NCBI RefSeq assembly: GCF_900637655.1
Contig: NZ_LR134384.1
Location: forward strand, 1,674,001 to 1,738,000
Origin: Segatella oris
Lineage (GTDB): Bacteria; Bacteroidota; Bacteroidia; Bacteroidales; Bacteroidaceae
Direction of reading: 5' to 3'
DNA length: 64,000 bases
Made by a program: the position numbers and the translations under genes. The notes below the pieces were generated by a model that ran no database searches, was not told the origin of the DNA, and saw nothing but the letters and a program-made list of their open reading frames with translations. This document shows, one piece after another, positions 1 to 64,000 of the stretch (position 1 is its first letter; every line of letters starts with the position of its first letter).

Positions 1-132
1 CTTCGATTTCTCCATGATGCCATCTGGGTGTATTTCCTTGTTGGCAATCGACGGAAAAAGACATCGAATGAAACTAAGAAAGACAACACTAAGGCCGAAA
101 CCCTGTAAAAAACGATTTTTGGAAATCTTCAT
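1..132 (-). CDS. N-terminus of a putative exported or membrane-anchored protein (partial)
   Basis: Only the first 44 codons lie in the window; the gene runs off the left edge. An ATG at 132-130 opens a frame with no stop. The visible protein starts with a short basic stretch (MKISKNR), then a hydrophobic run at about residues 10-29, then polar residues. That is what a signal peptide or N-terminal anchor looks like. It is divergent from phoH, with about 100 bp between the two starts. I do not recognise the family from this fragment. The call rests only on the open frame, the start and the hydrophobic N-terminus. Confidence 0.5.
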   Translation of the reverse strand, partial: MKISKNRFLQGFGLSVVFLSFIRCLFPSIANKEIHPDGIMEKSK

Positions 133-181
133 GACCCTATAAATAAACTTTTATTCAGCAGTGCAAAGATAGACCAAATAT

Positions 182-212
182 TTTGTAATCTCAAAAAAAA
201 ACTCTACTTTTG
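182..212 (+). promoter_or_regulatory. Bacteroidota-type promoter upstream of phoH
   Basis: TTTG at 182-185 is followed after exactly 19 bp by TACTTTTG at 205-212. This matches the Bacteroidetes primary-sigma consensus (TTTG near -33, TAnnTTTG near -7). A start of transcription near 219 would leave a leader of about 20 nt before the phoH start codon. It probably drives the phoH-purC-menG-aroE-purM run. Confidence 0.75.
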
Positions 213-238
213 CAAGTAAATTTTAAGAAGCTCATACA

Positions 239-1285
239 TTGATAGAGAAGCATATATTTCTTGAAGATATTGATCCTGTTGTTTTCTATGGCGTCAATAA
301 CAGTCATCTGCAGATGATTAAATCTCTCTTTCCCAAACTGAGAATTGCTGCGCGGGACAATGTCATTAGAATTCTTGGCGACGAGGAAGAGATGGCTAAA
401 ATAGAGGAAGATTTGGCTTCAATACAAAGACATGTGCTAAAATATAATTCCATTTCCGATGAAGATATCCTTGACATTGTAAAAGGCAGAAAGACTAAAG
501 CTGAAGGTGTTAAGGATGTTTTAGTTTACAGTGTGTCGGGAAGACCGATTAAAAGTCGGTCGGGAAATCAGCAGAAACTTGTTGATGCCTTTTCTAAAAA
601 TGATATGATATTCGCTGTTGGTCCTGCCGGAACGGGAAAAACTTATTTAAGTATTGCTCTGGCAGTAAAGGCGCTCAAGGAGAAAACTGCAAAGAAAATC
701 ATCTTGAGTAGGCCTGCTGTCGAAGCTGGTGAAAAGTTGGGGTTCTTGCCTGGCGACATGAAAGATAAAATTGATCCTTATCTTCAACCTTTATATGATG
801 CGCTTGAAGATATGATTCCGGCAGTCAAATTGCAAGACATGATGGAAAAACATGTTATTCAGATTGCCCCACTCGCTTTTATGCGCGGACGCACATTAAG
901 TGATGCAGTAGTTATTTTGGATGAAGCTCAGAATACAACTCCGCAGCAAATAAGAATGTTCCTGACCAGAATGGGCTGGAATACGAAGATGATTATCACG
1001 GGTGATATGACTCAAATAGATTTGCCTAAAGAGCAGAAAAACGGTCTTAAGGAAGCATTGCATATTCTTGGCAAAGTAGAAGGTATAAGCGTGATTAATC
1101 TTTCCCAGAAAGATATTGTAAGGCACAAGCTTGTCACTCGGATTGTTGATGCCTATGATGCTTTTGATAAAGTGAAAGATCAGGAGCGTGAGGAAAGAAG
1201 ACAAAAGCCTCCCAAAGAGCGAAGAAAACAGAACTTAGAAGAAGAATATACAATATTAGAAAATTCAGACAACGACTTTAATTAA
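239..1285 (+). CDS. phoH: PhoH-family ATPase
   Basis: Cytoplasmic P-loop ATPase of the PhoH-like family, which is linked to RNA metabolism and the phosphate or stress response; its exact cellular role is not settled. Walker A is GPAGTGKT at residues 128-135 and Walker B is VVILDEAQN from residue 224. The 348-residue length and the N-terminal region before the P-loop are normal for the Bacteroidales form. The start is a TTG at 239, chosen because the N-terminal sequence ([13 protein letters not shown]) is family-like and a consensus promoter sits just upstream. The C-terminal tail after about residue 310 is highly charged. It is the first gene of a tight plus-strand cluster, with purC beginning 8 nt after its stop. 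Confidence 0.9.
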
Positions 1286-1293
1286 TATTGAAA

Positions 1294-2244
1294 ATGAAAG
1301 CTTTAACAAAGACAGATTTCCATTTCGATGGACAGAAAAGTGTTTACCATGGTAAAGTTCGTGATGTATATAACATCAACGATGATTTAATGGTAATGGT
1401 TGCAACCGACAGAATTTCTGCTTTTGACGTGGTCTTGCCAAAGGGAATTCCGTTCAAGGGACAAGTGTTGAACCAGATTGCTGCTAAATTTCTGGATGCA
1501 ACAAGTGACATTTGTCCAAACTGGAAAATGGCAACTCCTGACCCTATGGTAACAGTTGGGCTTAAATGTGAAGGCTTTCGCGTTGAGATGATTATCCGTT
1601 CTATCCTCACAGGCAGTGCTTGGCGTTCTTATAAAGAGGGTTGTCGTGAGCTATGTGGCGTTAAACTTCCTGATGGAATGCGTGAAAACGAGAAATTCCC
1701 TGAGCCAATCGTCACTCCGACGACAAAGGCTGATGAGGGGCACGACTTGAATATTTCCAAGGAAGAAATTATAGCACAAGGGATTGTTTCAAAAGAAGAT
1801 TACGAAATTATAGAGGATTATACCAAGAAACTCTTCAAGCGTGGACAGGAAATAGCAGCTAAGCAAGGACTGATTTTGGTTGACACAAAATATGAATTTG
1901 GTAAGCGTGATGGAAAGATTTATTTGATAGATGAAATCCATACACCAGACTCAAGTCGTTATTTTTACGCTGAAGGCTACGAAGAGAAACTTGCAGCAGG
2001 AAAGCCTCAGAAGCAGTTGTCAAAGGAATTTGTACGTCAATGGTTGATTGAGCATAACTTTATGAATGAACCAGGACAGCAAATGCCCGAGATTACTGAC
2101 GAATATGCTGACAGCGTTAGTGATAGATACATTGAACTGTATGAGCATATTACTGGAGAAAAGTTTGATAGAAGCATTGAATGTGGAGATATTGCAGCGA
2201 GAATAGAAAATAATGTTGCAACTTATCTGAAGACAGTCAGATAA
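1294..2244 (+). CDS. purC: Phosphoribosylaminoimidazole-succinocarboxamide synthase (SAICAR synthetase)
   Basis: Makes SAICAR from CAIR, aspartate and ATP in purine synthesis. The chain is about 316 residues, the longer form common in Bacteroidota and eukaryote-like sequences. Typical stretches are YHGKVRDVY near the N-terminus, [13 protein letters not shown], and [20 protein letters not shown] and [12 protein letters not shown] form the catalytic/ADP region. A TTG two codons upstream (1288) is also in frame, but ATG at 1294 gives the usual MKALTKTDF start. It sits 8 nt after phoH and 18 nt before menG, so co-transcription is likely; purM lies three genes downstream in the same run. Confidence 0.95.
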
Positions 2245-2262
2245 TTTATTTAAAGGCATTGC

Positions 2263-2997
2263 ATGTATAAACAAGAAGAGATAAAGCCTTACGGTAAGGA
2301 GGGTGAGAAAGGAAAGTTGGTTGAGGAAATGTTTGATAACATTGCCCCGACATATGATACGCTAAATCACCGTCTCTCTTGGGATATAGATAAAGGCTGG
2401 CGAAAGAAAGCAATTCGCCAGCTTTTGCCCTTTCAACCGAAAGCAATTTTGGATATTGCAACGGGTACAGGTGACTTTGCTATATTGTCTGCAAAAGAAC
2501 TTCGCCCTCAAAGAATGATTGGAATAGATATCAGCGAGGGGATGATGAAGATCGGACAGAAGAAAGTTGAAGCTGAAGGGCTACAGCATATTGTTTCTTT
2601 CAAAAAGGATGATTGTACACACTTGTCATTCGATGATAATTCTTTCGATGCTGTTACGGCTGCTTTCGGCATCCGTAATTTTCAGAATCTTGACCAAGGT
2701 TTGAGTGAGATGTATCGTGTCTTGAAGCCTAATGGTCATCTAAGCATTGTGGAATTAACTACACCTGTGAGTTTCCCCATGAAGCAATTGTTTAAGTTAT
2801 ACTCACATACGATACTCCCTGTATATGGAAAATTAATTTCAAAAGATACCAGTGCATACAGCTATCTGACCAAAACTATAGAGGCTTTTCCGCAAGGTGA
2901 AGTGATGTTAGATATCCTTAGGAAAGCTGGTTTTAAGAATGCGAGCTTCAAAAGGCTTACCTTTGGTATTTGTACAATGTATTTTGCAACGAAGTAA
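2263..2997 (+). CDS. menG: Demethylmenaquinone methyltransferase (UbiE/MenG)
   Basis: SAM-dependent C-methyltransferase for the last step of menaquinone synthesis. The SAM-binding glycine loop is [10 protein letters not shown] at residues 64-73. The family signature [13 protein letters not shown] lies near the N-terminus, and AFGIRNFQN plus [16 protein letters not shown] follow in the usual order. Length is 244 residues, normal for the family. The rest of the menaquinone pathway encoded in this window lies separately on the minus strand between 11.5 and 17.4 kb. This gene sits in a purine/aromatic cluster, 18 nt after purC and 23 nt before aroE. A ubiquinone role is unlikely because the window shows only menaquinone genes. 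Confidence 0.93.
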
Positions 2998-3020
2998 GAA
3001 TTAAATCTCACCTATCAACT

Positions 3021-3767
3021 ATGGATAAATATGGTCTTATAGGATACCCACTCGGACATTCCTTTTCTATAGGGTTCTTCAATGAAAAATTTCAAAATGA
3101 AGGTATTGATGCACAATACTGCAACTTTGAAATACCAAGTTTGGATTGTCTTCCTGAAATTATTGCTCAGAACCCAGACCTCAAAGGCCTGAATGTGACC
3201 ATACCTTATAAGGAAAAGATAATAGATTTTCTTGATGAACTCAGTCCTGAAGCAAAGAACATTGGAGCGGTCAATGTTATTAGAGTGAGCCATAATGGGA
3301 ATAAAACATTCATGAAAGGTTACAATAGTGATGTCATTGGCTTTACTAAAAGCATAGAACCTCTTTTAGAGAGATGCCATAAAAAGGCCTTAATCTTAGG
3401 TACCGGCGGTGCCTCTAAAGCTATTAAATACGGTTTGGAATCTCTTGGATTAGAAACATTATTGGTCAGTAGGTTTGAGCGTCCAGGCACTATACAGTAC
3501 CAATCTGTTACGCCTCAATTACTCCAAGAATATAAGGTGATTGTAAATTGTACTCCATGTGGCATGTATCCTAAAGCAGACGAATGTCCCACCCTACCCT
3601 ATGAAGCTATGGACAGCCATACTTTACTTTATGATTTGATTTATAATCCGGATGAGACCTTGTTTATGCATAAGGGAGCAGAATATGGAGCTACAGTAAA
3701 GAATGGCTTGGAAATGTTGCTGCTTCAAGCCTTTGAAAGTTGGAAATTTTGGAATAGAAAAGAATAA
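3021..3767 (+). CDS. aroE: Shikimate dehydrogenase
   Basis: Reduces 3-dehydroshikimate to shikimate with NADPH. The start is ATG 3021, giving MDKYGLIGYPLGHSFS, the standard N-terminus; an upstream in-frame start at 2970 would overlap menG and is not needed. Residues 8-16 (GYPLGHSFS) bind shikimate. NVTIPYKE carries the catalytic lysine (about K64), and YNSDVIGF has the paired aspartate (about D104). LGTGGASKAI is the nucleotide-binding turn. At 248 residues it is slightly shorter than E. coli AroE. The gene sits 7 nt before purM; aroB, two steps earlier in the pathway, is at 10.5 kb. Confidence 0.93.
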   Translation: MDKYGLIGYPLGHSFSIGFFNEKFQNEGIDAQYCNFEIPSLDCLPEIIAQNPDLKGLNVTIPYKEKIIDFLDELSPEAKNIGAVNVIRVSHNGNKTFMKGYNSDVIGFTKSIEPLLERCHKKALILGTGGASKAIKYGLESLGLETLLVSRFERPGTIQYQSVTPQLLQEYKVIVNCTPCGMYPKADECPTLPYEAMDSHTLLYDLIYNPDETLFMHKGAEYGATVKNGLEMLLLQAFESWKFWNRKE

Positions 3768-3774
3768 ATTTTAT

Positions 3775-4950
3775 ATGACAAGAGATATGGATAATAGATA
3801 TATGATGCGTGGTGTCAGTGCTGCCAAGGAAGATGTTCATAATGCTATTAAGAATATAGATAAAGGTCTTTTCCCGCAGGCTTTCTGCAAAATCATCCCT
3901 GATATCTTAGGAAATGATCCTGAATACTGTAATATCATGCATGCTGACGGTGCGGGAACAAAGTCGTCATTAGCCTATATGTATTGGAAAGAAACTGGTG
4001 ACCTTAGCGTTTGGAAAGGTATTGCACAGGATGCAATTGTCATGAACACAGATGATCTTTTGTGTGTTGGCGCTGTGAATAATATCCTTGTTTCAAGTAC
4101 AATTGGGCGAAATAAAATGTTGGTTCCCGGCGAGGTTATATCAGCCATCATCAATGGAACAGATGAGTTACTTGCTGAAATGAGAAATATGGGTATCGGC
4201 ATTTACCCTACCGGTGGAGAGACTGCTGATGTCGGAGATCTTGTCAGAACGATTATTGTTGACTCAACCGTTACTTGTCGCATGAAGCGAAGTGATGTCA
4301 TAGACAATGCCAATATACGCCCTGGAGATGTAATCGTTGGTCTTAGTTCTACAGGACAGGCTACTTATGAGAAGCAGTATAATGGTGGCATGGGCAGCAA
4401 TGGATTGACCAGTGCCCGACATGATGTGTTTGCAAAATATCTGGCAGAACGTTATCCGGAGAGCTATGACCATGCAGTACCGGAAGAATTGGTTTATAGT
4501 GGAAAGTACAAGTTTGAAGATGCCGTGGAAGGTAGCCCAATTAATGCAGGAAAGCTTGTGCTCTCTCCCACTCGTACCTATGCGCCTGTTATCAAGAAGC
4601 TTTTGGACGAGCTTCGTCCAGAAGTTCATGGTATGGTACATTGTACAGGAGGTGCGCAGACAAAGCTTTTACACTTCATTGGTGACAATTGCAAAGCGAT
4701 AAAAGATAACATGTTCCCTACTCCTCCATTGTTCAAAGCCATTCAGGATTGTTCTGGAACAGATTGGAAAGAAATGTATCAAGTGTTCAATATGGGACAT
4801 CGAATGGAAATATTCGTGCGTCCGGAGATTGCAGATAAGGTGATAACCATCAGTAAAAGCTTTAATATTGAAGCACAGGTTGTTGGCCATATAGAGGAAG
4901 GAAAGCGTAGTCTCACTATTCATTCCGAGTTTGGGACTTTCGAATATTGA
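3775..4950 (+). CDS. purM: Phosphoribosylformylglycinamidine cyclo-ligase (AIR synthetase), Bacteroidota type
   Basis: Closes FGAM to AIR with ATP in purine synthesis. The 391-residue chain belongs to the longer Bacteroidota branch of AIR synthetases. It starts near YMMRGVSAAKEDVHNAI, has HADGAGTKSSLAY in the ATP/phosphate loop, then AQDAIVMNTDDLLCVGA, PTGGETADVGD and GLSSTGQATYE, with MVHCTGGAQTK and NMGHRMEIF in the C-terminal domain. ATG 3775 is chosen because it follows the aroE stop by 7 nt; an in-frame start at 3703 would lie inside aroE. This is the last gene of the phoH-led run. The following 324-bp gap holds the 41-bp repeat. Confidence 0.92.
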   Translation: MTRDMDNRYMMRGVSAAKEDVHNAIKNIDKGLFPQAFCKIIPDILGNDPEYCNIMHADGAGTKSSLAYMYWKETGDLSVWKGIAQDAIVMNTDDLLCVGAVNNILVSSTIGRNKMLVPGEVISAIINGTDELLAEMRNMGIGIYPTGGETADVGDLVRTIIVDSTVTCRMKRSDVIDNANIRPGDVIVGLSSTGQATYEKQYNGGMGSNGLTSARHDVFAKYLAERYPESYDHAVPEELVYSGKYKFEDAVEGSPINAGKLVLSPTRTYAPVIKKLLDELRPEVHGMVHCTGGAQTKLLHFIGDNCKAIKDNMFPTPPLFKAIQDCSGTDWKEMYQVFNMGHRMEIFVRPEIADKVITISKSFNIEAQVVGHIEEGKRSLTIHSEFGTFEY

Positions 4951-5028
4951 ATACTCTGCCACAACATTATATACGTGAATTCTGTTTAAGAATCTGTTTG
5001 GGTTTTGATGGGGTAAAAAATAAAAAAC

Positions 5029-5220
5029 GGCTTTCCAACCCCTTGGAAGAGCAGAAAACTGGAAAAAATGGCTTTCCAACCCCTTGGATGAGCAGAAAAC
5101 TGAAAAAAATGGCTTTCCAACCCCTTGGATGAGCAGAAAACTGAAAAAAGTGGCTTTCCAACCCCTTGGATGAACAGAAAACTGAAAAAAGCGGCTTTCC
5201 AACCCCTTGGAAGCAGAAAG
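5029..5220. repeat. Five-copy 41-bp tandem repeat between purM and prfA
   Basis: The motif GGCTTTCCAACCCCTTGGA starts at 5029, 5070, 5111, 5152 and 5193, exactly 41 bp apart; the fifth copy is cut short. Each unit joins a small inverted repeat (TTCCAA-CCCC-TTGGAA in the first and last copies, one pair shorter in the middle ones) to an A-rich segment close to GCAGAAAACTGAAAAAA. Middle copies are nearly identical, so expansion is recent or copies are being homogenised. Because 41 is not a multiple of three and the units lack stops, long spurious frames run through it on both strands. The rest of the 4951-5274 gap shows nothing else recognisable. Confidence 0.95.
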
Positions 5221-5274
5221 ATAGATGTTTAAACCGAATTCACAACATGATATCATAAGTAAAATTAAAATAAT

Positions 5275-6387
5275 ATGCCAGAAAATAATAGTATACTTGA
5301 AAAGTTAGACGGCCTTGAAAGCCGTTTTGAAGAGGTTAGTACGTTGATTACCGACCCAGATGTAATTGCTGATCAGACACGTTATGTAAAGCTTACCAAG
5401 GAATGGAAAGATTTAGGCGATATCATGAACGCCCGAAAGCGATACATAGCATGCCTCGATTCTATCCGTGAAGCAAAGGATATACTTGCGAATGAGAGCG
5501 ATAGCGACATGAAAGATATGGCTCGTGAAGAGTTACAGCAGAACGAAACTCTCCAACCGCAATTGGAAGAAGAGATAAAACTACTCTTAATCCCCAAGGA
5601 TCCTGAGGATGCAAAGAATGTTCAAATGGAGATACGTGCAGGAACAGGTGGTGATGAAGCAGCTTTATTTGCAGGGGATCTGTTCAACATATATAAGCGC
5701 TTTTGCGACATGAAGGGCTGGACACTCAGTGTCACTGATGTTTCAGAGGGAGCTGTAGGTGGATATAAAGAGATCGATTTTGCTATCAGTGGCACAGATG
5801 TATATGGTACAATGAAATATGAAAGTGGTGTCCATCGTGTTCAACGTGTGCCTGTGACAGAGTCAAACGGCCGTATGCAGACCAGTGCAGCTACTGTTGC
5901 CGTGTTGCCTGAAGCTGATAAATTTGAAGTGAATATCAATGAGGGAGACATCAAGTGGGATACCTTCCGCTCAAGTGGTGCCGGTGGTCAGAACGTTAAT
6001 AAAGTGGAGTCCGGTGTCCGTTTGCGCTATCCCTGGAAGAATCCTAACACTGGTGAGGTTGAAGAGATATTGATTGAATGTACAGAAACGCGTGATCAAC
6101 CCAAGAATAAAGAGCGTGCTTTGAGTCGCCTCTATACTTTTATTCATGACCGCGAACATCAGAAGTATGTTGATGATATTGCAAGCAGAAGGAAAAGTTT
6201 GGTCTCAACAGGTGACCGATCGGCCAAAATCAGAACCTACAACTTCCCACAAGGGCGCGTAACAGACCATAGAATTGGTTATACGACACATGATCTTCAA
6301 GGTTTCTTGGGTGGAAATATTCAGGATATGATCGATGCATTGACTGTAGCAGAAAACGCTGAAAAGCTTAAAGAAAATGAACTTTAA
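5275..6387 (+). CDS. prfA: Peptide chain release factor 1
   Basis: Recognises UAA and UAG and triggers peptide release on the ribosome. GGQ, the peptidyl-tRNA hydrolysis motif, is at residues 237-239 within SSGAGGQNVNKVES. The tripeptide PVT at about 193-195 sits where RF1 proteins carry the PAT/PVT stop-codon-reading motif; RF2 would have SPF there. Length is 370 residues, normal. No programmed frameshift is present, as expected for RF1. The start ATG at 5275 follows an A/T-rich leader just after the 41-bp tandem repeat. A microprotein gene begins 14 nt after the stop. Confidence 0.95.
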   Translation: MPENNSILEKLDGLESRFEEVSTLITDPDVIADQTRYVKLTKEWKDLGDIMNARKRYIACLDSIREAKDILANESDSDMKDMAREELQQNETLQPQLEEEIKLLLIPKDPEDAKNVQMEIRAGTGGDEAALFAGDLFNIYKRFCDMKGWTLSVTDVSEGAVGGYKEIDFAISGTDVYGTMKYESGVHRVQRVPVTESNGRMQTSAATVAVLPEADKFEVNINEGDIKWDTFRSSGAGGQNVNKVESGVRLRYPWKNPNTGEVEEILIECTETRDQPKNKERALSRLYTFIHDREHQKYVDDIASRRKSLVSTGDRSAKIRTYNFPQGRVTDHRIGYTTHDLQGFLGGNIQDMIDALTVAENAEKLKENEL

Positions 6388-6401
6388 ACTATCAAACGGA
6401 G

Positions 6402-6548
6402 ATGGGCATTAAATATACAAAGAAGAATGAGGATCAGGAGCAGCAGGAACGTACAATTCAGGCTGATGATTTTATGCGGCTCATGATTTCTACTCATCGA
6501 AAGGAGAAGGTCAAAACAGAGTTGCCAAAAACTGAAAAACAGAAATAA
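6402..6548 (+). CDS. 48-residue charged microprotein between prfA and pyrF
   Basis: ATG at 6402 is preceded by an ACGGAG ribosome-binding sequence at 4-5 nt spacing. The frame ends in TAA at 6546-6548, one base before the pyrF ATG. The product starts [18 protein letters not shown], then [12 protein letters not shown], then a lysine-rich tail ending TEKQK. It has no signal peptide or membrane segment and is very hydrophilic. Placement with minimal spacing between two essential genes, a good ribosome site and a codon-like pattern support a real gene that short-ORF filters would drop. I do not recognise a family, and function is unknown. Confidence 0.6.
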
Positions 6549-6549
6549 C

Positions 6550-7374
6550 ATGAACAGAGAACAACTTATAAAAGAGATTTTCGACAAGAAGTCTTTCCTG
6601 TGCGTAGGTTTAGATATCGACCTAAATAAAATACCGAAACATCTGTTGGATGAAGATGATCCTATTTTCGTTTTCAATAAAGCTATTATTGATGCGACCG
6701 CCCCATACTGTGTTTCCTACAAACCTAATCTTGCATTCTATGAGTGCTATGGCATAAAAGGAATGATAGCTTTCGAAAAAACAATCAATTACTTGAAAGA
6801 ACACTATCCTCATCATTTCATAATTGCAGATGCCAAACGTGGTGATATTGGCAATACAAGCCGCATGTATGCCAAGACTTTCTTTGAAGAATATGATCTC
6901 GATGCACTGACTGTTGCACCTTACATGGGTGAAGACAGTGTAAAACCTTTCCTTGAATATGAAGGAAAGTGGGTCATTTTATTGGCTTTGACCAGTAATA
7001 AAGGCAGCCATGATTTCCAGCTTTTCACTTCCGATAATGGTCAGCGCCTGTTTGAAAAGGTGCTATCAAAGAGTCAGGAATGGGGCAACATGGATAACTT
7101 GATGTATGTTGTTGGTGCTACACAAGGTGCAATGTTCCAGGATATTCGAAAGATAGCGCCTGATCACTTCCTTTTAGTTCCTGGTGTTGGAGCACAAGGT
7201 GGTAGTCTTCAGGAAGTCTGCAAGTATGGAATGACGGCAGATTGTGGCCTGTTAGTTAATTCTTCTCGTGGCATTATCTATGCCGGCCAACATGAAGATT
7301 TCGCAGAGAAAGCCGCAAACAGTGCTAAAGAATTGCAACAGCAAATGGCTATTGAACTCTCGCGCTTGCAGTAG
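6550..7374 (+). CDS. pyrF: Orotidine 5'-phosphate decarboxylase (type 2)
   Basis: Decarboxylates OMP to UMP, the last step of UMP synthesis. LCVGLDID at residues 17-24 and [14 protein letters not shown] with the catalytic lysine near K96 mark it. [18 protein letters not shown] and [11 protein letters not shown] are the phosphate-binding strands. Length is 274 residues, the longer class typical of actinobacteria and Bacteroidota rather than the 230-residue E. coli form. It starts one base after the microprotein stop. A possible terminator follows at 7390-7457. Other pyrimidine genes (pyrB, pyrI) are at 41.5 kb. Confidence 0.95.
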
Positions 7375-7389
7375 TTATATAATATAATT

Positions 7390-7457
7390 GCAGAGTTGCC
7401 GGCAAGTGTTTATATATTGTTTCAGCCTCTTTCCCGAACAACTCTGCGCTCTTTTTT
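7390..7457 (+). terminator. Possible pyrF terminator: 9-bp inverted repeat with a long loop and T-run
   Basis: GCAGAGTTG at 7390-7398 is a perfect reverse complement of CAACTCTGC at 7439-7447, followed by GCTC and six Ts ending near 7456. The 40-nt loop is unusually long for a simple intrinsic terminator. It lies between the convergent pyrF and porin genes, where a terminator is expected. It could instead be a small structured 3' RNA. Confidence 0.4.
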
Positions 7458-7488
7458 ACGATATTCAATTTATCGGCTCGCACTGATT

Positions 7489-8619
7489 TTAAAATCTGAA
7501 GTCGACTTCAACATCAATCATGTTATAGTTATGCTTTGACAACGCACGGTCGTTGATGCGGGCATACTCCACATTAATTTGAAAGTTCTTGTGGAAAAGA
7601 TAATCTGCTCCAACCTCATACTGGGTACGTGCCCTATCCCACTCTGCACTTGGACGGTACAAGTCGTAGCGTGCTTTCACATGTAATTTCTTCTGAATGA
7701 CAGGTGCTATAACTAATCCATAGAAGCCATCTGCCTTATTTCCCAAGGTTGTATTCACATCGCAATTCGTGAAATTAGGATCCTGTGCGGTCGTATTAGT
7801 GATGGATTTAGCAAATGCATATCCCGTTGAATGAACATATTCAGAGCGCAAAGTCCAGTCATTAAATTTGTATTCGCCACTGACAGCATAGCGATGTTTA
7901 GGCAAAGAACGAACCTTTCCCGTGTGTGTTACACCTGCATCATCTGTCCAATTCCCCTTACGGGCCACTGAACCTTCCCAGCCAAAGACACCTAATCGCA
8001 GACCATCTACGGGTATTACCCAAATACCACCAATGATATCTTTGCGCTGGTCAACATCTTTTGTATTGATACCTTGGCCGTTAAACACCCCTATTTGGTA
8101 GTGTAAAAGGTTGCGCCCCGCTGCATTCTTGAGGAAATCACCTTGAATTTGAAGACCTATATCGCGGCCGTTGCTGGGCTGTTCACCACTTCTGTCACTG
8201 AAGCCGGCCAGTTTCGAAGTGATCTGTCCCACGCACATAAATCCCTGGTCAATGGGATGAATGGGATTTTCAAACGTAAATGGTCGCTTAAACTGGCCTA
8301 ACTTCACCTTGAAATAATCATATTTCTGCCACTCTACAAATAGGTCTACAAGACGTGGACTGCTTCCCAATGTCGATGTGTTTCCATTGAATTGAGCCTG
8401 TGCCTTCCAATAAAAATCATTTAAGATACGTCCGTCTAAAGACAAACGGAACAATCGCAGATTAAATGAATTGCCTTTGCTTCCTTCTTGATCAGTATAT
8501 TGATACTGGGTCATTCCATAGCCAGAGAGTTTAATGTTGCTGAACCATTCCTTCTTCTGTGCACTACCTGACAGTGTGACAAGCACGAGCAATGCAACGC
8601 ATAAGCCTTTTCTCACCAT
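7489..8619 (-). CDS. Outer-membrane porin, phosphate-selective porin O/P type
   Basis: A 376-residue outer-membrane beta-barrel. An N-terminal signal peptide ends near SGSAQ (residues 1-21). The mature part opens with alternating strands (IKLSGYGMTQYQYTD) and contains LRLFRLSLDGRILNDFYWKAQ, typical of the OprP/porin O-P family in Bacteroidota. HPIDQGFMCVGQITSKLAGFSDRSGEQPSNGRD-like loop segments carry the family's usual glycine and arginine pattern. The chain ends in VDVEVDFRF-like alternating residues with a terminal phenylalanine, the usual barrel-assembly signal. It lies 30 nt downstream of rlmD on the same strand, so read-through is possible. Substrate is not shown by sequence; phosphate or other anions are family-based guesses. 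Confidence 0.8.
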   Translation of the reverse strand: MVRKGLCVALLVLVTLSGSAQKKEWFSNIKLSGYGMTQYQYTDQEGSKGNSFNLRLFRLSLDGRILNDFYWKAQAQFNGNTSTLGSSPRLVDLFVEWQKYDYFKVKLGQFKRPFTFENPIHPIDQGFMCVGQITSKLAGFSDRSGEQPSNGRDIGLQIQGDFLKNAAGRNLLHYQIGVFNGQGINTKDVDQRKDIIGGIWVIPVDGLRLGVFGWEGSVARKGNWTDDAGVTHTGKVRSLPKHRYAVSGEYKFNDWTLRSEYVHSTGYAFAKSITNTTAQDPNFTNCDVNTTLGNKADGFYGLVIAPVIQKKLHVKARYDLYRPSAEWDRARTQYEVGADYLFHKNFQINVEYARINDRALSKHNYNMIDVEVDFRF

Positions 8620-8649
8620 AATTCATGAATTAGAAAATTAATATTTTTG

Positions 8650-10089
8650 TTATCTTCTTTCCAGCAGAACCACATTTTCAACATGTGGTGTATGTGGGAA
8701 CATATCAACCGGTTGCACAGCTGTCACCTTGTAATCTGCATCCATCAATTGCAGGTCTCGCGCCTGAGTCGCAGGGTTACAGCTTACATAGACGACACGC
8801 TTTGGTGCAGCATTCAGAATAACCTGAACGACATCAGGGTGCATCCCTGCACGTGGAGGATCGGTAATGATGACATCCGGACGCCCATGTTCATGGATAA
8901 AGTCGTCTGTAAGGATGTTTTTCATGTCGCCGGCATAAAACAAAGTGTTGTCTATGCCATTGACCTTGCTGTTTTCCTTAGCATCTTCGATAGCCTCCGG
9001 CACATATTCTATACCTATTACTTGCTTGGCCTGATGAGCCACAAAGTTAGCAATTGTTCCCGTTCCAGTATATAAATCATAGACTAATTCCTTTCCTGTG
9101 AGTGCAGCAAAGGCCCGGGCTACACTGTAAAGATGATAAGCTTGTTCGGTATTTGTCTGATAGAAGCTCTTCGGCCCAACCTTGAATTTCAGGTCTTCCA
9201 TAGTCTCATAGATGAAATCTGTACCCTTGAAAGTCGTCAGTTCCAAGTCACCGAAAGTGTCATTCCCCTTTTGATTGTCCACATAAATCAGGCTGGTAAT
9301 TTGCGGGAAAACATCTGCAATGTGCTGAAGCAGTGCCATTGCTTTCTCTTCGTCGCCCTCTTCATCATAGTGGAACTGCACCAACAGCATGAATTCCCCT
9401 GTGTTTGAATTGCGCATCATTAAGTCGCGCAGCAATCCATGTTGTGCTCTGATATCATAAAATGCAAGGTCTTGTTCCTTGGCATAACGATTTATCTCAT
9501 TTCTAATCTGGTTATGGAGATCGTCCATCAACCAGCATTTCTCAATAGGATATATCTTATCAAATGCTCCCGTGATATGGAAACCAATGGCACTCTCGTT
9601 CAAATTTCCCTCTGTTCCCTCCTCACGAGGTGGCATAGCAGCAATTTCGTCCTTGGTATACCAACGTTTATTTGCACAGCCAAACTCTAATTTGTTACGA
9701 TATTCCTTTGTTTTTACGCTTCCCATAATGGGATTAAACTCTGGAAGTGCTATCTTGCCAATGCGCGTCAGTTGGTCGTAGACTTGCTGTTGCTTGGCTT
9801 TCAACTGCTCCTCATAGGGCAGATTCTGCCACTTACAGCCACCACATATACCGAAATGTGCACACATCGGAGTCTCGCGTACCTTACTGTATTCAATCAC
9901 TTTTACGACTTTTCCTTCCATAAAACTGTGTTTCTTTCTGGTAATCTGCACATCAACGATGTCACCAGGAACACAGAACGGAACAAAGACTACTTTGTCC
10001 TCGTGATGAAAAAGACTTTTCCCTTCAGCTGCAACAGCCTCTATAGTAACGTTTTCTAAAATTGGGTATGGCTTATGTTTCCTTGTCAT
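8650..10089 (-). CDS. rlmD: 23S rRNA (uracil-5-)-methyltransferase RlmD-like (TrmA family)
   Basis: SAM-dependent uracil C5 methyltransferase acting on rRNA. An N-terminal TRAM-like RNA-binding domain covers about residues 8-65. Next come iron-sulfur cysteines C76, C82 and C85 (CAHFGICGGC) and a fourth cysteine near YPIEKCW. The SAM site is YDLYTGTGTIANF, the DPPRAGMHP loop follows, and the catalytic cysteine is in YVSCNPAT. Length is 479 residues. Bacteroidota carry several paralogues of this family (RlmD, RlmCD), so the exact uridine modified is inferred. A TAATTTTG -7 element lies upstream (10117-10110 on the minus strand). Confidence 0.88.
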   Translation of the reverse strand: MTRKHKPYPILENVTIEAVAAEGKSLFHHEDKVVFVPFCVPGDIVDVQITRKKHSFMEGKVVKVIEYSKVRETPMCAHFGICGGCKWQNLPYEEQLKAKQQQVYDQLTRIGKIALPEFNPIMGSVKTKEYRNKLEFGCANKRWYTKDEIAAMPPREEGTEGNLNESAIGFHITGAFDKIYPIEKCWLMDDLHNQIRNEINRYAKEQDLAFYDIRAQHGLLRDLMMRNSNTGEFMLLVQFHYDEEGDEEKAMALLQHIADVFPQITSLIYVDNQKGNDTFGDLELTTFKGTDFIYETMEDLKFKVGPKSFYQTNTEQAYHLYSVARAFAALTGKELVYDLYTGTGTIANFVAHQAKQVIGIEYVPEAIEDAKENSKVNGIDNTLFYAGDMKNILTDDFIHEHGRPDVIITDPPRAGMHPDVVQVILNAAPKRVVYVSCNPATQARDLQLMDADYKVTAVQPVDMFPHTPHVENVVLLERR

Positions 10090-10316
10090 TATTCTTGTTT
10101 GCTTATGTGCAAAATTAATAAATTAATCTCAAAATCCTATAATAAAGGTATATTTAATTTTCCATGATACAGCAAGTTTATATTCAACCCTCCCCTATTT
10201 AATGTATACATCAACATTCAAAGAGCAGTTCTTCTCATCTTATTTTAATGGTGATTATCTATATTTGATATTTTGTTGATTGCCAGACAGTTATTCCATA
10301 AAACAGGAATGACAGA

Positions 10317-10401
10317 ACAAAATGATGCAAATGACGCTGTAACTTGCGTCATATTGCGCGCTCATTTGCGTCAAATCACAGCGCAATATGCATCAAGTTA
10401 C
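10317..10401. repeat. 22-bp-period dyad array, copy 1 (rlmD/aroB gap)
   Basis: Four units start at 10317, 10339, 10361 and 10383, each a 19-bp imperfect dyad plus a 3-bp spacer. The clearest are GTAACTTGCGTCATATTGC (10339) and GCAATATGCATCAAGTTAC (10383). The array lies between divergent rlmD and aroB in a gap of about 400 bp. The rest of the gap holds A/T-rich sequence, the rlmD -7 element and the aroB promoter. Same family as the arrays at 18.4, 25.9, 31.9, 47.9 and 61.2 kb. Confidence 0.85.
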
Positions 10402-10432
10402 GAGGCATACTCCCTAAAACATCAGTGAAAAT

Positions 10433-10463
10433 TTTGTGAGAAACCAGAAAAACTATACTTTTG
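10433..10463 (+). promoter_or_regulatory. Bacteroidota-type promoter upstream of aroB
   Basis: TTTG at 10433-10436, then exactly 19 bp, then TACTTTTG at 10456-10463. The aroB start is 26 bp further on. The dyad array ends 31 bp upstream of the -33 element. Confidence 0.75.
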
Positions 10464-10488
10464 TAAAAACAATCTGAATGTTAAGTTT

Positions 10489-11538
10489 ATGATGAAAAGC
10501 AGGATTATCATATCCCAAAATATAGCAAAAGAGCTCACCGATGCCATTGCTTCGTGCCGGCACGACCGTCTTTTCATACTTACAGATGAGACTACGCACA
10601 GACTCTGTTGGCCTGTTCTGGACGAGTTGTTGCATGCACAAGAGGCGAAAGTCATAACCATTCCGGCCTCAGACACCCACAAAGATGTCACTTCACTCAT
10701 GCAAGTATGGCAGGAATTAAGCAATGGAGGTGCCACGAGACATTCTTGTCTTGTGAACCTTGGTGGTGGAATGGTGACAGATTTAGGGGGCTTTGCAGCT
10801 TCAACTTTCAAGCGGGGCATCAACTTCATCAATATTCCAACAACGCTTTTAGCTATGGTTGATGCATCTGTGGGTGGAAAGACGGGGATTAATTTCAACG
10901 GACTGAAGAATGAAATCGGCGTGTTCAATGAGAGTCGTTTCGTTCTCATTGACACGCAATTCCTGCAGACACTCGATGCAAAAAATATCTGTTCGGGATA
11001 TGCAGAAATGCTGAAGCACGGACTCATTTCTGATGAAAAGACATGGAATGAACTCATTACATTTCCGCTAATGCAGCCAGATTTGAAGAAACTTCAATGT
11101 ATGGTTGCCGAGTCTGTCAAGGTGAAAGAGCGTATCGTTGAGCAGGATCCACATGAACAAGGCATACGAAAGGCATTAAATCTGGGGCATACTTTCGGCC
11201 ATGCTTTCGAGAGTTGGGCTCTCAAGAGAAGCCCTATCCTGCATGGTTATGCCGTTGCTTTCGGACTTATTTGCGAGCTTTATCTCAGTTGTTTCAAGGT
11301 TGGTTTTCCGACAGAAAGAATGAGACAGACTGTCAGTTTCATTCGTGAAAACTATGGATATCTTCCTGTTACATGCAATGACTATGATGAACTCATTGCG
11401 CTGATGACCCATGATAAGAAGAATACAAACGGCATCATCAACTTTACGTTGTTGGGAAATATCGGTGATATCCGTATCAATCAGACGGCTACTGATGAGG
11501 AGATTAAAGAGGCATTAGATTTCTTTCGCGAGGGATAA
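10489..11538 (+). CDS. aroB: 3-dehydroquinate synthase
   Basis: Converts DAHP to 3-dehydroquinate, the second shikimate step, using NAD and a divalent metal. NLGGGMVTDLGGFAAS is the NAD-binding segment, followed by FINIPTTLLAMVDASVGGKTG. The metal-binding region includes GYAEMLKHGLISD and LNLGHTFGHAFE. Length is 349 residues, normal. Two adjacent ATGs at 10489 and 10492 give an MMKSR or MKSR start; either is possible. Its last 24 bases overlap the 3' end of menE, which is transcribed towards it. It has its own promoter. Chorismate made through this pathway feeds the neighbouring menF. Confidence 0.95.
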   Translation: MMKSRIIISQNIAKELTDAIASCRHDRLFILTDETTHRLCWPVLDELLHAQEAKVITIPASDTHKDVTSLMQVWQELSNGGATRHSCLVNLGGGMVTDLGGFAASTFKRGINFINIPTTLLAMVDASVGGKTGINFNGLKNEIGVFNESRFVLIDTQFLQTLDAKNICSGYAEMLKHGLISDEKTWNELITFPLMQPDLKKLQCMVAESVKVKERIVEQDPHEQGIRKALNLGHTFGHAFESWALKRSPILHGYAVAFGLICELYLSCFKVGFPTERMRQTVSFIRENYGYLPVTCNDYDELIALMTHDKKNTNGIINFTLLGNIGDIRINQTATDEEIKEALDFFREG

Positions 11539-12492
11539 GGCTGCTGCACGTGCAGGTTTTCCAGTCTCGGTGAGTGGTATGTGATCTATATAAAGATAAT
11601 CATGTGGTTGCCAATATTTTGGAAGACATGCCTTGCAGATATGCTTTATCTTTGAGATTTCCTCTTCTTCTGTCAGTAGAACAATAGTTTCTCCAAATTT
11701 TTTGTCAGGTCGTTTGGTAATCATGAAAGGCTTTTCAAGCCATGGTTTCAATAGGGTCTCAATCTCTTCCATCTGTACTTTAATGCCTCCTGTGCAGACG
11801 ACATTATCCTTCCTGCCCCGGATTTTGAAGCAACCTTCGGCATTAATTGTTACGATATCATTCGTCACAAGGAGTCCGTCGTGCACTAACGGTGCATCAA
11901 TCACCAAGCATCCTTCGGCATTAGAAGATACCGTTACTCCTTCAAAAGGCTTATACCAATCGCTTGTTTCCGGCCCATTCAAGCGTCGAAGTGCAATATG
12001 CGAAAGTGTTTCTGTCATGCCATACGTGCTCCACACATTATTTGGAAAGTCTCTCAAGGCTTCAGCCAGCTGATTATCGATAGCACCACCACCAATGATA
12101 AGATGTGTAAAATGTTTCAATTCCTCGGTCTCTTCGACCACTTGAAGACTGTTATAAACCTGCAGGGGAACCATTGCAGCAAGAGAATGCCTGTTTCTGT
12201 CAACCTTAAAACCATGCAATGGGTGGCCTGATGGTTCAACGGTTTTCAGTTCCAAATGGCGTTCAATGCTGCGTACCACCATCATTTTCCCCGCGATATA
12301 GTCTAATGGCATACAAAGAAAAGCCATGTCACCAGCCTGTAAACCAAGGAAATCACAAGTGATGCGGGCTGAATTGAGCATTCGCTTCTTCTCGACAAAC
12401 ATTGACTTTGGCATTCCCGTGCTACCGCTGGTGTGCACCAATATCCTATCTGAAGGATTGTTCCATGCTTCTAAAAAGGCCTCTAAAGTCAT
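11515..12492 (-). CDS. menE: o-succinylbenzoate-CoA ligase
   Basis: Activates OSB to OSB-CoA in menaquinone synthesis. Adenylate-forming motifs are in order: HTSGSTGMPKSM (about residues 20-31, P-loop), STYGMTET, and RGRKDNVVCTGGIKVQ. The conserved C-terminal lysine is in TETGKPAR. At 325 residues it is far shorter than the 450-480 residue E. coli or Bacillus enzymes: it begins almost at the P-loop, so most of the N-terminal subdomain is missing. That short form is what I associate with Bacteroidota MenE. It is the last gene of the men operon, 7 nt after menC, and overlaps aroB tail to tail by 24 bp. Confidence 0.88.
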   Translation of the reverse strand: MTLEAFLEAWNNPSDRILVHTSGSTGMPKSMFVEKKRMLNSARITCDFLGLQAGDMAFLCMPLDYIAGKMMVVRSIERHLELKTVEPSGHPLHGFKVDRNRHSLAAMVPLQVYNSLQVVEETEELKHFTHLIIGGGAIDNQLAEALRDFPNNVWSTYGMTETLSHIALRRLNGPETSDWYKPFEGVTVSSNAEGCLVIDAPLVHDGLLVTNDIVTINAEGCFKIRGRKDNVVCTGGIKVQMEEIETLLKPWLEKPFMITKRPDKKFGETIVLLTEEEEISKIKHICKACLPKYWQPHDYLYIDHIPLTETGKPARAAALSLAKEI

Positions 12493-12499
12493 TGCAATA

Positions 12500-13531
12500 T
12501 TATTTTATAGCCCATAATTCATCTCTCTTTATCTCTAAAGGCATAGTGATATTATCCGTAAAAAGCTGACCTGTTCCCAAGCCTTGGGGGGGCGTAATGT
12601 GTGAACCGTAGACCTTTGCACAGAAGTGTGCAATGGCATTCAATCCCACATTGCTTTCTAAAGCACTGGTTATCCAGCTTCCAATCCCACGTTCTTCAGC
12701 CAGTTGTATCCATTCTTCTGTGCCATACATTCCGCCATGAAGACTTGGTTTGAGAATAATATATTGGGGCTGAATGGTGTCAAGTAAATCAGCTTTCATA
12801 CTTTTTACATTTACTCCAATGAGTTCTTCATCCAAGGCTATAGGTAGCGGTGAGACAGCACAAAGCCTTGCCATGGCTTTCCATTGATGTTGTTTGATAG
12901 GCTGTTCTATCGAATGAATGTCATATTTCGCCAATGCTTCGAGGCGCTGCAGTGCATTGTTTGGTGTAAAAGCTCCATTGGCATCTACACGCAGTTCAAT
13001 TTGTCTTTTGCTGAAAGACTCACGGATGTGTCGAATGAGTTCAAGTTCTTTGTCGAAGTCAATAGCACCGATTTTCAGCTTCACACAATGAAATCCCTGC
13101 TGAAGTTTAGCCTCTATCCGCTGATACATTTCATCGAAACTCCCCATCCATACAAGCCCATTGATGCGTATGCCCACTTCACCTCGACCGAAAGGAGTGT
13201 CAAAAAGCATTGTACTTCCATGAGCTTCCAATTGTGCAAAAGCAGTTTCCAAGCCAAAAAGAATGCTCGGATAAGATCGCAATATGTCATAGGGAATCTT
13301 GCCTAAAGTCTCAACTGTCTTACAAAGTTGGCGCAAGATCGTTTCATATTCAGGTATGGCATCACATGAAAGATCTGGCAAAGTAGCACACTCTCCAAAT
13401 CCTTTTATCCCAGGGCGTGCATCATCTGTCACCGTTAGAAAATAACTGTGACGCCTTGTATAAACACCTCGAGAGGTGCCGGCCGGTTGCTTGAAGTGAA
13501 ATGTCCGCTCACTGATTTCAATATGTATCAT
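12500..13531 (-). CDS. menC: o-succinylbenzoate synthase
   Basis: Enolase-superfamily dehydratase making OSB from SHCHC. The catalytic KxK is in CVKLKIG. Metal ligands follow in RVDANGAF, SIEQPI and ALDEELIG, and ILKPSLHGG holds the second-side lysine. An N-terminal capping domain occupies about residues 1-100. Length is 343 residues. Its start overlaps the menB stop by one base (TAATG), so translation is probably coupled. Its substrate normally comes from MenH, for which no gene is present in this cluster. Confidence 0.92.
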   Translation of the reverse strand: MIHIEISERTFHFKQPAGTSRGVYTRRHSYFLTVTDDARPGIKGFGECATLPDLSCDAIPEYETILRQLCKTVETLGKIPYDILRSYPSILFGLETAFAQLEAHGSTMLFDTPFGRGEVGIRINGLVWMGSFDEMYQRIEAKLQQGFHCVKLKIGAIDFDKELELIRHIRESFSKRQIELRVDANGAFTPNNALQRLEALAKYDIHSIEQPIKQHQWKAMARLCAVSPLPIALDEELIGVNVKSMKADLLDTIQPQYIILKPSLHGGMYGTEEWIQLAEERGIGSWITSALESNVGLNAIAHFCAKVYGSHITPPQGLGTGQLFTDNITMPLEIKRDELWAIK

Positions 13532-14358
13532 TAGGGGAATTGTGGATATTTGTCAAAGTCGGGCTTGCGTTTTTCAAGGAAAGCCTTGCCTCCCTCCTGT
13601 GCTTCGTCCATCGTGTAATAAAGCATGGTTGCGTCACCTGCAAGTTCCTGAATGCCCGCCTGACCGTCAAGCTCTGCATTCAGACCGGCTTTTATCATAC
13701 GAAGTGCTAGCGGACTGCGTTCCATCATGATTTCAGCCCACTCTACACAAGTGTCTTCTAATTGGTTGAAAGGCACCACCTTATTGACCATTCCCATAGC
13801 TTCGGCCTCCTTTGCACTATATTGTTTGCAGAGGAACCATATTTCACGTGCCTTCTTCTGGCCCACCATTCGAGCAAGATAACTGGCTCCAAAACCAGCA
13901 TCAAATGACCCAACTTTTGGGCCAGTCTGACCGAAGATTGCATTTTCACTCGCAATCGTAAGATCGCACATCACATGCAAGACATGTCCTCCACCGATAG
14001 CATAGCCATTCACCATTGCAATAACAGGCTTGGGCAAACGACGTATCTGCATCTGCACATCAAGTACATTCAGGCGCGGGACACCGTCACTTCCCACATA
14101 TCCTCCACGTCCTTTCACGTGCATATCTCCACCTGCACAGAAAGCTTTATCTCCCGAACCGGTCAATATAACCACACGAATGTCCTGGCATTCTCTGCAA
14201 TAAGAGAATGCTTGGCTCATCTCCCAAGTGGTCAATGGCGTAAAAGCATTGCGATAACGTTCACGATTAATGGTTATCTTTGCAATATGATTGTAGCTTT
14301 CAAAGAGGATTTCCTTGAAGTCAAATCCTTTGATTTTCTCCCATTTTCTTTGTTCCAT
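13531..14358 (-). CDS. menB: 1,4-dihydroxy-2-naphthoyl-CoA synthase
   Basis: Crotonase-fold enzyme that cyclises OSB-CoA to DHNA-CoA. The oxyanion-hole segments are [17 protein letters not shown] and [19 protein letters not shown]. The MenB-typical [14 protein letters not shown] and [18 protein letters not shown] follow. The C-terminal KYPQFP tail is usual for MenB. Length is 275 residues. The ATG at 14358 follows the menD stop by 2 nt, and the stop overlaps the menC start. Other crotonases are unlikely given the GSFDAGFG signature and the operon. Confidence 0.95.
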
Positions 14359-14360
14359 AA

Positions 14361-16013
14361 TTATAAAGTATTAAGATATTCCTGGTATATCTGTAGATCG
14401 GTTTCGGCATCGGTAAACACTTCCAAGAGCATTGGACGCTCTGATTTCTCCTTTACCAGCACATATAGAAGCTTCTCAAGAGTCTGTATGTCGTTTGCCG
14501 CATAATATTTAATTCGATTGTCACGGCATATCCCTTCTGCCGTTGTTGCATGCTCTGCTATTACTATCCTGTTACGTACCGGACTCTGTTTCAGGCCTTC
14601 AAACTTCGCGAAAATCTCTCCTCCATGATTGTTCAAAAGCAGTATTCTTAGATTTCCACCTAAGTTTTGGTTCCACAAGGCATTCTGATCATAGAAGAAA
14701 CTCAAGTCACCAATGATGCAAAACACCTGTTCTTTTGTTACCAAGGAATAGCCGGCAGCTGTAGAAAGTGACCCTTCTATACCGTTTACACCACGGTTAC
14801 AGAAGATATGATGACGTGCATAAATACAACCTAATCTAATAGATGTACTGTTGGCATAATGCACAATAGCTTTCGATGGATTGTTTGAGAGGAGGGCTTC
14901 CACCTGCTTCACTGCCAACATATTTGAATAGTGCGGTTCAAAAACCATGCAATGTTTACGTACATGTTGCTTCATATTCTCCCATAGGTTGAACCATTCG
15001 GTATTCCCTTGGAAGTCGATAGCCTGCATGATATCCTTGGGTTCAGCCTGTACGATACCGGTTAAATTCATGAAAGTATCATATAAAACGCCCTCTGGAT
15101 TAACTATCCAACATTCAGCTTTCTTGGCTTTCCGCAGAAATTCTTTGAGTCGTTTGCTCACAAATGTATCGCCAAAATAGAGAATAAAATCAGGTAAGAA
15201 CTCCTTTTTATCACCAATCAGGCACATCGTTTCCTCTAAGCAGTTATCCCCTTTATCAACGCCCAATGGCTCATATAGAACAACGTGTTGCTGTGAAATC
15301 AAACGTTCAACATGCGTGGAAATCACCACAGAAGGTTTCATTTGTCCAATGATAATCAATGGTTTCTGCGCATGTTTCAACGCTTTGACTATAGGTTGAA
15401 AGCACTGAACAGAAGCTGCATTGAAATCTGACAGGCCTGAAAGAAAAGTGATTTTGCGCTCTATAGGTAGTGTATTTGTATTGAACTGATAAAGTGGCTC
15501 AGTAATGGGAACATTGATATGTACAGGGCCACAGATACCTTTTACACATGCAATCATGGCTTCATTGATCAGCCGGTTGCAATACCAACGACTTTCTTTA
15601 TCATGCGGTTCAGGCAGGTTGACAGTCTTGCTCACAAAGCGTTCCAAAGCACCTACTTGCAGAAGCGTCTGTCCGTCAAGCTGGTCTATCCACTGTGCAG
15701 GCCTATCTGCCGAAATCACTACTAAAGGCAAATGCTGATAAAAGGCTTCTGCCACTGACGGACAAAGGTTGAGTAATGCTGTTCCACTCGTCACACAGAC
15801 AACCACCGGAGCATTGACCGCCTGACATAAGCCCAAGGCATAAAACCCCGCACTGCGCTCATCGGTCACAGGATAGCAATGAATGCTACCACAAGCATCA
15901 AGATTATGGACAATAGGAGCATTCCTACTGCCTGGACAGACCACGGCATGACGCACACTATGAGCAATGAGAAGACTCGTTAATATATTTACATTTTCTT
16001 TATCTGAGAACAT
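14361..16013 (-). CDS. menD: SEPHCHC synthase (MenD)
   Basis: Thiamine-diphosphate enzyme joining isochorismate and 2-oxoglutarate to make SEPHCHC. The N-terminal Pyr domain carries [13 protein letters not shown] and [19 protein letters not shown]. The C-terminal ThDP domain has [16 protein letters not shown] and [14 protein letters not shown], with the metal-binding GDLSF...N pattern. [11 protein letters not shown] follows. Length is 550 residues, normal. Its start overlaps the end of menF by 14 bp, and menB follows after 2 nt. Confidence 0.95.
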
Positions 16014-17004
16014 CCAACATTGTGTTTAACTTATATTCTGTTTCCCTCCATTCTCGTGTTTCATCAGAATTATCAAGTAATCCTCCACCTGCATAAAGCC
16101 TACAATTTTGTTCCATCAGCAGCATACAGCGCAATGAAACATAAAGATGAGTAGCGTCATCCATCTGCAATGGTCCACAAAAACCACTGTAATATTTTCG
16201 ATCGTGAGACTCATGTTGCAAGATAAAATCCTGTGTTTCGCGTTTGGGAATGCCACAGACAGCAGGCGTAGGATGCAAGGATGAGATGACATTCCCTATA
16301 TACCTATCATCTTTTAAGATAAAATGGAAATCCGTACAACGGTGATAAAGATGGGCTGCCATACGCGTATAAGGTTGACTTCTTCTTACTTCTATAGCGT
16401 GATTAGCCAAATGCTGCGCAATATAATCGGCCACATACTGTTGTTCCCGACAATCTTTTTCGCTCCAAGGCCCTTCTTCACGCATTGTTCCTGCTAAGGC
16501 CATGGTATGCCATGCAGGACTTCCTGCCTGCTTTTCTATCAACACTTCAGGGGTAGCCATCAGCCAAGTACCGCTCTGCTGCATTGATATCAGACAGATG
16601 AACTGGTGAGGATACAGTGTACATGCTTTTACAAACAAACGCATCGGACTCGGCCTTTTACAACACTTTACATCAACATGACGTGACAACACAATCTTTT
16701 GAAAATGTCGATTGAGTAATTCTGTGTGAAAACATTGAAAGTCTTTGTGATATTCTTCCCTGTCAAAAAGGACTTTCTCCACACTAACGGTGTCATTACC
16801 AGATGGTTTAAAAGGCAGCACTTCAACCTCGTCAGGCCTTATCAGCATCAAAGGAGTATCCTCTGAAACAGCAAAGGGCGAAAAGACAAAACCTTGCTGA
16901 CCATTCAGTTCTTCACAAGAAGAAAGGCGAAGCGGTTCATGTCGTGACCGAATACGCACGTAATGATCTGTATCTGGCAGTCGATAGACAACAGTTGCCG
17001 TCAT
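16000..17004 (-). CDS. menF: Isochorismate synthase
   Basis: Chorismate-binding enzyme that commits chorismate to menaquinone. Conserved parts are QKIVLSRHVDVKC, ATPEVLIEK, MALAGTMREEG, SSLHPTPAVCGIPK and YYSGFCGPLQ. The C-terminal YAGGGLLDNSDETREWRETE follows. At 334 residues it is shorter than E. coli MenF (about 430); the N-terminal part is reduced, as in other Bacteroidota. The ATG overlaps the stop of the thioesterase upstream by 4 bp (ATGA), so coupling is likely. Confidence 0.9.
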   Translation of the reverse strand: MTATVVYRLPDTDHYVRIRSRHEPLRLSSCEELNGQQGFVFSPFAVSEDTPLMLIRPDEVEVLPFKPSGNDTVSVEKVLFDREEYHKDFQCFHTELLNRHFQKIVLSRHVDVKCCKRPSPMRLFVKACTLYPHQFICLISMQQSGTWLMATPEVLIEKQAGSPAWHTMALAGTMREEGPWSEKDCREQQYVADYIAQHLANHAIEVRRSQPYTRMAAHLYHRCTDFHFILKDDRYIGNVISSLHPTPAVCGIPKRETQDFILQHESHDRKYYSGFCGPLQMDDATHLYVSLRCMLLMEQNCRLYAGGGLLDNSDETREWRETEYKLNTMLDVLR

Positions 17005-17423
17005 GCTTTCCGAGTAGTAGAATTCATGATATAGTTGGTGACATGAACCGTTGAAATCAAGTCCCCGGCCGAGTTTTTAATGTCAATCTGCCACACATGC
17101 AACGTGCTTCCTTTTGAAAGAAGTCGCCCGAAAGCTGTTACCGTATCGCCTTCAAGCACAGCTTTTACATGATTTCCACTGACATTGATACCTACACAGA
17201 TTTTACGCGGGCACAATGCAATGCTTCCTACGCCTGCCAAATTCTCGGCTAAAGCTAATGAGGCCCCACCCGACAGGAAACCGAAAGCCTGCTTATTACG
17301 CTCATCTACTTTCATAGTAGCCTTGCAGGTATCAGGTTCGGGAGTTGAAATAAACTCCATTCCAAGCGTATTCGACAGTCCGTCATGTCGGCGGAGCATC
17401 TCTTTTATCTTTTCTACGTCCAT
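17001..17423 (-). CDS. menI: Hotdog-fold thioesterase, probable DHNA-CoA thioesterase
   Basis: PaaI-type hotdog thioesterase of 140 residues. GFLSGGASLALAENLAGVGS holds the active-site loop and hot-dog helix, and CVGINVSGNHVKAV is the following strand. It opens the men operon, in ATGA overlap with menF. A DHNA-CoA-hydrolysing thioesterase is required after MenB, so that role is the best inference; the family also hydrolyses other acyl-CoAs. A TATATTTG -7 element lies upstream on the minus strand (17456-17449), with no clear -33 element. Confidence 0.8.
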   Translation of the reverse strand: MDVEKIKEMLRRHDGLSNTLGMEFISTPEPDTCKATMKVDERNKQAFGFLSGGASLALAENLAGVGSIALCPRKICVGINVSGNHVKAVLEGDTVTAFGRLLSKGSTLHVWQIDIKNSAGDLISTVHVTNYIMNSTTRKA

Positions 17424-17535
17424 AGTCTGTTGATTTTGTCAGTCTATGCAAATATACATAAAATAATTCAAAAGAGGCTTGGTTCGTATGAAAAAAAATG
17501 GTGTGGACAATGCTTTTGAATATTTTCCACTTGGA

Positions 17536-18243
17536 TTATGAAATTCCTTTCCACCCTATTGGCACAACCGTTATCGTGCTGTCGCTGCTGTCATCATCAA
17601 TAAGTGCGAGTTGAAATCCTGTCGGTTCCCATTGCTTATTGATGATATCACAACAATGGAGAATATCTAATGTGTTATTCAACAAGGCTTTTTCTATGGT
17701 CAGATGATGCAGTTGAACACGCTTCAGACATTCAATATTCCACAAGAAATTGTCAAGTCCTTCCTTAGGATCGACACTTCGCACGACATTTGCATCGGAG
17801 AGAAGATACAGCATGCCAACACTTGAAAGTGTATCTATGTCGTTTTTCGCGTCTATCCAAAATGCCTCATAGTCAATCTCATCTTCACCTACGGTCTTGG
17901 CCTTATGTTCATAAAATGCTTGGGGATGCGCTAAACTCTCCAGAATGGTATCCATAAGTGGCTTATCATCATCTATCAATTGAATTGCAAGTGCTTCTAA
18001 TTTATCTTTATCCGTGGGGAGAGGAATAATGGTTACTTGTACTGTATCTTCTTTTTCCTTCTTCTTACCCTTCGGCAGGAAATAAGATATAAGAGGAAGA
18101 CCGAAAAGTAATGCTCCAAACGCACACAGAAGGCCCATAATGTAGTGACCTGTCTGGAATTTAGTGATTGCAGCCCATGCTGCTCCTATAGTGAAAATGA
18201 GAAGAACAAGCCATGTAATGGCGTTGGCAAAGAAATCTTTCAT
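17536..18243 (-). CDS. Membrane-anchored protein of unknown function
   Basis: A 235-residue protein from ATG 18243; an in-frame TTG eight codons upstream (18267) is possible but gives a poorer start. Two membrane segments lie near residues 8-27 and 33-54. A basic PKGKKKEKED linker follows, then a soluble domain of about 170 residues rich in acidic residues. That domain contains FWIDAKNDIDTLSSVGMLYLLSDANVV and ends with VVPIGWKGIS. I do not recognise the family confidently; the soluble part reminds me of DUF6630-like immunity or housekeeping proteins, but weakly. It lies between the menaquinone operon and a dyad array and is on the same strand as both neighbouring genes. Confidence 0.7.
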   Translation of the reverse strand: MKDFFANAITWLVLLIFTIGAAWAAITKFQTGHYIMGLLCAFGALLFGLPLISYFLPKGKKKEKEDTVQVTIIPLPTDKDKLEALAIQLIDDDKPLMDTILESLAHPQAFYEHKAKTVGEDEIDYEAFWIDAKNDIDTLSSVGMLYLLSDANVVRSVDPKEGLDNFLWNIECLKRVQLHHLTIEKALLNNTLDILHCCDIINKQWEPTGFQLALIDDDSSDSTITVVPIGWKGIS

Positions 18244-18357
18244 ACATTTAGGTTTAGGTATCTTCAATAAACAGATAATTCATCATCCACAACGGATATT
18301 CCCATTTTAATTTGCAAGAGAAGCTGGATATTTCCATAATGTGCTGTCGGGCAGCTT

Positions 18358-18508
18358 GAAATCTGTGTCAAATCACGATGTAATCTGCATCAAAACAGCT
18401 TGTAACTTGCGTCAAAATACATCGTGATTTGAGTCAAGTTACATTGTGATTTGAGTCAAGTTAAACGGTAAAGTGACGCAAAACACGACGTGATTAAACT
18501 CAAAATGA
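18358..18508. repeat. 22-bp-period dyad array, copy 2 (longest)
   Basis: Seven units start at 18358, 18380, 18402, 18424, 18446, 18468 and 18490, exactly 22 bp apart. The fourth, GTGATTTGAGTCAAGTTAC, is among the cleanest and the seventh is decayed. Spacers are GAT, CTT, ATC, ATT, ACG and GAC. The array fills half of the 327-bp gap between the POT transporter stop and the start of the unknown membrane protein. The remainder (18244-18357 and 18509-18570) shows nothing else. Confidence 0.9.
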
Positions 18509-18570
18509 AAAGAGACTATACCGTTAAGTCACGACAATGCCTCTTTTACTATCATTTTATACAGTGTTCA

Positions 18571-20121
18571 TCAAGCTGTCATCTTATTGAGTTTCTTCAA
18601 CAGTGCAAACATTACAACCGCACTGATAAGGCAAAGTGCAATCAGAATGCCCCAGTTATACATCAGCGGAATACGGTTCCATAGCATTGAAGGGATAGAA
18701 CTGAGGTAGTTACCGATGGCAGTTGCAACGAACCATCCACCCATCATGAGGCCTTTATACTTTGGAGGTGCTACCTTGCTGACAAAGGAAATGCCCATTG
18801 GTGAGAGCAGAAGCTCGGCTAAGGTCAAGGTGAAATAGGTGGAAATCAACCAACTTGGAGAAAGAATGCTTTGGGTTTTATCCCCTAAGTCCATAGGAGA
18901 AATCAGACTGGTTGAGGCCAATGTGATGACCCCAAATCCCAATGCAGCCACTAACATACCCCAGGCAATTCGGGCCGGCGCACTTACTTCATGGCCTTTA
19001 TTGGCTAATAAACCGAAGAAAAGCATACTGAAAGGTGTGAGTGAGACGACAAAGAAAGGATTGAATTGCTGGAAGTCGGAGGGTTGAGCCATAGTTGGAT
19101 TATCCATTTGCTTAAAGAGATATAGTGCACCTCCCCATGCAAGCAATGTAACAACGCTGCAGATGACCTTGTTCTTCGTGGTTTTTGCCTGGAAAACGGA
19201 GAAGCCGGTGTAGACTGAAAGTGCTATTAAAGCAAGACTGAAGATGTTGAACCAAATGCGCATTGAGCCGGTAACAGTCAGGTCTGTATATTTCTTTGCG
19301 AAGAAAGTCAGCGCAGAACCGTTCTGATGGAAAGCCATCCAGAAGAATATCACAACAGCGAAGACCAATAATAAGGCAACAATACGATCTTTCGTCTGCT
19401 TCGGTGTGAGTTCTTCAACAGCTTGATTGGCAGCTTTTGCTTGATTGGCTGTGACGTCTGCATGCTTAAACCAACTGCGACAGACAAAATAGATTATAGC
19501 CGAAAGTATCAGTGATATGCAGGCAACACCAAAGCAAAGACCATACGCACCATAAAGGGTATGCAAATATGCAGGGTCGAAATTGCCGGCGTCATACACA
19601 AATCCATATTGACGAAGATAGATGTTCGTAATCCATTTTGCCATTGAAGGAGCGAACATAGCACCTATATTAATGGCCATATAGAAAAGACTGAAAGCAG
19701 AATCACGACTGCTTGAATATTTAGGATTATCATAAAGGTTGCCCACAAGCACTTGAAGATTGCCTTTGAAAAGCCCGGTTCCCAGAGATACGCAAGCTAA
19801 ACCGGCAAACATGGCAGCCTTACCGATGTCGTTAGCTCCTGTCGGAATAGCTAATCCAAGATATCCAAAGAACATGGTTGCAAAGCCTATCGTGACACAC
19901 TTCCCATAACCGATTTTGTCGGCTAACATGCCACCTAAAAGCGGGGCAAAGTAAACAACGGCAAGAAAAATAGCATAGACTTGTCCTGCTTGAGACTCTG
20001 TCCAGCCAAACTTAGCCTGCATAAACAATGCAAAGATGGCTAACATTGTGTAGTAACCAAAGCGCTCACCCGTGTTGGCAAGGGCTAAGGCGTACAGACC
20101 TTTCGGTTGATTTTCAAACAT
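18571..20121 (-). CDS. Proton-dependent oligopeptide transporter (POT/PTR family)
   Basis: A 516-residue inner-membrane MFS transporter for di- and tripeptides. It has the expected 12-14 hydrophobic segments and starts MFENQPKGLYALALANTGER. The family signature region is ANTGERFGYYTM, where the usual ExxERFxYY has lost its first glutamate. GGMLADKIGYGKCVTIG, GTGLFKGNLQVLVGNLY and FSLFYMAINIGAM are other POT signatures. The C-terminal half has LTLAELLLSPMGISFVSKVAPPKYKGLMMG. Amino-acid-fermenting Prevotella and Porphyromonas relatives use such carriers. The PorT-like gene ends 20 bp upstream on the same strand, so the two may be co-transcribed. Confidence 0.92.
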   Translation of the reverse strand: MFENQPKGLYALALANTGERFGYYTMLAIFALFMQAKFGWTESQAGQVYAIFLAVVYFAPLLGGMLADKIGYGKCVTIGFATMFFGYLGLAIPTGANDIGKAAMFAGLACVSLGTGLFKGNLQVLVGNLYDNPKYSSSRDSAFSLFYMAINIGAMFAPSMAKWITNIYLRQYGFVYDAGNFDPAYLHTLYGAYGLCFGVACISLILSAIIYFVCRSWFKHADVTANQAKAANQAVEELTPKQTKDRIVALLLVFAVVIFFWMAFHQNGSALTFFAKKYTDLTVTGSMRIWFNIFSLALIALSVYTGFSVFQAKTTKNKVICSVVTLLAWGGALYLFKQMDNPTMAQPSDFQQFNPFFVVSLTPFSMLFFGLLANKGHEVSAPARIAWGMLVAALGFGVITLASTSLISPMDLGDKTQSILSPSWLISTYFTLTLAELLLSPMGISFVSKVAPPKYKGLMMGGWFVATAIGNYLSSIPSMLWNRIPLMYNWGILIALCLISAVVMFALLKKLNKMTA

Positions 20122-20141
20122 ATTCCTATTTTTAATTGTAA

Positions 20142-20900
20142 TTATTTCGTTTTTTTCGTCCGTTTGATATCAAAGAGATAGGTTGCTTTGATAACAATAT
20201 TGCCAAAGTTTGACTTTGAGAAGAAGTCGCGTTTAGTAGAGCCATAGATATTGCCAAGTCCGTAATAATAGCGTGCTTCAAGCAGGAAATGCCCCACTTT
20301 TGGGTGGCTGTATTCTCCGCCAAGACCTACGATGATGCCATAATCAAATTTCTTCTCTACACTCATCGTATCTTGTGCAACCACTGGGTTGACGCGGTCT
20401 TTTGTGTTACGCTGGTCAAAGTTGAAATTCATGTCGGTACTTTCACTGAGCATATAGCCAAACTGTGGTCCCAAATTGAGAAAGAAATTGGTCCCCTTGT
20501 CTTCTTTCCCCCATGCAAGGTGGGCAAAGATAGGTGCTTGAATATAGTTGATTGTGCGTTTATATTCTTCTGCAACTCCTGTCGTTGCATTGATGACAGG
20601 TTGGTCTTTAGCATCAAGAATGTCCTCTTTCCAACCCAATTGAGCATAGTTTATTTCTGCCATGATAGAACAAAATGTAGAAAAATATTTCTCACTTTTA
20701 TAGCGCAATGCAAGACCACCGGTGATACCTCCGTGTTGTTTCTGATTGACTTTGGGCACAAATCCAACATTGCTCAATACGTAACCTCCATTGAAACCTA
20801 CAGAGAAGTCATCGCGATGCTCGCCTATCTGCGCCAAAAGAGGCTGACCATAACAGCAGACAAACAGCAAGACTCCCATTATTTTGTTTTGCAATCTCAT
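20142..20900 (-). CDS. PorT-family outer-membrane beta-barrel protein
   Basis: From ATG 20900 the protein is 252 residues. An alternative TTG at 20912 is less likely. A signal peptide ends near PLLAQ (about residue 21). The rest is rich in alternating beta-strand pattern and glycine/aromatic residues: FSVGFNGGYVLSNVGFVPK, GLALRYKSEKYFS, YIQAPIFAHLAWG, NLGPQFGYMLS, and a last barrel strand before an RTKKTK tail. This pattern is what Pfam-style outer-membrane beta-barrel/PorT-like models detect in Bacteroidota. Whether it serves type IX secretion, as Porphyromonas PorT does, is not shown. The start is 27 bp after the stop of the periplasmic-binding-like gene. Confidence 0.72.
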   Translation of the reverse strand: MRLQNKIMGVLLFVCCYGQPLLAQIGEHRDDFSVGFNGGYVLSNVGFVPKVNQKQHGGITGGLALRYKSEKYFSTFCSIMAEINYAQLGWKEDILDAKDQPVINATTGVAEEYKRTINYIQAPIFAHLAWGKEDKGTNFFLNLGPQFGYMLSESTDMNFNFDQRNTKDRVNPVVAQDTMSVEKKFDYGIIVGLGGEYSHPKVGHFLLEARYYYGLGNIYGSTKRDFFSKSNFGNIVIKATYLFDIKRTKKTK

Positions 20901-20927
20901 ACTAAAAACCAAGAGAAATAGACGAAA

Positions 20928-22058
20928 TCAATAGGCAATACTCTCTACATTGCCATTGTAGAGGTAATGAATTAACTGAAAACTTGCATTAATACGCCCA
21001 CCATTGTCAACGGGTTCGAACTTCAATGGTGATTGCAATGCCTTGTAAGGCTGTTGCCATTTGCTGCCCAGAAACCTCTTGCCATACTGCGCCATGCCTC
21101 GAACAAAGAATTGTGCATGGTCGTAGCCCATGATGGCAAAGCGTGGCAAGGCCTGCTGCATAGGCTCATGAAACCAATAACGATAGCTGTTTTCCAAAGC
21201 CTTCGTGCCCGAAGAAGAGGCATTATAATAAAAGGTTGTGGGGATATAAGTGTCATATTTGCAGAAATGGGCAAAGTCATAAGGTGCATACATCAACCAT
21301 TCTGTATATCCAAACATGCTGATGAGTGTGCCAGGATGCAACTGATCGAAACGCTCAAGCTTGACAAAAGCGGCATTCAGTTCGGGAGAACGCGCTGTAT
21401 TGAGCACGATAACATTTGTCTGACCATTGACAAAAGCCTTGGAAAATGCAATATCATCTGACTTGAGACTTGTGAGATTATAGCGTATTCCCTTGGTTTC
21501 AAGCTGCTTGCGCAATGCTGCAGTGAAAGCACCTTTCTTGCTTGTAGCATCTCCACAATCGACAAATACAGGATGACATTTACTGAAACGTTCAATAAAA
21601 GCATTTACTGTGGCGTTTATCAACCGTGTTTCATCCTGATATACCTGGAAGATATTGCTGTTATATGCCACATCATTTCCTGAAATAGAGAATGGTATCA
21701 CCAATCGAATGCCTTTAGTTTTACAGAAATCACCAAGAGGTTTCACTTGTTTGCTATACAAAGGGCCGAATATTAAATCACACTTGGTTGCATTTGGATC
21801 GAGCAATGTAGTTTTGATATCTGTGTCAATATTAACATTCCAGGCATGAATATTGATATGATAGCCCTCTTTTTTCAGCTGCTCAAAAGCTGTCAGCATA
21901 CCACGATAATATTCTATCATGCGCTTTCCATCACCATCTACTTGATGCAATGGAAGCATTACACCCACAGAAATCGTGTTATTACTACCAGCTTTGCCTG
22001 TGACAACGCCCATAACGACAAGCAAACAAAGCAATATGTATCTACAAATAAACTTCAT
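20928..22058 (-). CDS. Exported periplasmic-binding-protein-like (type 1 receptor fold) protein
   Basis: A 376-residue exported protein. A signal peptide covers about residues 1-24 (ends GKAGS). ISVGVMLPLHQVDGDGKRMIEYYRG begins the type 1 periplasmic-binding fold used by branched-chain amino-acid receptors. DLIFGPLYSKQVKPLGDFC and RLVIPFSISGND are the usual early strands. Related Bacteroidota proteins often carry N-terminal LysM domains; none is present here. No ABC permease or ATPase is nearby, so transport by an ABC system is doubtful. It is followed by the PorT-like barrel on the same strand, which suggests an envelope role. Confidence 0.72.
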   Translation of the reverse strand: MKFICRYILLCLLVVMGVVTGKAGSNNTISVGVMLPLHQVDGDGKRMIEYYRGMLTAFEQLKKEGYHINIHAWNVNIDTDIKTTLLDPNATKCDLIFGPLYSKQVKPLGDFCKTKGIRLVIPFSISGNDVAYNSNIFQVYQDETRLINATVNAFIERFSKCHPVFVDCGDATSKKGAFTAALRKQLETKGIRYNLTSLKSDDIAFSKAFVNGQTNVIVLNTARSPELNAAFVKLERFDQLHPGTLISMFGYTEWLMYAPYDFAHFCKYDTYIPTTFYYNASSSGTKALENSYRYWFHEPMQQALPRFAIMGYDHAQFFVRGMAQYGKRFLGSKWQQPYKALQSPLKFEPVDNGGRINASFQLIHYLYNGNVESIAY

Positions 22059-22136
22059 CTTAGAAAAATATTAAACTTCCAACTGCAAAAATACAAAAAA
22101 TATGTCATTACACCATATCTTGTGTTTTCTTTTTAG

Positions 22137-22144
22137 TAACTTTG
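22137..22144 (+). promoter_or_regulatory. -7 element upstream of the gliding-domain protein
   Basis: TAACTTTG matches TAnnTTTG; the ATG is at 22166. No good TTTG is seen at the -33 position, so this is a partial match only. Confidence 0.4.
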
Positions 22145-22165
22145 CAAAAATATAGCTATAAAGAA

Positions 22166-22852
22166 ATGAAAATAAAGATATTAGTTCTGCTCTTTTTACA
22201 GTTGATAGGCTATGTCTGTGTTTGGGCTGATGATAATCCTACTGTCGTGCCAACTGTAATTATCAAGGATGCTTCTGGAAATGAAAGCCAAGGAGATTAT
22301 AATGGACCAGCACCTGTTGAGGCAACTTTTAAGGCAAACCCGCAGTCTGTAACTGGTTGGACGGCTTATTACGAATGGCGTTTCAGTTATGAAAGAGAGA
22401 ATAAGCCCTATCTTATCAGGTATGAAGAGAATACATCCTATACATTCAGTAGGTCGGGACATCATTCGGTTGTGCTCTATGCAAAGTTCACCAATGGCAA
22501 TGACATTATAGAACAAGAGTGCGATCCGATAAGCATTACGCTGTCAGAGAGCAAACTTGAAATGCCAAATGCCTTTTCTCCAAATGGTGACGGCATTAAT
22601 GATATTTATCAAGCTAAGTCAACCTACCAGAGCATTATAGAGTTTCATGCTATCATTTACAATCGCTGGGGCCAGAAACTCTATGAATGGAATGATATAA
22701 CCGGCGGTTGGGATGGAAAGTTTCACGGTAAAGATGTCAGCCAAGGAGTATATTTTGTTGTGGTAAATGCACGTGGCGCCGATGGCAAACGCTATTCTAT
22801 CAAGCGTGATGTAAATCTTCTAAGGGGTTACATCGACTCAACAGGGCAATGA
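22166..22852 (+). CDS. Small secreted protein with a gliding-motility-associated C-terminal domain
   Basis: From ATG 22166 the protein is 228 residues; the in-frame TTG upstream overlaps the promoter and is rejected. A signal peptide ends near VCVWA. A PKD/Ig-like middle region (about 30-135) has YYEWRFSY and [11 protein letters not shown]. The C-terminal 90 residues are a classic CHU_C / type B type-IX-secretion domain: [17 protein letters not shown], then [30 protein letters not shown], and a final KRDVNLLR. Proteins with this domain are usually much longer. It is expected to be exported through type IX secretion if the strain has that machinery. uvrA follows 62 bp downstream. Confidence 0.85.
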
Positions 22853-22914
22853 GGTGGGCAGAAAAAACTATCAAGAAGAAGTATTCAAGAAACACAAAAT
22901 AGAATGATTTCCTT

Positions 22915-25746
22915 ATGGAAAGAGAAGATAAAAACATTAATGTCTGGGGAGCACGTGTGCATAATCTAAAGAATATCGACGTGCAAATCCCTCGCAATTC
23001 ACTGACAGTCATCACTGGTTTGTCGGGTTCTGGCAAGTCATCATTAGCTTTTGACACTATTTTTGCCGAAGGACAACGTAGATATATAGAAACGTTTTCA
23101 GCTTATGCACGTAATTTCCTGGGTAACATGGAACGATCGGATGTTGACAAAATAACAGGTTTAAGCCCTGTTATCAGCATTGAACAAAAGACTACGAACA
23201 AGAATCCTCGGTCAACTGTCGGTACGACTACAGAGATTTACGATTATCTACGCTTGCTTTATGCACGTGCAGGAACGGCATATAGTTATGCTACTGGCGA
23301 GAAAATGGTAAAATATACAGAGGAGAAAGTCATTGAAATGATTACTCATGATTATGTAGATAAGCGTATTTACCTCCTTGCTCCATTGATTAGAAACCGC
23401 AAAGGGCATTATCGTGAACTCTTTGAAAGCATGAGGCGCAAGGGATATATCTATATCCGAGTAGACGGAGAGATAAAGGAAATCACGCGTGGTATGAAGA
23501 CCGACCGCTACAAAAACCATAATATAGAGGTAGTAGTCGATAAGATGCTCGTGGAAGATGTCTCTCATGAGCGCCTCGCCAAAAGTATACAAAATGCCAT
23601 GAAGCAGGGCGATGGCCTTATTATGGTATTGGATAAAGATAGCGGTGATGCCAAGTTCTTCTCTAAACGCCTTATGTGCCCGACTTCTGGAATTTCCTAT
23701 AAAGACCCCGCACCAAATATATTCTCGTTTAATTCACCAGAGGGGGCATGTCCACATTGCAAAGGATTAGGCTATGTCAACGAGATAGATCTTAAGAAAG
23801 TAATCCCCAATGACAAGATGAGTATACGCGAAGGGGCTATTGCCCCATTGGGGAAATATAAGAATCAGATGATATTCTGGCAGATAGATGCTATTCTTCA
23901 GAAGTATGACTGCAATCTCAAGACTCCCTTTGTAGATATTCCACAGGATGCTATTAATGAGATTTTATATGGCAGTCTGGAGAACTTGAAGATTGACAAG
24001 GGGCTTGTTCATACTTCTTCAGACTATTTTGTGGCCTTTGATGGTATTATTAAATACCTGCAGACCGTTATGGAAACCGACGAATCGGCTGCAGGAAAGA
24101 AGTGGGCCGATCAGTTCATGGCTACGACAGAGTGCCCAGAATGCAAGGGACAACGCCTTAACCGTGAGGCGCTCTCCTATCGCATTTGGGATAAGAACAT
24201 TACAGAGGTAGCCTGTCTTGATATCAATGACCTCAAGGAATGGCTTGAACATGTGGAAGAACACATGGAAGTTCAGCAAAAAAAAATAGCTACCGAGATA
24301 CTTAAAGAAATCCGAACGCGTGTGAACTTTCTGTTGGAAGTAGGGCTCGACTATCTCTCACTCAATCGGCAAAGTGCTACCCTTTCGGGCGGAGAAAGCC
24401 AACGTATTCGCTTAGCTACACAGATAGGAAGTCAATTGGTCAATGTACTTTATATCCTTGATGAACCGAGTATAGGTCTGCATCAACGTGACAATGACCG
24501 TCTCATCCGCTCACTCAAGGAACTGCGCGACCTTGGTAACACTGTAATTGTTGTTGAACACGATGAAGATATGATGAGGGCCGCTGACTGGATCATAGAC
24601 ATTGGACCAAAGGCAGGGCGAAAAGGTGGTGAAGTTGTATTTCAAGGGACGCCTGAAGAAATGCTTAAACAGCATACCATCACAGCTGAATATCTGAATG
24701 GTGAACGTAAGATAGAAATACCATCCGAACGTCGCAAGGGTAATGGGAAACATATAAAGATTTTCGGTGCAAAAGGAAATAATCTCAAAAATGTGGATAT
24801 TGATTTTCCATTAGGCAAGTTGATTGTTGTCACCGGAGTATCAGGCTCTGGGAAATCTACGCTTATCAATGAAACACTCCAGCCCATTCTCTCTCACCAT
24901 TTCTATCGTTCGTTGAAAAAGCCTATGCCATATGACAAGGTGGAGGGGATTGACAATGTGGATAAAGTGGTCAATGTTGACCAGAGTCCTATTGGAAGAA
25001 CACCACGCAGTAACCCTGCAACCTACACGGGGGTATTCAGTGATATTCGAAATCTTTTCGTCAACTTACCTGAAGCAAAGATACGAGGTTATAAGCCAGG
25101 GCGCTTTTCCTTCAACGTGAAAGGTGGTCGTTGTGAGGCTTGTAGCGGTAATGGCTACAAGACAATTGAGATGAATTTCCTGCCCGATGTAATGGTACCA
25201 TGTGAGGTCTGCCACGGCAAACGTTACAATCGAGAAACACTTGAAGTGAGATATAAGGGTAAATCCATTGCTGATGTGCTCGATATGACGATTAATCAGG
25301 CCGTGGAATTCTTTGAGAATGTGCCAAGTATTCTGCCGAAAATCAAGACATTGCAGGATGTAGGTCTGGGGTATATCAAGCTTGGACAGAGTTCAACGAC
25401 ACTCTCAGGTGGTGAGAGTCAGCGCGTAAAGTTAGCTACAGAACTGGCTAAGCGTGATACAGGCAAGACGCTTTATATCCTTGATGAGCCGACAACAGGA
25501 CTTCACTTTGAGGATATCCGTATTCTGATGGATGTGCTTCAAAAACTCACTGACCGTGGCAACACTGTAATTATCATTGAACACAACTTGGATGTTATCA
25601 AGTTAGCTGACTATATCATTGATGTTGGTCCTGAGGGAGGACGAGGTGGTGGAACAATTCTTACCACAGGAACACCTGAAGAAATAGCCAAGAGTAAGTT
25701 GGGATATACACCGAAATTCTTAGCTTCTGCATTAAAAAAAGCATGA
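22915..25746 (+). CDS. uvrA: Excinuclease ABC subunit A
   Basis: DNA-damage recognition ATPase of nucleotide-excision repair. It has two ABC modules: Walker [10 protein letters not shown] at residues 35-43 and GVSGSGKST at 641-649, with signature sequences [13 protein letters not shown] and [13 protein letters not shown]. Zinc-finger cysteine pairs are seen in [28 protein letters not shown] and [10 protein letters not shown]. The UvrB-binding region lies between the first Walker A and the first signature. Length is 943 residues, normal. It may share a transcript with the gliding-domain gene upstream. A 424-bp gap with a dyad array follows. Confidence 0.97.
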
Positions 25747-25821
25747 GGAAAATTGGTTTATAAGGGAAAGTTCAACTTGCAGAGATAATTAATATAGACT
25801 GCAGGAGACTTCATTTACCTT

Positions 25822-25837
25822 AAAAAACATGTTTTTT
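25822..25837. other. 16-bp perfect palindrome downstream of uvrA
   Basis: AAAAAACATGTTTTTT is a perfect palindrome 76 bp after the uvrA stop. Stem strength is low because it is A/T only, but the T-run could assist termination on either strand. No other function is evident. Confidence 0.35.
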
Positions 25838-25931
25838 CATGACAGATACTTCGGGAGATTGGCTCATGAATATGCCAAGTTCGGGATAAGTAATTGAAAC
25901 TATTACAAGCTAAGATTAATCTCCTGAGAAT

Positions 25932-26060
25932 GTAATTCATGTCAGTTTGCATGGCAACTTGACATAGATTACACTGCATTTTGACTCAAGTTACATAGTG
26001 AAATGACTCAAATTAGTGCGTGATTCAATACAAATTATAACGTCATGTAATGACAGCTTA
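25932..26060. repeat. 22-bp-period dyad array, copy 3 (uvrA/tRNA gap)
   Basis: Units start at 25932, 25954, 25976, 25998 and 26020, with a decayed sixth at 26042. The clearest is GCATTTTGACTCAAGTTAC at 25976. It is the main feature of the 25747-26170 gap; the rest is A/T-rich sequence with the palindrome at 25822. Confidence 0.85.
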
Positions 26061-26170
26061 TTTTTATCTTACCTCGAACTGAAGTATAGAATCTGCAAGT
26101 TGATTTAATAAATAGTTGTATGTAAAAGTGAAAGAGGAGTTTTGAAAATAAAACTCCTCTTTCTTGTTAC

Positions 26171-26248
26171 TGGTGATTCCGTTGGGATTCGAACCCAAGA
26201 CCCACAGCTTAGAAGGCTGTTGCTCTAATCCAACTGAGCTACGGAACC
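26171..26248 (-). tRNA. tRNA-Arg (anticodon TCT)
   Basis: On the minus strand a cloverleaf folds. The acceptor stem pairs GGTTCCG with CGGAATC, the D arm contains AGCTCAGTTGG, and the anticodon loop is CTTCTAA with TCT at 26213-26211. The T loop contains GGTTCGAATCC. A discriminator A and an encoded CCA end the gene at 26171. It reads AGA codons. It stands alone, in opposite orientation to its neighbours. Confidence 0.95.
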
Positions 26249-26355
26249 CCATAGTATAAAAACGAATGCAAAAGTAATCTTTTCCCATGAGATATGCAAA
26301 TATTCTCAAAAGTTTTTCTAACTTTGCAGCCATATTTTAATAAGGAGATAACAAA

Positions 26356-27222
26356 ATGCAATACTTCATTATTGAGAATGGTGCCCAAGCAGGTCCATTC
26401 ACACCCAAAGAACTTGTTAATACAAAGCTTATCACTGCTGAAACCTTAGTTTGGACAGATGGTTTGAAAGACTGGACACCAGCGTGGCAGATAGAGGAAA
26501 TCAGATTGGCCATGGAGACTCGTACCAATTCTCAGCAGACTCCTCCACCCGTTCCGCCAACTATGCAGGTTGCTTCTGCGCAGAATAAAGAGCAAATGCC
26601 TAAGAAGAGCCACAAGACCTTCTGGTACTCTATTTTGGCAATTGTCCTTGTTTGCCTACTCGTTCTCATGGTAAGCAATCCTAACAAGCAAGATCATAAG
26701 GAAGCTATCAAAACAGAAGTGACAACAGCTATTACTAAATTGGCTGACAGAAACAATCAAGATAACGATATTTTTTCTATGGGACTCAAGATGTTGACTA
26801 ATCTCTTTGCCAGCAGTACGGTTGATGTCACCTTAGATCAAATTCTCAATTACCACAACTATCTGATTTATTCTTCTACAGATGTTACCTTTGATGGCGA
26901 ACAACATAAAGTCTCATACGGTATTCTTGGACATGTATTCACTTTAAATGCCGATGATGTGGTAAGGAGTTATGAGGCAGTTAATCAGAATGGTCAGAAG
27001 AATTCGTCTGTGGACAATACAGACCAAAAGTCGGTAAACGACAGCGAAGATGTTGAAAATAGTATAGACAAAACCATCAGTAAAGATGCTGATAAATTAG
27101 TTGATAAAGTCAGTAAGAAAGTCGAGGATAAGATAAACGAAGAACTGAATAAGAAACTTGATGAAGTTTCTGACAGTACAGAAAACGTTATTGATAAAAT
27201 TATAAAGGCATTAGGACTTTAA
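26356..27222 (+). CDS. GYF_2-domain single-pass membrane protein
   Basis: A 288-residue protein. Residues 1-55 form a GYF_2 (DUF4339) domain: YFIIENGAQAGPFTPKELV, then TLVWTDGLKDWTPAWQI. A proline/glutamine linker follows (PPPVPPTM), then one membrane helix at about residues 88-107. After that comes a region with LDQILNYHNYLIYSSTDVTFDGEQ that resembles DUF4359-type domains. The C-terminal 70 residues are strongly charged and heptad-like (VDKVSKKVEDKINEELNKK). The domain order is common in Bacteroidota, but the function is unknown. A TAACTTTG -7 element is at 26319-26326. It precedes mtaB by 24 bp. Confidence 0.78.
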   Translation: MQYFIIENGAQAGPFTPKELVNTKLITAETLVWTDGLKDWTPAWQIEEIRLAMETRTNSQQTPPPVPPTMQVASAQNKEQMPKKSHKTFWYSILAIVLVCLLVLMVSNPNKQDHKEAIKTEVTTAITKLADRNNQDNDIFSMGLKMLTNLFASSTVDVTLDQILNYHNYLIYSSTDVTFDGEQHKVSYGILGHVFTLNADDVVRSYEAVNQNGQKNSSVDNTDQKSVNDSEDVENSIDKTISKDADKLVDKVSKKVEDKINEELNKKLDEVSDSTENVIDKIIKALGL

Positions 27223-27246
27223 TTTCCTCTCTATTTCAAGAATAAA

Positions 27247-28587
27247 ATGATAGACAGTTCTGCTTTTCAAGGGAAAAAGGCTACATATTATACACTTGGA
27301 TGTAAACTGAATTTTTCAGAGACATCTACGTTTGGTAAAATGTTATCAGATATGGGTGTCGTGACCGCAGCAAAGGGGGAAGAGGCAGATATTTGTCTCA
27401 TCAACACCTGTAGTGTTACGGATGTTGCCGACCATAAGTGCAGACAGGCTATTCATAGAATGGTACGTGAGAACCCCGGAGCATTTATTATTGTTACAGG
27501 TTGTTACGCCCAACTCGAGTCTGAGCGGGTAAGTAAGATACCAGGAGTAGATCTTGTGCTTGGTTCAAATGAGAAAGCAAATCTCATTCAATATCTAAAT
27601 GATGCTTTTATTGATAGGACTGCAGGCACTGCACAGCATAAGTATCACTCTGTCAGAACTAAAGATATCAATACTTTCCAGGCATCATGTTCAAGAGGAA
27701 ACCGTACCCGATACTTCCTGAAAGTACAAGATGGTTGCAATTATTTCTGTACTTACTGTACAATTCCCTATGCACGTGGTTTTTCCCGCAATCCTTCAAT
27801 AGCGTCATTAGTTGCACAAGCAGAAGAGGCTGCAGCTGAAGGTGGTAAGGAAATAGTACTTACTGGGGTAAACATCGGCCATTTTGGTGAAACTACTCAT
27901 GAGAAATTCATTGATCTTGTCAAGGCTCTGGATAAGGTAGAAGGTATTAAACGCTTTCGCATCAGCAGTTTAGAACCCGATTTGATAGATGACGAATTGA
28001 TAGCTTTCTGTGCAGAGAGCCGGGCTTTCATGCCTCATTTCCACATTCCATTGCAGAGTGGTAGCGATGCCGTTCTTAAGCTGATGCATCGCCGATATGA
28101 CACAGCTTTGTTTGCACATAAAATAGAACTCATCAAGAAATTAATGCCAGATGCTTTCATTGGAGTTGATGTCATGGTAGGCAGTAGAGGTGAGAAACCC
28201 GAGTATTTTGAAGACTGTTATCAGTTTCTTGCCCATCTTCCCGTTACGCAACTGCATGTCTTTCCCTATAGTGAACGCCCGGGAACGAGTGCATTATCTA
28301 TTCCGTATGTCGTTGAAGAAAAGGATAAGAAGTTGCGCTCCAAGCGTCTGCTGGCCTTAAGCGATACTAAGACACAAGACTTCTATCAGCAGTTTATTGG
28401 CACAGAACGCGAGGTGTTGTTTGAAAAAGCACCACGTGGGAAAGCTATGCACGGCTTTACGGACAATTATATCCGCGTAGAATTGCCACCTTCACAGGCG
28501 CGTACAGAATATGACAACGAACTCATGCGTGTAAAATTAGGTGAATTCAACTACGATAAATCAGCCTTGAGAGCAGAACTAATCTAA
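27247..28587 (+). CDS. mtaB: tRNA (t6A37)-C2-methylthiotransferase MtaB
   Basis: Radical-SAM enzyme that adds a methylthio group to t6A37 of ANN-decoding tRNAs. The N-terminal UPF0004 domain holds three cysteines of the auxiliary cluster (C19 in TLGCKLN, one in INTCSVTD, one in TGCYAQ). The radical-SAM triad is C164, C168 and C171 in CNYFCTYC. A TRAM-like RNA-binding end follows residue 380. Length is 446 residues. Sequence features favour MtaB over MiaB (TLGCKLN start). The stop overlaps the start of the glycosyltransferase gene by one base. tcdA, another t6A-modifying gene, lies at 32.2 kb. Confidence 0.92.
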   Translation: MIDSSAFQGKKATYYTLGCKLNFSETSTFGKMLSDMGVVTAAKGEEADICLINTCSVTDVADHKCRQAIHRMVRENPGAFIIVTGCYAQLESERVSKIPGVDLVLGSNEKANLIQYLNDAFIDRTAGTAQHKYHSVRTKDINTFQASCSRGNRTRYFLKVQDGCNYFCTYCTIPYARGFSRNPSIASLVAQAEEAAAEGGKEIVLTGVNIGHFGETTHEKFIDLVKALDKVEGIKRFRISSLEPDLIDDELIAFCAESRAFMPHFHIPLQSGSDAVLKLMHRRYDTALFAHKIELIKKLMPDAFIGVDVMVGSRGEKPEYFEDCYQFLAHLPVTQLHVFPYSERPGTSALSIPYVVEEKDKKLRSKRLLALSDTKTQDFYQQFIGTEREVLFEKAPRGKAMHGFTDNYIRVELPPSQARTEYDNELMRVKLGEFNYDKSALRAELI

Positions 28588-29627
28588 TGAAAAAACACAT
28601 GAAACTTGCGATTGTGATTTTGAACTGGAATGGGAAGAAGATGCTCAGACAATACCTTCCTGTTGTCATGCGTTATTCTTCAGCACAAGCAAAGATTATT
28701 GTGGCTGATAATGCTTCAACAGATGGTTCTGTTGCCATGTTGAAAGAAGACTTTCCCGAGGTTGAAATCCTTTCATTAAATAAGAATTATGGATTTGCAG
28801 AAGGCTATAACCAAGCACTCAAAATGGTTGATGCAGAATACTATCTGCTATTGAATTCTGACGTCAGAGTCACAGAAAACTGGCTCACTCCCCTACTGAC
28901 CTATATGGATGAACATTCAGATGTGGCAGCCTGTCAACCCAAACTGCTATCAGTGAGCAATCCGAAACGCTTTGAATATGCCGGTGCTGCAGGAGGTTTC
29001 ATCGACCGTTTGGGCTACCCTTTCTGTCGAGGAAGAGTGTTCGATATTGTTGAAGAAGACCATGGTCAATACGATTCGATTGCCGATATCATGTGGGCTA
29101 CAGGTGCATGTCTGCTGATTCGTTCGAAAGATTACTGGAATGCAGGTGCTCTTGATGGTCGTTTTTTTGCGCATAACGAGGAAATTGATCTCTGTTGGCG
29201 GCTTCGGTTGCTGGGCAGAAGAATTGTATGTATTCCCAATAGCGTGGTCTATCATGTCGGTGGCGGTACGCTTCCGAAGAGTAATCCGATGAAAACGTTC
29301 CTGAATTTCCGCAATAATCTGACTATGCTCTATAAGAACCTGCCGGATGAGGAACTGAAAACTATCATGCGACTTCGTTTCTTCCTCGATTATCTTGCAG
29401 CGTGGCAAACACTTATTTTCAATCGTAACATAGCCGATTTCAAGGCTATCTATAAGGCACGTCACGCCTTTAAAGCATGGCGTCATGACTTTGATGAAGA
29501 TCGAAAACGGCTACAACAACAACGGATTAATCCGAGAGTTGATGAACGAAAAGACTTCTCTCTGCTCTGGCAGTTCTACAGACATGGACGAAAAACATTC
29601 TCTGCTATCTTGGATGCCTGCCCATAA
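28587..29627 (+). CDS. Family 2 glycosyltransferase
   Basis: A 346-residue cytoplasmic-facing GT2 enzyme. LAIVILNWNGKKM begins the nucleotide-binding fold, with VADNASTDGSVAML and YYLLLNSDVRV giving the DXD-like metal site. MWATGACLLIRS, FFAHNEEIDLCWRLRLLGRRI and VYHVGGGTLPKSNP are typical of rhamnosyl-type GT2 enzymes. Donor and acceptor cannot be told from sequence. An alternative ATG four codons in (28599) is possible. It is translationally coupled to mtaB by a one-base overlap and overlaps the 3' end of the DUF4861 gene by 23 bp, tail to tail. Confidence 0.88.
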   Translation: MKKHMKLAIVILNWNGKKMLRQYLPVVMRYSSAQAKIIVADNASTDGSVAMLKEDFPEVEILSLNKNYGFAEGYNQALKMVDAEYYLLLNSDVRVTENWLTPLLTYMDEHSDVAACQPKLLSVSNPKRFEYAGAAGGFIDRLGYPFCRGRVFDIVEEDHGQYDSIADIMWATGACLLIRSKDYWNAGALDGRFFAHNEEIDLCWRLRLLGRRIVCIPNSVVYHVGGGTLPKSNPMKTFLNFRNNLTMLYKNLPDEELKTIMRLRFFLDYLAAWQTLIFNRNIADFKAIYKARHAFKAWRHDFDEDRKRLQQQRINPRVDERKDFSLLWQFYRHGRKTFSAILDACP

Positions 29628-30852
29628 TTCTGACTTGGGGCAGGCAAAGTAATTGCTCTTTCCATTTCTTCAAATAGGCAAACCAATCTTTGGCTTGGTG
29701 AAATCCATACGTTTCATTGTCACTTGAATAAGTGAGATAATACTTCAAGTGACCCATTATAGGAGCCAAGACATAGGCATCATTGATACTGTCGCAGGCA
29801 AGTTCTTCCTGTAAATAATCTTTTGGAACATATATTCCCATTCCCAAAGTCTCTAATTTACAGGCAGTCGTATCTTTTGAAGGCCAATTCTTTCCCCACA
29901 ATCCCCGCAATCCTTTATGATCTGAAAGTTTTTCTGCACCCGAAATGTGCATCAAACCAGTTGCAAAACGTAGTCTTTTCTCTTCCGGATTTATCCACGC
30001 TTCCACGCTTAAATCCCTATGGCCGGCATATAAGGTATAACGCTCTGTGAGACAAATCCTTCGTTCTCCCCTCGTCCAAAGCCAACCTCTATCGGTCAGT
30101 TCAATGATTGTTCTCACTGGACCTTGAGTTACTATGCGCTGTCCTCGATATGCAACATCTTCCAACATCTGCTCTTTTCGACCGTCCCATCCACGGAGTG
30201 CCCCCAAGCCCATGCTGTTTCCAGTCCATAGAATATCATCTCCAAATCCTTGCAACGACTGCTCTTTGGTCGTATAAAACTGCGTCTCGTGTAACTCCAA
30301 GCCTAAACGCTTCTTCCCATACAAGTCGAGTGTCTGCCGTTTATCAAAATAAATGCGCAATGCTATCAGTTCATTTTCAAATGCCACCCCATGGTGATGC
30401 AATAAATGATAGCTGTCTTTCAGCTCTTTCCCAACTTCAATTTGCTGTATATATAAATCCTGTTTGTTCTTTTCTTTTATCTTGGGATTTCTCAATAAGA
30501 GTTCGGCGTATGTGCGTGATGCGTACGTTTTCTGCGTACCCTGTTTCTTCAACACAACTTTATAGTTATAGGTTTGCCCTCCTTTCAGCTCGGCAAGGAA
30601 ACACATTTCATCATTTATTCCGTCACCATCCAAATCATCAAGTTGAGATGGAAGCTCCTTGTCATTAAAATAAACAGAAGAACAGGAAACCCAAGGATAT
30701 CCCTTCAGGGAGACGACTACAGGATAATTGGACAATGAAAGCTTACCCGAATATTTGATGTTCACGGTAAACGTTTCTGTATCAGGCTTTTTTGAAGCAT
30801 GTAAAGCCAAACTGATAAATAAAAATGAGCATAGGACAAGCCTTGTTTTCAT
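29605..30852 (-). CDS. Exported DUF4861-family protein
   Basis: From ATG 30852 the protein is 415 residues. An upstream ATG (30876) lies at about the predicted transcript start, given the TATTTTTG -7 element at 30888-30881, so the inner start is preferred. A signal peptide ends near LALHA. The body is beta-rich: DLDGDGINDEMCFLAELKGGQ, LELHETQFYTT, LGALRGWDG, and RICLTERYTLYAGHRDLSVEAW. This matches my memory of DUF4861 proteins, which often accompany polysaccharide-lyase or unsaturated-uronyl pathways in Bacteroidota. No lyase is nearby here, so the role is open. Confidence 0.72.
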   Translation of the reverse strand: MKTRLVLCSFLFISLALHASKKPDTETFTVNIKYSGKLSLSNYPVVVSLKGYPWVSCSSVYFNDKELPSQLDDLDGDGINDEMCFLAELKGGQTYNYKVVLKKQGTQKTYASRTYAELLLRNPKIKEKNKQDLYIQQIEVGKELKDSYHLLHHHGVAFENELIALRIYFDKRQTLDLYGKKRLGLELHETQFYTTKEQSLQGFGDDILWTGNSMGLGALRGWDGRKEQMLEDVAYRGQRIVTQGPVRTIIELTDRGWLWTRGERRICLTERYTLYAGHRDLSVEAWINPEEKRLRFATGLMHISGAEKLSDHKGLRGLWGKNWPSKDTTACKLETLGMGIYVPKDYLQEELACDSINDAYVLAPIMGHLKYYLTYSSDNETYGFHQAKDWFAYLKKWKEQLLCLPQVRIMGRHPR

Positions 30853-30979
30853 TAGTAATACCGATAAAAGTTTCATGTTGCAAAAATAAATGTTTTTTTG
30901 ATTTAACGCCCTTATTTTTATTAATTTTGGCTTTAAGATACCTTTTTATAGCCTTTATTTTAAGTTTTTTAGCAAAATA

Positions 30980-31011
30980 TTTGCTATTGAAAATAATTTT
31001 TAGTATTTTTG
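30980..31011 (+). promoter_or_regulatory. Bacteroidota-type promoter upstream of the GldB-like gene
   Basis: TTTG at 30980-30983, a 20-bp spacer, then TATTTTTG at 31004-31011. The coding start (TTG) is at 31039. This placement supports the unusual start codon. Confidence 0.65.
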
Positions 31012-31038
31012 CCTTGAGATTTAAGATAACCCAAACGT

Positions 31039-31812
31039 TTGAGAAAGATATATTACATATTGTTTGCAATAATGTTGCTTTGTGTGGCTTGTGAAATGAA
31101 GCTGAAATCCAACGATGATGCGCAAGACAAAATAGAAGTCGTGCGTTATGATCGTCTGCAAAGTCGTTATCTGACTACAGGTGACTTTTCTGCTTTGCAG
31201 GAAATGAACACAGAGTATGCCATAGAGACTCGAACGCTGGTTGAAAATGTGCTTAAATTGGGAGCCGTCTATGAGCCGGACATCAACAGTCGCTTTCTTA
31301 ATTTCTATCAAGACACTGTTTTACAGACTGTTATAGCAGATGTAGAAACTCAATATGCCAACATGGATGACATCAACAAGTCACTGACACGAGTTTTTGA
31401 TAAAGCCCAGAAACAATTGCCTAACTTTACTATTCCGAAGATATATACACAGATTGGTGCCTTTGACCAGAGTATAATTGTGGGTGAAAATATGATTGGT
31501 ATTTCTCTTGATAAATATTTGGGAGAGGACTATCCGCTCTATTCAAAGTATTATTCAAAGAGTCAACGTGCAACCATGAAGCGTGAGTATATTGTTCCCG
31601 ACTGCTTGAATTTCTATCTGTTGAGCCTATATCCCGTGAAGAACTTCGACAAGAAGAGTCAGCAGGAGAAAGACATGCACATGGCTCGTGTCATGTATGT
31701 GGTTAATGAACTTGTGGGACAAAAGGTTTTCTCAACTCATTATGTCAGCTTGGTAGAAGATTATCTGCAGACACATAAGGACGTAAAGTTGGCTGACTTG
31801 CTGAAATTCTAA
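31039..31812 (+). CDS. gldB: GldB-like gliding-motility lipoprotein
   Basis: A 257-residue protein with a TTG start. The TTG is chosen because it supplies the signal peptide (MRKIYYILFAIMLLCVAC) that the next ATG (31072) would remove, and a promoter ends 27 bp upstream. A lipobox cysteine lies at about C18. The GldB-family core is seen in FDQSIIVGENMIGISLDKYLGEDYPLY, then RATMKREYIVPDCLNFYLLS and ARVMYVVNELVGQKVFS. Family members are found in non-gliding Bacteroidota too, so motility is not implied. The next gap holds a dyad array and the tcdA promoter. Confidence 0.8.
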   Translation: MRKIYYILFAIMLLCVACEMKLKSNDDAQDKIEVVRYDRLQSRYLTTGDFSALQEMNTEYAIETRTLVENVLKLGAVYEPDINSRFLNFYQDTVLQTVIADVETQYANMDDINKSLTRVFDKAQKQLPNFTIPKIYTQIGAFDQSIIVGENMIGISLDKYLGEDYPLYSKYYSKSQRATMKREYIVPDCLNFYLLSLYPVKNFDKKSQQEKDMHMARVMYVVNELVGQKVFSTHYVSLVEDYLQTHKDVKLADLLKF

Positions 31813-31924
31813 GCAAGAGTTCCTTTGACATGAAGCAACAGACAGCATTGAGTATGCCTGCGTTGTGGGCTAATTCATTATAACATAGAATTAAAGCGAG
31901 AGCTAATCCCGTGCAGATAGCCTT

Positions 31925-32031
31925 GCAATTTGCGTCAAATTACCTTGCAATCTGCGTCATTTCACCGTGTAACTTGACTCAAATCACCATGTAATCTGCG
32001 TCAAATTGCAGAGCCTAATGCAACAGACTGA
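31925..32031. repeat. 22-bp-period dyad array, copy 4 (gldB/tcdA gap)
   Basis: Units start at 31925, 31947, 31969, 31991 and 32013, the last decayed; a further decayed unit may lie at 31903. Spacers are CTT, CGT, CAT and AGA. The best units are GCAATTTGCGTCAAATTAC and GTAATCTGCGTCAAATTGC. The remainder of the 378-bp gap holds the tcdA promoter and T-rich sequence. Confidence 0.85.
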
Positions 32032-32130
32032 AAAACAGGGAGATTTAAGATAGAGCGCTGATGCTTGTTTTCTGGTTTCTCGTTTCCCATTTGAAGTCAC
32101 TGAAAGCGCTTTTCTTTATTTCATTTTATC

Positions 32131-32161
32131 TTTGTGCTTTCTTTCTTTTTCCTTACCTTTG
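32131..32161 (+). promoter_or_regulatory. Bacteroidota-type promoter upstream of tcdA
   Basis: TTTG at 32131-32134, exactly 19 bp, then TACCTTTG at 32154-32161. The tcdA ATG is 30 bp on. A second TATCTTTG overlaps the -33 element (32127-32134). Confidence 0.7.
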
Positions 32162-32190
32162 CAGTGGAAAAAATCAGGTAATCAGTTTTT

Positions 32191-33063
32191 ATGCAAAATC
32201 AATTTTCACGTACAGAGCTATTGATTGGCAAGCCGGCGCTTGACACTTTGGCCGGCTCACGCATAGCCGTTTTCGGCATAGGTGGTGTTGGCAGCTATGT
32301 GACAGAGGTGTTGGCACGGAGTGGCATAGGCGAATTGGATATCATTGATAACGACCGTGTCTGTCCGACGAACATCAATCGACAGCTCTATGCCCTGCTT
32401 TCAACAATAGGGAAAAACAAGGTTGATGTTGCAGAAGAGCGTATTCTTGATATCAATAGCCACTGTATTGTTCACAAAAACCAGATGTTCTATCTTCCCG
32501 AAAATGCGGATGCAATTGATTTGAAGCTGTTTGATTATGTTGTGGATTGTGTCGATACGGTGAGTGCGAAACTTGAACTTATCAAGCGTTGTCATCGTTT
32601 CAACATCCCCATCATATCCAGCATGGGAGCGGCCAACAAGCTTGATGCAACGGCATTCCGTGTGGCAGACATCAACGAAACGCATATGGATCCGTTGGCA
32701 AAGGTGATAAGAAAGAAACTTCGCAAGCTGAATATCCATCGATTAAAGGTGGTTTATAGTGAAGAAGAACCTATCAGGCAGATTGCCTATCCTACTATAG
32801 AATGTGCTGAGCATAGCCATGTACCGGCCAGCAATGCGTGGGTTCCAGCTGCAGCAGGCTTGATCATCGGAGGTGAAGTCATCAAGGATCTCATTGCGAA
32901 AGCAAAAACTATGCGTATTCTTCCCGAAGAGTCAGAAAGCAATGCGGATGCCGGAATTGCAGCTGAAAAGGCAGCACGGCATGAGGAACGGTACAAAAGC
33001 ATAGTTCAGGCAAAGGAAAACGGGATTTGGATTGATGACAAAATCGTGATCAAAACACCCTGA
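32191..33063 (+). CDS. tcdA: tRNA threonylcarbamoyladenosine dehydratase (TcdA/CsdL)
   Basis: E1-like ThiF-fold enzyme that uses ATP to cyclise t6A37 to ct6A37 in tRNA. The nucleotide loop is FGIGGVGSYVTEVLARSG, with the glycine turn at about residues 29-34. DNDRVCPTNINRQLYAL and DYVVDCVDTVSAKLELI follow, then SSMGAANKLDATAF, all typical of TcdA rather than ThiF or MoeB. The conserved ThiF zinc cysteines (CxxC pairs) are not seen. Length is 290 residues. It is followed after 24 bp by an ATP-grasp-like gene. Confidence 0.88.
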   Translation: MQNQFSRTELLIGKPALDTLAGSRIAVFGIGGVGSYVTEVLARSGIGELDIIDNDRVCPTNINRQLYALLSTIGKNKVDVAEERILDINSHCIVHKNQMFYLPENADAIDLKLFDYVVDCVDTVSAKLELIKRCHRFNIPIISSMGAANKLDATAFRVADINETHMDPLAKVIRKKLRKLNIHRLKVVYSEEEPIRQIAYPTIECAEHSHVPASNAWVPAAAGLIIGGEVIKDLIAKAKTMRILPEESESNADAGIAAEKAARHEERYKSIVQAKENGIWIDDKIVIKTP

Positions 33064-33087
33064 ATGATTTTAAGTTTTTAATAGGAA

Positions 33088-34182
33088 ATGAAAGTCTATC
33101 TATTCAATCCAGGGCATGACATCGCCTTGGCTGCACATCAGAAATATGTAACTTTGCCCCATGCTGCCCGCCAGTTGCAGGCTGACCTTGCCTTTCTACC
33201 CGTGCTTTGGGCAAGTAAAGGTGACCTTGTTCTTGTTGAAGACAAGGAGCATATAAGCGTACCTGCGCATTTGAGACAGTATGCTGCAGAGACAGGTTTC
33301 ATCGACTATCAAGATTTGGAAAGTCTTGATGTGACGAATATTGAGATATTTCCCTGGGGATGGAACCTTGCATTATGCAATCGCCTTATAGAGCAGTCAA
33401 ACGGAAAGCTTGCAGATGCTCTTCCTTCTGTGCAGCAGTTAGACCATATACGCATGCTGAGTGGCAGAGGCTGGTGTGCAGAACATCTCCTGCCTTGCTT
33501 GACAACATGTTTCGACAAGGCCGTTGGCAAGGCTGAAGTCTTTAGAGATTATGCTTCGCTCTGCCAACACTTGCAGCCTGCAGATAACGGACTAGCCTAT
33601 CAGTATGTGCTGAAGATGCCATGGAGTAGCAGCGGACGCGGGCTGAGATTTATCGACATGAACCATGAAGGCATAACAACTCATCTGCAAGGATGGATTA
33701 AAAACGTAATCTCCAAACAAGGATATATTACCGTTGAGCCTTATTATAATAAGGTGGTTGACTTCGGTATGGAGTTCTATGCACATCGGAATGGGACAAT
33801 AGACTATCTCGGTCTTTCTGTTTTCGATACGGTTAACGGTGCTTATGCGGGCAACATACTCATGGGCGAAGCGCAAAAAGAAGAGATGTTGTCACGCTAT
33901 ACATCCCTTGAATGTCTGGATAGCATACGCGAAACCGTGGTGAGTGTTATGTCAAAACAGCTGAAAGGCAACTATTCGGGGCCTTTCGGCATTGATATGA
34001 TGATTGTAAACGGCGGATTGGTTCACCCATGTGTTGAATTAAACCTACGGCAGACCATGGGCCATGTGGCTCTGTCGCTATCTGAAAAGGTAAATACTCC
34101 TCGTGTCATGAGAATGGACTATCGTGCAGGGCACTATTCCATTCACGTCAATGCCCTCTCTCCTGCATATGCAGACAAATAA
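33088..34182 (+). CDS. Conserved protein of unknown function with ATP-grasp-like features
   Basis: A 364-residue soluble protein with no signal peptide or membrane helix. It begins with a short fold starting MKVYLFNPGHDIALA. The middle and C-terminal parts look like an ATP-grasp domain: YVLKMPWSSSGRGLRFI resembles the lysine/serine-glycine loop. YITVEPYYNKVVDFGMEFYAH, YSGPFGIDMMIVNGG and CVELNLRQTMGHVALSL match the metal- and ATP-binding end strand (E-x-N-x-R). I know such proteins as conserved hypotheticals in Bacteroidales; substrate and product are unknown. It shares a transcript with tcdA (24-bp gap) and converges tightly on rlmH (12 bp between stops). Confidence 0.75.
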   Translation: MKVYLFNPGHDIALAAHQKYVTLPHAARQLQADLAFLPVLWASKGDLVLVEDKEHISVPAHLRQYAAETGFIDYQDLESLDVTNIEIFPWGWNLALCNRLIEQSNGKLADALPSVQQLDHIRMLSGRGWCAEHLLPCLTTCFDKAVGKAEVFRDYASLCQHLQPADNGLAYQYVLKMPWSSSGRGLRFIDMNHEGITTHLQGWIKNVISKQGYITVEPYYNKVVDFGMEFYAHRNGTIDYLGLSVFDTVNGAYAGNILMGEAQKEEMLSRYTSLECLDSIRETVVSVMSKQLKGNYSGPFGIDMMIVNGGLVHPCVELNLRQTMGHVALSLSEKVNTPRVMRMDYRAGHYSIHVNALSPAYADK

Positions 34183-34194
34183 GCATTCACTTCT

Positions 34195-34665
34195 TTATTC
34201 ATGATGATAAGGTTCACCTTTGATGATAGTGCATGCCCGATAGAGTTGCTCAGTAAAGATGAGACGCACCATCTGGTGGCTGAAAGTCATGCGGGAGAGT
34301 GATATCTTTTCATTGGCCCGACTGTATACTGATGGTGAAAAACCATAAGGCCCACCTATGACAAAGACAAGACGGCGGGCTGTAAGCTGCTTCTTCTGTA
34401 GCCAGTTTGCAAACTCTATCGAACGGTATTCCGCTCCGTGTTCATCCAGAAGAACAACTGTATCCATGGGCTTTATCTGCTCTAAGATAAGTTCTCCTTC
34501 GCGCTCTTTCTGCTGTTCGTTGCTGAGATGCTTTGTGTTTTTCAATTCCGGGATAACAGCAATATCAAAAGGCATATAATGTTCTATGCGTTCATGATAG
34601 TCTTTAATGCCCACAACGAAATGTTTGTTGGCTGTTTTGCCAACGAGAACAAGAAGCGTTTTCAT
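34195..34665 (-). CDS. rlmH: 23S rRNA (pseudouridine1915-N3)-methyltransferase
   Basis: SPOUT-class methyltransferase acting on helix 69 of 23S rRNA in assembled 70S ribosomes. The SAM knot is FVIGGPYGFSPSVYSRA, followed by SLSRMTFSHQMVRLIFTEQLYRA, which is diagnostic. Length is 156 residues, normal. It lies 7 nt after the DUF4491 gene on the same strand, so the two are probably one transcript. Confidence 0.95.
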   Translation of the reverse strand: MKTLLVLVGKTANKHFVVGIKDYHERIEHYMPFDIAVIPELKNTKHLSNEQQKEREGELILEQIKPMDTVVLLDEHGAEYRSIEFANWLQKKQLTARRLVFVIGGPYGFSPSVYSRANEKISLSRMTFSHQMVRLIFTEQLYRACTIIKGEPYHHE

Positions 34666-34672
34666 TTATAAT

Positions 34673-34954
34673 CTATTTCTTTTCTCTACGTGGAAACCAC
34701 CCCTTCTCTACCCTTTTCTTCTGTTCGAACAGTTCACCGATACTCCAAAGCAGTGAAGCACCGAGCACACCAAGCAGGGATGACCAGATAATGTGGGCCA
34801 CGCAGAGTGAGCCTACAATGGAGATAATACCCAAAATGAGGAAAACAAACCAGAAACGTGTACCGAAATAATATTCAGTCTTGACGACTATCGGATGGAA
34901 TATGCCGATAATCAGAAATGTAGAAAGTGCAATGATAATTCCTGTGAAATACAT
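34673..34954 (-). CDS. DUF4491-family small membrane protein
   Basis: A 93-residue protein from ATG 34954 (MYFTGIIIALSTFLIIG). A longer frame back to 35017 overlaps the divergent promoter region of the phosphoglucomutase gene and is unlikely. Three hydrophobic segments lie at about residues 3-20, 30-47 and 52-70, then a basic tail (KKRVEKGWFPRR). The GIFHPIVVKTEYYFGTRFW segment is characteristic of DUF4491. Function is unknown. It precedes rlmH by 7 nt. Confidence 0.78.
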   Translation of the reverse strand: MYFTGIIIALSTFLIIGIFHPIVVKTEYYFGTRFWFVFLILGIISIVGSLCVAHIIWSSLLGVLGASLLWSIGELFEQKKRVEKGWFPRREKK

Positions 34955-35076
34955 AATGTTATAGCTTTTAGGTTGCGAAGATACAAAAAATATATATATA
35001 ATCCGATGTTTTTCCAATGAAAATGCTTATCTTTGCGTGTAAGCAATTTGTAAAATTAAATATATACTTTAAAACT

Positions 35077-36825
35077 ATGGCAAATAACACAGAACTTATT
35101 TCACAGTGTGAAGCGAAAGCCAAACAATGGTTGACACCGGCTTTTGACGAGGAAACACGAAAAGAGGTCGAAGCAAAATTAGCTGCAGAAGACAAGACCG
35201 ATCTGATTGAAAGCTTCTATAAAGACCTTGAATTTGGTACGGGCGGTCTTCGTGGAATCATGGGGGCAGGTTCTAACCGCATGAATATCTACACGGTAGG
35301 AATGGCGACACAGGGCTTTGCCAATTACCTGAAAAAGAACTTTGAAGGCAAAAAAGACATTGCCGTTGTCGTATGTCATGATTGCCGTAACAATAGCCGT
35401 AAGTTTGCAGAGACTGTTGCAAACATCTTCTCGGCTAATGGTATAAAGGTTTATCTCTTTGAGGATATGCGTCCTACTCCCGAATGTTCCTATGCAATTC
35501 GTCATTTGGGATGTCAGGCCGGTGTGAATATCACAGCCAGTCATAACCCCAAGGAATACAATGGATATAAGGCCTACTGGGAAGATGGTGCGCAGGTGCT
35601 CACTCCTCATGATGTAGGTATCATTGAAGAAGTAGGCAAGGTAAAAGTTGATGACGTTAAGTTTGAGGGCAATCCGTCACTGATTCAAATTATCGGTAAG
35701 GACATTGACGAACCTTATTTGAAAGAAATCCACACGTTGAGTATTGATCCGGAGGTTATCAAGCGCCAGCATGATCTGAAGATTGTCTACACTCCGCTCC
35801 ATGGAACAGGTATGATGTCTATTCCACAGAGCTTGAAATTGTGGGGCTTTGACAACGTACATTGTGTCAAGGAACAAATGGTGCGCAGTGGTGATTTCCC
35901 AACGGTTGTCAGTCCAAACCCGGAAAATGGCGAGGCTTTGTCTTTGGCTATCCGTGATGCCAAGGCAATAGATGCTGACATCGTCATGGCTTCAGACCCG
36001 GATGCCGACCGTGTAGGCATGGCCTGCAAGAATAGCAAGGGCGAATGGGTACTGATTAATGGTAACCAAACTTGTTTGCTGTTCCTCTATTATATCATCA
36101 CCAATCGCAAGGCTAAGGGCTTATTGAAACCTACAGATTTCATTGTCAAGACCATTGTAACGACTGAGGTTATCAAGAAAGTTGCGGATAAGGCTGGTAT
36201 TGAAATGCGTGACTGCTACACTGGTTTCAAGTGGATTGCACGTGAAATTCGCATTTCTGAGGGCAAGCAGAAGTATATTGGCGGTGGCGAGGAAAGCTAT
36301 GGTTTCCTTGCACAAGATTTTGTTCGCGACAAGGATGCCGTTTCCGCAATGAGTCTTTTGGCCGAAATCTGTGCATGGGCAAAGGATCAAGGCAAGACCC
36401 TTTATGATGTTCTAATGGATATTTACACAGAGTATGGGTTCTCTAAGGAGGTCACTGTCAATGTTGTTCGTCCGGGAAAGACGGGCGCAGATGAAATCAA
36501 ACAGATGATGACCAACTTCCGTAACAATCCTCCCAAGGAACTTGGTGGCAGCAAAGTTGTATTGTGGAAAGATTTCCTGAAACTTGAAGCATTGCACGAA
36601 GACGGCAGCAAGACCAAGCTTGACATGCCTGCTACAAGTAACGTGTTGCAGTGGTTCTGTAATGATGGAACGAAAGTAAGCGTTCGTCCCTCGGGCACAG
36701 AGCCAAAGATAAAATTCTATCTTGAAGTGAAAGGCGACATGAAGAATGCATCCGAATACGATGCACTGGAAGCGAAAGGTATGGAAAAAGTGAATGCAAT
36801 TAAAAAAGGACTTGGATTAGACTAA
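35077..36825 (+). CDS. Phosphoglucomutase/phosphomannomutase
   Basis: A 582-residue alpha-D-phosphohexomutase of the PgcA-like long type. The phosphoserine loop is NITASHNPKEYNGYKAYW with S155. The metal loop is DPDADRVG (D307, D309, D311). The sugar-binding GGGEESYG and the phosphate-binding RPSGTEPKIKFYLEV come later in the usual order. ATG 35077 is chosen; an earlier in-frame ATG (35017) would place the TATCTTTG promoter element (35028-35035) inside the gene. It interconverts hexose 1- and 6-phosphates for glycogen or cell-wall precursors, and could use mannose 1-phosphate made in the mannan pathway. The MaoC-like gene follows 7 bp downstream. Confidence 0.93.
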   Translation: MANNTELISQCEAKAKQWLTPAFDEETRKEVEAKLAAEDKTDLIESFYKDLEFGTGGLRGIMGAGSNRMNIYTVGMATQGFANYLKKNFEGKKDIAVVVCHDCRNNSRKFAETVANIFSANGIKVYLFEDMRPTPECSYAIRHLGCQAGVNITASHNPKEYNGYKAYWEDGAQVLTPHDVGIIEEVGKVKVDDVKFEGNPSLIQIIGKDIDEPYLKEIHTLSIDPEVIKRQHDLKIVYTPLHGTGMMSIPQSLKLWGFDNVHCVKEQMVRSGDFPTVVSPNPENGEALSLAIRDAKAIDADIVMASDPDADRVGMACKNSKGEWVLINGNQTCLLFLYYIITNRKAKGLLKPTDFIVKTIVTTEVIKKVADKAGIEMRDCYTGFKWIAREIRISEGKQKYIGGGEESYGFLAQDFVRDKDAVSAMSLLAEICAWAKDQGKTLYDVLMDIYTEYGFSKEVTVNVVRPGKTGADEIKQMMTNFRNNPPKELGGSKVVLWKDFLKLEALHEDGSKTKLDMPATSNVLQWFCNDGTKVSVRPSGTEPKIKFYLEVKGDMKNASEYDALEAKGMEKVNAIKKGLGLD

Positions 36826-36832
36826 GAGCAAG

Positions 36833-37297
36833 ATGAGTAAGTTGGTTGTAAATTCATACGAGGAATTCGCATCACATTTAGGCGAACAATTAGGCGTTTC
36901 AGAGTGGCTTTTGGTAGACCAGGAACGCATCAACAACTTTGCCGATGCCACACTCGACCATCAATGGATACACGTTGACGAAGCACGTGCGAAGGAAGAA
37001 AGTCCCTATAAAAGCACGATAGCACACGGCTATCTGACTCTCTCGTTACTTCCATATATGTGGAACCAGATTATTGAGGTGAACAATCTTAAAATGATGG
37101 TCAACTACGGAATGGACAAAATGCGCTTTGGAAAGCCGGTTATCACGGGAAGTAAAGTCCGTTTGGTTACAAAACTCGATGCCATCGAAAACCTACGTGG
37201 TATCTGTAAGGCGCAGATTGGCTTCAAAATTGAGATCGAAGGTGAAAAGAAACCTGCGCTTGAAGGCGAGGCCACTTTTCTCTACTATTTCAAATAA
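36833..37297 (+). CDS. MaoC-like (hotdog) dehydratase/hydratase
   Basis: A 154-residue hotdog-fold protein of the MaoC/NodN type. NFADATLDHQWIHVDEARA contains the catalytic Asp-His pair of the hydratase-2 motif, and AHGYLTLSLLPYM is the conserved hot-dog helix. Such enzymes add water to enoyl-CoA or related thioesters; the actual substrate is unknown. It is 7 bp after the phosphohexomutase gene, and a strong terminator follows at 37311, so the two form one short operon. Confidence 0.85.
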   Translation: MSKLVVNSYEEFASHLGEQLGVSEWLLVDQERINNFADATLDHQWIHVDEARAKEESPYKSTIAHGYLTLSLLPYMWNQIIEVNNLKMMVNYGMDKMRFGKPVITGSKVRLVTKLDAIENLRGICKAQIGFKIEIEGEKKPALEGEATFLYYFK

Positions 37298-37310
37298 GCT
37301 TGAGAAAGAA

Positions 37311-37340
37311 AAGGAGGAAGCAACAACTTCCTCCTTTTTT
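37311..37340 (+). terminator. Intrinsic terminator after the phosphohexomutase-MaoC operon
   Basis: AAGGAGGAAG (37311-37320) pairs with CTTCCTCCTT (37327-37336) around a CAACAA loop, with a continuing T-run to 37340. Confidence 0.85.
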
Positions 37341-37483
37341 ATTTTCCCTTATAACATGGGCTACATTGTCAAAACCACTGGGTATAATATTATCTGTCCG
37401 TATCATAGAGTGTATCATTGATATAACTTATTACTGAAATAGAACTAAAGAATTCCATTTCTCTACGGTTTTAGGATGATAGA

Positions 37484-38368
37484 TTATAAAAGTTTCAGTC
37501 TTTTGAATTCCTCAAAGAGTGGGGCTGCAATAGCTTTCGCATCTGGATGTGGAGCACCTGTCGTTCCAAGAGCACGCAGGTCGAAGAAATGTTTCCAGTC
37601 ACAGACGAAGGCCGTATGTACCAATTCTGTATTTATATCTAAGGGCAAAACAACACGAGCTTCCTGTGGCTTTCGTCCTAAAGAAATCAAATTCAAATAT
37701 GCATACTCACAGGCAAGATTGGCAAAAAGCCAATTGTCAACAGCACTCCAAGCCTGTTGGTCCTTTTCTATAACGAGTTCTTGGCAAAGCTGTTTCAACA
37801 GATTATGGTTGAGTTCTTGATAGATTTTCTGACAGTCTGCTTCCTTTTTTATCCATTCAGGAAGATTGATTGCTATTTCTCCCCCAAACTTATCTTTGCT
37901 ATAATTGCAATACCGAGTAGACTGTTCGGCCATGGAATTTGCACGATGCCTGTTAAACTCGCGCGTCACTCCAACCTGTGTGGTAAAATGAACGGTAATG
38001 CGTTGTTCATGATGAGATGTAGGTTCGCAAAAACACTCTAAGTCTTCCATCCATTTGTTTTCTGCAACAACTCTAAGGTTTGTTGTTACATAGGCAACAC
38101 CATCTTTCACATGGATACGCGAAAAACGATTGTTGGCATAGCGATTGACAAGATTTTCAACTGCTCCTTTCAAATAGACTGTTCCATGTTCAAGCATAGC
38201 TGTGTGGTCAGCTGCAATCATACGCTCAACGAAAGGCTTTGCAGAATCTTCCGAAGCGTTTTTCTCACTCTTATAACAAACGCGACCAGCTCTCTCTATT
38301 TGTTTGTATACACCGTTGATACCCTCTTCTTGTGGCCAGATTTCAAAGGATGGTTGCTCAATTTTCAT
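37484..38368 (-). CDS. thyX: Flavin-dependent thymidylate synthase
   Basis: Makes dTMP from dUMP with FAD and methylene-tetrahydrofolate. The ThyX signature is present as RHRANSMAEQSTRY. VCYKSEKN and HTAMLEHGTVYL occur early, and LGRKPQEARVVLPLDINTELV near the end. Length is 294 residues, the longer form. The gene stands alone; the 186-bp region downstream contains only the neighbouring operon's terminator. glyA, which makes the folate cofactor, is 5 kb away. Confidence 0.95.
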   Translation of the reverse strand: MKIEQPSFEIWPQEEGINGVYKQIERAGRVCYKSEKNASEDSAKPFVERMIAADHTAMLEHGTVYLKGAVENLVNRYANNRFSRIHVKDGVAYVTTNLRVVAENKWMEDLECFCEPTSHHEQRITVHFTTQVGVTREFNRHRANSMAEQSTRYCNYSKDKFGGEIAINLPEWIKKEADCQKIYQELNHNLLKQLCQELVIEKDQQAWSAVDNWLFANLACEYAYLNLISLGRKPQEARVVLPLDINTELVHTAFVCDWKHFFDLRALGTTGAPHPDAKAIAAPLFEEFKRLKLL

Positions 38369-38405
38369 AAGTTTAGCGTGTAATTTTATCTATTATTATT
38401 CAAAT

Positions 38406-39083
38406 CTATTTCTTTAATTTATCATAGAATTCTTTCAAAGCAACCTTAGAAACACCTAAACCGACAAGATAATCTAAGTCGCTTAATGCAGCTTCTTTCT
38501 TTCTCAATTGTATTCTGACATACGCCCTTGAGAGCCGATAATCCTGATTATCAGGAACGCGCTTGAGTGCTTCAGTATAATCATATTCTGCCGGTTCATA
38601 CATTTTGCGTTCACGCTCCATATTCGCTCTTACTGCATAAGCCACTGCGCTGTCGGGATATTGAGCAATCAAGCGATTAATACCATCAAAGGCTTCTGTG
38701 AAATGTTTATCTTTTTCATTAAGTAACGCCAATCCTAATTGAGCTTCAAAATTACCCGGCACTATATATAGCAGGTGTTGATAATCAAGGCGTGCAAAAT
38801 TATATCTTGAAAGCTTTTCATTCACATAGGCTCGAAAATAGAGTGCTGTAGGATTGTCTGCATCTTTGGAAAGCACGCGGTCGTATTCCTCTTTTGCATA
38901 ATTCCATTCTTCCAATTGAATGTTCCATGATGCTTTTTTCAGTCTAAGGTCTATCCGGTCCGGATGATACGCCAATGAGTCTGCGGCAACTCGCAGACTA
39001 TCTCTCAGCGGATTGACCTTTTGAGCAAATCCAGCTCCTGCTGAAACAACCCAGATTGCTAAAAAGACAGACACCCTATTCAT
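38406..39083 (-). CDS. Exported TPR-repeat protein
   Basis: From ATG 39083 the protein is 225 residues; it overlaps the PBP1A stop by 8 bp. A GAGG ribosome site sits just upstream. A signal peptide ends near GAGFAQ. Five or so TPR-like helical repeats fill residues 35-215, for example ADNPTALYFRAYVNEKL, NFEAQLGLALLNEKD, and YAVRANMERERKMYEPAE. Such proteins scaffold partners in the periplasm. The overlap with the PBP1A gene suggests a role linked to cell-wall synthesis, but that is inference. Confidence 0.82.
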   Translation of the reverse strand: MNRVSVFLAIWVVSAGAGFAQKVNPLRDSLRVAADSLAYHPDRIDLRLKKASWNIQLEEWNYAKEEYDRVLSKDADNPTALYFRAYVNEKLSRYNFARLDYQHLLYIVPGNFEAQLGLALLNEKDKHFTEAFDGINRLIAQYPDSAVAYAVRANMERERKMYEPAEYDYTEALKRVPDNQDYRLSRAYVRIQLRKKEAALSDLDYLVGLGVSKVALKEFYDKLKK

Positions 39084-41388
39084 ATACCTCGTCAATTTGG
39101 AATTCATCATTATCAGCATCTTGTTTGGAGCAGGGATCAAAACCGTCAGGAAGTTCAAAAGTAGCATTGCTGCTATAATTCAATGATTTATCCCTATAGA
39201 TTTTCTTCATGAAGTACGCCCAAATAGGCAAGGCCATTGTTGCACCCTGTCCCATTGATATATTGTCAAAATGGATGTCACGGTCTTCGCCACCAACCCA
39301 TATTCCCGTTACTAACTGTGGGGTGAACCCCATAAACCATGCATCACTATTCTTGTTCGTAGTACCTGTCTTACCACAAATTTCTCCTTCCATGTGATAC
39401 TTATAACGAAGCCTGCTTGCCGTTCCTCCATCAACAACTCCTTGCAACAGCACCAACATTTTGTTTGCACTCTCTACACTGATTACCTCGTTCATGCGAG
39501 GTTGGAAACTTGCAATGACGTTGCCTTCATTGTCTTCAATTCTGCTGACAAACATGGGGGCCGTACGTATTCCATGATTTGCAAATGTGGAATATGCACT
39601 AACCATCTCGGCCACGCTTACATCACATGGCCCCAGACATAATGACATAGAAGGATGGATATCCGGATTGTTAATACCGAATTCATGAAGCGTAGAAACA
39701 AACTGTTGAGGATTGAGTTTACTCATCAGATAAGCAGAAATCCAGTTGTTACTTTGTGCAAGTCCCCACTTGAGAGTGACCATTTGGCCATAGCGTGCAT
39801 GCGAAGCATTACGTGGGGTCCACGCCCTGCCTGCAACCATGTATGTTTTTTGTACATTAGGAACCAAATCACAGGGTGAGAAACCATTTTCCATTGCGAG
39901 CGCATATAAGAATGGCTTGATGGTTGAACCAACCTGTCGGCGTCCTCCGGTGACCATGTCATACATGAAATGATTATAATCCAAACCGCCGACATAGGCT
40001 TTTACAGCACCTGTTTTAGGATCCATACTCATAAAACCTGCACGCAGGAAGCCTTTGTAATATTTAATAGAATCCATTGGAGTCATGACGGTATCTATAT
40101 CTCCATGATAAGTAAATATTGTCATGTCAACAGGACGATTGAATGCTGCGCGTATTTCTGCATTACTTGCACCTGCAGCCTTCATGTTGCGATAGCGCTC
40201 ACTCTGAAACATATTCCTGTTCAGGATAGAACGAACCTGCGAAAGCGTAAGTGATCCAGAAAACGGCGCATTCTTTTTATTCCGGTTCGCCTTATTGAAA
40301 GCCGGCTGTAAGAATTTGGCGACATGTCCATAAACAGACTCTTCCGCATACTGCTGCATGCGACTGTCTATAGTCGTATAAATCTTCAGTCCATCAGTGT
40401 AGATATTATAAGGCTTACCATCTTTCTTAAAGTTCTTATTGCACCAACCATATAGTGGATTGTTTTCCCATGCAATGGAATCTAATGTATATTGCACCCT
40501 GTTCCATGAAGGATAGTTGGCTCTGTCCGGCTTTTCGGCCATCATATACTGCCGAAGGAATTCTCTGAAATACGTAGCATTACCATCCTTGTGGTCGGTT
40601 CTGTGGAAATTCAGAGCTATCGGCATGGCACAATACTCCTCAAACTCTGCCTTCGATAAGTAACCGGCTTTCAACATTTGACCCAAAACCACATTACGCC
40701 TGTTTCGTGCACGATCAGGAAATCTCACAGGATTGAACAGTGAAGGATTTTTGCAGAGTCCTATAAGCATTGCCGATTCCACGACATTCAAGTCATTGGC
40801 TTCTTTATTGAAATAAGTATTTGCTGCAGTCTTTATGCCTACGGCATTATGCAGGAAATCGAAATAGTTCAAATATAAGGCGATAATCTCTTCCTTGGTA
40901 TAATTACGTTCCAATTTTACTGCAATCACCCACTCTATCGGTTTCTGGAGCATTCTCTCCAAAGAGTTATGCACCTGCTCTGAATATAGTTGCTTGGCAA
41001 GCTGCTGGGTAATGGTCGATCCTCCGCCCGCCGAGGCCTGTCCAAACAGCCCCCGTTTGACGACAGCTCTTCCCAAAGCAATGAAATCAATGCCGCTATG
41101 TTCATAAAAACGTTCATCTTCCGTAGCAACCAATGCTTCGACCAGATGCTTTGAGATATTACTGTAAGGGATGACAATTCTGTTTTCCTTGTTAAAATTG
41201 TAGGTACCCATAACCTTCCCGTCTGCAAAATACACCTGTGTGGCATAACGACTGATAGGATTTTGCAAATCCTCTACCGGAGGCATATAGCCTATCCAGC
41301 CATTCCAGATGGCAACGAATGCAAAAGCAGTCCCACATATAAATAATATCAATGCTCCCCATAGGAAGTGAATAAAAGCCTTTCTCAT
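39076..41388 (-). CDS. Penicillin-binding protein 1A (bifunctional peptidoglycan synthase)
   Basis: A 770-residue inner-membrane enzyme. One N-terminal helix (about 9-30) anchors it. The GT51 transglycosylase domain starts with ALVATEDERFYEHSGID and has GGGSTITQQLAKQL and KEEIIALYLN. The transpeptidase domain carries SxxK in GSTIKPF, SxN in SNNW and KTGTTNKNSDAW. The C-terminus is acidic (EQDADNDEFQIDEVYE-like). It polymerises and crosslinks peptidoglycan and is a beta-lactam target. A TATTTTTG -7 element is upstream (41412-41405), and the TPR gene is coupled downstream. Confidence 0.95.
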   Translation of the reverse strand: MRKAFIHFLWGALILFICGTAFAFVAIWNGWIGYMPPVEDLQNPISRYATQVYFADGKVMGTYNFNKENRIVIPYSNISKHLVEALVATEDERFYEHSGIDFIALGRAVVKRGLFGQASAGGGSTITQQLAKQLYSEQVHNSLERMLQKPIEWVIAVKLERNYTKEEIIALYLNYFDFLHNAVGIKTAANTYFNKEANDLNVVESAMLIGLCKNPSLFNPVRFPDRARNRRNVVLGQMLKAGYLSKAEFEEYCAMPIALNFHRTDHKDGNATYFREFLRQYMMAEKPDRANYPSWNRVQYTLDSIAWENNPLYGWCNKNFKKDGKPYNIYTDGLKIYTTIDSRMQQYAEESVYGHVAKFLQPAFNKANRNKKNAPFSGSLTLSQVRSILNRNMFQSERYRNMKAAGASNAEIRAAFNRPVDMTIFTYHGDIDTVMTPMDSIKYYKGFLRAGFMSMDPKTGAVKAYVGGLDYNHFMYDMVTGGRRQVGSTIKPFLYALAMENGFSPCDLVPNVQKTYMVAGRAWTPRNASHARYGQMVTLKWGLAQSNNWISAYLMSKLNPQQFVSTLHEFGINNPDIHPSMSLCLGPCDVSVAEMVSAYSTFANHGIRTAPMFVSRIEDNEGNVIASFQPRMNEVISVESANKMLVLLQGVVDGGTASRLRYKYHMEGEICGKTGTTNKNSDAWFMGFTPQLVTGIWVGGEDRDIHFDNISMGQGATMALPIWAYFMKKIYRDKSLNYSSNATFELPDGFDPCSKQDADNDEFQIDEVYE

Positions 41389-41455
41389 CTCAATAAATTT
41401 TTAGCAAAAATACAATTTTTCTGTCAAATAACACACATTAATCGGAAATAATGCT

Positions 41456-41463
41456 TAACTTTG
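41456..41463 (+). promoter_or_regulatory. -7 element upstream of pyrB
   Basis: TAACTTTG matches TAnnTTTG and lies 32 bp before the pyrB ATG. No convincing -33 TTTG is seen. Its position argues against a pyrB start further upstream at 41451. Confidence 0.45.
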
Positions 41464-41495
41464 AAGTCGAATTCGGAATATCAATCATATTACAA

Positions 41496-42452
41496 ATGGG
41501 AAAACATAACTTTGTAACGATTGCTGATTTGAGTAAAGAAGATTTGCTTTACCTTATTCAAATGGCACATGAGTTCGAGCAACATCCTGACAGGGAATTA
41601 TTAAAGGGGAAGGTTATAGCAACACTCTTTTATGAACCGTCGACTCGCACAAGACTTAGTTTCGAGACAGCAGCCAATAGGCTCGGCGCAAGAGTTATTG
41701 GCTTCAGCGATGCGAAAGCCTCGAGTGTTTCAAAAGGAGAAACATTAAAAGACACCATTCTCATGGTAAGCAATTACGCTGATATTATTGCCATGCGACA
41801 TTACATAGAAGGGGCTGCTCAATATGCATCGGAAATCGCACCTATTCCAATCATAAATGCAGGAGACGGCGCCCACATGCATCCCTCGCAATGTCTGCTT
41901 GATCTTTATACCATATATCAAACACAAGGTACACTTGAAAATCTGAATATCTATCTTGTTGGCGATCTCAAATATGGTCGTACAGTCCATTCCCTGATTA
42001 TGGCAATGCGCCATTTCAATCCTACCTTTCATTTTATTGCACCGAAAGAACTTGCAATGCCACAGGAGTATAAAATTTATTGCAAGGAAAACGGAATAAA
42101 GTTTGAAGAACACGCTGAATTTACAGACAAGGTCATTGCCAACGCTGATATTCTATATATGACACGTGTTCAAAAAGAAAGATTCTCTGATCTCATGGAA
42201 TATGAACACGTTAAGAACATTTATATTTTAAGAGAGGAAATGCTACGATTTGCCAAGCCAAACATGAGAATACTCCACCCTCTCCCTCGTGTCAATGAAA
42301 TAGCCTACGATGTAGATGACAACCCACACGCCTACTATATCCAACAGGCTCGCAATGGACTTTATGCCCGTGAAGCTATCTTCTGCCATTGTCTGGGCAT
42401 TACGCTGAAAGATATTCAAAACGACAAAACAATTATCAATTCTAAATTCTAA
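41496..42452 (+). CDS. pyrB: Aspartate carbamoyltransferase catalytic chain
   Basis: Joins carbamoyl phosphate and aspartate, the committed step of pyrimidine synthesis. [15 protein letters not shown] is the carbamoyl-phosphate site, and [12 protein letters not shown] and [12 protein letters not shown] complete the active site. From ATG 41496 it is 318 residues, normal. It is followed after 4 bp by pyrI, so the enzyme is the class B dodecamer with regulatory chains. Confidence 0.95.
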
Positions 42453-42456
42453 AGTC

Positions 42457-42912
42457 ATGGGAAAGAAAGAAATGCTTGTTTCAGCTATCGAAAATGGTAC
42501 GGTTATCGACCATATCCCTGCAGAAAAGACCTATCAAGTCGTTGATTTATTAGGATTGAAAGATTCTACAACTCCTGTGACTATCGGATATAATCTTCCT
42601 TCACAAAAGATTGTAAAGAAAGGTATTATCAAGATTACAAATCGCTTTTTCTCTGATGAAGAAATCAGTCGTCTTAGTGTGGTTGCCCCCAAAATAGTGC
42701 TTAATATCATTAAAGACTATGAAGTTGTTGAGAAGAAAACTGTTGAAACGCCCGATGAACTGCGAGGGATTGTAAAGTGTAATAATCCTAAGTGCATCAC
42801 CAACAACGAACCTATGCAAACTGTTTTCAATGTTGTAGACAAAGCACATGGAATTCTGAAATGCAGATATTGTGACAAGGAACAGGATTTCAACAGTATC
42901 AAGCTCTGCTGA
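42457..42912 (+). CDS. pyrI: Aspartate carbamoyltransferase regulatory chain
   Basis: A 151-residue allosteric subunit. The N-terminal nucleotide-binding domain begins [15 protein letters not shown]. The C-terminal zinc domain carries four cysteines in CNNPKCITN and CRYCDKEQ. It confers nucleotide control on PyrB. It directly follows pyrB; an 87-bp A/T-rich gap precedes glyA. Confidence 0.95.
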
Positions 42913-42999
42913 TTTGGCAATTCTATTTGGTGCTGACAGCAAGCTTAAGATTTTATAGATATAGAGACTAAAAAAGTTCATTATAAATTCATATCCACA

Positions 43000-44280
43000 A
43001 TGAAAAGAGACCAAGAGATTTTTGACCTTATTGAGAAAGAACATCAGCGCCAGCTGAAAGGTATGGAGTTGATTGCTTCAGAGAACTTTGTAAGTGACGA
43101 GGTTATGGCTGCCATGGGGTCATACCTTACCAATAAATATGCAGAAGGACTTCCCGGGAAGCGCTACTATGGCGGCTGTCAGGTTGTCGATCAGATTGAA
43201 GACCTTGCTCGTGAGCGTGTAAAGAAGCTCTTCAATGCAGAGTTTGCCAACGTGCAACCCCATTCTGGAGCGCAAGCTAATGCTGCTGTTCTTCTGGCTG
43301 TGCTAAAGCCTGGAGATACATTCATGGGCTTAAATCTTGATCATGGTGGGCATCTTTCACATGGTAGTCATGTCAATACTTCCGGATTACTGTACAATCC
43401 TATCGGATATAATCTCAATAAAGAGACTGGACGTGTCGATTATGATGAGATGGAACAACTGGCACTTCAACATAAACCGAAACTGATTATTGGCGGAGGC
43501 TCTGCATATAGCCGTGAGTGGGATTATGCACGTATGCGCAAGATTGCGGACGAGGTAGGTGCCTTGCTGATGATTGACATGGCACACCCTGCGGGATTGA
43601 TTGCAGCTGGACTACTTGATAACCCCTTGAAATATGCTCACATTGTAACTAGCACTACCCATAAGACACTCCGTGGACCACGCGGTGGCATCATTTTAAT
43701 GGGAAAGGATTTCGACAATCCCTGGGGATTGACCACAAAGAAAGGCGAAGTAAAGAAGATGAGTATGCTGCTCAATTCTGCTGTTTTCCCTGGCACACAG
43801 GGCGGGCCGTTGGAACATGTCATTGCAGCCAAGGCAGTTGGTTTTGGGGAAAACTTGCAACCTTCATGGAAAGAATATGCCATGCAGGTGAAGAAGAATG
43901 CAGCTGTACTGGCCGAAGAATTGATACAACGCGGCTTCAGCATAGTCAGTGGCGGCACAGACAATCATTCTATGCTGGTAGATTTACGCACAAAGTATCC
44001 TGATTTGACGGGGAAAGTTGCTGAAAATGCATTGGTGGCAGCAGATATTACAGCCAATAAGAACATGGTGCCATTCGATACTCGCAGTGCTTTCCAGACT
44101 TCCGGCATCCGACTTGGCACTGCTGCCATCACAACTCGTGGTGCAAAAGAAGACATGATGCATCTTGTCGCAGAACTGATAGAAGAAGTCTTAAATAATC
44201 CTGAGGATGAACAAGTCATTAAACGCGTTCGCGAAAAGGTCAATGCAACGATGAAAGACTATCCTCTTTTTGCATACTAA
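43000..44280 (+). CDS. glyA: Serine hydroxymethyltransferase
   Basis: PLP enzyme interconverting serine and glycine with tetrahydrofolate. [17 protein letters not shown] N-terminal sequence ([12 protein letters not shown]), [15 protein letters not shown] and [15 protein letters not shown] are in place. The PLP lysine lies in [12 protein letters not shown]. Length is 426 residues, normal. A symmetric hairpin that can end this gene and the oppositely oriented PqqD-like gene follows at 44300-44331. Confidence 0.96.
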
Positions 44281-44299
44281 AAATAGAAATTCATAAAAT

Positions 44300-44331
44300 A
44301 AAGCCCAAAAGCATAATCGCTTTTGGGCTTT
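44300..44331. terminator. Bidirectional intrinsic terminator between glyA and the PqqD-like gene
   Basis: AAAGCCCAAAAGC (44300-44312) pairs with GCTTTTGGGCTTT (44319-44331) around ATAATC. The A and T flanks make it usable on both strands, as suits convergent genes. Confidence 0.85.
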
Positions 44332-44357
44332 ATAGTTACATCTCTATTAGAAACTTC

Positions 44358-44624
44358 CTATTCAAGAATACCAGCTTCCCTCCATGTTTCAACAAGAGCA
44401 GCCACGTCTTTAGCTGCAGTCGTTTCATCAACCTCGTACTCATTTGTTAACAGTTTCACAAGGTCTTCACATGTGAATTCCTTACCTTGAATATTTTTCC
44501 AGAGGAAAGCAGAGCTTTCATTCATGCTGATGATATTGCTGAAATCAATATTTAATTCCCCTTCTGCAACGATGATATATTCACCGCATATGTTCCGAAG
44601 ATTAAATCCTTGTTTTGTTTTCAT
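44358..44624 (-). CDS. PqqD-family small protein
   Basis: An 88-residue PqqD-like protein: NLRNICGEYIIVAEG, ISMNESSAFLWKNIQG and DLVKLLTNEYEVDETTAAKDV match the winged-helix fold. In RiPP pathways this fold binds leader peptides (RRE domain) and presents them to a modifying enzyme. No radical-SAM protein or obvious precursor peptide is adjacent. It is the third gene of a minus-strand cassette with an S26-like peptidase (35-bp gap) and an HprK-like kinase. Proteins of this type that sit with HprK-like kinases form their own subgroup, whose target is not known to me. Confidence 0.85.
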   Translation of the reverse strand: MKTKQGFNLRNICGEYIIVAEGELNIDFSNIISMNESSAFLWKNIQGKEFTCEDLVKLLTNEYEVDETTAAKDVAALVETWREAGILE

Positions 44625-44659
44625 ATTTCATTCGTTTAAGTTACATTTATGATTAATCA

Positions 44660-45145
44660 TTATATCGGGCCGAAAAATCTGATCCAAATTCTTCTGTAAA
44701 AGCCTAAAAGATATCGTCTGACAGGAGAAAGAAAGAGCCATATACGAGAATAAATTCTCCATTTACGGCCATTTGTCCGGTCTAAATCCCGACGTCCCTT
44801 TCTATAAAAACCGATGACAGATGCCTTAATATCTTTCTTTTGACAATATTCACAGGCAAGGTTCCCGTCACCTCTCAGCACAACTTGCTCATCATTCATG
44901 TCGACAATCCGATGTAAAACATAGAAGCCTGGCTGTGTTTCTGCCAGAACAGGATCGCCAACTTTTATATCAACAGGACTTGTCAATAGTGCCATGTCAC
45001 GTCCATCCTCGAGAAACGGACGCATACTGTAACCACGCAAAGGAAGTGTCACGGAGTGTCCCTCTTCAAGCATCTTTATGATTTCAGGTATCAACAACCT
45101 ATTGGCGAAGCATTTATTTATTTTATGGATATTGTTTGATGACAT
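44660..45145 (-). CDS. S24/S26-like peptidase with Ser-His rather than Ser-Lys site
   Basis: A 161-residue protein with the signal-peptidase-I-like fold. The nucleophile is S40 in LRGYSMRPFLEDG. GFYVLHRIV places H78 where bacterial signal peptidases have lysine, as in the SipW/ER type; RGDGN follows. It has no N-terminal membrane anchor, but the C-terminal 45 residues are strongly basic and aromatic (RRYLLGFYRRIWIRFFGPI), which could sit at a membrane surface. Its ATG lies 28 bp inside the 3' end of the kinase gene. Substrate is unknown. Confidence 0.78.
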   Translation of the reverse strand: MSSNNIHKINKCFANRLLIPEIIKMLEEGHSVTLPLRGYSMRPFLEDGRDMALLTSPVDIKVGDPVLAETQPGFYVLHRIVDMNDEQVVLRGDGNLACEYCQKKDIKASVIGFYRKGRRDLDRTNGRKWRIYSRIWLFLSPVRRYLLGFYRRIWIRFFGPI

Positions 45146-46005
45146 AATTCTGCTGCAGCTTTATCCGGTCTACAATGCAAGGTATACACTGGTGTTTGGG
45201 CGATGATATCACCTACTATATTACAAATATGATTAAAGATATCCTCATCCCATTTCATGGATGAGCATGAAGGAAAGACTGAAGCAAAAGCTTCTACTAC
45301 AGAAAGACGCTCTATCGAATTCTCCGGAGCACGGTCAATGCGTGTGATTGCTCCCAAGCGTGCCTTTACTTTTCGATAGCATGGAGTCTTACCACTCCAT
45401 GGGCTACCATAAATATATGTCATGCCATCCACAATCCTAATGATTGGATTGTCATCGTTCATCAAGTCGCATCCTTCAATATATCGCAACCAAAGGCTGA
45501 CCTGTGTGCTCTTACCAGTCCCACTTTTAGCAATGAATGCATATCCATACTCATGTTTCCTGACGAGTGAAGCATGTATCAACACTGTGTCCCGTTTGCT
45601 GCCGGCAAAGGCCATGATCAGCATCAATACATTGTTCAGGCCAAAGCTTCTCATGTTGAGATTACCATTCAATGCACACTGACAATTGCGGAAATCCTTA
45701 TCACAGATAAGCAAAGCACAAGGCATTTTATTAATATCCTTGATGACATATTGATAGCTGCCGTCTGGCAATCTGTCTACAACAGTATCTCCATTACCCG
45801 TATCAAACACTCGGATACGATGTCGTTTTTCTTTATCTACAACTTTCAGGTTCGGATTAATCACCAAACTAAACAGAAGCTTGTCCTCTTCTACTGCTTC
45901 ACATCCAAACGGTTGAAATGAAGGCAGCAAATTATATAGCAAGGCTTCTTCTTCCTGATATGCAATCCTGATAAAATGTTCTGCTATCTCAAAAAAGTAA
46001 TTCAT
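45118..46005 (-). CDS. HPr-kinase-like P-loop protein
   Basis: From ATG 46005 (AGGA site 5 nt upstream) the protein is 295 residues; a TTG three codons earlier is less likely. It shares the C-terminal fold of HPr kinase/phosphorylase: VLIHASLV, then Walker A FIAKSGTGKST with K165, then LMNDDNPII at 181-189, then GSPWSGKTPCYRK. The N-terminal 130 residues are not HprK-like and are beta-rich. The protein is therefore a serine-kinase-like relative, not a carbon-catabolite HprK. It is the first gene of the PqqD/peptidase cassette. Its phosphate acceptor is unknown. Confidence 0.82.
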   Translation of the reverse strand: MNYFFEIAEHFIRIAYQEEEALLYNLLPSFQPFGCEAVEEDKLLFSLVINPNLKVVDKEKRHRIRVFDTGNGDTVVDRLPDGSYQYVIKDINKMPCALLICDKDFRNCQCALNGNLNMRSFGLNNVLMLIMAFAGSKRDTVLIHASLVRKHEYGYAFIAKSGTGKSTQVSLWLRYIEGCDLMNDDNPIIRIVDGMTYIYGSPWSGKTPCYRKVKARLGAITRIDRAPENSIERLSVVEAFASVFPSCSSMKWDEDIFNHICNIVGDIIAQTPVYTLHCRPDKAAAELCHQTISIK

Positions 46006-46067
46006 ATCCTGCAAAGGGCCGACACATAAGGCTCATGTGAAATTTGACATTGCCACATGAAGCCATA

Positions 46068-46523
46068 CTATTTCTTTTTACGTGATTTTACAGGAGCTAC
46101 AATCTGACTTTCATCAGGAATGATTGCCTGATAGTGAAATTCATCGGTTGTAAGATATTTAATGGTATAGGTATTCTTTTTCTTTGTTTTTTTACCGAAA
46201 ACAACCCCGTATCTGCTTCTCATATTCTGGAATTTCTTTTCGATAACATCTCGCTTTGTAGCCCACATGGTCACACAAGTGGCATGTTCAAACCCCTTGG
46301 AAGCAAGATAATCGCGCAGCTGATATGAGTAGCTGTCACGGCCATACAGAAACCCTCCCCTGTCTACTACAGCAGAATCCAACTCCTGAATATCAGTGAA
46401 ATAGACAGTAGAATCATTAAAAGACGCTGCAAAACCATAAAGATACACTTTGTTGTTTCCAGCAGAAGCAGCCGCGCAAACAAAGAATGCACAAGCTGTC
46501 AATAATAGTGTTTTCAATCTCAT
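46068..46523 (-). CDS. Small exported protein of unknown function with a basic tail
   Basis: A 151-residue protein with a signal peptide (ends near AAASAG). The mature part has a VYLYGFAASFNDSTVYFTDI strand pattern and a YLASKGFEHATCVTMWATK region. It ends in a lysine-rich tail (VKSRKKK). I recognise it only as a type of conserved Bacteroidales exported protein. It lies between the sigma-factor gene (43 bp after its stop) and the kinase cassette (62 bp before), all on the minus strand. Confidence 0.72.
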   Translation of the reverse strand: MRLKTLLLTACAFFVCAAASAGNNKVYLYGFAASFNDSTVYFTDIQELDSAVVDRGGFLYGRDSYSYQLRDYLASKGFEHATCVTMWATKRDVIEKKFQNMRSRYGVVFGKKTKKKNTYTIKYLTTDEFHYQAIIPDESQIVAPVKSRKKK

Positions 46524-46566
46524 TTACCTTTATTCTTTTATTTACTATAACGACAAACGATGCAGC

Positions 46567-47430
46567 TTATTGCCCGAGGTATGCCTTAAGATTTTTATTC
46601 TTTGTGTTATGACGCAGCCGACGAATTGCTTTTTCTTTTATTTGGCGTACACGTTCACGCGTCAGACCGAATTTATCTCCGATTTCTTCAAGTGTCATCT
46701 CTGATTGGTTAATGCCAAAGAAAGCTTCGACGATGTTGCGTTCACGCTCATTCAACGACTGAAGTGCATTTGCAACTTCATCACGCAAGGACTCCTGTAC
46801 CAGCACGCTGTCAGCCATTTGAGCATTATTGTTGGGCAGAATATCCAATAAACTGTTCTCCTCTCCTTCTGCAAGCGGAGCATCAACTGACACATGTCTG
46901 CCGTTTGATTTGATTGCATCGGCCACTTTATCCTCCGGTATGTCAACTTTTGCAGCAATTTCTTCTATTGTCGGAAATTGTTCATTCTCCTGTTCAAGTT
47001 TGTTGAGAACACGCTTTATCTTATTTACCGAACCGACTTGATTCAAAGGCAGTCTGACGATACGGCTCTGCTCGGCAATAGCTTGAAGAATACTCTGGCG
47101 TATCCACCAAACAGCATACGAGATGAATTTGAACCCACGAGTTTCATCAAATTTCTCTGCAGCTTTAATCAATCCGAGATTGCCTTCATTGATGAGGTCT
47201 GGCAAACTAAGTCCTTGATTTTGATATTGCTTGGCAACAGAAACCACAAAACGCAGGTTAGCACGTGTCAGTTTCTCTAAGGCACGACGATCACCCCGCT
47301 TGATTTTCTGTGCAAGCTCCACCTCCTCTTCTACAGAAATCAGGTCTTCATGACCTATCTCCTGCAGATATTTATCGAGCGATGCACTTTCCCGATTGGT
47401 TATTGACTTTGTGATTTTCAGCTGCCTCAT
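46567..47430 (-). CDS. rpoD: RNA polymerase primary sigma factor (RpoD/SigA)
   Basis: A 287-residue group 1 sigma factor in the short Bacteroidota form: it lacks region 1.1 and the long non-conserved insert of E. coli sigma-70. Region 1.2 is [18 protein letters not shown], region 2 is [21 protein letters not shown] then [13 protein letters not shown], and region 4 is [18 protein letters not shown]. Bacteroidota sigma factors recognise the TTTG/TAnnTTTG promoters seen in this window. Its own promoter is at 47487-47456. Confidence 0.95.
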
Positions 47431-47455
47431 TAAGTGTTAAAATTTTTCTACAGCG

Positions 47456-47487
47456 CAAAAATACGGCTTTTTTATTTGACTTGCAAA
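47456..47487 (-). promoter_or_regulatory. Bacteroidota-type promoter for rpoD
   Basis: Read on the minus strand: TTTG at 47487-47484, a 20-bp spacer, then TATTTTTG at 47463-47456. The rpoD ATG is 26 bp downstream. Confidence 0.65.
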
Positions 47488-47883
47488 TTTTTTCCCATTT
47501 TTTAGCCTAATAAAGAGTTGCATATTCCATAGAATAATATATATATACATTTGTTTATTAATTGGTTGTTATCAAGCATCCGCTATCAAGCGACATATCA
47601 ATACAATATGAAGTTTTACTTTAACAACTTGAATGAAAACAATTATATTCTAAAAGTTGACTTGTTCTATTATTCAAACAGTTACGCCGTATGCTTCAGA
47701 TGACATATATTGGTAGAACAAAATAACATGAAAAATTACGGCAATTACACAGAAACTGCAGTTCGGGAAACCTCTCCCTATTGTAAAATTATTATCCGCT
47801 TTCCAACGCTTTCTTGTAATAGTAAATAAAGAAGAAAATTCAAAAAAGCAGACTTGCTTTTATAACCTTTCCAGAGTTGTTCT

Positions 47884-48012
47884 GCAATTCAAGTCATAAT
47901 GCGCTGTAATTCGATGCAGATTGCAGTGTAATCTGACTCAAGTTAGCGTGTAATCTGACTCAAGTTACACAGCGTTATGCGTCATGTTACACAGTAAGGA
48001 TTCAGACATGGG
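47884..48012. repeat. 22-bp-period dyad array, copy 5 (rpoD/ppdK gap)
   Basis: Units start at 47884, 47906, 47928, 47950, 47972 and 47994 (last decayed), in exact 22-bp steps. GTAATCTGACTCAAGTTAC at 47950 is the family's best example. It lies in a 788-bp divergent gap. The remainder of the gap holds the two promoters and A/T-rich sequence at 47490-47880 and 48015-48130 in which I see no gene. Confidence 0.88.
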
Positions 48013-48133
48013 GAAATACCTTCAGTTTTCTCATTTTTGAATATCTGTTTAGTGGCACTTGGAAAGCAATGGAGAAGAAATGCAACAATATAGCAAAAAT
48101 GTAAGGTGAAGATAGCAAAAAAGCAGGTAAAAG

Positions 48134-48165
48134 TTTGGTTACTTGATAGATTTACATTATATTTG
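48134..48165 (+). promoter_or_regulatory. Bacteroidota-type promoter upstream of ppdK
   Basis: TTTG at 48134-48137, a 20-bp spacer, then TATATTTG at 48158-48165. The start codon is 54 bp beyond. Confidence 0.7.
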
Positions 48166-48218
48166 CAAATATTAAAATATCAAATAACCAAATAAAGCAA
48201 TTTTACACCAAATCAGTT

Positions 48219-50939
48219 ATGAGTGAGAAAAGAGTTTATATCTTCGGCAACGGTAAGGCCGAGGGACGGGCAGACATGAGGAATCTGCTTGGTGGTAAGG
48301 GTGCGAACTTAGCCGAAATGAATCTTATCGGTGTTCCAGTTCCTCCCGGTTTCACGATTACGACAGACGTATGTAACGAGTACTTTGAGAAAGGAAAAGA
48401 GGAAGTTGTCAATCTGTTGAAGAAAGATGTTGAAACTTCTGTAAAGCATATTGAGACTTTGATGAAATCAAAGTTTGGCGATGTAGATAATCCTTTGCTC
48501 GTCAGTGTACGTTCGGGAGCCCGTGCCAGCATGCCCGGTATGATGGATACCATTCTTAATCTCGGTCTCAATGATGAAGTTGTAGAAGGTCTGGCCCGTA
48601 AGACCGGCAATGAACGCTTTGCTTATGACAGCTACCGTCGCTTTGTTCAGATGTACGGTGACGTTGTTCTCGGCATGAAACCAGCCAACAAGGAAGACAT
48701 TGATCCTTTTGAGGCTATCATTATTAATGTAAAGAAACAGCGCGGCATCTCTCTTGATAACGAAATGAATGTGGATGAACTCAAGCAGCTTGTCAAGTTG
48801 TTTAAGGCTGCCATTAAGGAGCAGACCGGCCATGATTTCCCAACAGATCCAATGGAACAACTGTGGGGCGCTATCTGTGCTGTCTTTGATTCGTGGATGA
48901 ATGAGCGCGCTATTCTCTATCGAAAGATGGAAGGTATCCCTGCAGAATGGGGTACAGCGGTCAACGTTATGGCCATGGTATTTGGAAATATGGGCGAAAC
49001 CTCTGCAACAGGTGTTTGCTTCAGCCGTGATGCCGCAACTGGAGAAAATCGTTTTAATGGTGAATATTTGGTCAACGCTCAGGGCGAAGATGTTGTTGCC
49101 GGCATTCGTACACCGCAGCAGATTACCAAGGAAGGCTCTTTGCGTTGGGCGAAACAGCAGTGTATTGATGAGGAAATCCGTGCTTCAAAATACCCGTCGA
49201 TGGAAGAGGCTATGCCTGAAATCTTCAAGCAGCTGAACGATATCCAGCAGAAGCTCGAAGCTCACTATCACGATATGCAGGATATGGAGTTCACCGTTCA
49301 GGAAGGTCATTTGTGGTTCCTCCAGACCCGTAATGGAAAACGTACAGGCACGGCAATGGTAAAGATTGCCATGGACTTGTTGCGCGAAGGCGAAATAGAC
49401 GAAAAGACAGCTCTGTTGCGTTGTGAGCCAAACAAATTGGATGAACTGCTCCACCCTATCTTTGATAAGGAGGCACAAACAACTGCCAAGGTGTTGACAA
49501 GAGGTCTCCCTGCAAGTCCGGGTGCTGCTTGTGGTCAGGTTGTTTTCTTTGCTGATGATGCAGAGAAATGGCATGATGACGGACATCAGGTAATCATGGT
49601 GCGCATTGAAACAAGTCCCGAAGACCTCGCAGGTATGAGTGCTGCCGAGGGCATTCTTACGGCACGAGGAGGCATGACCAGTCATGCTGCGGTTGTTGCA
49701 CGCGGTATGGGTAAGTGTTGTGTCAGTGGTGCAGGTGCTATTAACATTAACTATAAAGCACGTACTCTTGAAATCGACGGCACACTCATTCATGAAGGTG
49801 ACTACATTTCAATCAATGGTTCAACGGGTGAAGTTTATTTGGGCGAGGTAAAAACAAAGCCGGCTGAGGTCACAGGTGACTTCGCCATGCTGATGGATCT
49901 GTGCCAGAAGCATACACGCCTTGTTGTCCGCACAAACGCAGACACGCCTCATGATGCAGAGGTTGCACATAATTTCGGTGCTGTCGGTATCGGTCTCTGT
50001 CGCACAGAGCATATGTTCTTCGAGAACGAGAAGATTAAAGCTATGCGCGAAATGATCCTTGCTGACACGAAAGAAGGCCGTGAAAACGCGCTTGAAAAAC
50101 TCCTACCTTATCAGAAACAGGATTTCTATGGCATATTAAAGGCTATGGATGGCTATCCCGTGAATATCCGTTTGCTCGATCCTCCATTGCATGAGTTCGT
50201 GCCTCATGACCTTGCCGGCCAGAAAGCTATGGCTGAAGAGATGGGCATTTCTGTGGAGGAAATCCAGCGTCGTGTAAATTCTCTGAGCGAGCATAATCCG
50301 ATGTTGGGTCATCGCGGCTGTCGTCTGGGCAACACATACCCCGAAATTACAGCGATGCAGACACGCGCAATCCTCGGTGCAGCAATTGATTTGAAGAAAG
50401 CAGGTTTCAATCCAATGCCTGAAATCATGGTTCCACTGATTGGCATTGTCAATGAGTTTGATGTTCAGGAAGATGTTATCCGCTCTACTGCAAAGCAGCT
50501 TTTTGAAAAGGAAGGCGTTGAAATCCCATTCAAAGTCGGTACGATGATAGAGATACCACGTGCTGCTCTGACAGCTGACAATATTGCCAAGAGAGCTGAA
50601 TACTTCAGCTTTGGAACCAATGACCTTACCCAGATGACATTTGGATATAGCCGTGATGACATTGCAAGCTTCCTGCCTGTGTATCTTGAAAAGAAGATAC
50701 TGAAGGTTGATCCTTTCCAGGTTTTAGATCAGGAAGGTGTAGGTCAGCTTGTTGAAATGGCTGTAAAGAAAGGTCGCGCAACCCGTCCGGAACTTAAGTG
50801 CGGTATCTGTGGTGAGCATGGTGGTGAGCCTTCATCGGTCAAGTTCTGCCATCGCGTGGGCTTAGACTATGTGAGTTGTTCTCCATTCCGTGTGCCAATA
50901 GCTCGCCTTGCAGCGGCGCAGGCAGCTGTGGAAGAATAA
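48219..50939 (+). CDS. ppdK: Pyruvate, phosphate dikinase
   Basis: Interconverts pyruvate, ATP and phosphate with PEP, AMP and pyrophosphate. The N-terminal ATP-grasp part has GGKGANLAEMNLIGVPVPPG and SVRSGARASMPGMMDT. The phospho-carrier histidine is in GGMTSHAAVVARGMG (about H489). The C-terminal PEP barrel has GIGLCRTEHMFF, FSFGTNDLTQMTFG and CGICGEHGGEPSS. Length is 906 residues, slightly above the usual 875. It is monocistronic with a strong promoter and a terminator at 50961. Confidence 0.96.
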   Translation: MSEKRVYIFGNGKAEGRADMRNLLGGKGANLAEMNLIGVPVPPGFTITTDVCNEYFEKGKEEVVNLLKKDVETSVKHIETLMKSKFGDVDNPLLVSVRSGARASMPGMMDTILNLGLNDEVVEGLARKTGNERFAYDSYRRFVQMYGDVVLGMKPANKEDIDPFEAIIINVKKQRGISLDNEMNVDELKQLVKLFKAAIKEQTGHDFPTDPMEQLWGAICAVFDSWMNERAILYRKMEGIPAEWGTAVNVMAMVFGNMGETSATGVCFSRDAATGENRFNGEYLVNAQGEDVVAGIRTPQQITKEGSLRWAKQQCIDEEIRASKYPSMEEAMPEIFKQLNDIQQKLEAHYHDMQDMEFTVQEGHLWFLQTRNGKRTGTAMVKIAMDLLREGEIDEKTALLRCEPNKLDELLHPIFDKEAQTTAKVLTRGLPASPGAACGQVVFFADDAEKWHDDGHQVIMVRIETSPEDLAGMSAAEGILTARGGMTSHAAVVARGMGKCCVSGAGAININYKARTLEIDGTLIHEGDYISINGSTGEVYLGEVKTKPAEVTGDFAMLMDLCQKHTRLVVRTNADTPHDAEVAHNFGAVGIGLCRTEHMFFENEKIKAMREMILADTKEGRENALEKLLPYQKQDFYGILKAMDGYPVNIRLLDPPLHEFVPHDLAGQKAMAEEMGISVEEIQRRVNSLSEHNPMLGHRGCRLGNTYPEITAMQTRAILGAAIDLKKAGFNPMPEIMVPLIGIVNEFDVQEDVIRSTAKQLFEKEGVEIPFKVGTMIEIPRAALTADNIAKRAEYFSFGTNDLTQMTFGYSRDDIASFLPVYLEKKILKVDPFQVLDQEGVGQLVEMAVKKGRATRPELKCGICGEHGGEPSSVKFCHRVGLDYVSCSPFRVPIARLAAAQAAVEE

Positions 50940-50960
50940 GTTTCAAATTGAACACTATAG

Positions 50961-50998
50961 AAAAGGATGTCTTTTTGCAGAGACATCCTTTTCCTTTT
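50961..50998 (+). terminator. Intrinsic terminator after ppdK
   Basis: AAAAGGATGTCT (50961-50972) pairs with AGACATCCTTTT (50981-50992), loop TTTTTGCA-like, followed by CCTTTT. Confidence 0.8.
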
Positions 50999-51028
50999 GG
51001 AATAAACCTACTTTCAAAATGAAGCAGG

Positions 51029-51919
51029 CTATACTATCACTTTTATCTTGTGATGGCTGTTGCGGAATTCTGTGGGCGAACAACCTTTCTTTCGCTTAAA
51101 GATGCGATTGAAGTTGCTCATGTTGTTATAACCGCACTTAAAACTGATTTCGGCAATGGTCTCGGTGGTGTCTATCAGCAGGCGCGTGGCATATCCCAAG
51201 CGTATATCGATGATATAATCACTTAACCGGCGCCCTGTATGCAACTTGAAGAAGCGGCAGAATGCGCTCTCACTCATGTTGGCGAGGTCTGCCAGACTCT
51301 TAAGGCGCAGTTCATACATATAGTTATCTGATATATATTTCTTTACACGTAATATACGACGGCTGTCGTCTTCGATATTCACTTTCGCATAACTGGTCGT
51401 TGCCAAGGTGCGTGCGCCTGTGCATAAGGACAGTGTGTGGAGGATGTTCAGAAATTCCATTAAGGCAGTGAAGCGATCGGTTATCTGGCTCAGACCACTC
51501 AATCTTTCGTAGACTTTCATGATAGAAGACATGGGAAAGGCCATTCCTTTTTGTGCTTCTTTCATCATATGGCGTATACTTTCAAATGGCGTCTTACCAA
51601 AGAAGTAGTCCGCCTCTGTTATTCCGGCCCCGAAATTAAACTGAATAGTGATTTCGCGAATGTCATTACTCTTGCATTCATGCTGCTCCCAGGCATGTTC
51701 AAGCGTGGGATTGGTGATAAGTACAAGGTCATAATCTCCGATAACTTCATTGCTGTCGCCAACAATTCGCTTCACCCCAGCTGCATTTTCAACGAAATTG
51801 AGTTCGAACACATCGTGATTATGTACGGGATAGGAGAACTCACTCTTGTGCCTGTCAGCGATGTAGAGCGCATCGGTATCCATTAAAGGAGTTATTTCAT
51901 GTAGCACGTAATTGTCCAT
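51029..51919 (-). CDS. AraC-family transcriptional regulator
   Basis: A 296-residue regulator. The N-terminal cupin-like sensing domain contains YPVHNHDVFELNFVENA. The C-terminal double helix-turn-helix (about residues 190-290) has LKSLADLANMSESAFCRFFK and ISFKCGYNNMSNFNRIFKRKKGCSPTEFR. It is the most distal gene of the mannan locus, on the same strand, 71 bp after the epimerase gene. It is therefore the likely sugar-responsive activator of that locus. No hybrid two-component regulator is present in the window. Confidence 0.9.
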   Translation of the reverse strand: MDNYVLHEITPLMDTDALYIADRHKSEFSYPVHNHDVFELNFVENAAGVKRIVGDSNEVIGDYDLVLITNPTLEHAWEQHECKSNDIREITIQFNFGAGITEADYFFGKTPFESIRHMMKEAQKGMAFPMSSIMKVYERLSGLSQITDRFTALMEFLNILHTLSLCTGARTLATTSYAKVNIEDDSRRILRVKKYISDNYMYELRLKSLADLANMSESAFCRFFKLHTGRRLSDYIIDIRLGYATRLLIDTTETIAEISFKCGYNNMSNFNRIFKRKKGCSPTEFRNSHHKIKVIV

Positions 51920-51990
51920 ATAAACGGGAAAAGACTTCTCCTCACCCCCCTTTTATGAAGACAAAGAGGAGGAGGCAGACTTTAAATTAA

Positions 51991-53190
51991 TCAATGATTA
52001 TATTCGGGAGCAAGACTTCTTTCGATGATTTCCAAGCACATTCTGGTGTTATGATAAGGGCATTTCCAGAAGCCGGCTTTATCATCTCTGCGATTGGGAT
52101 GTCCGTTCTTATCACAGCCCCAATACCATTCGCCTCGTTCGTGGTCTATGATATGTTCAACAATATATTGCCAACACTGGCGAGCAATATCGAGCGCCGC
52201 CTTATCACCAAAGTGTTGATAGAGATCAACGTGACCTATGACGCATTCGCACATCACCCACCATTGGCGCTGATCATCAACATGCCCAGTGTCAGTCCAT
52301 CGTTCGTATATCATTGAGCCATCTGGTTGCAGGCCTTCATCTGCAGCCTTAGCTATGCGTATAATAGCCTTTTCAACCTTTGCCAACACTTCAGGTTTAC
52401 CCAACTCTAACGCTGCCTCATGCAATAACCACACGGCTTCAATGTCATGACCAAAGCTTTGGATGTTTCGACGGCCTTGCCACTTATCATTGAAAAACAG
52501 GTCAAGATGATTTGTTTCTGAATTGAGTAAATGTGTGAGAAAGATATCAATAAGATTAGTGATACGCTCTGCCAATTCAGGCGTTTGCCATACACGGTAG
52601 AGATTAGTGTAAGGTTCAAGGATATGAAGATGCGTGTTCATTGTCCGCGATCCGTTCTCATCCTTATCACTTAATCGCATGTCGGCAATAGGCTGCCAAT
52701 CGCGCGTTAATGCCTCTACATAACCATTATTAACGCTGTCGAAAGCATGACGTTCAATGTCGGTATATAACTTCTTTGCATGCAACAATGCCTCTTTATT
52801 ACCCGTGGCACGCGCATATTCGCTCAAACCATAGATTGCAAATCCAATAGCATAGGTTTGTTTTTTGGCATCAAGCACGTTTCCTTCAGCATCTAAACTC
52901 CAGAATACGCCTCCTTCTTGCATATCAATGAAATGATTGATAAAATAGTCTTTTGCTCTTGTCGCTGCTTCCAAATATTCAGGTTTATGTAAAACACGGT
53001 AGGCTGCAGCAAAACCCCAGAGTATACGTGCATTGAGGATAGCTCCCTTCTCCGCATCAGGCACAGGATTGCCACAACCATCTATACGGCCGAGGAAACC
53101 TCCGTTGCGTTGGTCTATCATTCTGTTCATCCAGAAAGGAAGGATGTTTCGTTCCAACTCCTCGCGTAATTCTTTTGAAAGGTTATACAT
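51991..53190 (-). CDS. Mannobiose/cellobiose 2-epimerase (AGE family)
   Basis: A 399-residue (alpha/alpha)6-barrel epimerase. Conserved histidine regions are MNTHLHILEPYTNLYRVW, SFGHDIEAVWLLHEA and YHNTRMCLEIIE; the WWVMCECVIGHVD motif is also typical. It lies next to a symporter and GH130 phosphorylase, the order described for the Bacteroides fragilis mannan pathway. There the enzyme turns beta-1,4-mannobiose into mannosyl-glucose. Cellobiose can also serve as substrate in the family. There is no signal peptide, so it is cytoplasmic. Confidence 0.9.
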   Translation of the reverse strand: MYNLSKELREELERNILPFWMNRMIDQRNGGFLGRIDGCGNPVPDAEKGAILNARILWGFAAAYRVLHKPEYLEAATRAKDYFINHFIDMQEGGVFWSLDAEGNVLDAKKQTYAIGFAIYGLSEYARATGNKEALLHAKKLYTDIERHAFDSVNNGYVEALTRDWQPIADMRLSDKDENGSRTMNTHLHILEPYTNLYRVWQTPELAERITNLIDIFLTHLLNSETNHLDLFFNDKWQGRRNIQSFGHDIEAVWLLHEAALELGKPEVLAKVEKAIIRIAKAADEGLQPDGSMIYERWTDTGHVDDQRQWWVMCECVIGHVDLYQHFGDKAALDIARQCWQYIVEHIIDHERGEWYWGCDKNGHPNRRDDKAGFWKCPYHNTRMCLEIIERSLAPEYNH

Positions 53191-53211
53191 AGTGAGAAAT
53201 CTTAAGATTGA

Positions 53212-54636
53212 TTATTGAACTTTAGTTGATGCAGTATCAGCTCGTTTTTCTTCCAACTCGTGCGTTATCTGTTTCATTCTTTGTTCGCTGAGTGGGTAAA
53301 AATAAATGAAAGCTAATGAAAGTAGTGCTCCTATTGCCGGCAATATTGAAAGAAACATCTTTATACCTTGGATGGTTTCTGCCGATTGAACAGCATTAGC
53401 CTGAAAGCCGAATTGAGCAAGCATCCACCCTGTTATGGCCGTACCGAAAGCCCAACCAAACTTCTGACTCATCGAAGAGGAAGAGAAGATAAGTCCTGTC
53501 GCACGGTTACCGGTCTGCAGTTCACTGTAATCTGCACAATCCGCATACATGCTCCACAACAGCGGGAAGATGCTGCCTGCACAAATACTGATGAGCGCCT
53601 GCAGTACAAAGATGAGAAGAAGCTGCTCTTTGTCAAGCCAAAAGAATATAATACTGAGAACTGATGCTACAGCCATGGCAGCCATGAATGTGCGTCGTTT
53701 ACCTATACGATTACTGATAGGGGCTGCAAGTATTACGCCTACAATGTTGGCAGCTTGTCCTACAGCCAGATAAAGACCACTGAGTACAAATGGGAGACCT
53801 AAGAAGAAGATACTTCCAATGGCCGTTTCATCAACATAATACTTGAAATAATAAACCGTTGCACCGTCACGAATGGAATTAAATACGAGTGAGGCTACAC
53901 CTGCACCGAGCAAAATCCACCATGGTCGATTATGTAACAGATCGCGAAGATCCGTTTTTAGTGAAGTCTTTTCTTGTTTAACAGGTCTCACACGCTCTTT
54001 TGTAAGAGCGAAGCAACCTAAGAAAAGGATTACGCATACAATGGCAATAACCAATACTGCCATTAGCCAACCAAATTGCGAAGCCGTTAGCCAACCATGC
54101 ATGGGGCCATTGTCATCAGCTCCACCAAAAGCATTTACCAATGGCATGAAAAGTAATAAGGCTACAAATGAACCCAAATAGGCGAATGTCATGCGATAGG
54201 TGGCCAAGGTATTACGGTCTGCTGGGGCGGGACTCATTACTCCCAACAACGAAGCATAGGGTACATTGATAGCAGAATACACCATCATCATCAGCCCATA
54301 GGTAATGAAAGCATATACGATTTTCCCTGTTTCTCCAAATGGAGGAGTTAAAAACGTCAATATACCTATAAGGCCGAAAGGCACTGCCAAATAGAGAAGA
54401 TACGGTCGGAAACGTCCCCAACGTGATGATGTGCGGTCTGCCACTGCACCAACAATAGGGTCAAAAAAGGAATCCCATACGCGAGTGACGGCAAACATCG
54501 TTCCAACAATAGCAGCAGAAATGCCAAACACATCGGTATAGAATATCATGAGATAGGCTCCGAAAAGCTTCCAGAACATTGATGATGACATATCACCTAA
54601 GCCATAACCTATCTTTTCACTAAGCCCAATTTTCAT
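53212..54636 (-). CDS. Sugar:cation symporter (GPH/MelB-type MFS)
   Basis: A 474-residue inner-membrane carrier with 12 predicted helices. It begins MKIGLSEKIGYGLGDMSSS, the GPH family start. VWDSFFDPIVGAVADRTSSRWGRFRPY is the cation/sugar loop. By position it should import mannobiose or mannosyl oligosaccharides. Its start overlaps the GH130 stop by 4 bp (ATGA), indicating translational coupling. Confidence 0.9.
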   Translation of the reverse strand: MKIGLSEKIGYGLGDMSSSMFWKLFGAYLMIFYTDVFGISAAIVGTMFAVTRVWDSFFDPIVGAVADRTSSRWGRFRPYLLYLAVPFGLIGILTFLTPPFGETGKIVYAFITYGLMMMVYSAINVPYASLLGVMSPAPADRNTLATYRMTFAYLGSFVALLLFMPLVNAFGGADDNGPMHGWLTASQFGWLMAVLVIAIVCVILFLGCFALTKERVRPVKQEKTSLKTDLRDLLHNRPWWILLGAGVASLVFNSIRDGATVYYFKYYVDETAIGSIFFLGLPFVLSGLYLAVGQAANIVGVILAAPISNRIGKRRTFMAAMAVASVLSIIFFWLDKEQLLLIFVLQALISICAGSIFPLLWSMYADCADYSELQTGNRATGLIFSSSSMSQKFGWAFGTAITGWMLAQFGFQANAVQSAETIQGIKMFLSILPAIGALLSLAFIYFYPLSEQRMKQITHELEEKRADTASTKVQ

Positions 54637-55796
54637 AGTGCGCGGTTTTTTGCTATGAGTTTCTTGATGGTTTCAACACTGGCAGATGTCGTAAGCCCAT
54701 CTTGTGGAGTATGCAGACAGTAGTCAACTAATCGATCCACTGTTGAAGTTGCTACATGCATACGTGTATCTGATGATGCGTAATAGATAAATACACGACC
54801 GTCTTCATCGGCAATCCACCCATTAGAGAAAACAACGTTCATCACGTCACCTATATATTCACCACCTTCCGGTACCAAAAGGTAACCACCCGGCTGAGCA
54901 ATCATCCGTGTGGGATTATCTAATGCAGTCATATACATATAAAGAACGTAACGCAGACCACTTGCACAAGCCCGCACACCGTGTGCAAGATGCAGCCAGC
55001 CATGCGGAGTTTTAATAGGATGTGGACCTTCGCCGTTCTTCAATTCCATAATCGTATGGTAATGACGCGGGTTAATAATGGTTTCTTCGTGCACTTCTGC
55101 ATGAGTAATATCATCCACTAAAGCCCAACCTATTCCTCCTCCAGAGCCAGTGTCTATAAAACCATCCTGTGGGCGAGTGTAGAAAGCATACTTGCCATCT
55201 ACGAACTCTGGGTGAAGAACGACATTGCGTTGTTGACTTGAAGCTTTGAGATCGGGTAAGCGTTCCCATGTTTTCAAATCTTTGGTACGTGCTATGCCTG
55301 CCGTTGCGGTAGCAGCAGAAAGGTCACCAGGCATATTGTCATCGTGTCTTTCTGCACAAAAAACTCCATATATATAACCATCTTCATGACGAGTCAGGCG
55401 CATGTCATAGATGTTCGTAGCTGGTTTTTCTGTATCAGGCATAGTTATCGGTTCATCCCAAAAGCGGAAATTATCTATACCGTTAGGACTTTCGGCTACA
55501 GCGAAGAAGCTTTTTCGGTCAGCTCCCTCCACTCTAACTACCAACAAATACTTATCCTCCCATTTTATTGCACCTGCATTGAGTGTAGCATTCATCATGA
55601 TTCGCTGCATCAAGAATGGATTAGTGTGTTCATCCATATCGTAGCGCCACTCTAAAGGTGTATGTTCTGCTGTCAGTATGGGATTAGTATAACGTTCATA
55701 AATACCATTACCGTTTTCTGCTACGTGGTTTGGTTTTGTGAGCAATGCTTCGTGACGAAGACGAAGTGCATTAAGTTTGGAACTGAATGTTGACAT
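54633..55796 (-). CDS. 4-O-beta-D-mannosyl-D-glucose phosphorylase (GH130)
   Basis: Splits mannosyl-beta-1,4-glucose with phosphate, giving mannose 1-phosphate and glucose. From ATG 55796 the protein is 387 residues; longer frames upstream run into the GH26 gene. The five-bladed propeller sequence YERYTNPILTAEHTP, NATLNAGAIKWEDKYLLVVRVEG and TNIYDMRLTRHEDGY is present. D131 sits at the position of the catalytic aspartate reported for the B. fragilis enzyme, as far as I recall. It has no signal peptide. The partner epimerase and symporter are downstream. Confidence 0.92.
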   Translation of the reverse strand: MSTFSSKLNALRLRHEALLTKPNHVAENGNGIYERYTNPILTAEHTPLEWRYDMDEHTNPFLMQRIMMNATLNAGAIKWEDKYLLVVRVEGADRKSFFAVAESPNGIDNFRFWDEPITMPDTEKPATNIYDMRLTRHEDGYIYGVFCAERHDDNMPGDLSAATATAGIARTKDLKTWERLPDLKASSQQRNVVLHPEFVDGKYAFYTRPQDGFIDTGSGGGIGWALVDDITHAEVHEETIINPRHYHTIMELKNGEGPHPIKTPHGWLHLAHGVRACASGLRYVLYMYMTALDNPTRMIAQPGGYLLVPEGGEYIGDVMNVVFSNGWIADEDGRVFIYYASSDTRMHVATSTVDRLVDYCLHTPQDGLTTSASVETIKKLIAKNRAL

Positions 55797-55809
55797 ATCT
55801 ATATACTTT

Positions 55810-56934
55810 TTATTTCTTATTATGTTTCTTTCCAACCACAGAATATGGCTTTCTTCGCATGTCACTTAACTTACTGCGAAATATAAAAGCCCCTTTTTTA
55901 TATATGTTTCTAAAGTCATCTGCACATGCTTTCTCTGGTGCAGGGCCAAAGTTTTCTTCTGTATTATCCCATGCATTGCGCCACAGTAGCACATAAATAG
56001 GAGCATATCCCTTTATTCCTGGAAGCAATGTGGAACTATACCATTTCGCATCAGGTGTATTTCGGTAGCCAGCTTCTGTAAGCGCGTATAGTTTATGATG
56101 CTTTTGGGCATAGGCAGACATAATGCACATTTCATTTTGACACTGAGTTATGAAATCTTTCCCGGTACCATATTGATACAAGTCTATACCGAGTATATCT
56201 ACATAGTCATCTCCCGGATAGAAACGGAAGTATTGTTCTGGTGTGTCATCAGCTTGAGCATTGGGAGAATAACTCCAAACAAGATTATGTAAGCCAGCAT
56301 GCTTCATTGCTTCAAATGTAAGATGAAACAATGCGACATACTGTGTAGGCGTACACTGCTTGCTTCCCCACCAGAACCAAGCCCCACCCATTTCATGCCA
56401 TGGCCGGAAAATCACAGGCACAATATTCCCTTTCTGGTCTTTAAGTGAAGCAAAGAATTCGGCTAATCGCTTGTGCCAGAGTTGCAATTTAGCGGTTTCT
56501 TTGCCTCCGGGAAGAACTTCGGTAACAGCATTCCCTTCTGTATGCCATGCATCTTTACCGGTAACAGGATTGTAGGGATGCCAACTGATGGTTACAATGC
56601 CACCTTTCTGATAATGATCTATAATCTGCTGCCGCATTTTATCAAAAGGAACACCATCAAGATTCTTTTCATTGCCAAGTTCAAGACCACCTAATTCACA
56701 ACCTAAAACGGCAGGATAATCCCCACAAACATCATTCACATCGCTTCTTCCATACTCCCATTTCCATGTCGTACCATAGAAAAAAGCATCCTGATGACCA
56801 AACATCACACCTCGTTTCTGCAGTACATGAAGGCGTTCAATAAGCTTTTGTGCAGGCGTTTGCTGCACCTTCCGATTTGCATTTGCATATATTGTCAGTA
56901 TGACTATTGCCATGACAAAGAGTATTTTTCTCAT
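55810..56934 (-). CDS. GH26 beta-mannanase
   Basis: A 374-residue exported glycoside hydrolase of clan A. A signal peptide ends near IYANA. FGHQDAFFYG and TISWHPYNP are conserved barrel strands. The acid/base is E181 in FRPWHEMGGAWFWWG, and the nucleophile is E287 in LTEAGYR. Related B. fragilis enzymes release mannobiose from chain ends. No lipobox cysteine is seen, so it is probably periplasmic. It sits 13 bp before GH130 and 21 bp after the GH5 gene. Confidence 0.93.
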   Translation of the reverse strand: MRKILFVMAIVILTIYANANRKVQQTPAQKLIERLHVLQKRGVMFGHQDAFFYGTTWKWEYGRSDVNDVCGDYPAVLGCELGGLELGNEKNLDGVPFDKMRQQIIDHYQKGGIVTISWHPYNPVTGKDAWHTEGNAVTEVLPGGKETAKLQLWHKRLAEFFASLKDQKGNIVPVIFRPWHEMGGAWFWWGSKQCTPTQYVALFHLTFEAMKHAGLHNLVWSYSPNAQADDTPEQYFRFYPGDDYVDILGIDLYQYGTGKDFITQCQNEMCIMSAYAQKHHKLYALTEAGYRNTPDAKWYSSTLLPGIKGYAPIYVLLWRNAWDNTEENFGPAPEKACADDFRNIYKKGAFIFRSKLSDMRRKPYSVVGKKHNKK

Positions 56935-56955
56935 ATCATTCTATTTCTTTGTGTG

Positions 56956-58236
56956 TCAGTTCTTCGGTAATTTGGCAATAGAAGCTTTTATAATCTTAAT
57001 GGTACTTTTATCGGTCGAAAACACCGAATTCAACCCTTGTGCTTCTTGTGCGGGATCACCTGTATAGTCATCACCGGGTTGCCATTGTTCATGTTTAGGT
57101 CGCGCTTTACCGCCCCATCCCCAGAAATTGCAACCTGCAAAGTATCCTTTTTGGGCTGCATCTGCTATTAAGAGTGAGAATACATAGCTGTAATATGCAT
57201 CACGGGCTGTGGTAGATGCTTTCTTTGAGAAAGCAAAACCGTCTCGTGGATATCCGAATTCTTCCATTACCAAAGGTTTATTCAGTTTGGTACAGATAGA
57301 CAAATGACTATCTATATACTCCTTGGTTTTGTCTTTGGAACGCTGTAGGTTTTGTGACAAAGAGTCTTTCTTGGCCCAACTCCAGTTGTAAGGCCAAACA
57401 TGTATGTTGCAATAGTCTATGTTGGGATCTGCACAAATCCGTTTCCATGAATCGTAATTACCTTCACAACCAAATGCACCTTCAGACCCTACACTCACTA
57501 AATGCCGTTTATCAATGCTTTTCATCAAAGCTGCAGCTTTGGCTATCCAGCCTTCGAATGCCGGAAGAACTGATTTATCGAAAGCCCGAGGTTCGTTGCC
57601 TATCTGCCATGACATAATGGCAGGATCATCCATATAGCGTTTACCTGTATAGCGATTGGTACGGTTGAGAATGAAACTAAGATGATTAAAGAACAGCTGT
57701 TGCGCCTTTTGATTGGTGGCGAATTGCGAAGCATACTTGACATAGGCAGCATATCCTGCTTCATTGGGCTGCACTGCTTTGCCTGCCCCCACGTTCTCAA
57801 GATAGAAGCCATAGCCCCCACTCCACTCCCATGAGTTATTAAGGTAGAGCACGGCTACCATTCCACGCTGTTGAAGCTGTTGCATCAGATAGTCAAGTCC
57901 GTCAAGTATGGTGTCATTATATACACCTGGTGATGTCTGAAGCACTGGTTTTACTTTCCATTTCGTTCCCTCTTCGCCATCACTACCTACAAGAATGCGT
58001 AGATTATTGATGCCTAAGCGTTTCATTTCATCCAACTCACGCTTCAGTCTCTTCCTGTTTCCACCCTCACCTTTTGATCCAAGAATGGCTCCATACCAGT
58101 AGTTGGCACCGATGAAAGTATAAGGTTTCCCATTCCGATAGAGTCTTCCGTTTTCTACGGTGACAAAAGATTGGGCCTTAGAGACAGCAACACAAGAAAG
58201 AAGCAGTCCCAAAATATAATATCGAATCTTATTCAT
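56956..58236 (-). CDS. GH5 endo-beta-1,4-mannanase
   Basis: A 426-residue exported protein. A signal peptide ends near VSKAQ. The (beta/alpha)8 barrel has FIGANYWYGAILG and LRILVGSDGE. The acid/base is E215 in WQIGNEPRAF, and the nucleophile is E325 in LVMEEFGYPRDG. This combination, with the WGW-rich C-terminal part, points to the GH5_7 mannanase group rather than cellulases. It follows the CE7 gene by 12 bp. Confidence 0.9.
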   Translation of the reverse strand: MNKIRYYILGLLLSCVAVSKAQSFVTVENGRLYRNGKPYTFIGANYWYGAILGSKGEGGNRKRLKRELDEMKRLGINNLRILVGSDGEEGTKWKVKPVLQTSPGVYNDTILDGLDYLMQQLQQRGMVAVLYLNNSWEWSGGYGFYLENVGAGKAVQPNEAGYAAYVKYASQFATNQKAQQLFFNHLSFILNRTNRYTGKRYMDDPAIMSWQIGNEPRAFDKSVLPAFEGWIAKAAALMKSIDKRHLVSVGSEGAFGCEGNYDSWKRICADPNIDYCNIHVWPYNWSWAKKDSLSQNLQRSKDKTKEYIDSHLSICTKLNKPLVMEEFGYPRDGFAFSKKASTTARDAYYSYVFSLLIADAAQKGYFAGCNFWGWGGKARPKHEQWQPGDDYTGDPAQEAQGLNSVFSTDKSTIKIIKASIAKLPKN

Positions 58237-58248
58237 TGTTTTTAAATT

Positions 58249-59547
58249 TCATTTTTCTAATCCTAATTGTTGAGTCACCCAGTTCTGCCATTCATCCCAC
58301 TGTTCTTGAAACCAGAAGTGACCTGTGGCTGGATACAGCCTTAAGGTTCGTGCTCCTTTGGTTACATTATAGGTGGCATATGAACTGTTAGGTGGCACAA
58401 CTTCATCATTATATCCGAATGAAAACCAACTGGGAACAGTTAAACGACGGGCAAAATTCACACCATCGAAATAGCCGCTTACTGCCACTTTCTCGCTGTC
58501 GGGTTGCTTTTGGCCATAGAAATAGTGCGGCCATCCACAGGCTTTGCCATGTAAAGAAGCTGTATGATCACACATAGCTGCATGGACAGCACCCACAAAT
58601 GTAACTTTAGGATGTAGTGCACCACACACCAATGACAGCATTCCTCCTTGACTTGATCCCGTCACACCGAGCTGTTTGCCATTCCATTCAGGCAGTTGTG
58701 CAAGATAATCCACGGCTCGTAATGCACCAATGAATATCCGTTTATAAGGCATTTGGTCGCGATTGTCGAGGTTAGCCTCCCAATATCCGTTCAAAGCTCC
58801 ATGTAACAAGTCGTCATATACTTGTTGTGGCATCGTTACAGGAATGCCATGCACTCCTATCTCAAGGGTTATCGCACCACGGTCAGCCAAATAAATGTCA
58901 CCTTGATAGGGCCTGACGCCCGCTCCAGGTACGCGTAAGAGTGCAGGACGTGGCCCCTTAAACGCGGTTGGAATGCAGAGAATGCCATAAATACGGTTGC
59001 CGGGATATAAACCATTGAAGCTCACTTCGTACACTGTCACACGCTCCGTACAGCGTTCCGGCAATAATCTTCGGTGGGCATCAAGCGGATATTGGCTGGC
59101 TTCTTTATAGGCCTTCTCCCAGAATTGGTCAAAATCTGTCGGACAATTGTCTGTGGGCTGAAGTGTTTCGGGGGCAAAACCAACCGTGCACAAGCCTTCA
59201 TAGGTCTTATCACCAACGTGTGCCCGCACTTTCAAACGATAGAAACCTGCGGTGTTCATCTTGGCTTTCCATGTGGCAGTGCCGTCTTTCAGCTCCACAT
59301 TCATCTGCTTGACATCGGGATACATCACAGGTCCTGCTTCAATATCTACCTTTGCTTTTGGCAATGGACAGCCGTTTTTCAGTACAGCTACATTAAAGAG
59401 AGCTTCTTCTCCCAACTGATAGTTCCAATCTATGTGATTAGGTCTTACCTGCACGGTGATTTCATTGCCACGTATCTGTGCCATGAGCGTTGCCGATAAC
59501 AACAGGCAAAGCCAAAGAACAAGTGGGCGTTTAAATGTGGATATCAT
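58249..59547 (-). CDS. CE7-type acetyl esterase (AXE1 family)
   Basis: A 432-residue exported esterase. A signal peptide ends near TLMAQ. Residues about 25-125 look like an extra beta-sandwich before the alpha/beta-hydrolase core. The nucleophile S299 is in GVTGSSQGGML, the acid region is FGYNDEVVPP, and the catalytic histidine is in ATGHFWFQEQW. CE7 enzymes remove acetyl groups from xylan and oligosaccharides; here the target is probably acetylated mannan. It lies 12 bp upstream of the GH5 gene. Confidence 0.88.
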   Translation of the reverse strand: MISTFKRPLVLWLCLLLSATLMAQIRGNEITVQVRPNHIDWNYQLGEEALFNVAVLKNGCPLPKAKVDIEAGPVMYPDVKQMNVELKDGTATWKAKMNTAGFYRLKVRAHVGDKTYEGLCTVGFAPETLQPTDNCPTDFDQFWEKAYKEASQYPLDAHRRLLPERCTERVTVYEVSFNGLYPGNRIYGILCIPTAFKGPRPALLRVPGAGVRPYQGDIYLADRGAITLEIGVHGIPVTMPQQVYDDLLHGALNGYWEANLDNRDQMPYKRIFIGALRAVDYLAQLPEWNGKQLGVTGSSQGGMLSLVCGALHPKVTFVGAVHAAMCDHTASLHGKACGWPHYFYGQKQPDSEKVAVSGYFDGVNFARRLTVPSWFSFGYNDEVVPPNSSYATYNVTKGARTLRLYPATGHFWFQEQWDEWQNWVTQQLGLEK

Positions 59548-59588
59548 ATGTGAAAAGTATTTTTAGTTAGGGGAAAATTCATTGGCAC

Positions 59589-60812
59589 TTATCGCAATAA
59601 GCGATATACAACGACATCCTGTGCAGGAACCGTGAGCTTGCGGTCTACTTTCTGCTTGGTAGAAGTTTTCCCCTCCATGCGCCCTGTCCACAAGTTCTTT
59701 ACTTTATAGACACACTTATCAAAAGCTGTACTGCGTTTACTCACCTCGTCATCTGTGAAATTAAAGTCCTGCCAGTTAAGGTTACATACAATAGGTTTAC
59801 GCGTGGGGTTGAGAATAGTCATAGCCCAATCTCCATTTTCAAGAGGCTTGAACCAATAGTCCAATCCGTCACGACTGAAAAGGTGTAGTCCCTGCACACC
59901 AAGCTTATCTTGATCAATAGCAATAAGATCACGATTGGTCAGAATAGCCTTGGTTTCTGCACTCATATGGCGTATGTCGTTACCTAAGATAAGCGGACTT
60001 GCCATCATGCACCACATCGTAAAGTGTGCCCGGTCTTGGTTTACGGTGAGTCCATTACCTACTTCCAGCATATCGGGGTCGTTCCAATGCCCCGGACCGG
60101 CATAGCGACGAAGGCTGTCATTCTTGTTGATACAATCCAAAACGCTATATTGCACATACGTAGGAAATACACGTGTGGAGTCAAAAGAGCACCAAATGTC
60201 GGGCCCAATGCGCCATGAGTTTCCTATATCTCTGGCCCAACGCCAAGGTTGATTATCGCCCCACTCACACATGGAGAAAAAGATTGGACGGCCTGAAGCA
60301 CGCAAAGCATCACTCATCAGCTGATAAGCACCGCGAGGATTGATGTTTACAGTGTTGCACCAGTCATATTTTAAATAATCAACATCCCAGCGGGCATATT
60401 GCAGCGCGTCTTGATATTCGTGTCCTAATGACCCGGGACGGCCCGCACAGGTCTCTGTTCCGGCATCACTGTAAATGCCCAACTTCAATCCACGGGCATG
60501 GATGTAATCGGCCAAAGCTTTTATTCCATGGGGAAAATGCTTCGGATTAGCCTGGATAAAACCATTGGCATCGCGCTTACCATGCCAGCAATCGTCCATG
60601 TTTATATAAATATAACCAGCATCACGCAATCCACTCGACACCATAGCATCAGCAATGCCCTTGATGATGTCTTCATCAATGTTGCCCTGAAACTTATTCC
60701 ATGAGTTCCAACCCATTTGTGGTGTCTGTGACAGTTCTTCCCATTTTTGGGCTTTTGTTGCCAAGGAAAACAATGCGAATAACAGTAAGGTAATGGCGTA
60801 CTTTTTGTTCAT
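59589..60812 (-). CDS. GH27 alpha-galactosidase
   Basis: A 407-residue exported enzyme that removes alpha-1,6-galactose side chains of galactomannan. A signal peptide ends near ATKAQ. PQMGWNSWNKF and NMDDCWHGKRD begin the barrel. The nucleophile is D150 in YLKYDWCN, and the acid/base is probably D195 in RWARDIGNSW. WNDPDMLEVGN is the family signature. A C-terminal beta-sandwich ends the protein. It has its own promoter at 60884-60853, so it opens the downstream operon. Confidence 0.93.
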   Translation of the reverse strand: MNKKYAITLLLFALFSLATKAQKWEELSQTPQMGWNSWNKFQGNIDEDIIKGIADAMVSSGLRDAGYIYINMDDCWHGKRDANGFIQANPKHFPHGIKALADYIHARGLKLGIYSDAGTETCAGRPGSLGHEYQDALQYARWDVDYLKYDWCNTVNINPRGAYQLMSDALRASGRPIFFSMCEWGDNQPWRWARDIGNSWRIGPDIWCSFDSTRVFPTYVQYSVLDCINKNDSLRRYAGPGHWNDPDMLEVGNGLTVNQDRAHFTMWCMMASPLILGNDIRHMSAETKAILTNRDLIAIDQDKLGVQGLHLFSRDGLDYWFKPLENGDWAMTILNPTRKPIVCNLNWQDFNFTDDEVSKRSTAFDKCVYKVKNLWTGRMEGKTSTKQKVDRKLTVPAQDVVVYRLLR

Positions 60813-60852
60813 GTTAGTTTATTCGATTTTTAGTTCTTAGATAATCACAATG

Positions 60853-60884
60853 CAAAGATAAGACTTAAATATGTAAACTTCAAA
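60853..60884 (-). promoter_or_regulatory. Bacteroidota-type promoter of the GH27-led mannan operon
   Basis: Read on the minus strand: TTTG at 60884-60881, a 20-bp spacer, then TATCTTTG at 60860-60853. The GH27 ATG is 41 bp downstream. It would let seven genes (GH27 to the epimerase) be expressed apart from the two genes upstream. Confidence 0.65.
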
Positions 60885-61128
60885 TACTATATTGACAAAA
60901 ATCGACACTTTTATGGGCATATGAGGAAAACGATTGCCCATACTCGCAGGTTCTTGACATAGAGTTCTCCGTGCAATGAATATGATTAGTCTTGAAAGAC
61001 AGAGGCATGATGCAGATGCTGTTACAATCGATTCGAAAGATGTTTTTATTCAACTTTCTCCATATTGGAAATCAATATATTACATGAAATCTATTAAAGC
61101 ATAAGATAACATCAAGTAAGACCGTGTT

Positions 61129-61235
61129 CTGACTCCTATCGAAACACGTTGTAATCTGCGTCAAGTTACGTTGCAATCTGACGCAGAACAGCGTGTAACT
61201 TGTGTCAGATTACAAGGTAAACTGCATCAAGTTAC
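61129..61235. repeat. 22-bp-period dyad array, copy 6 (inside the mannan locus)
   Basis: Clear units start at 61151, 61173, 61195 and 61217. GTAATCTGCGTCAAGTTAC opens the set, and a decayed unit precedes it. It lies in the 502-bp gap between the esterase stop and the GH27 start. The rest of the gap holds the GH27 promoter and otherwise featureless sequence. Confidence 0.85.
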
Positions 61236-61314
61236 GCACAGGATTTTGGCATGTGGCAAAATCATATCCATTTCTTTGATTTATCTTTTCCATTTTATAG
61301 TGCACTCCCATGGG

Positions 61315-62736
61315 CTAATCTGTCTTGAAAGGCAACAATGGCAGCCCAGCCTGGTTCTTCACATTTCCCAATTGGAAGTTATGATAACAATAGCGTACGG
61401 CAACAGGACGCGCGACATTGGGCGAAGTGAGCAGGAATGTGCTGTTGTGAATGTATTGGGCATGCGCAGGATAATAGACTTTATCCTGACCTGCAATCTC
61501 GAAGCCTTCATAAGAAGTTACGGGGACAATGCCATTATAAGTATCTTTCAGATGTACGAAACAACTGTCTCTGCGCACTTCCAACTTCTCGAAACTCGGA
61601 CTGCGATAGAAGATTTGGTCAAACCCATAGTCGCGTGCAGCGGCTGTCATTGCCAATCGTTCTCCAATCTGTCGTTTCTGACAGGGATGTATCTGCTCCG
61701 CCTCTACGGGATAAACCAAATCGTTTGTGCCTATAAGAACAGCATTACCGACGCTTTCTGCCACAGTCTGTTGCTGCATGCGTATAGATGCAGCAGCTGT
61801 ATCGAGGGCATTACCGTAACTATATGGTGCTATTTCTACAAAATAGAAAGGTAGGTTGGGAACTTTGAAATCACTGCGCCACTGGCTGATGAGTCGGCTG
61901 AGACGCTCTGCATAAGTGTTCGGATTGTGGTCGACATTGCTGCATCCCTGATAGTAAATAATGCCGCGTATGGAATAGTTGAGAATGGGATGAAACGTTC
62001 CATTGCCCCAAAGCAAGGGGCGCAGCCAGTCTGTCGGATATCTTTTAGCGATTTCTGCGGAGTCTACAGGCTCGTTGGTGTAACATTTCAGATTATCTTC
62101 GTTCAACCAACTCTCAACCATAGTTCCACCCTTATTGGCAAGGATGAGCCCAATGGGAACATCAATCATTTCATGCAAGCGGCGACCAAAGAAATAACCA
62201 ACCGCACTGCAATAATTAGCAGTGTTGGCATTCATTACTTCCCAATGACAGACAGCATCGTCCTTCGGTGTTGCACTCATCACAGCAGGTATCTTCACAT
62301 AACGCATTCCACGTATGCGCCCGGCATCAGCAATGGCGTCTTGATAACCTTCTACGGGGCACTCATAGAAACCTTGCAGGGGCATTTCCATGTTGCTCTG
62401 CCCGGCACAGACCCACACTTCTCCGGCAAGAATGCCATGCAGGGTTACGGCTTCTCCATCACTGAAGGTGATGCTGAGTGGCGTGTAACTTCCTTTAGGA
62501 GTACGGATGCGAAAGCTCCATCTACCCTCCTTGTCAGCCACAGTCGTATGACTTGGTCCCCAGGATGGTTTGATGATAACGCGTGTTCTTGGGGTAGCCC
62601 ATCCCCATAACCGTGCATCTGCCTGTTGCTGCAATACCATGTTATCGCAAAGTATGTGAGGTAATCGGATTTTTGCAGACGCAGGCAAACAAAGGAAAGA
62701 GAGGAAAAACAAGATGAGATAATAGAACTTCTTCAT
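61315..62736 (-). CDS. SGNH-type carbohydrate acetylesterase (sialate O-acetylesterase-like)
   Basis: A 473-residue exported esterase. A signal peptide ends near LPASA. The first 100 residues form a small beta-domain (LPHILCDNMVLQQQ). The nucleophile S114 lies in VCAGQSNMEMPLQG. GIIYYQGCSNVDHN is a further SGNH block, and VEAEQIHPCQK supplies the late Asp/His region. Relatives are classed as sialate esterases or as CE20/CE6-type plant-polysaccharide deacetylases; the mannan context favours the latter. It is 85 bp downstream of the GH26 gene. Confidence 0.85.
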   Translation of the reverse strand: MKKFYYLILFFLSFLCLPASAKIRLPHILCDNMVLQQQADARLWGWATPRTRVIIKPSWGPSHTTVADKEGRWSFRIRTPKGSYTPLSITFSDGEAVTLHGILAGEVWVCAGQSNMEMPLQGFYECPVEGYQDAIADAGRIRGMRYVKIPAVMSATPKDDAVCHWEVMNANTANYCSAVGYFFGRRLHEMIDVPIGLILANKGGTMVESWLNEDNLKCYTNEPVDSAEIAKRYPTDWLRPLLWGNGTFHPILNYSIRGIIYYQGCSNVDHNPNTYAERLSRLISQWRSDFKVPNLPFYFVEIAPYSYGNALDTAAASIRMQQQTVAESVGNAVLIGTNDLVYPVEAEQIHPCQKRQIGERLAMTAAARDYGFDQIFYRSPSFEKLEVRRDSCFVHLKDTYNGIVPVTSYEGFEIAGQDKVYYPAHAQYIHNSTFLLTSPNVARPVAVRYCYHNFQLGNVKNQAGLPLLPFKTD

Positions 62737-62787
62737 GCGTTTTGATGCGTTTTTAGGAATAAGATAAAAAGTTGAAAACTACAAAAT

Positions 62788-62810
62788 CCCCCTCTCGATG
62801 AGAGAGGAGG
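62788..62810 (-). terminator. Weak terminator or attenuator between GH26 and the esterase
   Basis: CCTCTC (62791-62796) pairs with GAGAGG (62802-62807). On the minus strand the hairpin is followed by GGGATTTTG. The T-run is short, so partial termination is more likely than a full stop. Confidence 0.35.
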
Positions 62811-62821
62811 AATAGCATTGT

Positions 62822-64000
62822 TTATCTTGTGATGACATATTCGGAATTCATTGCTGCTTTCCACCAGTCATCAGTGGCATGCGTACTGCCATACCAAGGC
62901 ATGGACCAACTCCATTTCGCATCGCTGTTCCATTGCGTTGGAACGTCGGAAACGGTGCCACATTCAGTAAGTGAAATCATCTTGGTTGGATAACGATAAG
63001 CCAAGGTGTTGAAGCGATCGGCCATAGCTGCGGCAGAAACCGCTGTCCCGTCTTGCCCATACATATCCGTACCGATGATATCTACATAGTCATCGCCTGG
63101 ATACCAGTCGCTGTCGGCTTTCTCGGAAGTCCATACCCAAATGAGATTATTGATACCTTTTGCTTTGAAATAGTCATACATAAAGCGCCATAGTTTCACG
63201 TAGGAAGCGGCAGAACCATTCCCCCACCAGAACCATTTGCCTGCTGCTTCATGGAGAGGACGCCAGAGAACAGGAATGTTTGCTTGCTGCAATTGCTGCA
63301 GATAAGGCACTATCTTCTCCAAGTCTGACTTCATAAATCGGTTGGCCCATGTGCCATCTGTAACCGCATCGTCAAGTGTGAACTCGTTCTTTGCTGCTTT
63401 GAAATCGTATTTAACGCTCCCCGTAGTCTCGACAGTAACGCCTGTGACCGTATAGTCATGACCTCCAATAATCAGTCCGTTGGCCCGCATTTCAGTAAGT
63501 GTGGTTTGGTCGAGTGTCATGGAATAGCTGTTGCCACTAATGCTGAAGTAGTCCCAGTTCTTGCCGTTCTCATCTACAAAACCTGCCCAACTGCTGTTCT
63601 TTATGGAGCCTTGGGCACCTGCTTTCACGTCAGAGATTTTCACAACTAATTTACTTCCGATAGATGCTTTGGCCAATATGTCTTTCGTTGCTTGGGTAGT
63701 AAGCTGTATGTTGCCACTCCAGTCACTTGGCATCACCTTGTCCGGACCGCCGTAGAGCACTACGGGTACGGAGGATGTATACGGATTAGAAGTAGGAACA
63801 TTCCAGTGCCAGCTGATCGTAACTATGCCACCTGCATTGTGCCATGACTGTACAGGAGAGATGTTGGAATAGTCTATCCACCCGCCAGAGGTGCTTGATT
63901 GCAAGTGAATATAATCGTATCCGTTGATAGCCGGATATTTACCTGTGAGCTGATATACTTTCTCTGCATTCTCATTATTCCATGCAACATTGGCCATTGT
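62822..64000 (-). CDS. GH26 beta-mannanase with an inserted beta-sandwich domain (5' end outside window)
   Basis: At least 392 codons are visible; the frame is open to the right edge. The internal methionine at 63997 is not the true start, as the catalytic barrel is already under way. Visible strands include GGIVTISWHWNVP. The acid/base glutamate is about visible residue 250 in LWRPLHEAAGKWFWWG, and the nucleophile about 345 in ISLTECGTV. Between them and the first strands lies an extra domain at about visible residues 78-195 (SDWSGNIQL, GSKLVVKISDV, LIIGGHDYTVTGV) that looks like a carbohydrate-binding beta-sandwich. It differs clearly from the GH26 at 55.8 kb. Confidence 0.9.
   Translation of the reverse strand, partial: TMANVAWNNENAEKVYQLTGKYPAINGYDYIHLQSSTSGGWIDYSNISPVQSWHNAGGIVTISWHWNVPTSNPYTSSVPVVLYGGPDKVMPSDWSGNIQLTTQATKDILAKASIGSKLVVKISDVKAGAQGSIKNSSWAGFVDENGKNWDYFSISGNSYSMTLDQTTLTEMRANGLIIGGHDYTVTGVTVETTGSVKYDFKAAKNEFTLDDAVTDGTWANRFMKSDLEKIVPYLQQLQQANIPVLWRPLHEAAGKWFWWGNGSAASYVKLWRFMYDYFKAKGINNLIWVWTSEKADSDWYPGDDYVDIIGTDMYGQDGTAVSAAAMADRFNTLAYRYPTKMISLTECGTVSDVPTQWNSDAKWSWSMPWYGSTHATDDWWKAAMNSEYVITR

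Follow-up and report, generated by a model that had tools for sequence, protein, structure and literature searches.

Strictly phased 22-bp dyad arrays in intergenic regions of Segatella oris: a dispersed family that may form protein-bound platforms on the chromosome

Plasmid iterons and parC-type sites carry phased repeats of about 11 or 22 bp on one face of the DNA. In P. intermedia, an intergenic repeat of 188 bp, PINSR, is present in 177-184 copies; it lies downstream of tnaA, has no terminal inverted repeats, and its function and source were left open by the authors (Naito et al. 2015, PMC4755523). The passages of that paper drawn on here make no mention of a dyad structure. BIMEs, according to the excerpt of PMC2817692 used here, consist of regularly spaced REPs in alternating orientation.

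Here, we describe arrays of short dyads in a 64-kb stretch of the Segatella oris chromosome (the window) and in the genome to which it belongs (G000), a single contig of 3,168,212 bp. An initial annotation of the window had reported seven units in exact 22-bp register at 18358-18508 and five further arrays, about 31 units in all, in which each unit is a 19-bp imperfect dyad followed by a 3-bp spacer. Our profile scan confirmed the register of the seven units and recovered the same rule at the other five arrays, giving a total of six arrays and 32 units in exact 22-bp phase. The unit profile, which we symmetrised, has the consensus GTAATTTGACTCAAATTAC and carries about 13 bits per unit. The arrays, to which no strand is assigned, are the following:

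10317..10401: array of 4 dyads (score 63.5), in a divergent gap between script-called genes at 8650-10089 (minus strand) and 10489-11538 (plus strand).
18358..18508: array of 7 dyads (score 112.3), the longest of the window, in a codirectional gap between a gene at 17536-18243 (minus) and a POT-family transporter gene at 18571-20121 (minus).
25932..26038: array of 5 dyads (score 70.0), between the 3' end of uvrA (22915-25746, plus) and a tRNA-Arg gene (26171-26248, minus); this gap is tallied below as codirectional, tRNAs being absent from the gene calls used for the placement count.
31903..32031: array of 6 dyads, the outer two weak (score 83.1), between a GldB-like lipoprotein gene (31072-31812, plus) and a ThiF/TcdA-like gene (32191-33063, plus).
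47884..47990: array of 5 dyads (score 82.4), in a divergent gap between a sigma-70 family gene (46567-47430, minus) and a pyruvate phosphate dikinase gene (48219-50939, plus).
61129..61235: array of 5 dyads, the first unit weak (score 70.3), in a codirectional gap between an alpha-galactosidase gene (59589-60812, minus) and a carbohydrate-esterase gene (61315-62736, minus).

Scanning the window at a period of 22 gave these six arrays, while periods of 19, 20, 21, 23, 24 and 25 gave none and a period of 33 gave two. Thirty order-1 Markov simulations of the window yielded no array. A scan at a low threshold also found single-unit matches at 1002 and 9296, plus one in the reversed window.

The family extends over the whole chromosome. 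The seed GTAAYN6CAAGTTAC, allowing at most one mismatch, had 139 matches on both strands of the genome versus 10 for the reversed pattern, and a sequence-only four-unit model (R1) had at least 197 on both strands, with 150 of 1495 candidates scored. Compiled by hand from the match lists, the arrays of G000 amount to at least 124-125 clusters, mostly of 4-6 units, which is a lower bound because some of the copies found by their flanks (see below) are absent from the list. Every one of 26 loci of 3 kb taken around seed sites, some of them overlapping and one inside the window, holds an array of 4-9 units. When the window was combined with 40 stretches picked because they bear arrays (467 kb of own sequence), intergenic self-similarity was found at 51 places for lag 22 and at 45 for lag 44; each of the other lags from 8 to 59 had at most 5 places. 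The number of units per array has a mode of 5 (range 3-8 in 53 arrays; 9 in L013) and a mean of 5.2 over 64 own arrays. The genome-wide scan thus extended the family of the window to about 125 intergenic, strictly phased arrays.

That the arrays lie outside genes also held beyond the window: none of 53 arrays in the window and the 40 array-bearing stretches overlaps a gene called by script. All types of gap are occupied. For the 51 arrays with a gene on both sides, 32 gaps are codirectional, 10 convergent and 9 divergent; counting only gaps of at least 150 bp, in loci that were chosen for their arrays, an array is present in 30/74 codirectional, 9/21 divergent and 10/20 convergent gaps. Distances from the array to the start codon and to the stop codon are widely spread in these 51 arrays, with none fixed. 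The arrays are not evenly spaced along the chromosome (CV 1.04 vs 0.99 for random placement). Close pairs are rarer than expected, with 9 of 124 distances between neighbouring arrays below 5 kb versus 22 +/- 4 at random, and array density is mildly uneven (p = 0.02, 16 bins).

Next, we compared the units with one another. Among the 333 units of 64 own arrays, likeness within an array is 10.84 of 19 positions and between arrays 10.71, while adjacent units of one array are slightly more alike (11.38 of 19). Spacers are at background, with a likeness of 0.286 within and 0.297 between arrays. Since units are no more alike within an array than between arrays, a tandem repeat grown by slippage (minisatellite) was rejected. 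The family of phased dyads described by the initial annotation therefore stands, but its units are not equivalent. In G000 they are position-specific (leave-one-out score 6090 vs about 5250 with units shuffled), and the array has a two-fold symmetry: centres of the form TGCNTCA outnumber the reverse form 58 to 29 in the left half, and the ratio is 28 to 64 in the right half (p = 1.4e-6), and spacers are oriented inward in 128 cases vs 29. The inward polarity was not significant in four other species, and G001 and G174 have a weak positional signal or none. When the own arrays were aligned by polarity, arm columns of the central units were 72-80% identical, the middle spacer base 25-32% and the flanks 29%; these arrays were found by their motif, which favours conserved cores. 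The outer spacer bases reach 73% identity because of the inward T/A.

The initial view of the family can be extended, in that many arrays form the central part of a longer dispersed element with flanks that are also phased. In a flank comparison of the own arrays, 104 of 1139 similar pairs fell outside the arrays, and a comparison of 116 flanks with the arrays masked gave two groups, of 11 and 10 flanks, that are co-registered and come largely from the same arrays. The element is about 400 bp long and consists of an A flank of about 200 bp, five dyads, and a B flank of about 130 bp. A search with one A flank (L196:4800-5000) had at least 31 matches in the genome, with 40 of 71 candidates scored. 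After setting aside one match that lacked a locus and two that were short, we examined 28 copies. In all 28 an array starts at the flank edge, with a shift of 0 in 25 and of 1 (in either direction) in 3, and these copies carry the position-specific units. As they were retrieved by flank sequence, the presence of an array in them is not a product of the motif search.

The alignment of the 28 copies has no gapped row in columns 17-315 (299 columns), to be read with the fact that a flank search favours copies that align well and may under-sample those bearing indels. The distance from the array end to a GTTAAA in the B flank could be measured in 24 copies: it is 73 in 16 and 95 in 8, a difference of exactly 22 bp. 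Mean pairwise identity is 0.66 in the dyad arms and 0.61 in the A flank, versus 0.28 for the middle base of the spacer and 0.33 immediately beyond the element. A recent common origin alone is thus insufficient to explain the conserved columns; with near-random spacers beside conserved arms and flank, the copies look old and under constraint. The A flank itself may be built otherwise than the array, since its column conservation, which peaks at 11 bp (6.5; p = 0.004 for 10.5-11.5), is higher at 13 bp (8.3); its A/T power is also highest at 13 bp (8.4), with 4.5 at 10.5 bp.

Most arrays outside the element, including five of the six in the window, shared no flank in the 116-flank comparison. The left flanks of the L198 and L212 arrays match the 51 bp to the left of the window's array at 25932; this group, together with another formed by L200, L208 and L214, points to more than one element subfamily. 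By eye, the motif TGTTAA...TTTACAA is present in both flanks of the 28-copy alignment in direct order, and is perhaps promoter-like or a recombination site. Two copies are interrupted after the array, one by a G+C-rich hairpin repeat (L444:1266-1701) and one by a copy of a Y1-transposase element (L434). When one whole copy was used as the query, with at most 3 candidates scored per genome, G000 had at least 3 matches, and 2 of 199 other genomes of the genus had one weak match each.

We then examined relatives for the same arrangement. The transporter beside the longest array has its nearest named matches in Prevotella sp. P5-108 (86% protein identity) and HJM029 (85%). In the nearest named relatives, L027 and L028, the 39 kb examined held no array, a stretch too short to be telling. 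The own-type pattern is present at all in 20 of 200 genomes of the genus. Its matches number 242 in G000 and 108 in G001; G020 and G174 have 14 each, and none of the other listed genomes has more than 7. The unit consensus of G001 is related to that of G000, yet different. Of 398 genus genomes, 210 had matches to a letter-poor rule, (GTAA N11 TTAC N3)x2 GTAA with at most 3 mismatches; the matches run into the hundreds in G001, G174, G185, G303 and G391, where the reversed control has few. With 2 mismatches it gave 1-3 matches in 8 of 246 other genomes of the order, two of these eight belonging to the same family. Forty-six arrays from G001, G174, G083, G010 and G377 have motifs of their own in the 19+3 layout, as fitted with the period of 22 imposed; they mostly have 4-6 units, and none overlaps a called gene. 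The layout of the window thus recurs across the genus with other motifs.

In array-rich genome stretches, one of which contained a match known beforehand, self-similarity was found at 21 places for lag 22 and at no more than 4 for other lags. Genomes poor in GTAA matches had 16 places at lag 22, 6 of them scoring as dyads and one a plain CA repeat, but lag 14 was also found there at 14 intergenic places in 320 kb, so the lag-22 signal in these genomes is weak. Across loci L027-L106, lag-14 self-similarity occurs at 20 places. The reversed control (AATG N3 CATT in 22-bp phase) is very frequent in G183 (520 matches), G224, G235 and G194; these matches are probably arrays in which the other dyad is the conserved one. 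At L108:1376-1530 (G016), a near-perfect 22-bp tandem repeat with the constant spacer TCG is more like a minisatellite than like the degenerate arrays. Exact scans of viral contigs found the GTAA triple unit in 2, the reversed rule in 1 and the own motif in none, and are almost powerless because 467 kb of own genome contain 0 exact GTAA-triple and 2 exact own-motif matches.

The family is real, abundant and structured, and part of its history is that it has spread as an element. The most likely reading, which we hold with about as much belief as doubt, is that the arrays are protein-bound, phase-locked platforms with a chromosome-level role. Each array would be a platform of duplex DNA for about five side-by-side dimers of one putative sequence-specific protein, binding cooperatively, with one half-site per 11 bp and all on the same helix face. 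In at least 28 copies the platform would be the middle of the ~400-bp element, and since the flanks keep the same helical phase, the whole stretch is probably one ordered nucleoprotein structure, whether wrapped, looped or bridged. The ~125 arrays would serve the whole chromosome rather than particular genes. The elements would have multiplied in the lineage and then been held to motif and phase, and between species the letters would change while the geometry stays. Their sequence features fit a protein bound to the duplex, in line with the cooperatively binding protein put forward in the initial annotation.

An alternative that we consider unlikely is that the arrays are REP/REPIN-like, i.e. 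that a resident Y1 (HUH) transposase recognises the dyads, has spread them and is flanked by them. A Y1 transposase element of G000, together with shorter copies of it, gave 38 matches, which were grouped by hand into 11 loci:

Y1-element loci, G000: about 204, 611, 624, 643, 669, 696, 978, 999, 2644, 2662 and 3001 kb; also L289, L290 and L291.

An array lies within about 120 bp of 10 of the 11 loci and on both sides at 6, and in L290 the end dyad GCAACTCGGTACGAGTTGT at the start of the element continues the exact 22-bp register of the preceding array. In other genomes, a dyad array lies within 1.5 kb of 7 of 17 fetched Y1 loci, where about 2.3 would be expected (P ~0.009). The part of PMC6006769 used here describes Bacteroidetes Y1 subclass 2.6 as having atypical flanking structures, copies of which are present elsewhere; the Y1 proteins of G000, with the motif Y---Q--HH, fit subclass 1.2 of the same excerpt. 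Because the element is so closely tied to the G000 arrays, part of the constraint on them could be recognition by Y1. Against the alternative, Y1_Tnp does not track arrays between genomes, occurring in 13/30 GTAA-array-rich, 2/4 reverse-pattern-rich and 9/21 array-poor genomes, a class that is itself unsure since five of its members (G121, G250, G350, G347 and G025) show other lag-22 arrays. It was not found in the nearly complete G083 or in G251. In L220/L434 the ordinary A and B flanks border an array that has the element in its interior. Copies of the element are 92-96% alike, compared with about 72-77% over longer matches for the adjoining arrays. Both facts point to insertion into arrays. 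Nor do the arrays show the covariation of a hairpin (see below). We see the Y1 element as an inserter or partner of the arrays.

It is also quite improbable that only structure is read, with A/T blocks every 11 bp bending or wrapping the DNA around a general protein (HU, IHF-type or gyrase), as in E. coli BIMEs. The A/T power peak is at 11 bp in all five species measured, the B flank changes its length only by 22 bp, and motifs differ between species under a constant phase, all of which speak for such bending. However, unit motifs carry 13 to 21 bits (from small samples), a specificity that exceeds the needs of bending, and the arrays of L093 are G+C-rich. A match to the HU family was present in 16 of 16 genomes tested, weak in G185 and G303, so HU does not explain the differing motifs. 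Of 14 genomes with an HU ortholog, 4 (G000, G083, G163 and G358) have clear dyad arrays (at least 5.5 of 8) 3' of HU, and G260, G251 and G378 have weaker signals there. The two G000 arrays 3' of HU are explained by the copy of the Y1 element between them. The downstream gene is not conserved, and HU was not supported as the specific cognate protein.

We think it very improbable that the arrays are a dispersed non-coding repeat which at present has no function and whose copies are decaying. PINSR offers a precedent in the excerpt cited (PMC4755523), the G083 arrays are copies of one element, 13 of which have a common unit order, and the G000 element is a dispersed repeat as well. Decay is nonetheless hard to reconcile with 28 diverged copies free of indels over 299 columns, with length steps of exactly 22 bp, and with arms and flank that are conserved around near-random spacer middles.

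Cooperative repressors typically have tandem dyads spaced by two turns, and this spacing is what would recommend the arrays as operators of one regulon, with a transcription factor controlling the neighbouring genes. We find this reading highly implausible, as 10 of the 51 arrays lie in convergent gaps, the distance to the start codon is not fixed, and neighbours differ between species. Across six species, 9 of 102 pairs of neighbouring genes were homologous versus about 7 expected, and no gene family recurred beside the arrays. Lacking both a promoter-side placement and shared target genes, the regulon operator array was rejected.

Elements acting as RNA (terminators, hairpins, structured RNA or guide arrays) are scarcely credible: the arrays do fold well because their units are palindromic, but they are also present in divergent gaps, and neither the units nor whole arrays nor the 28-copy element showed covariation. 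Identical arms occur in 44 of 333 units versus 51.9 expected, i.e. the arms vary independently, and RNAalifold on the 28 copies gave 3 pairs, in none of which both sides had changed. The arrays folded slightly better than crude nulls, but this excess vanished when units were swapped between arrays at the same position (-0.293 kcal/mol per nt vs -0.300 for the swaps, 60 arrays), and the hairpin reading was dropped. At gathering scores Rfam found only a tRNA in the window; in five element loci it gave a tRNA and a further match that fell far short of the gathering score. Stops interrupt all six frames in 28 of 28 copies, and with neither an open frame nor a covarying pair, a protein-coding or structured-RNA element was rejected. 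In own arrays of five units, complementarity mirrored about the centre is 10.40 vs 11.19 in same-position swaps (sd 0.24), which would fit an avoidance of long inverted repeats.

Returning to the platform reading, a protein holding ~650 dyads in phase at ~125 sites would amount to a chromosome-binding system of Prevotella that the literature searched does not describe. More tentatively, the arrays may be a genus-wide Prevotella class of elements that organise the chromosome, namely ordered nucleoprotein platforms on helically phased dyads at about a hundred or more intergenic sites per genome, which may change length only by 22 bp and whose letters turn over with a fast-evolving nucleoid protein, by analogy with eukaryotic satellite DNA and the proteins that bind it. 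Specialists would be surprised by the length steps of 22 bp and by letters that change between species under a fixed geometry. Natural steps of exactly two helical turns would allow DNA phasing to be studied directly in living cells, and the motif turnover a test of joint change of a DNA-binding protein and at least 100 sites.

Among known systems, CRISPR and other guide arrays have near-identical repeats and unique spacers of at least 20 bp. Both are absent here, where units are degenerate and 19 bp long and spacers are 3 bp, in agreement with the initial annotation. For a MITE one would expect defined ends bearing terminal inverted repeats or a target duplication; the element has shared flanks and, by eye, an end motif in direct rather than inverted order. 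The BrickBuilt MITE minisatellite of Porphyromonas gingivalis, also in Bacteroidales, resembles the arrays in its intergenic tandem repeats, its 23-nt period and its leader and tail flanks; it differs, in the excerpt of PMC4596501 used, in having direct repeats that vary from 1 to 22.8 copies between strains, terminal inverted repeats and 19 loci. From phased operator or centromere arrays, the dyad arrays of G000 differ in being dispersed over ~125 chromosomal loci. With REPs, BIMEs and REPINs the arrays share short intergenic palindromes, high copy number, differences between lineages and, in G000, the tie to a Y1 element. They differ in having about five 19-bp dyads in a strict 22-bp phase, a phase-locked element and no consistent Y1 gene; unit edges are GTAA/TTAC without the GTAG or CGTC tag of REPs and REPINs, and hairpin covariation is missing.

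The kind to which the arrays belong, that of dispersed intergenic palindromic repeats, is already known. Like PINSR as described in the excerpt of PMC4755523, they are intergenic, dispersed and present in more than 100 copies in Prevotella, but those of G000 have other letters and a longer element. In G083, a genome of two contigs with tnaA present, an array lies downstream of tnaA, and a rough alignment of the 13 copies has ~160 common columns (158) versus the 188 bp reported for PINSR in that excerpt. Judging by the tnaA position and the published description, the arrays of G083 are probably PINSR and PINSR is probably a 22-bp dyad array, in which case the repeat would gain a structure.
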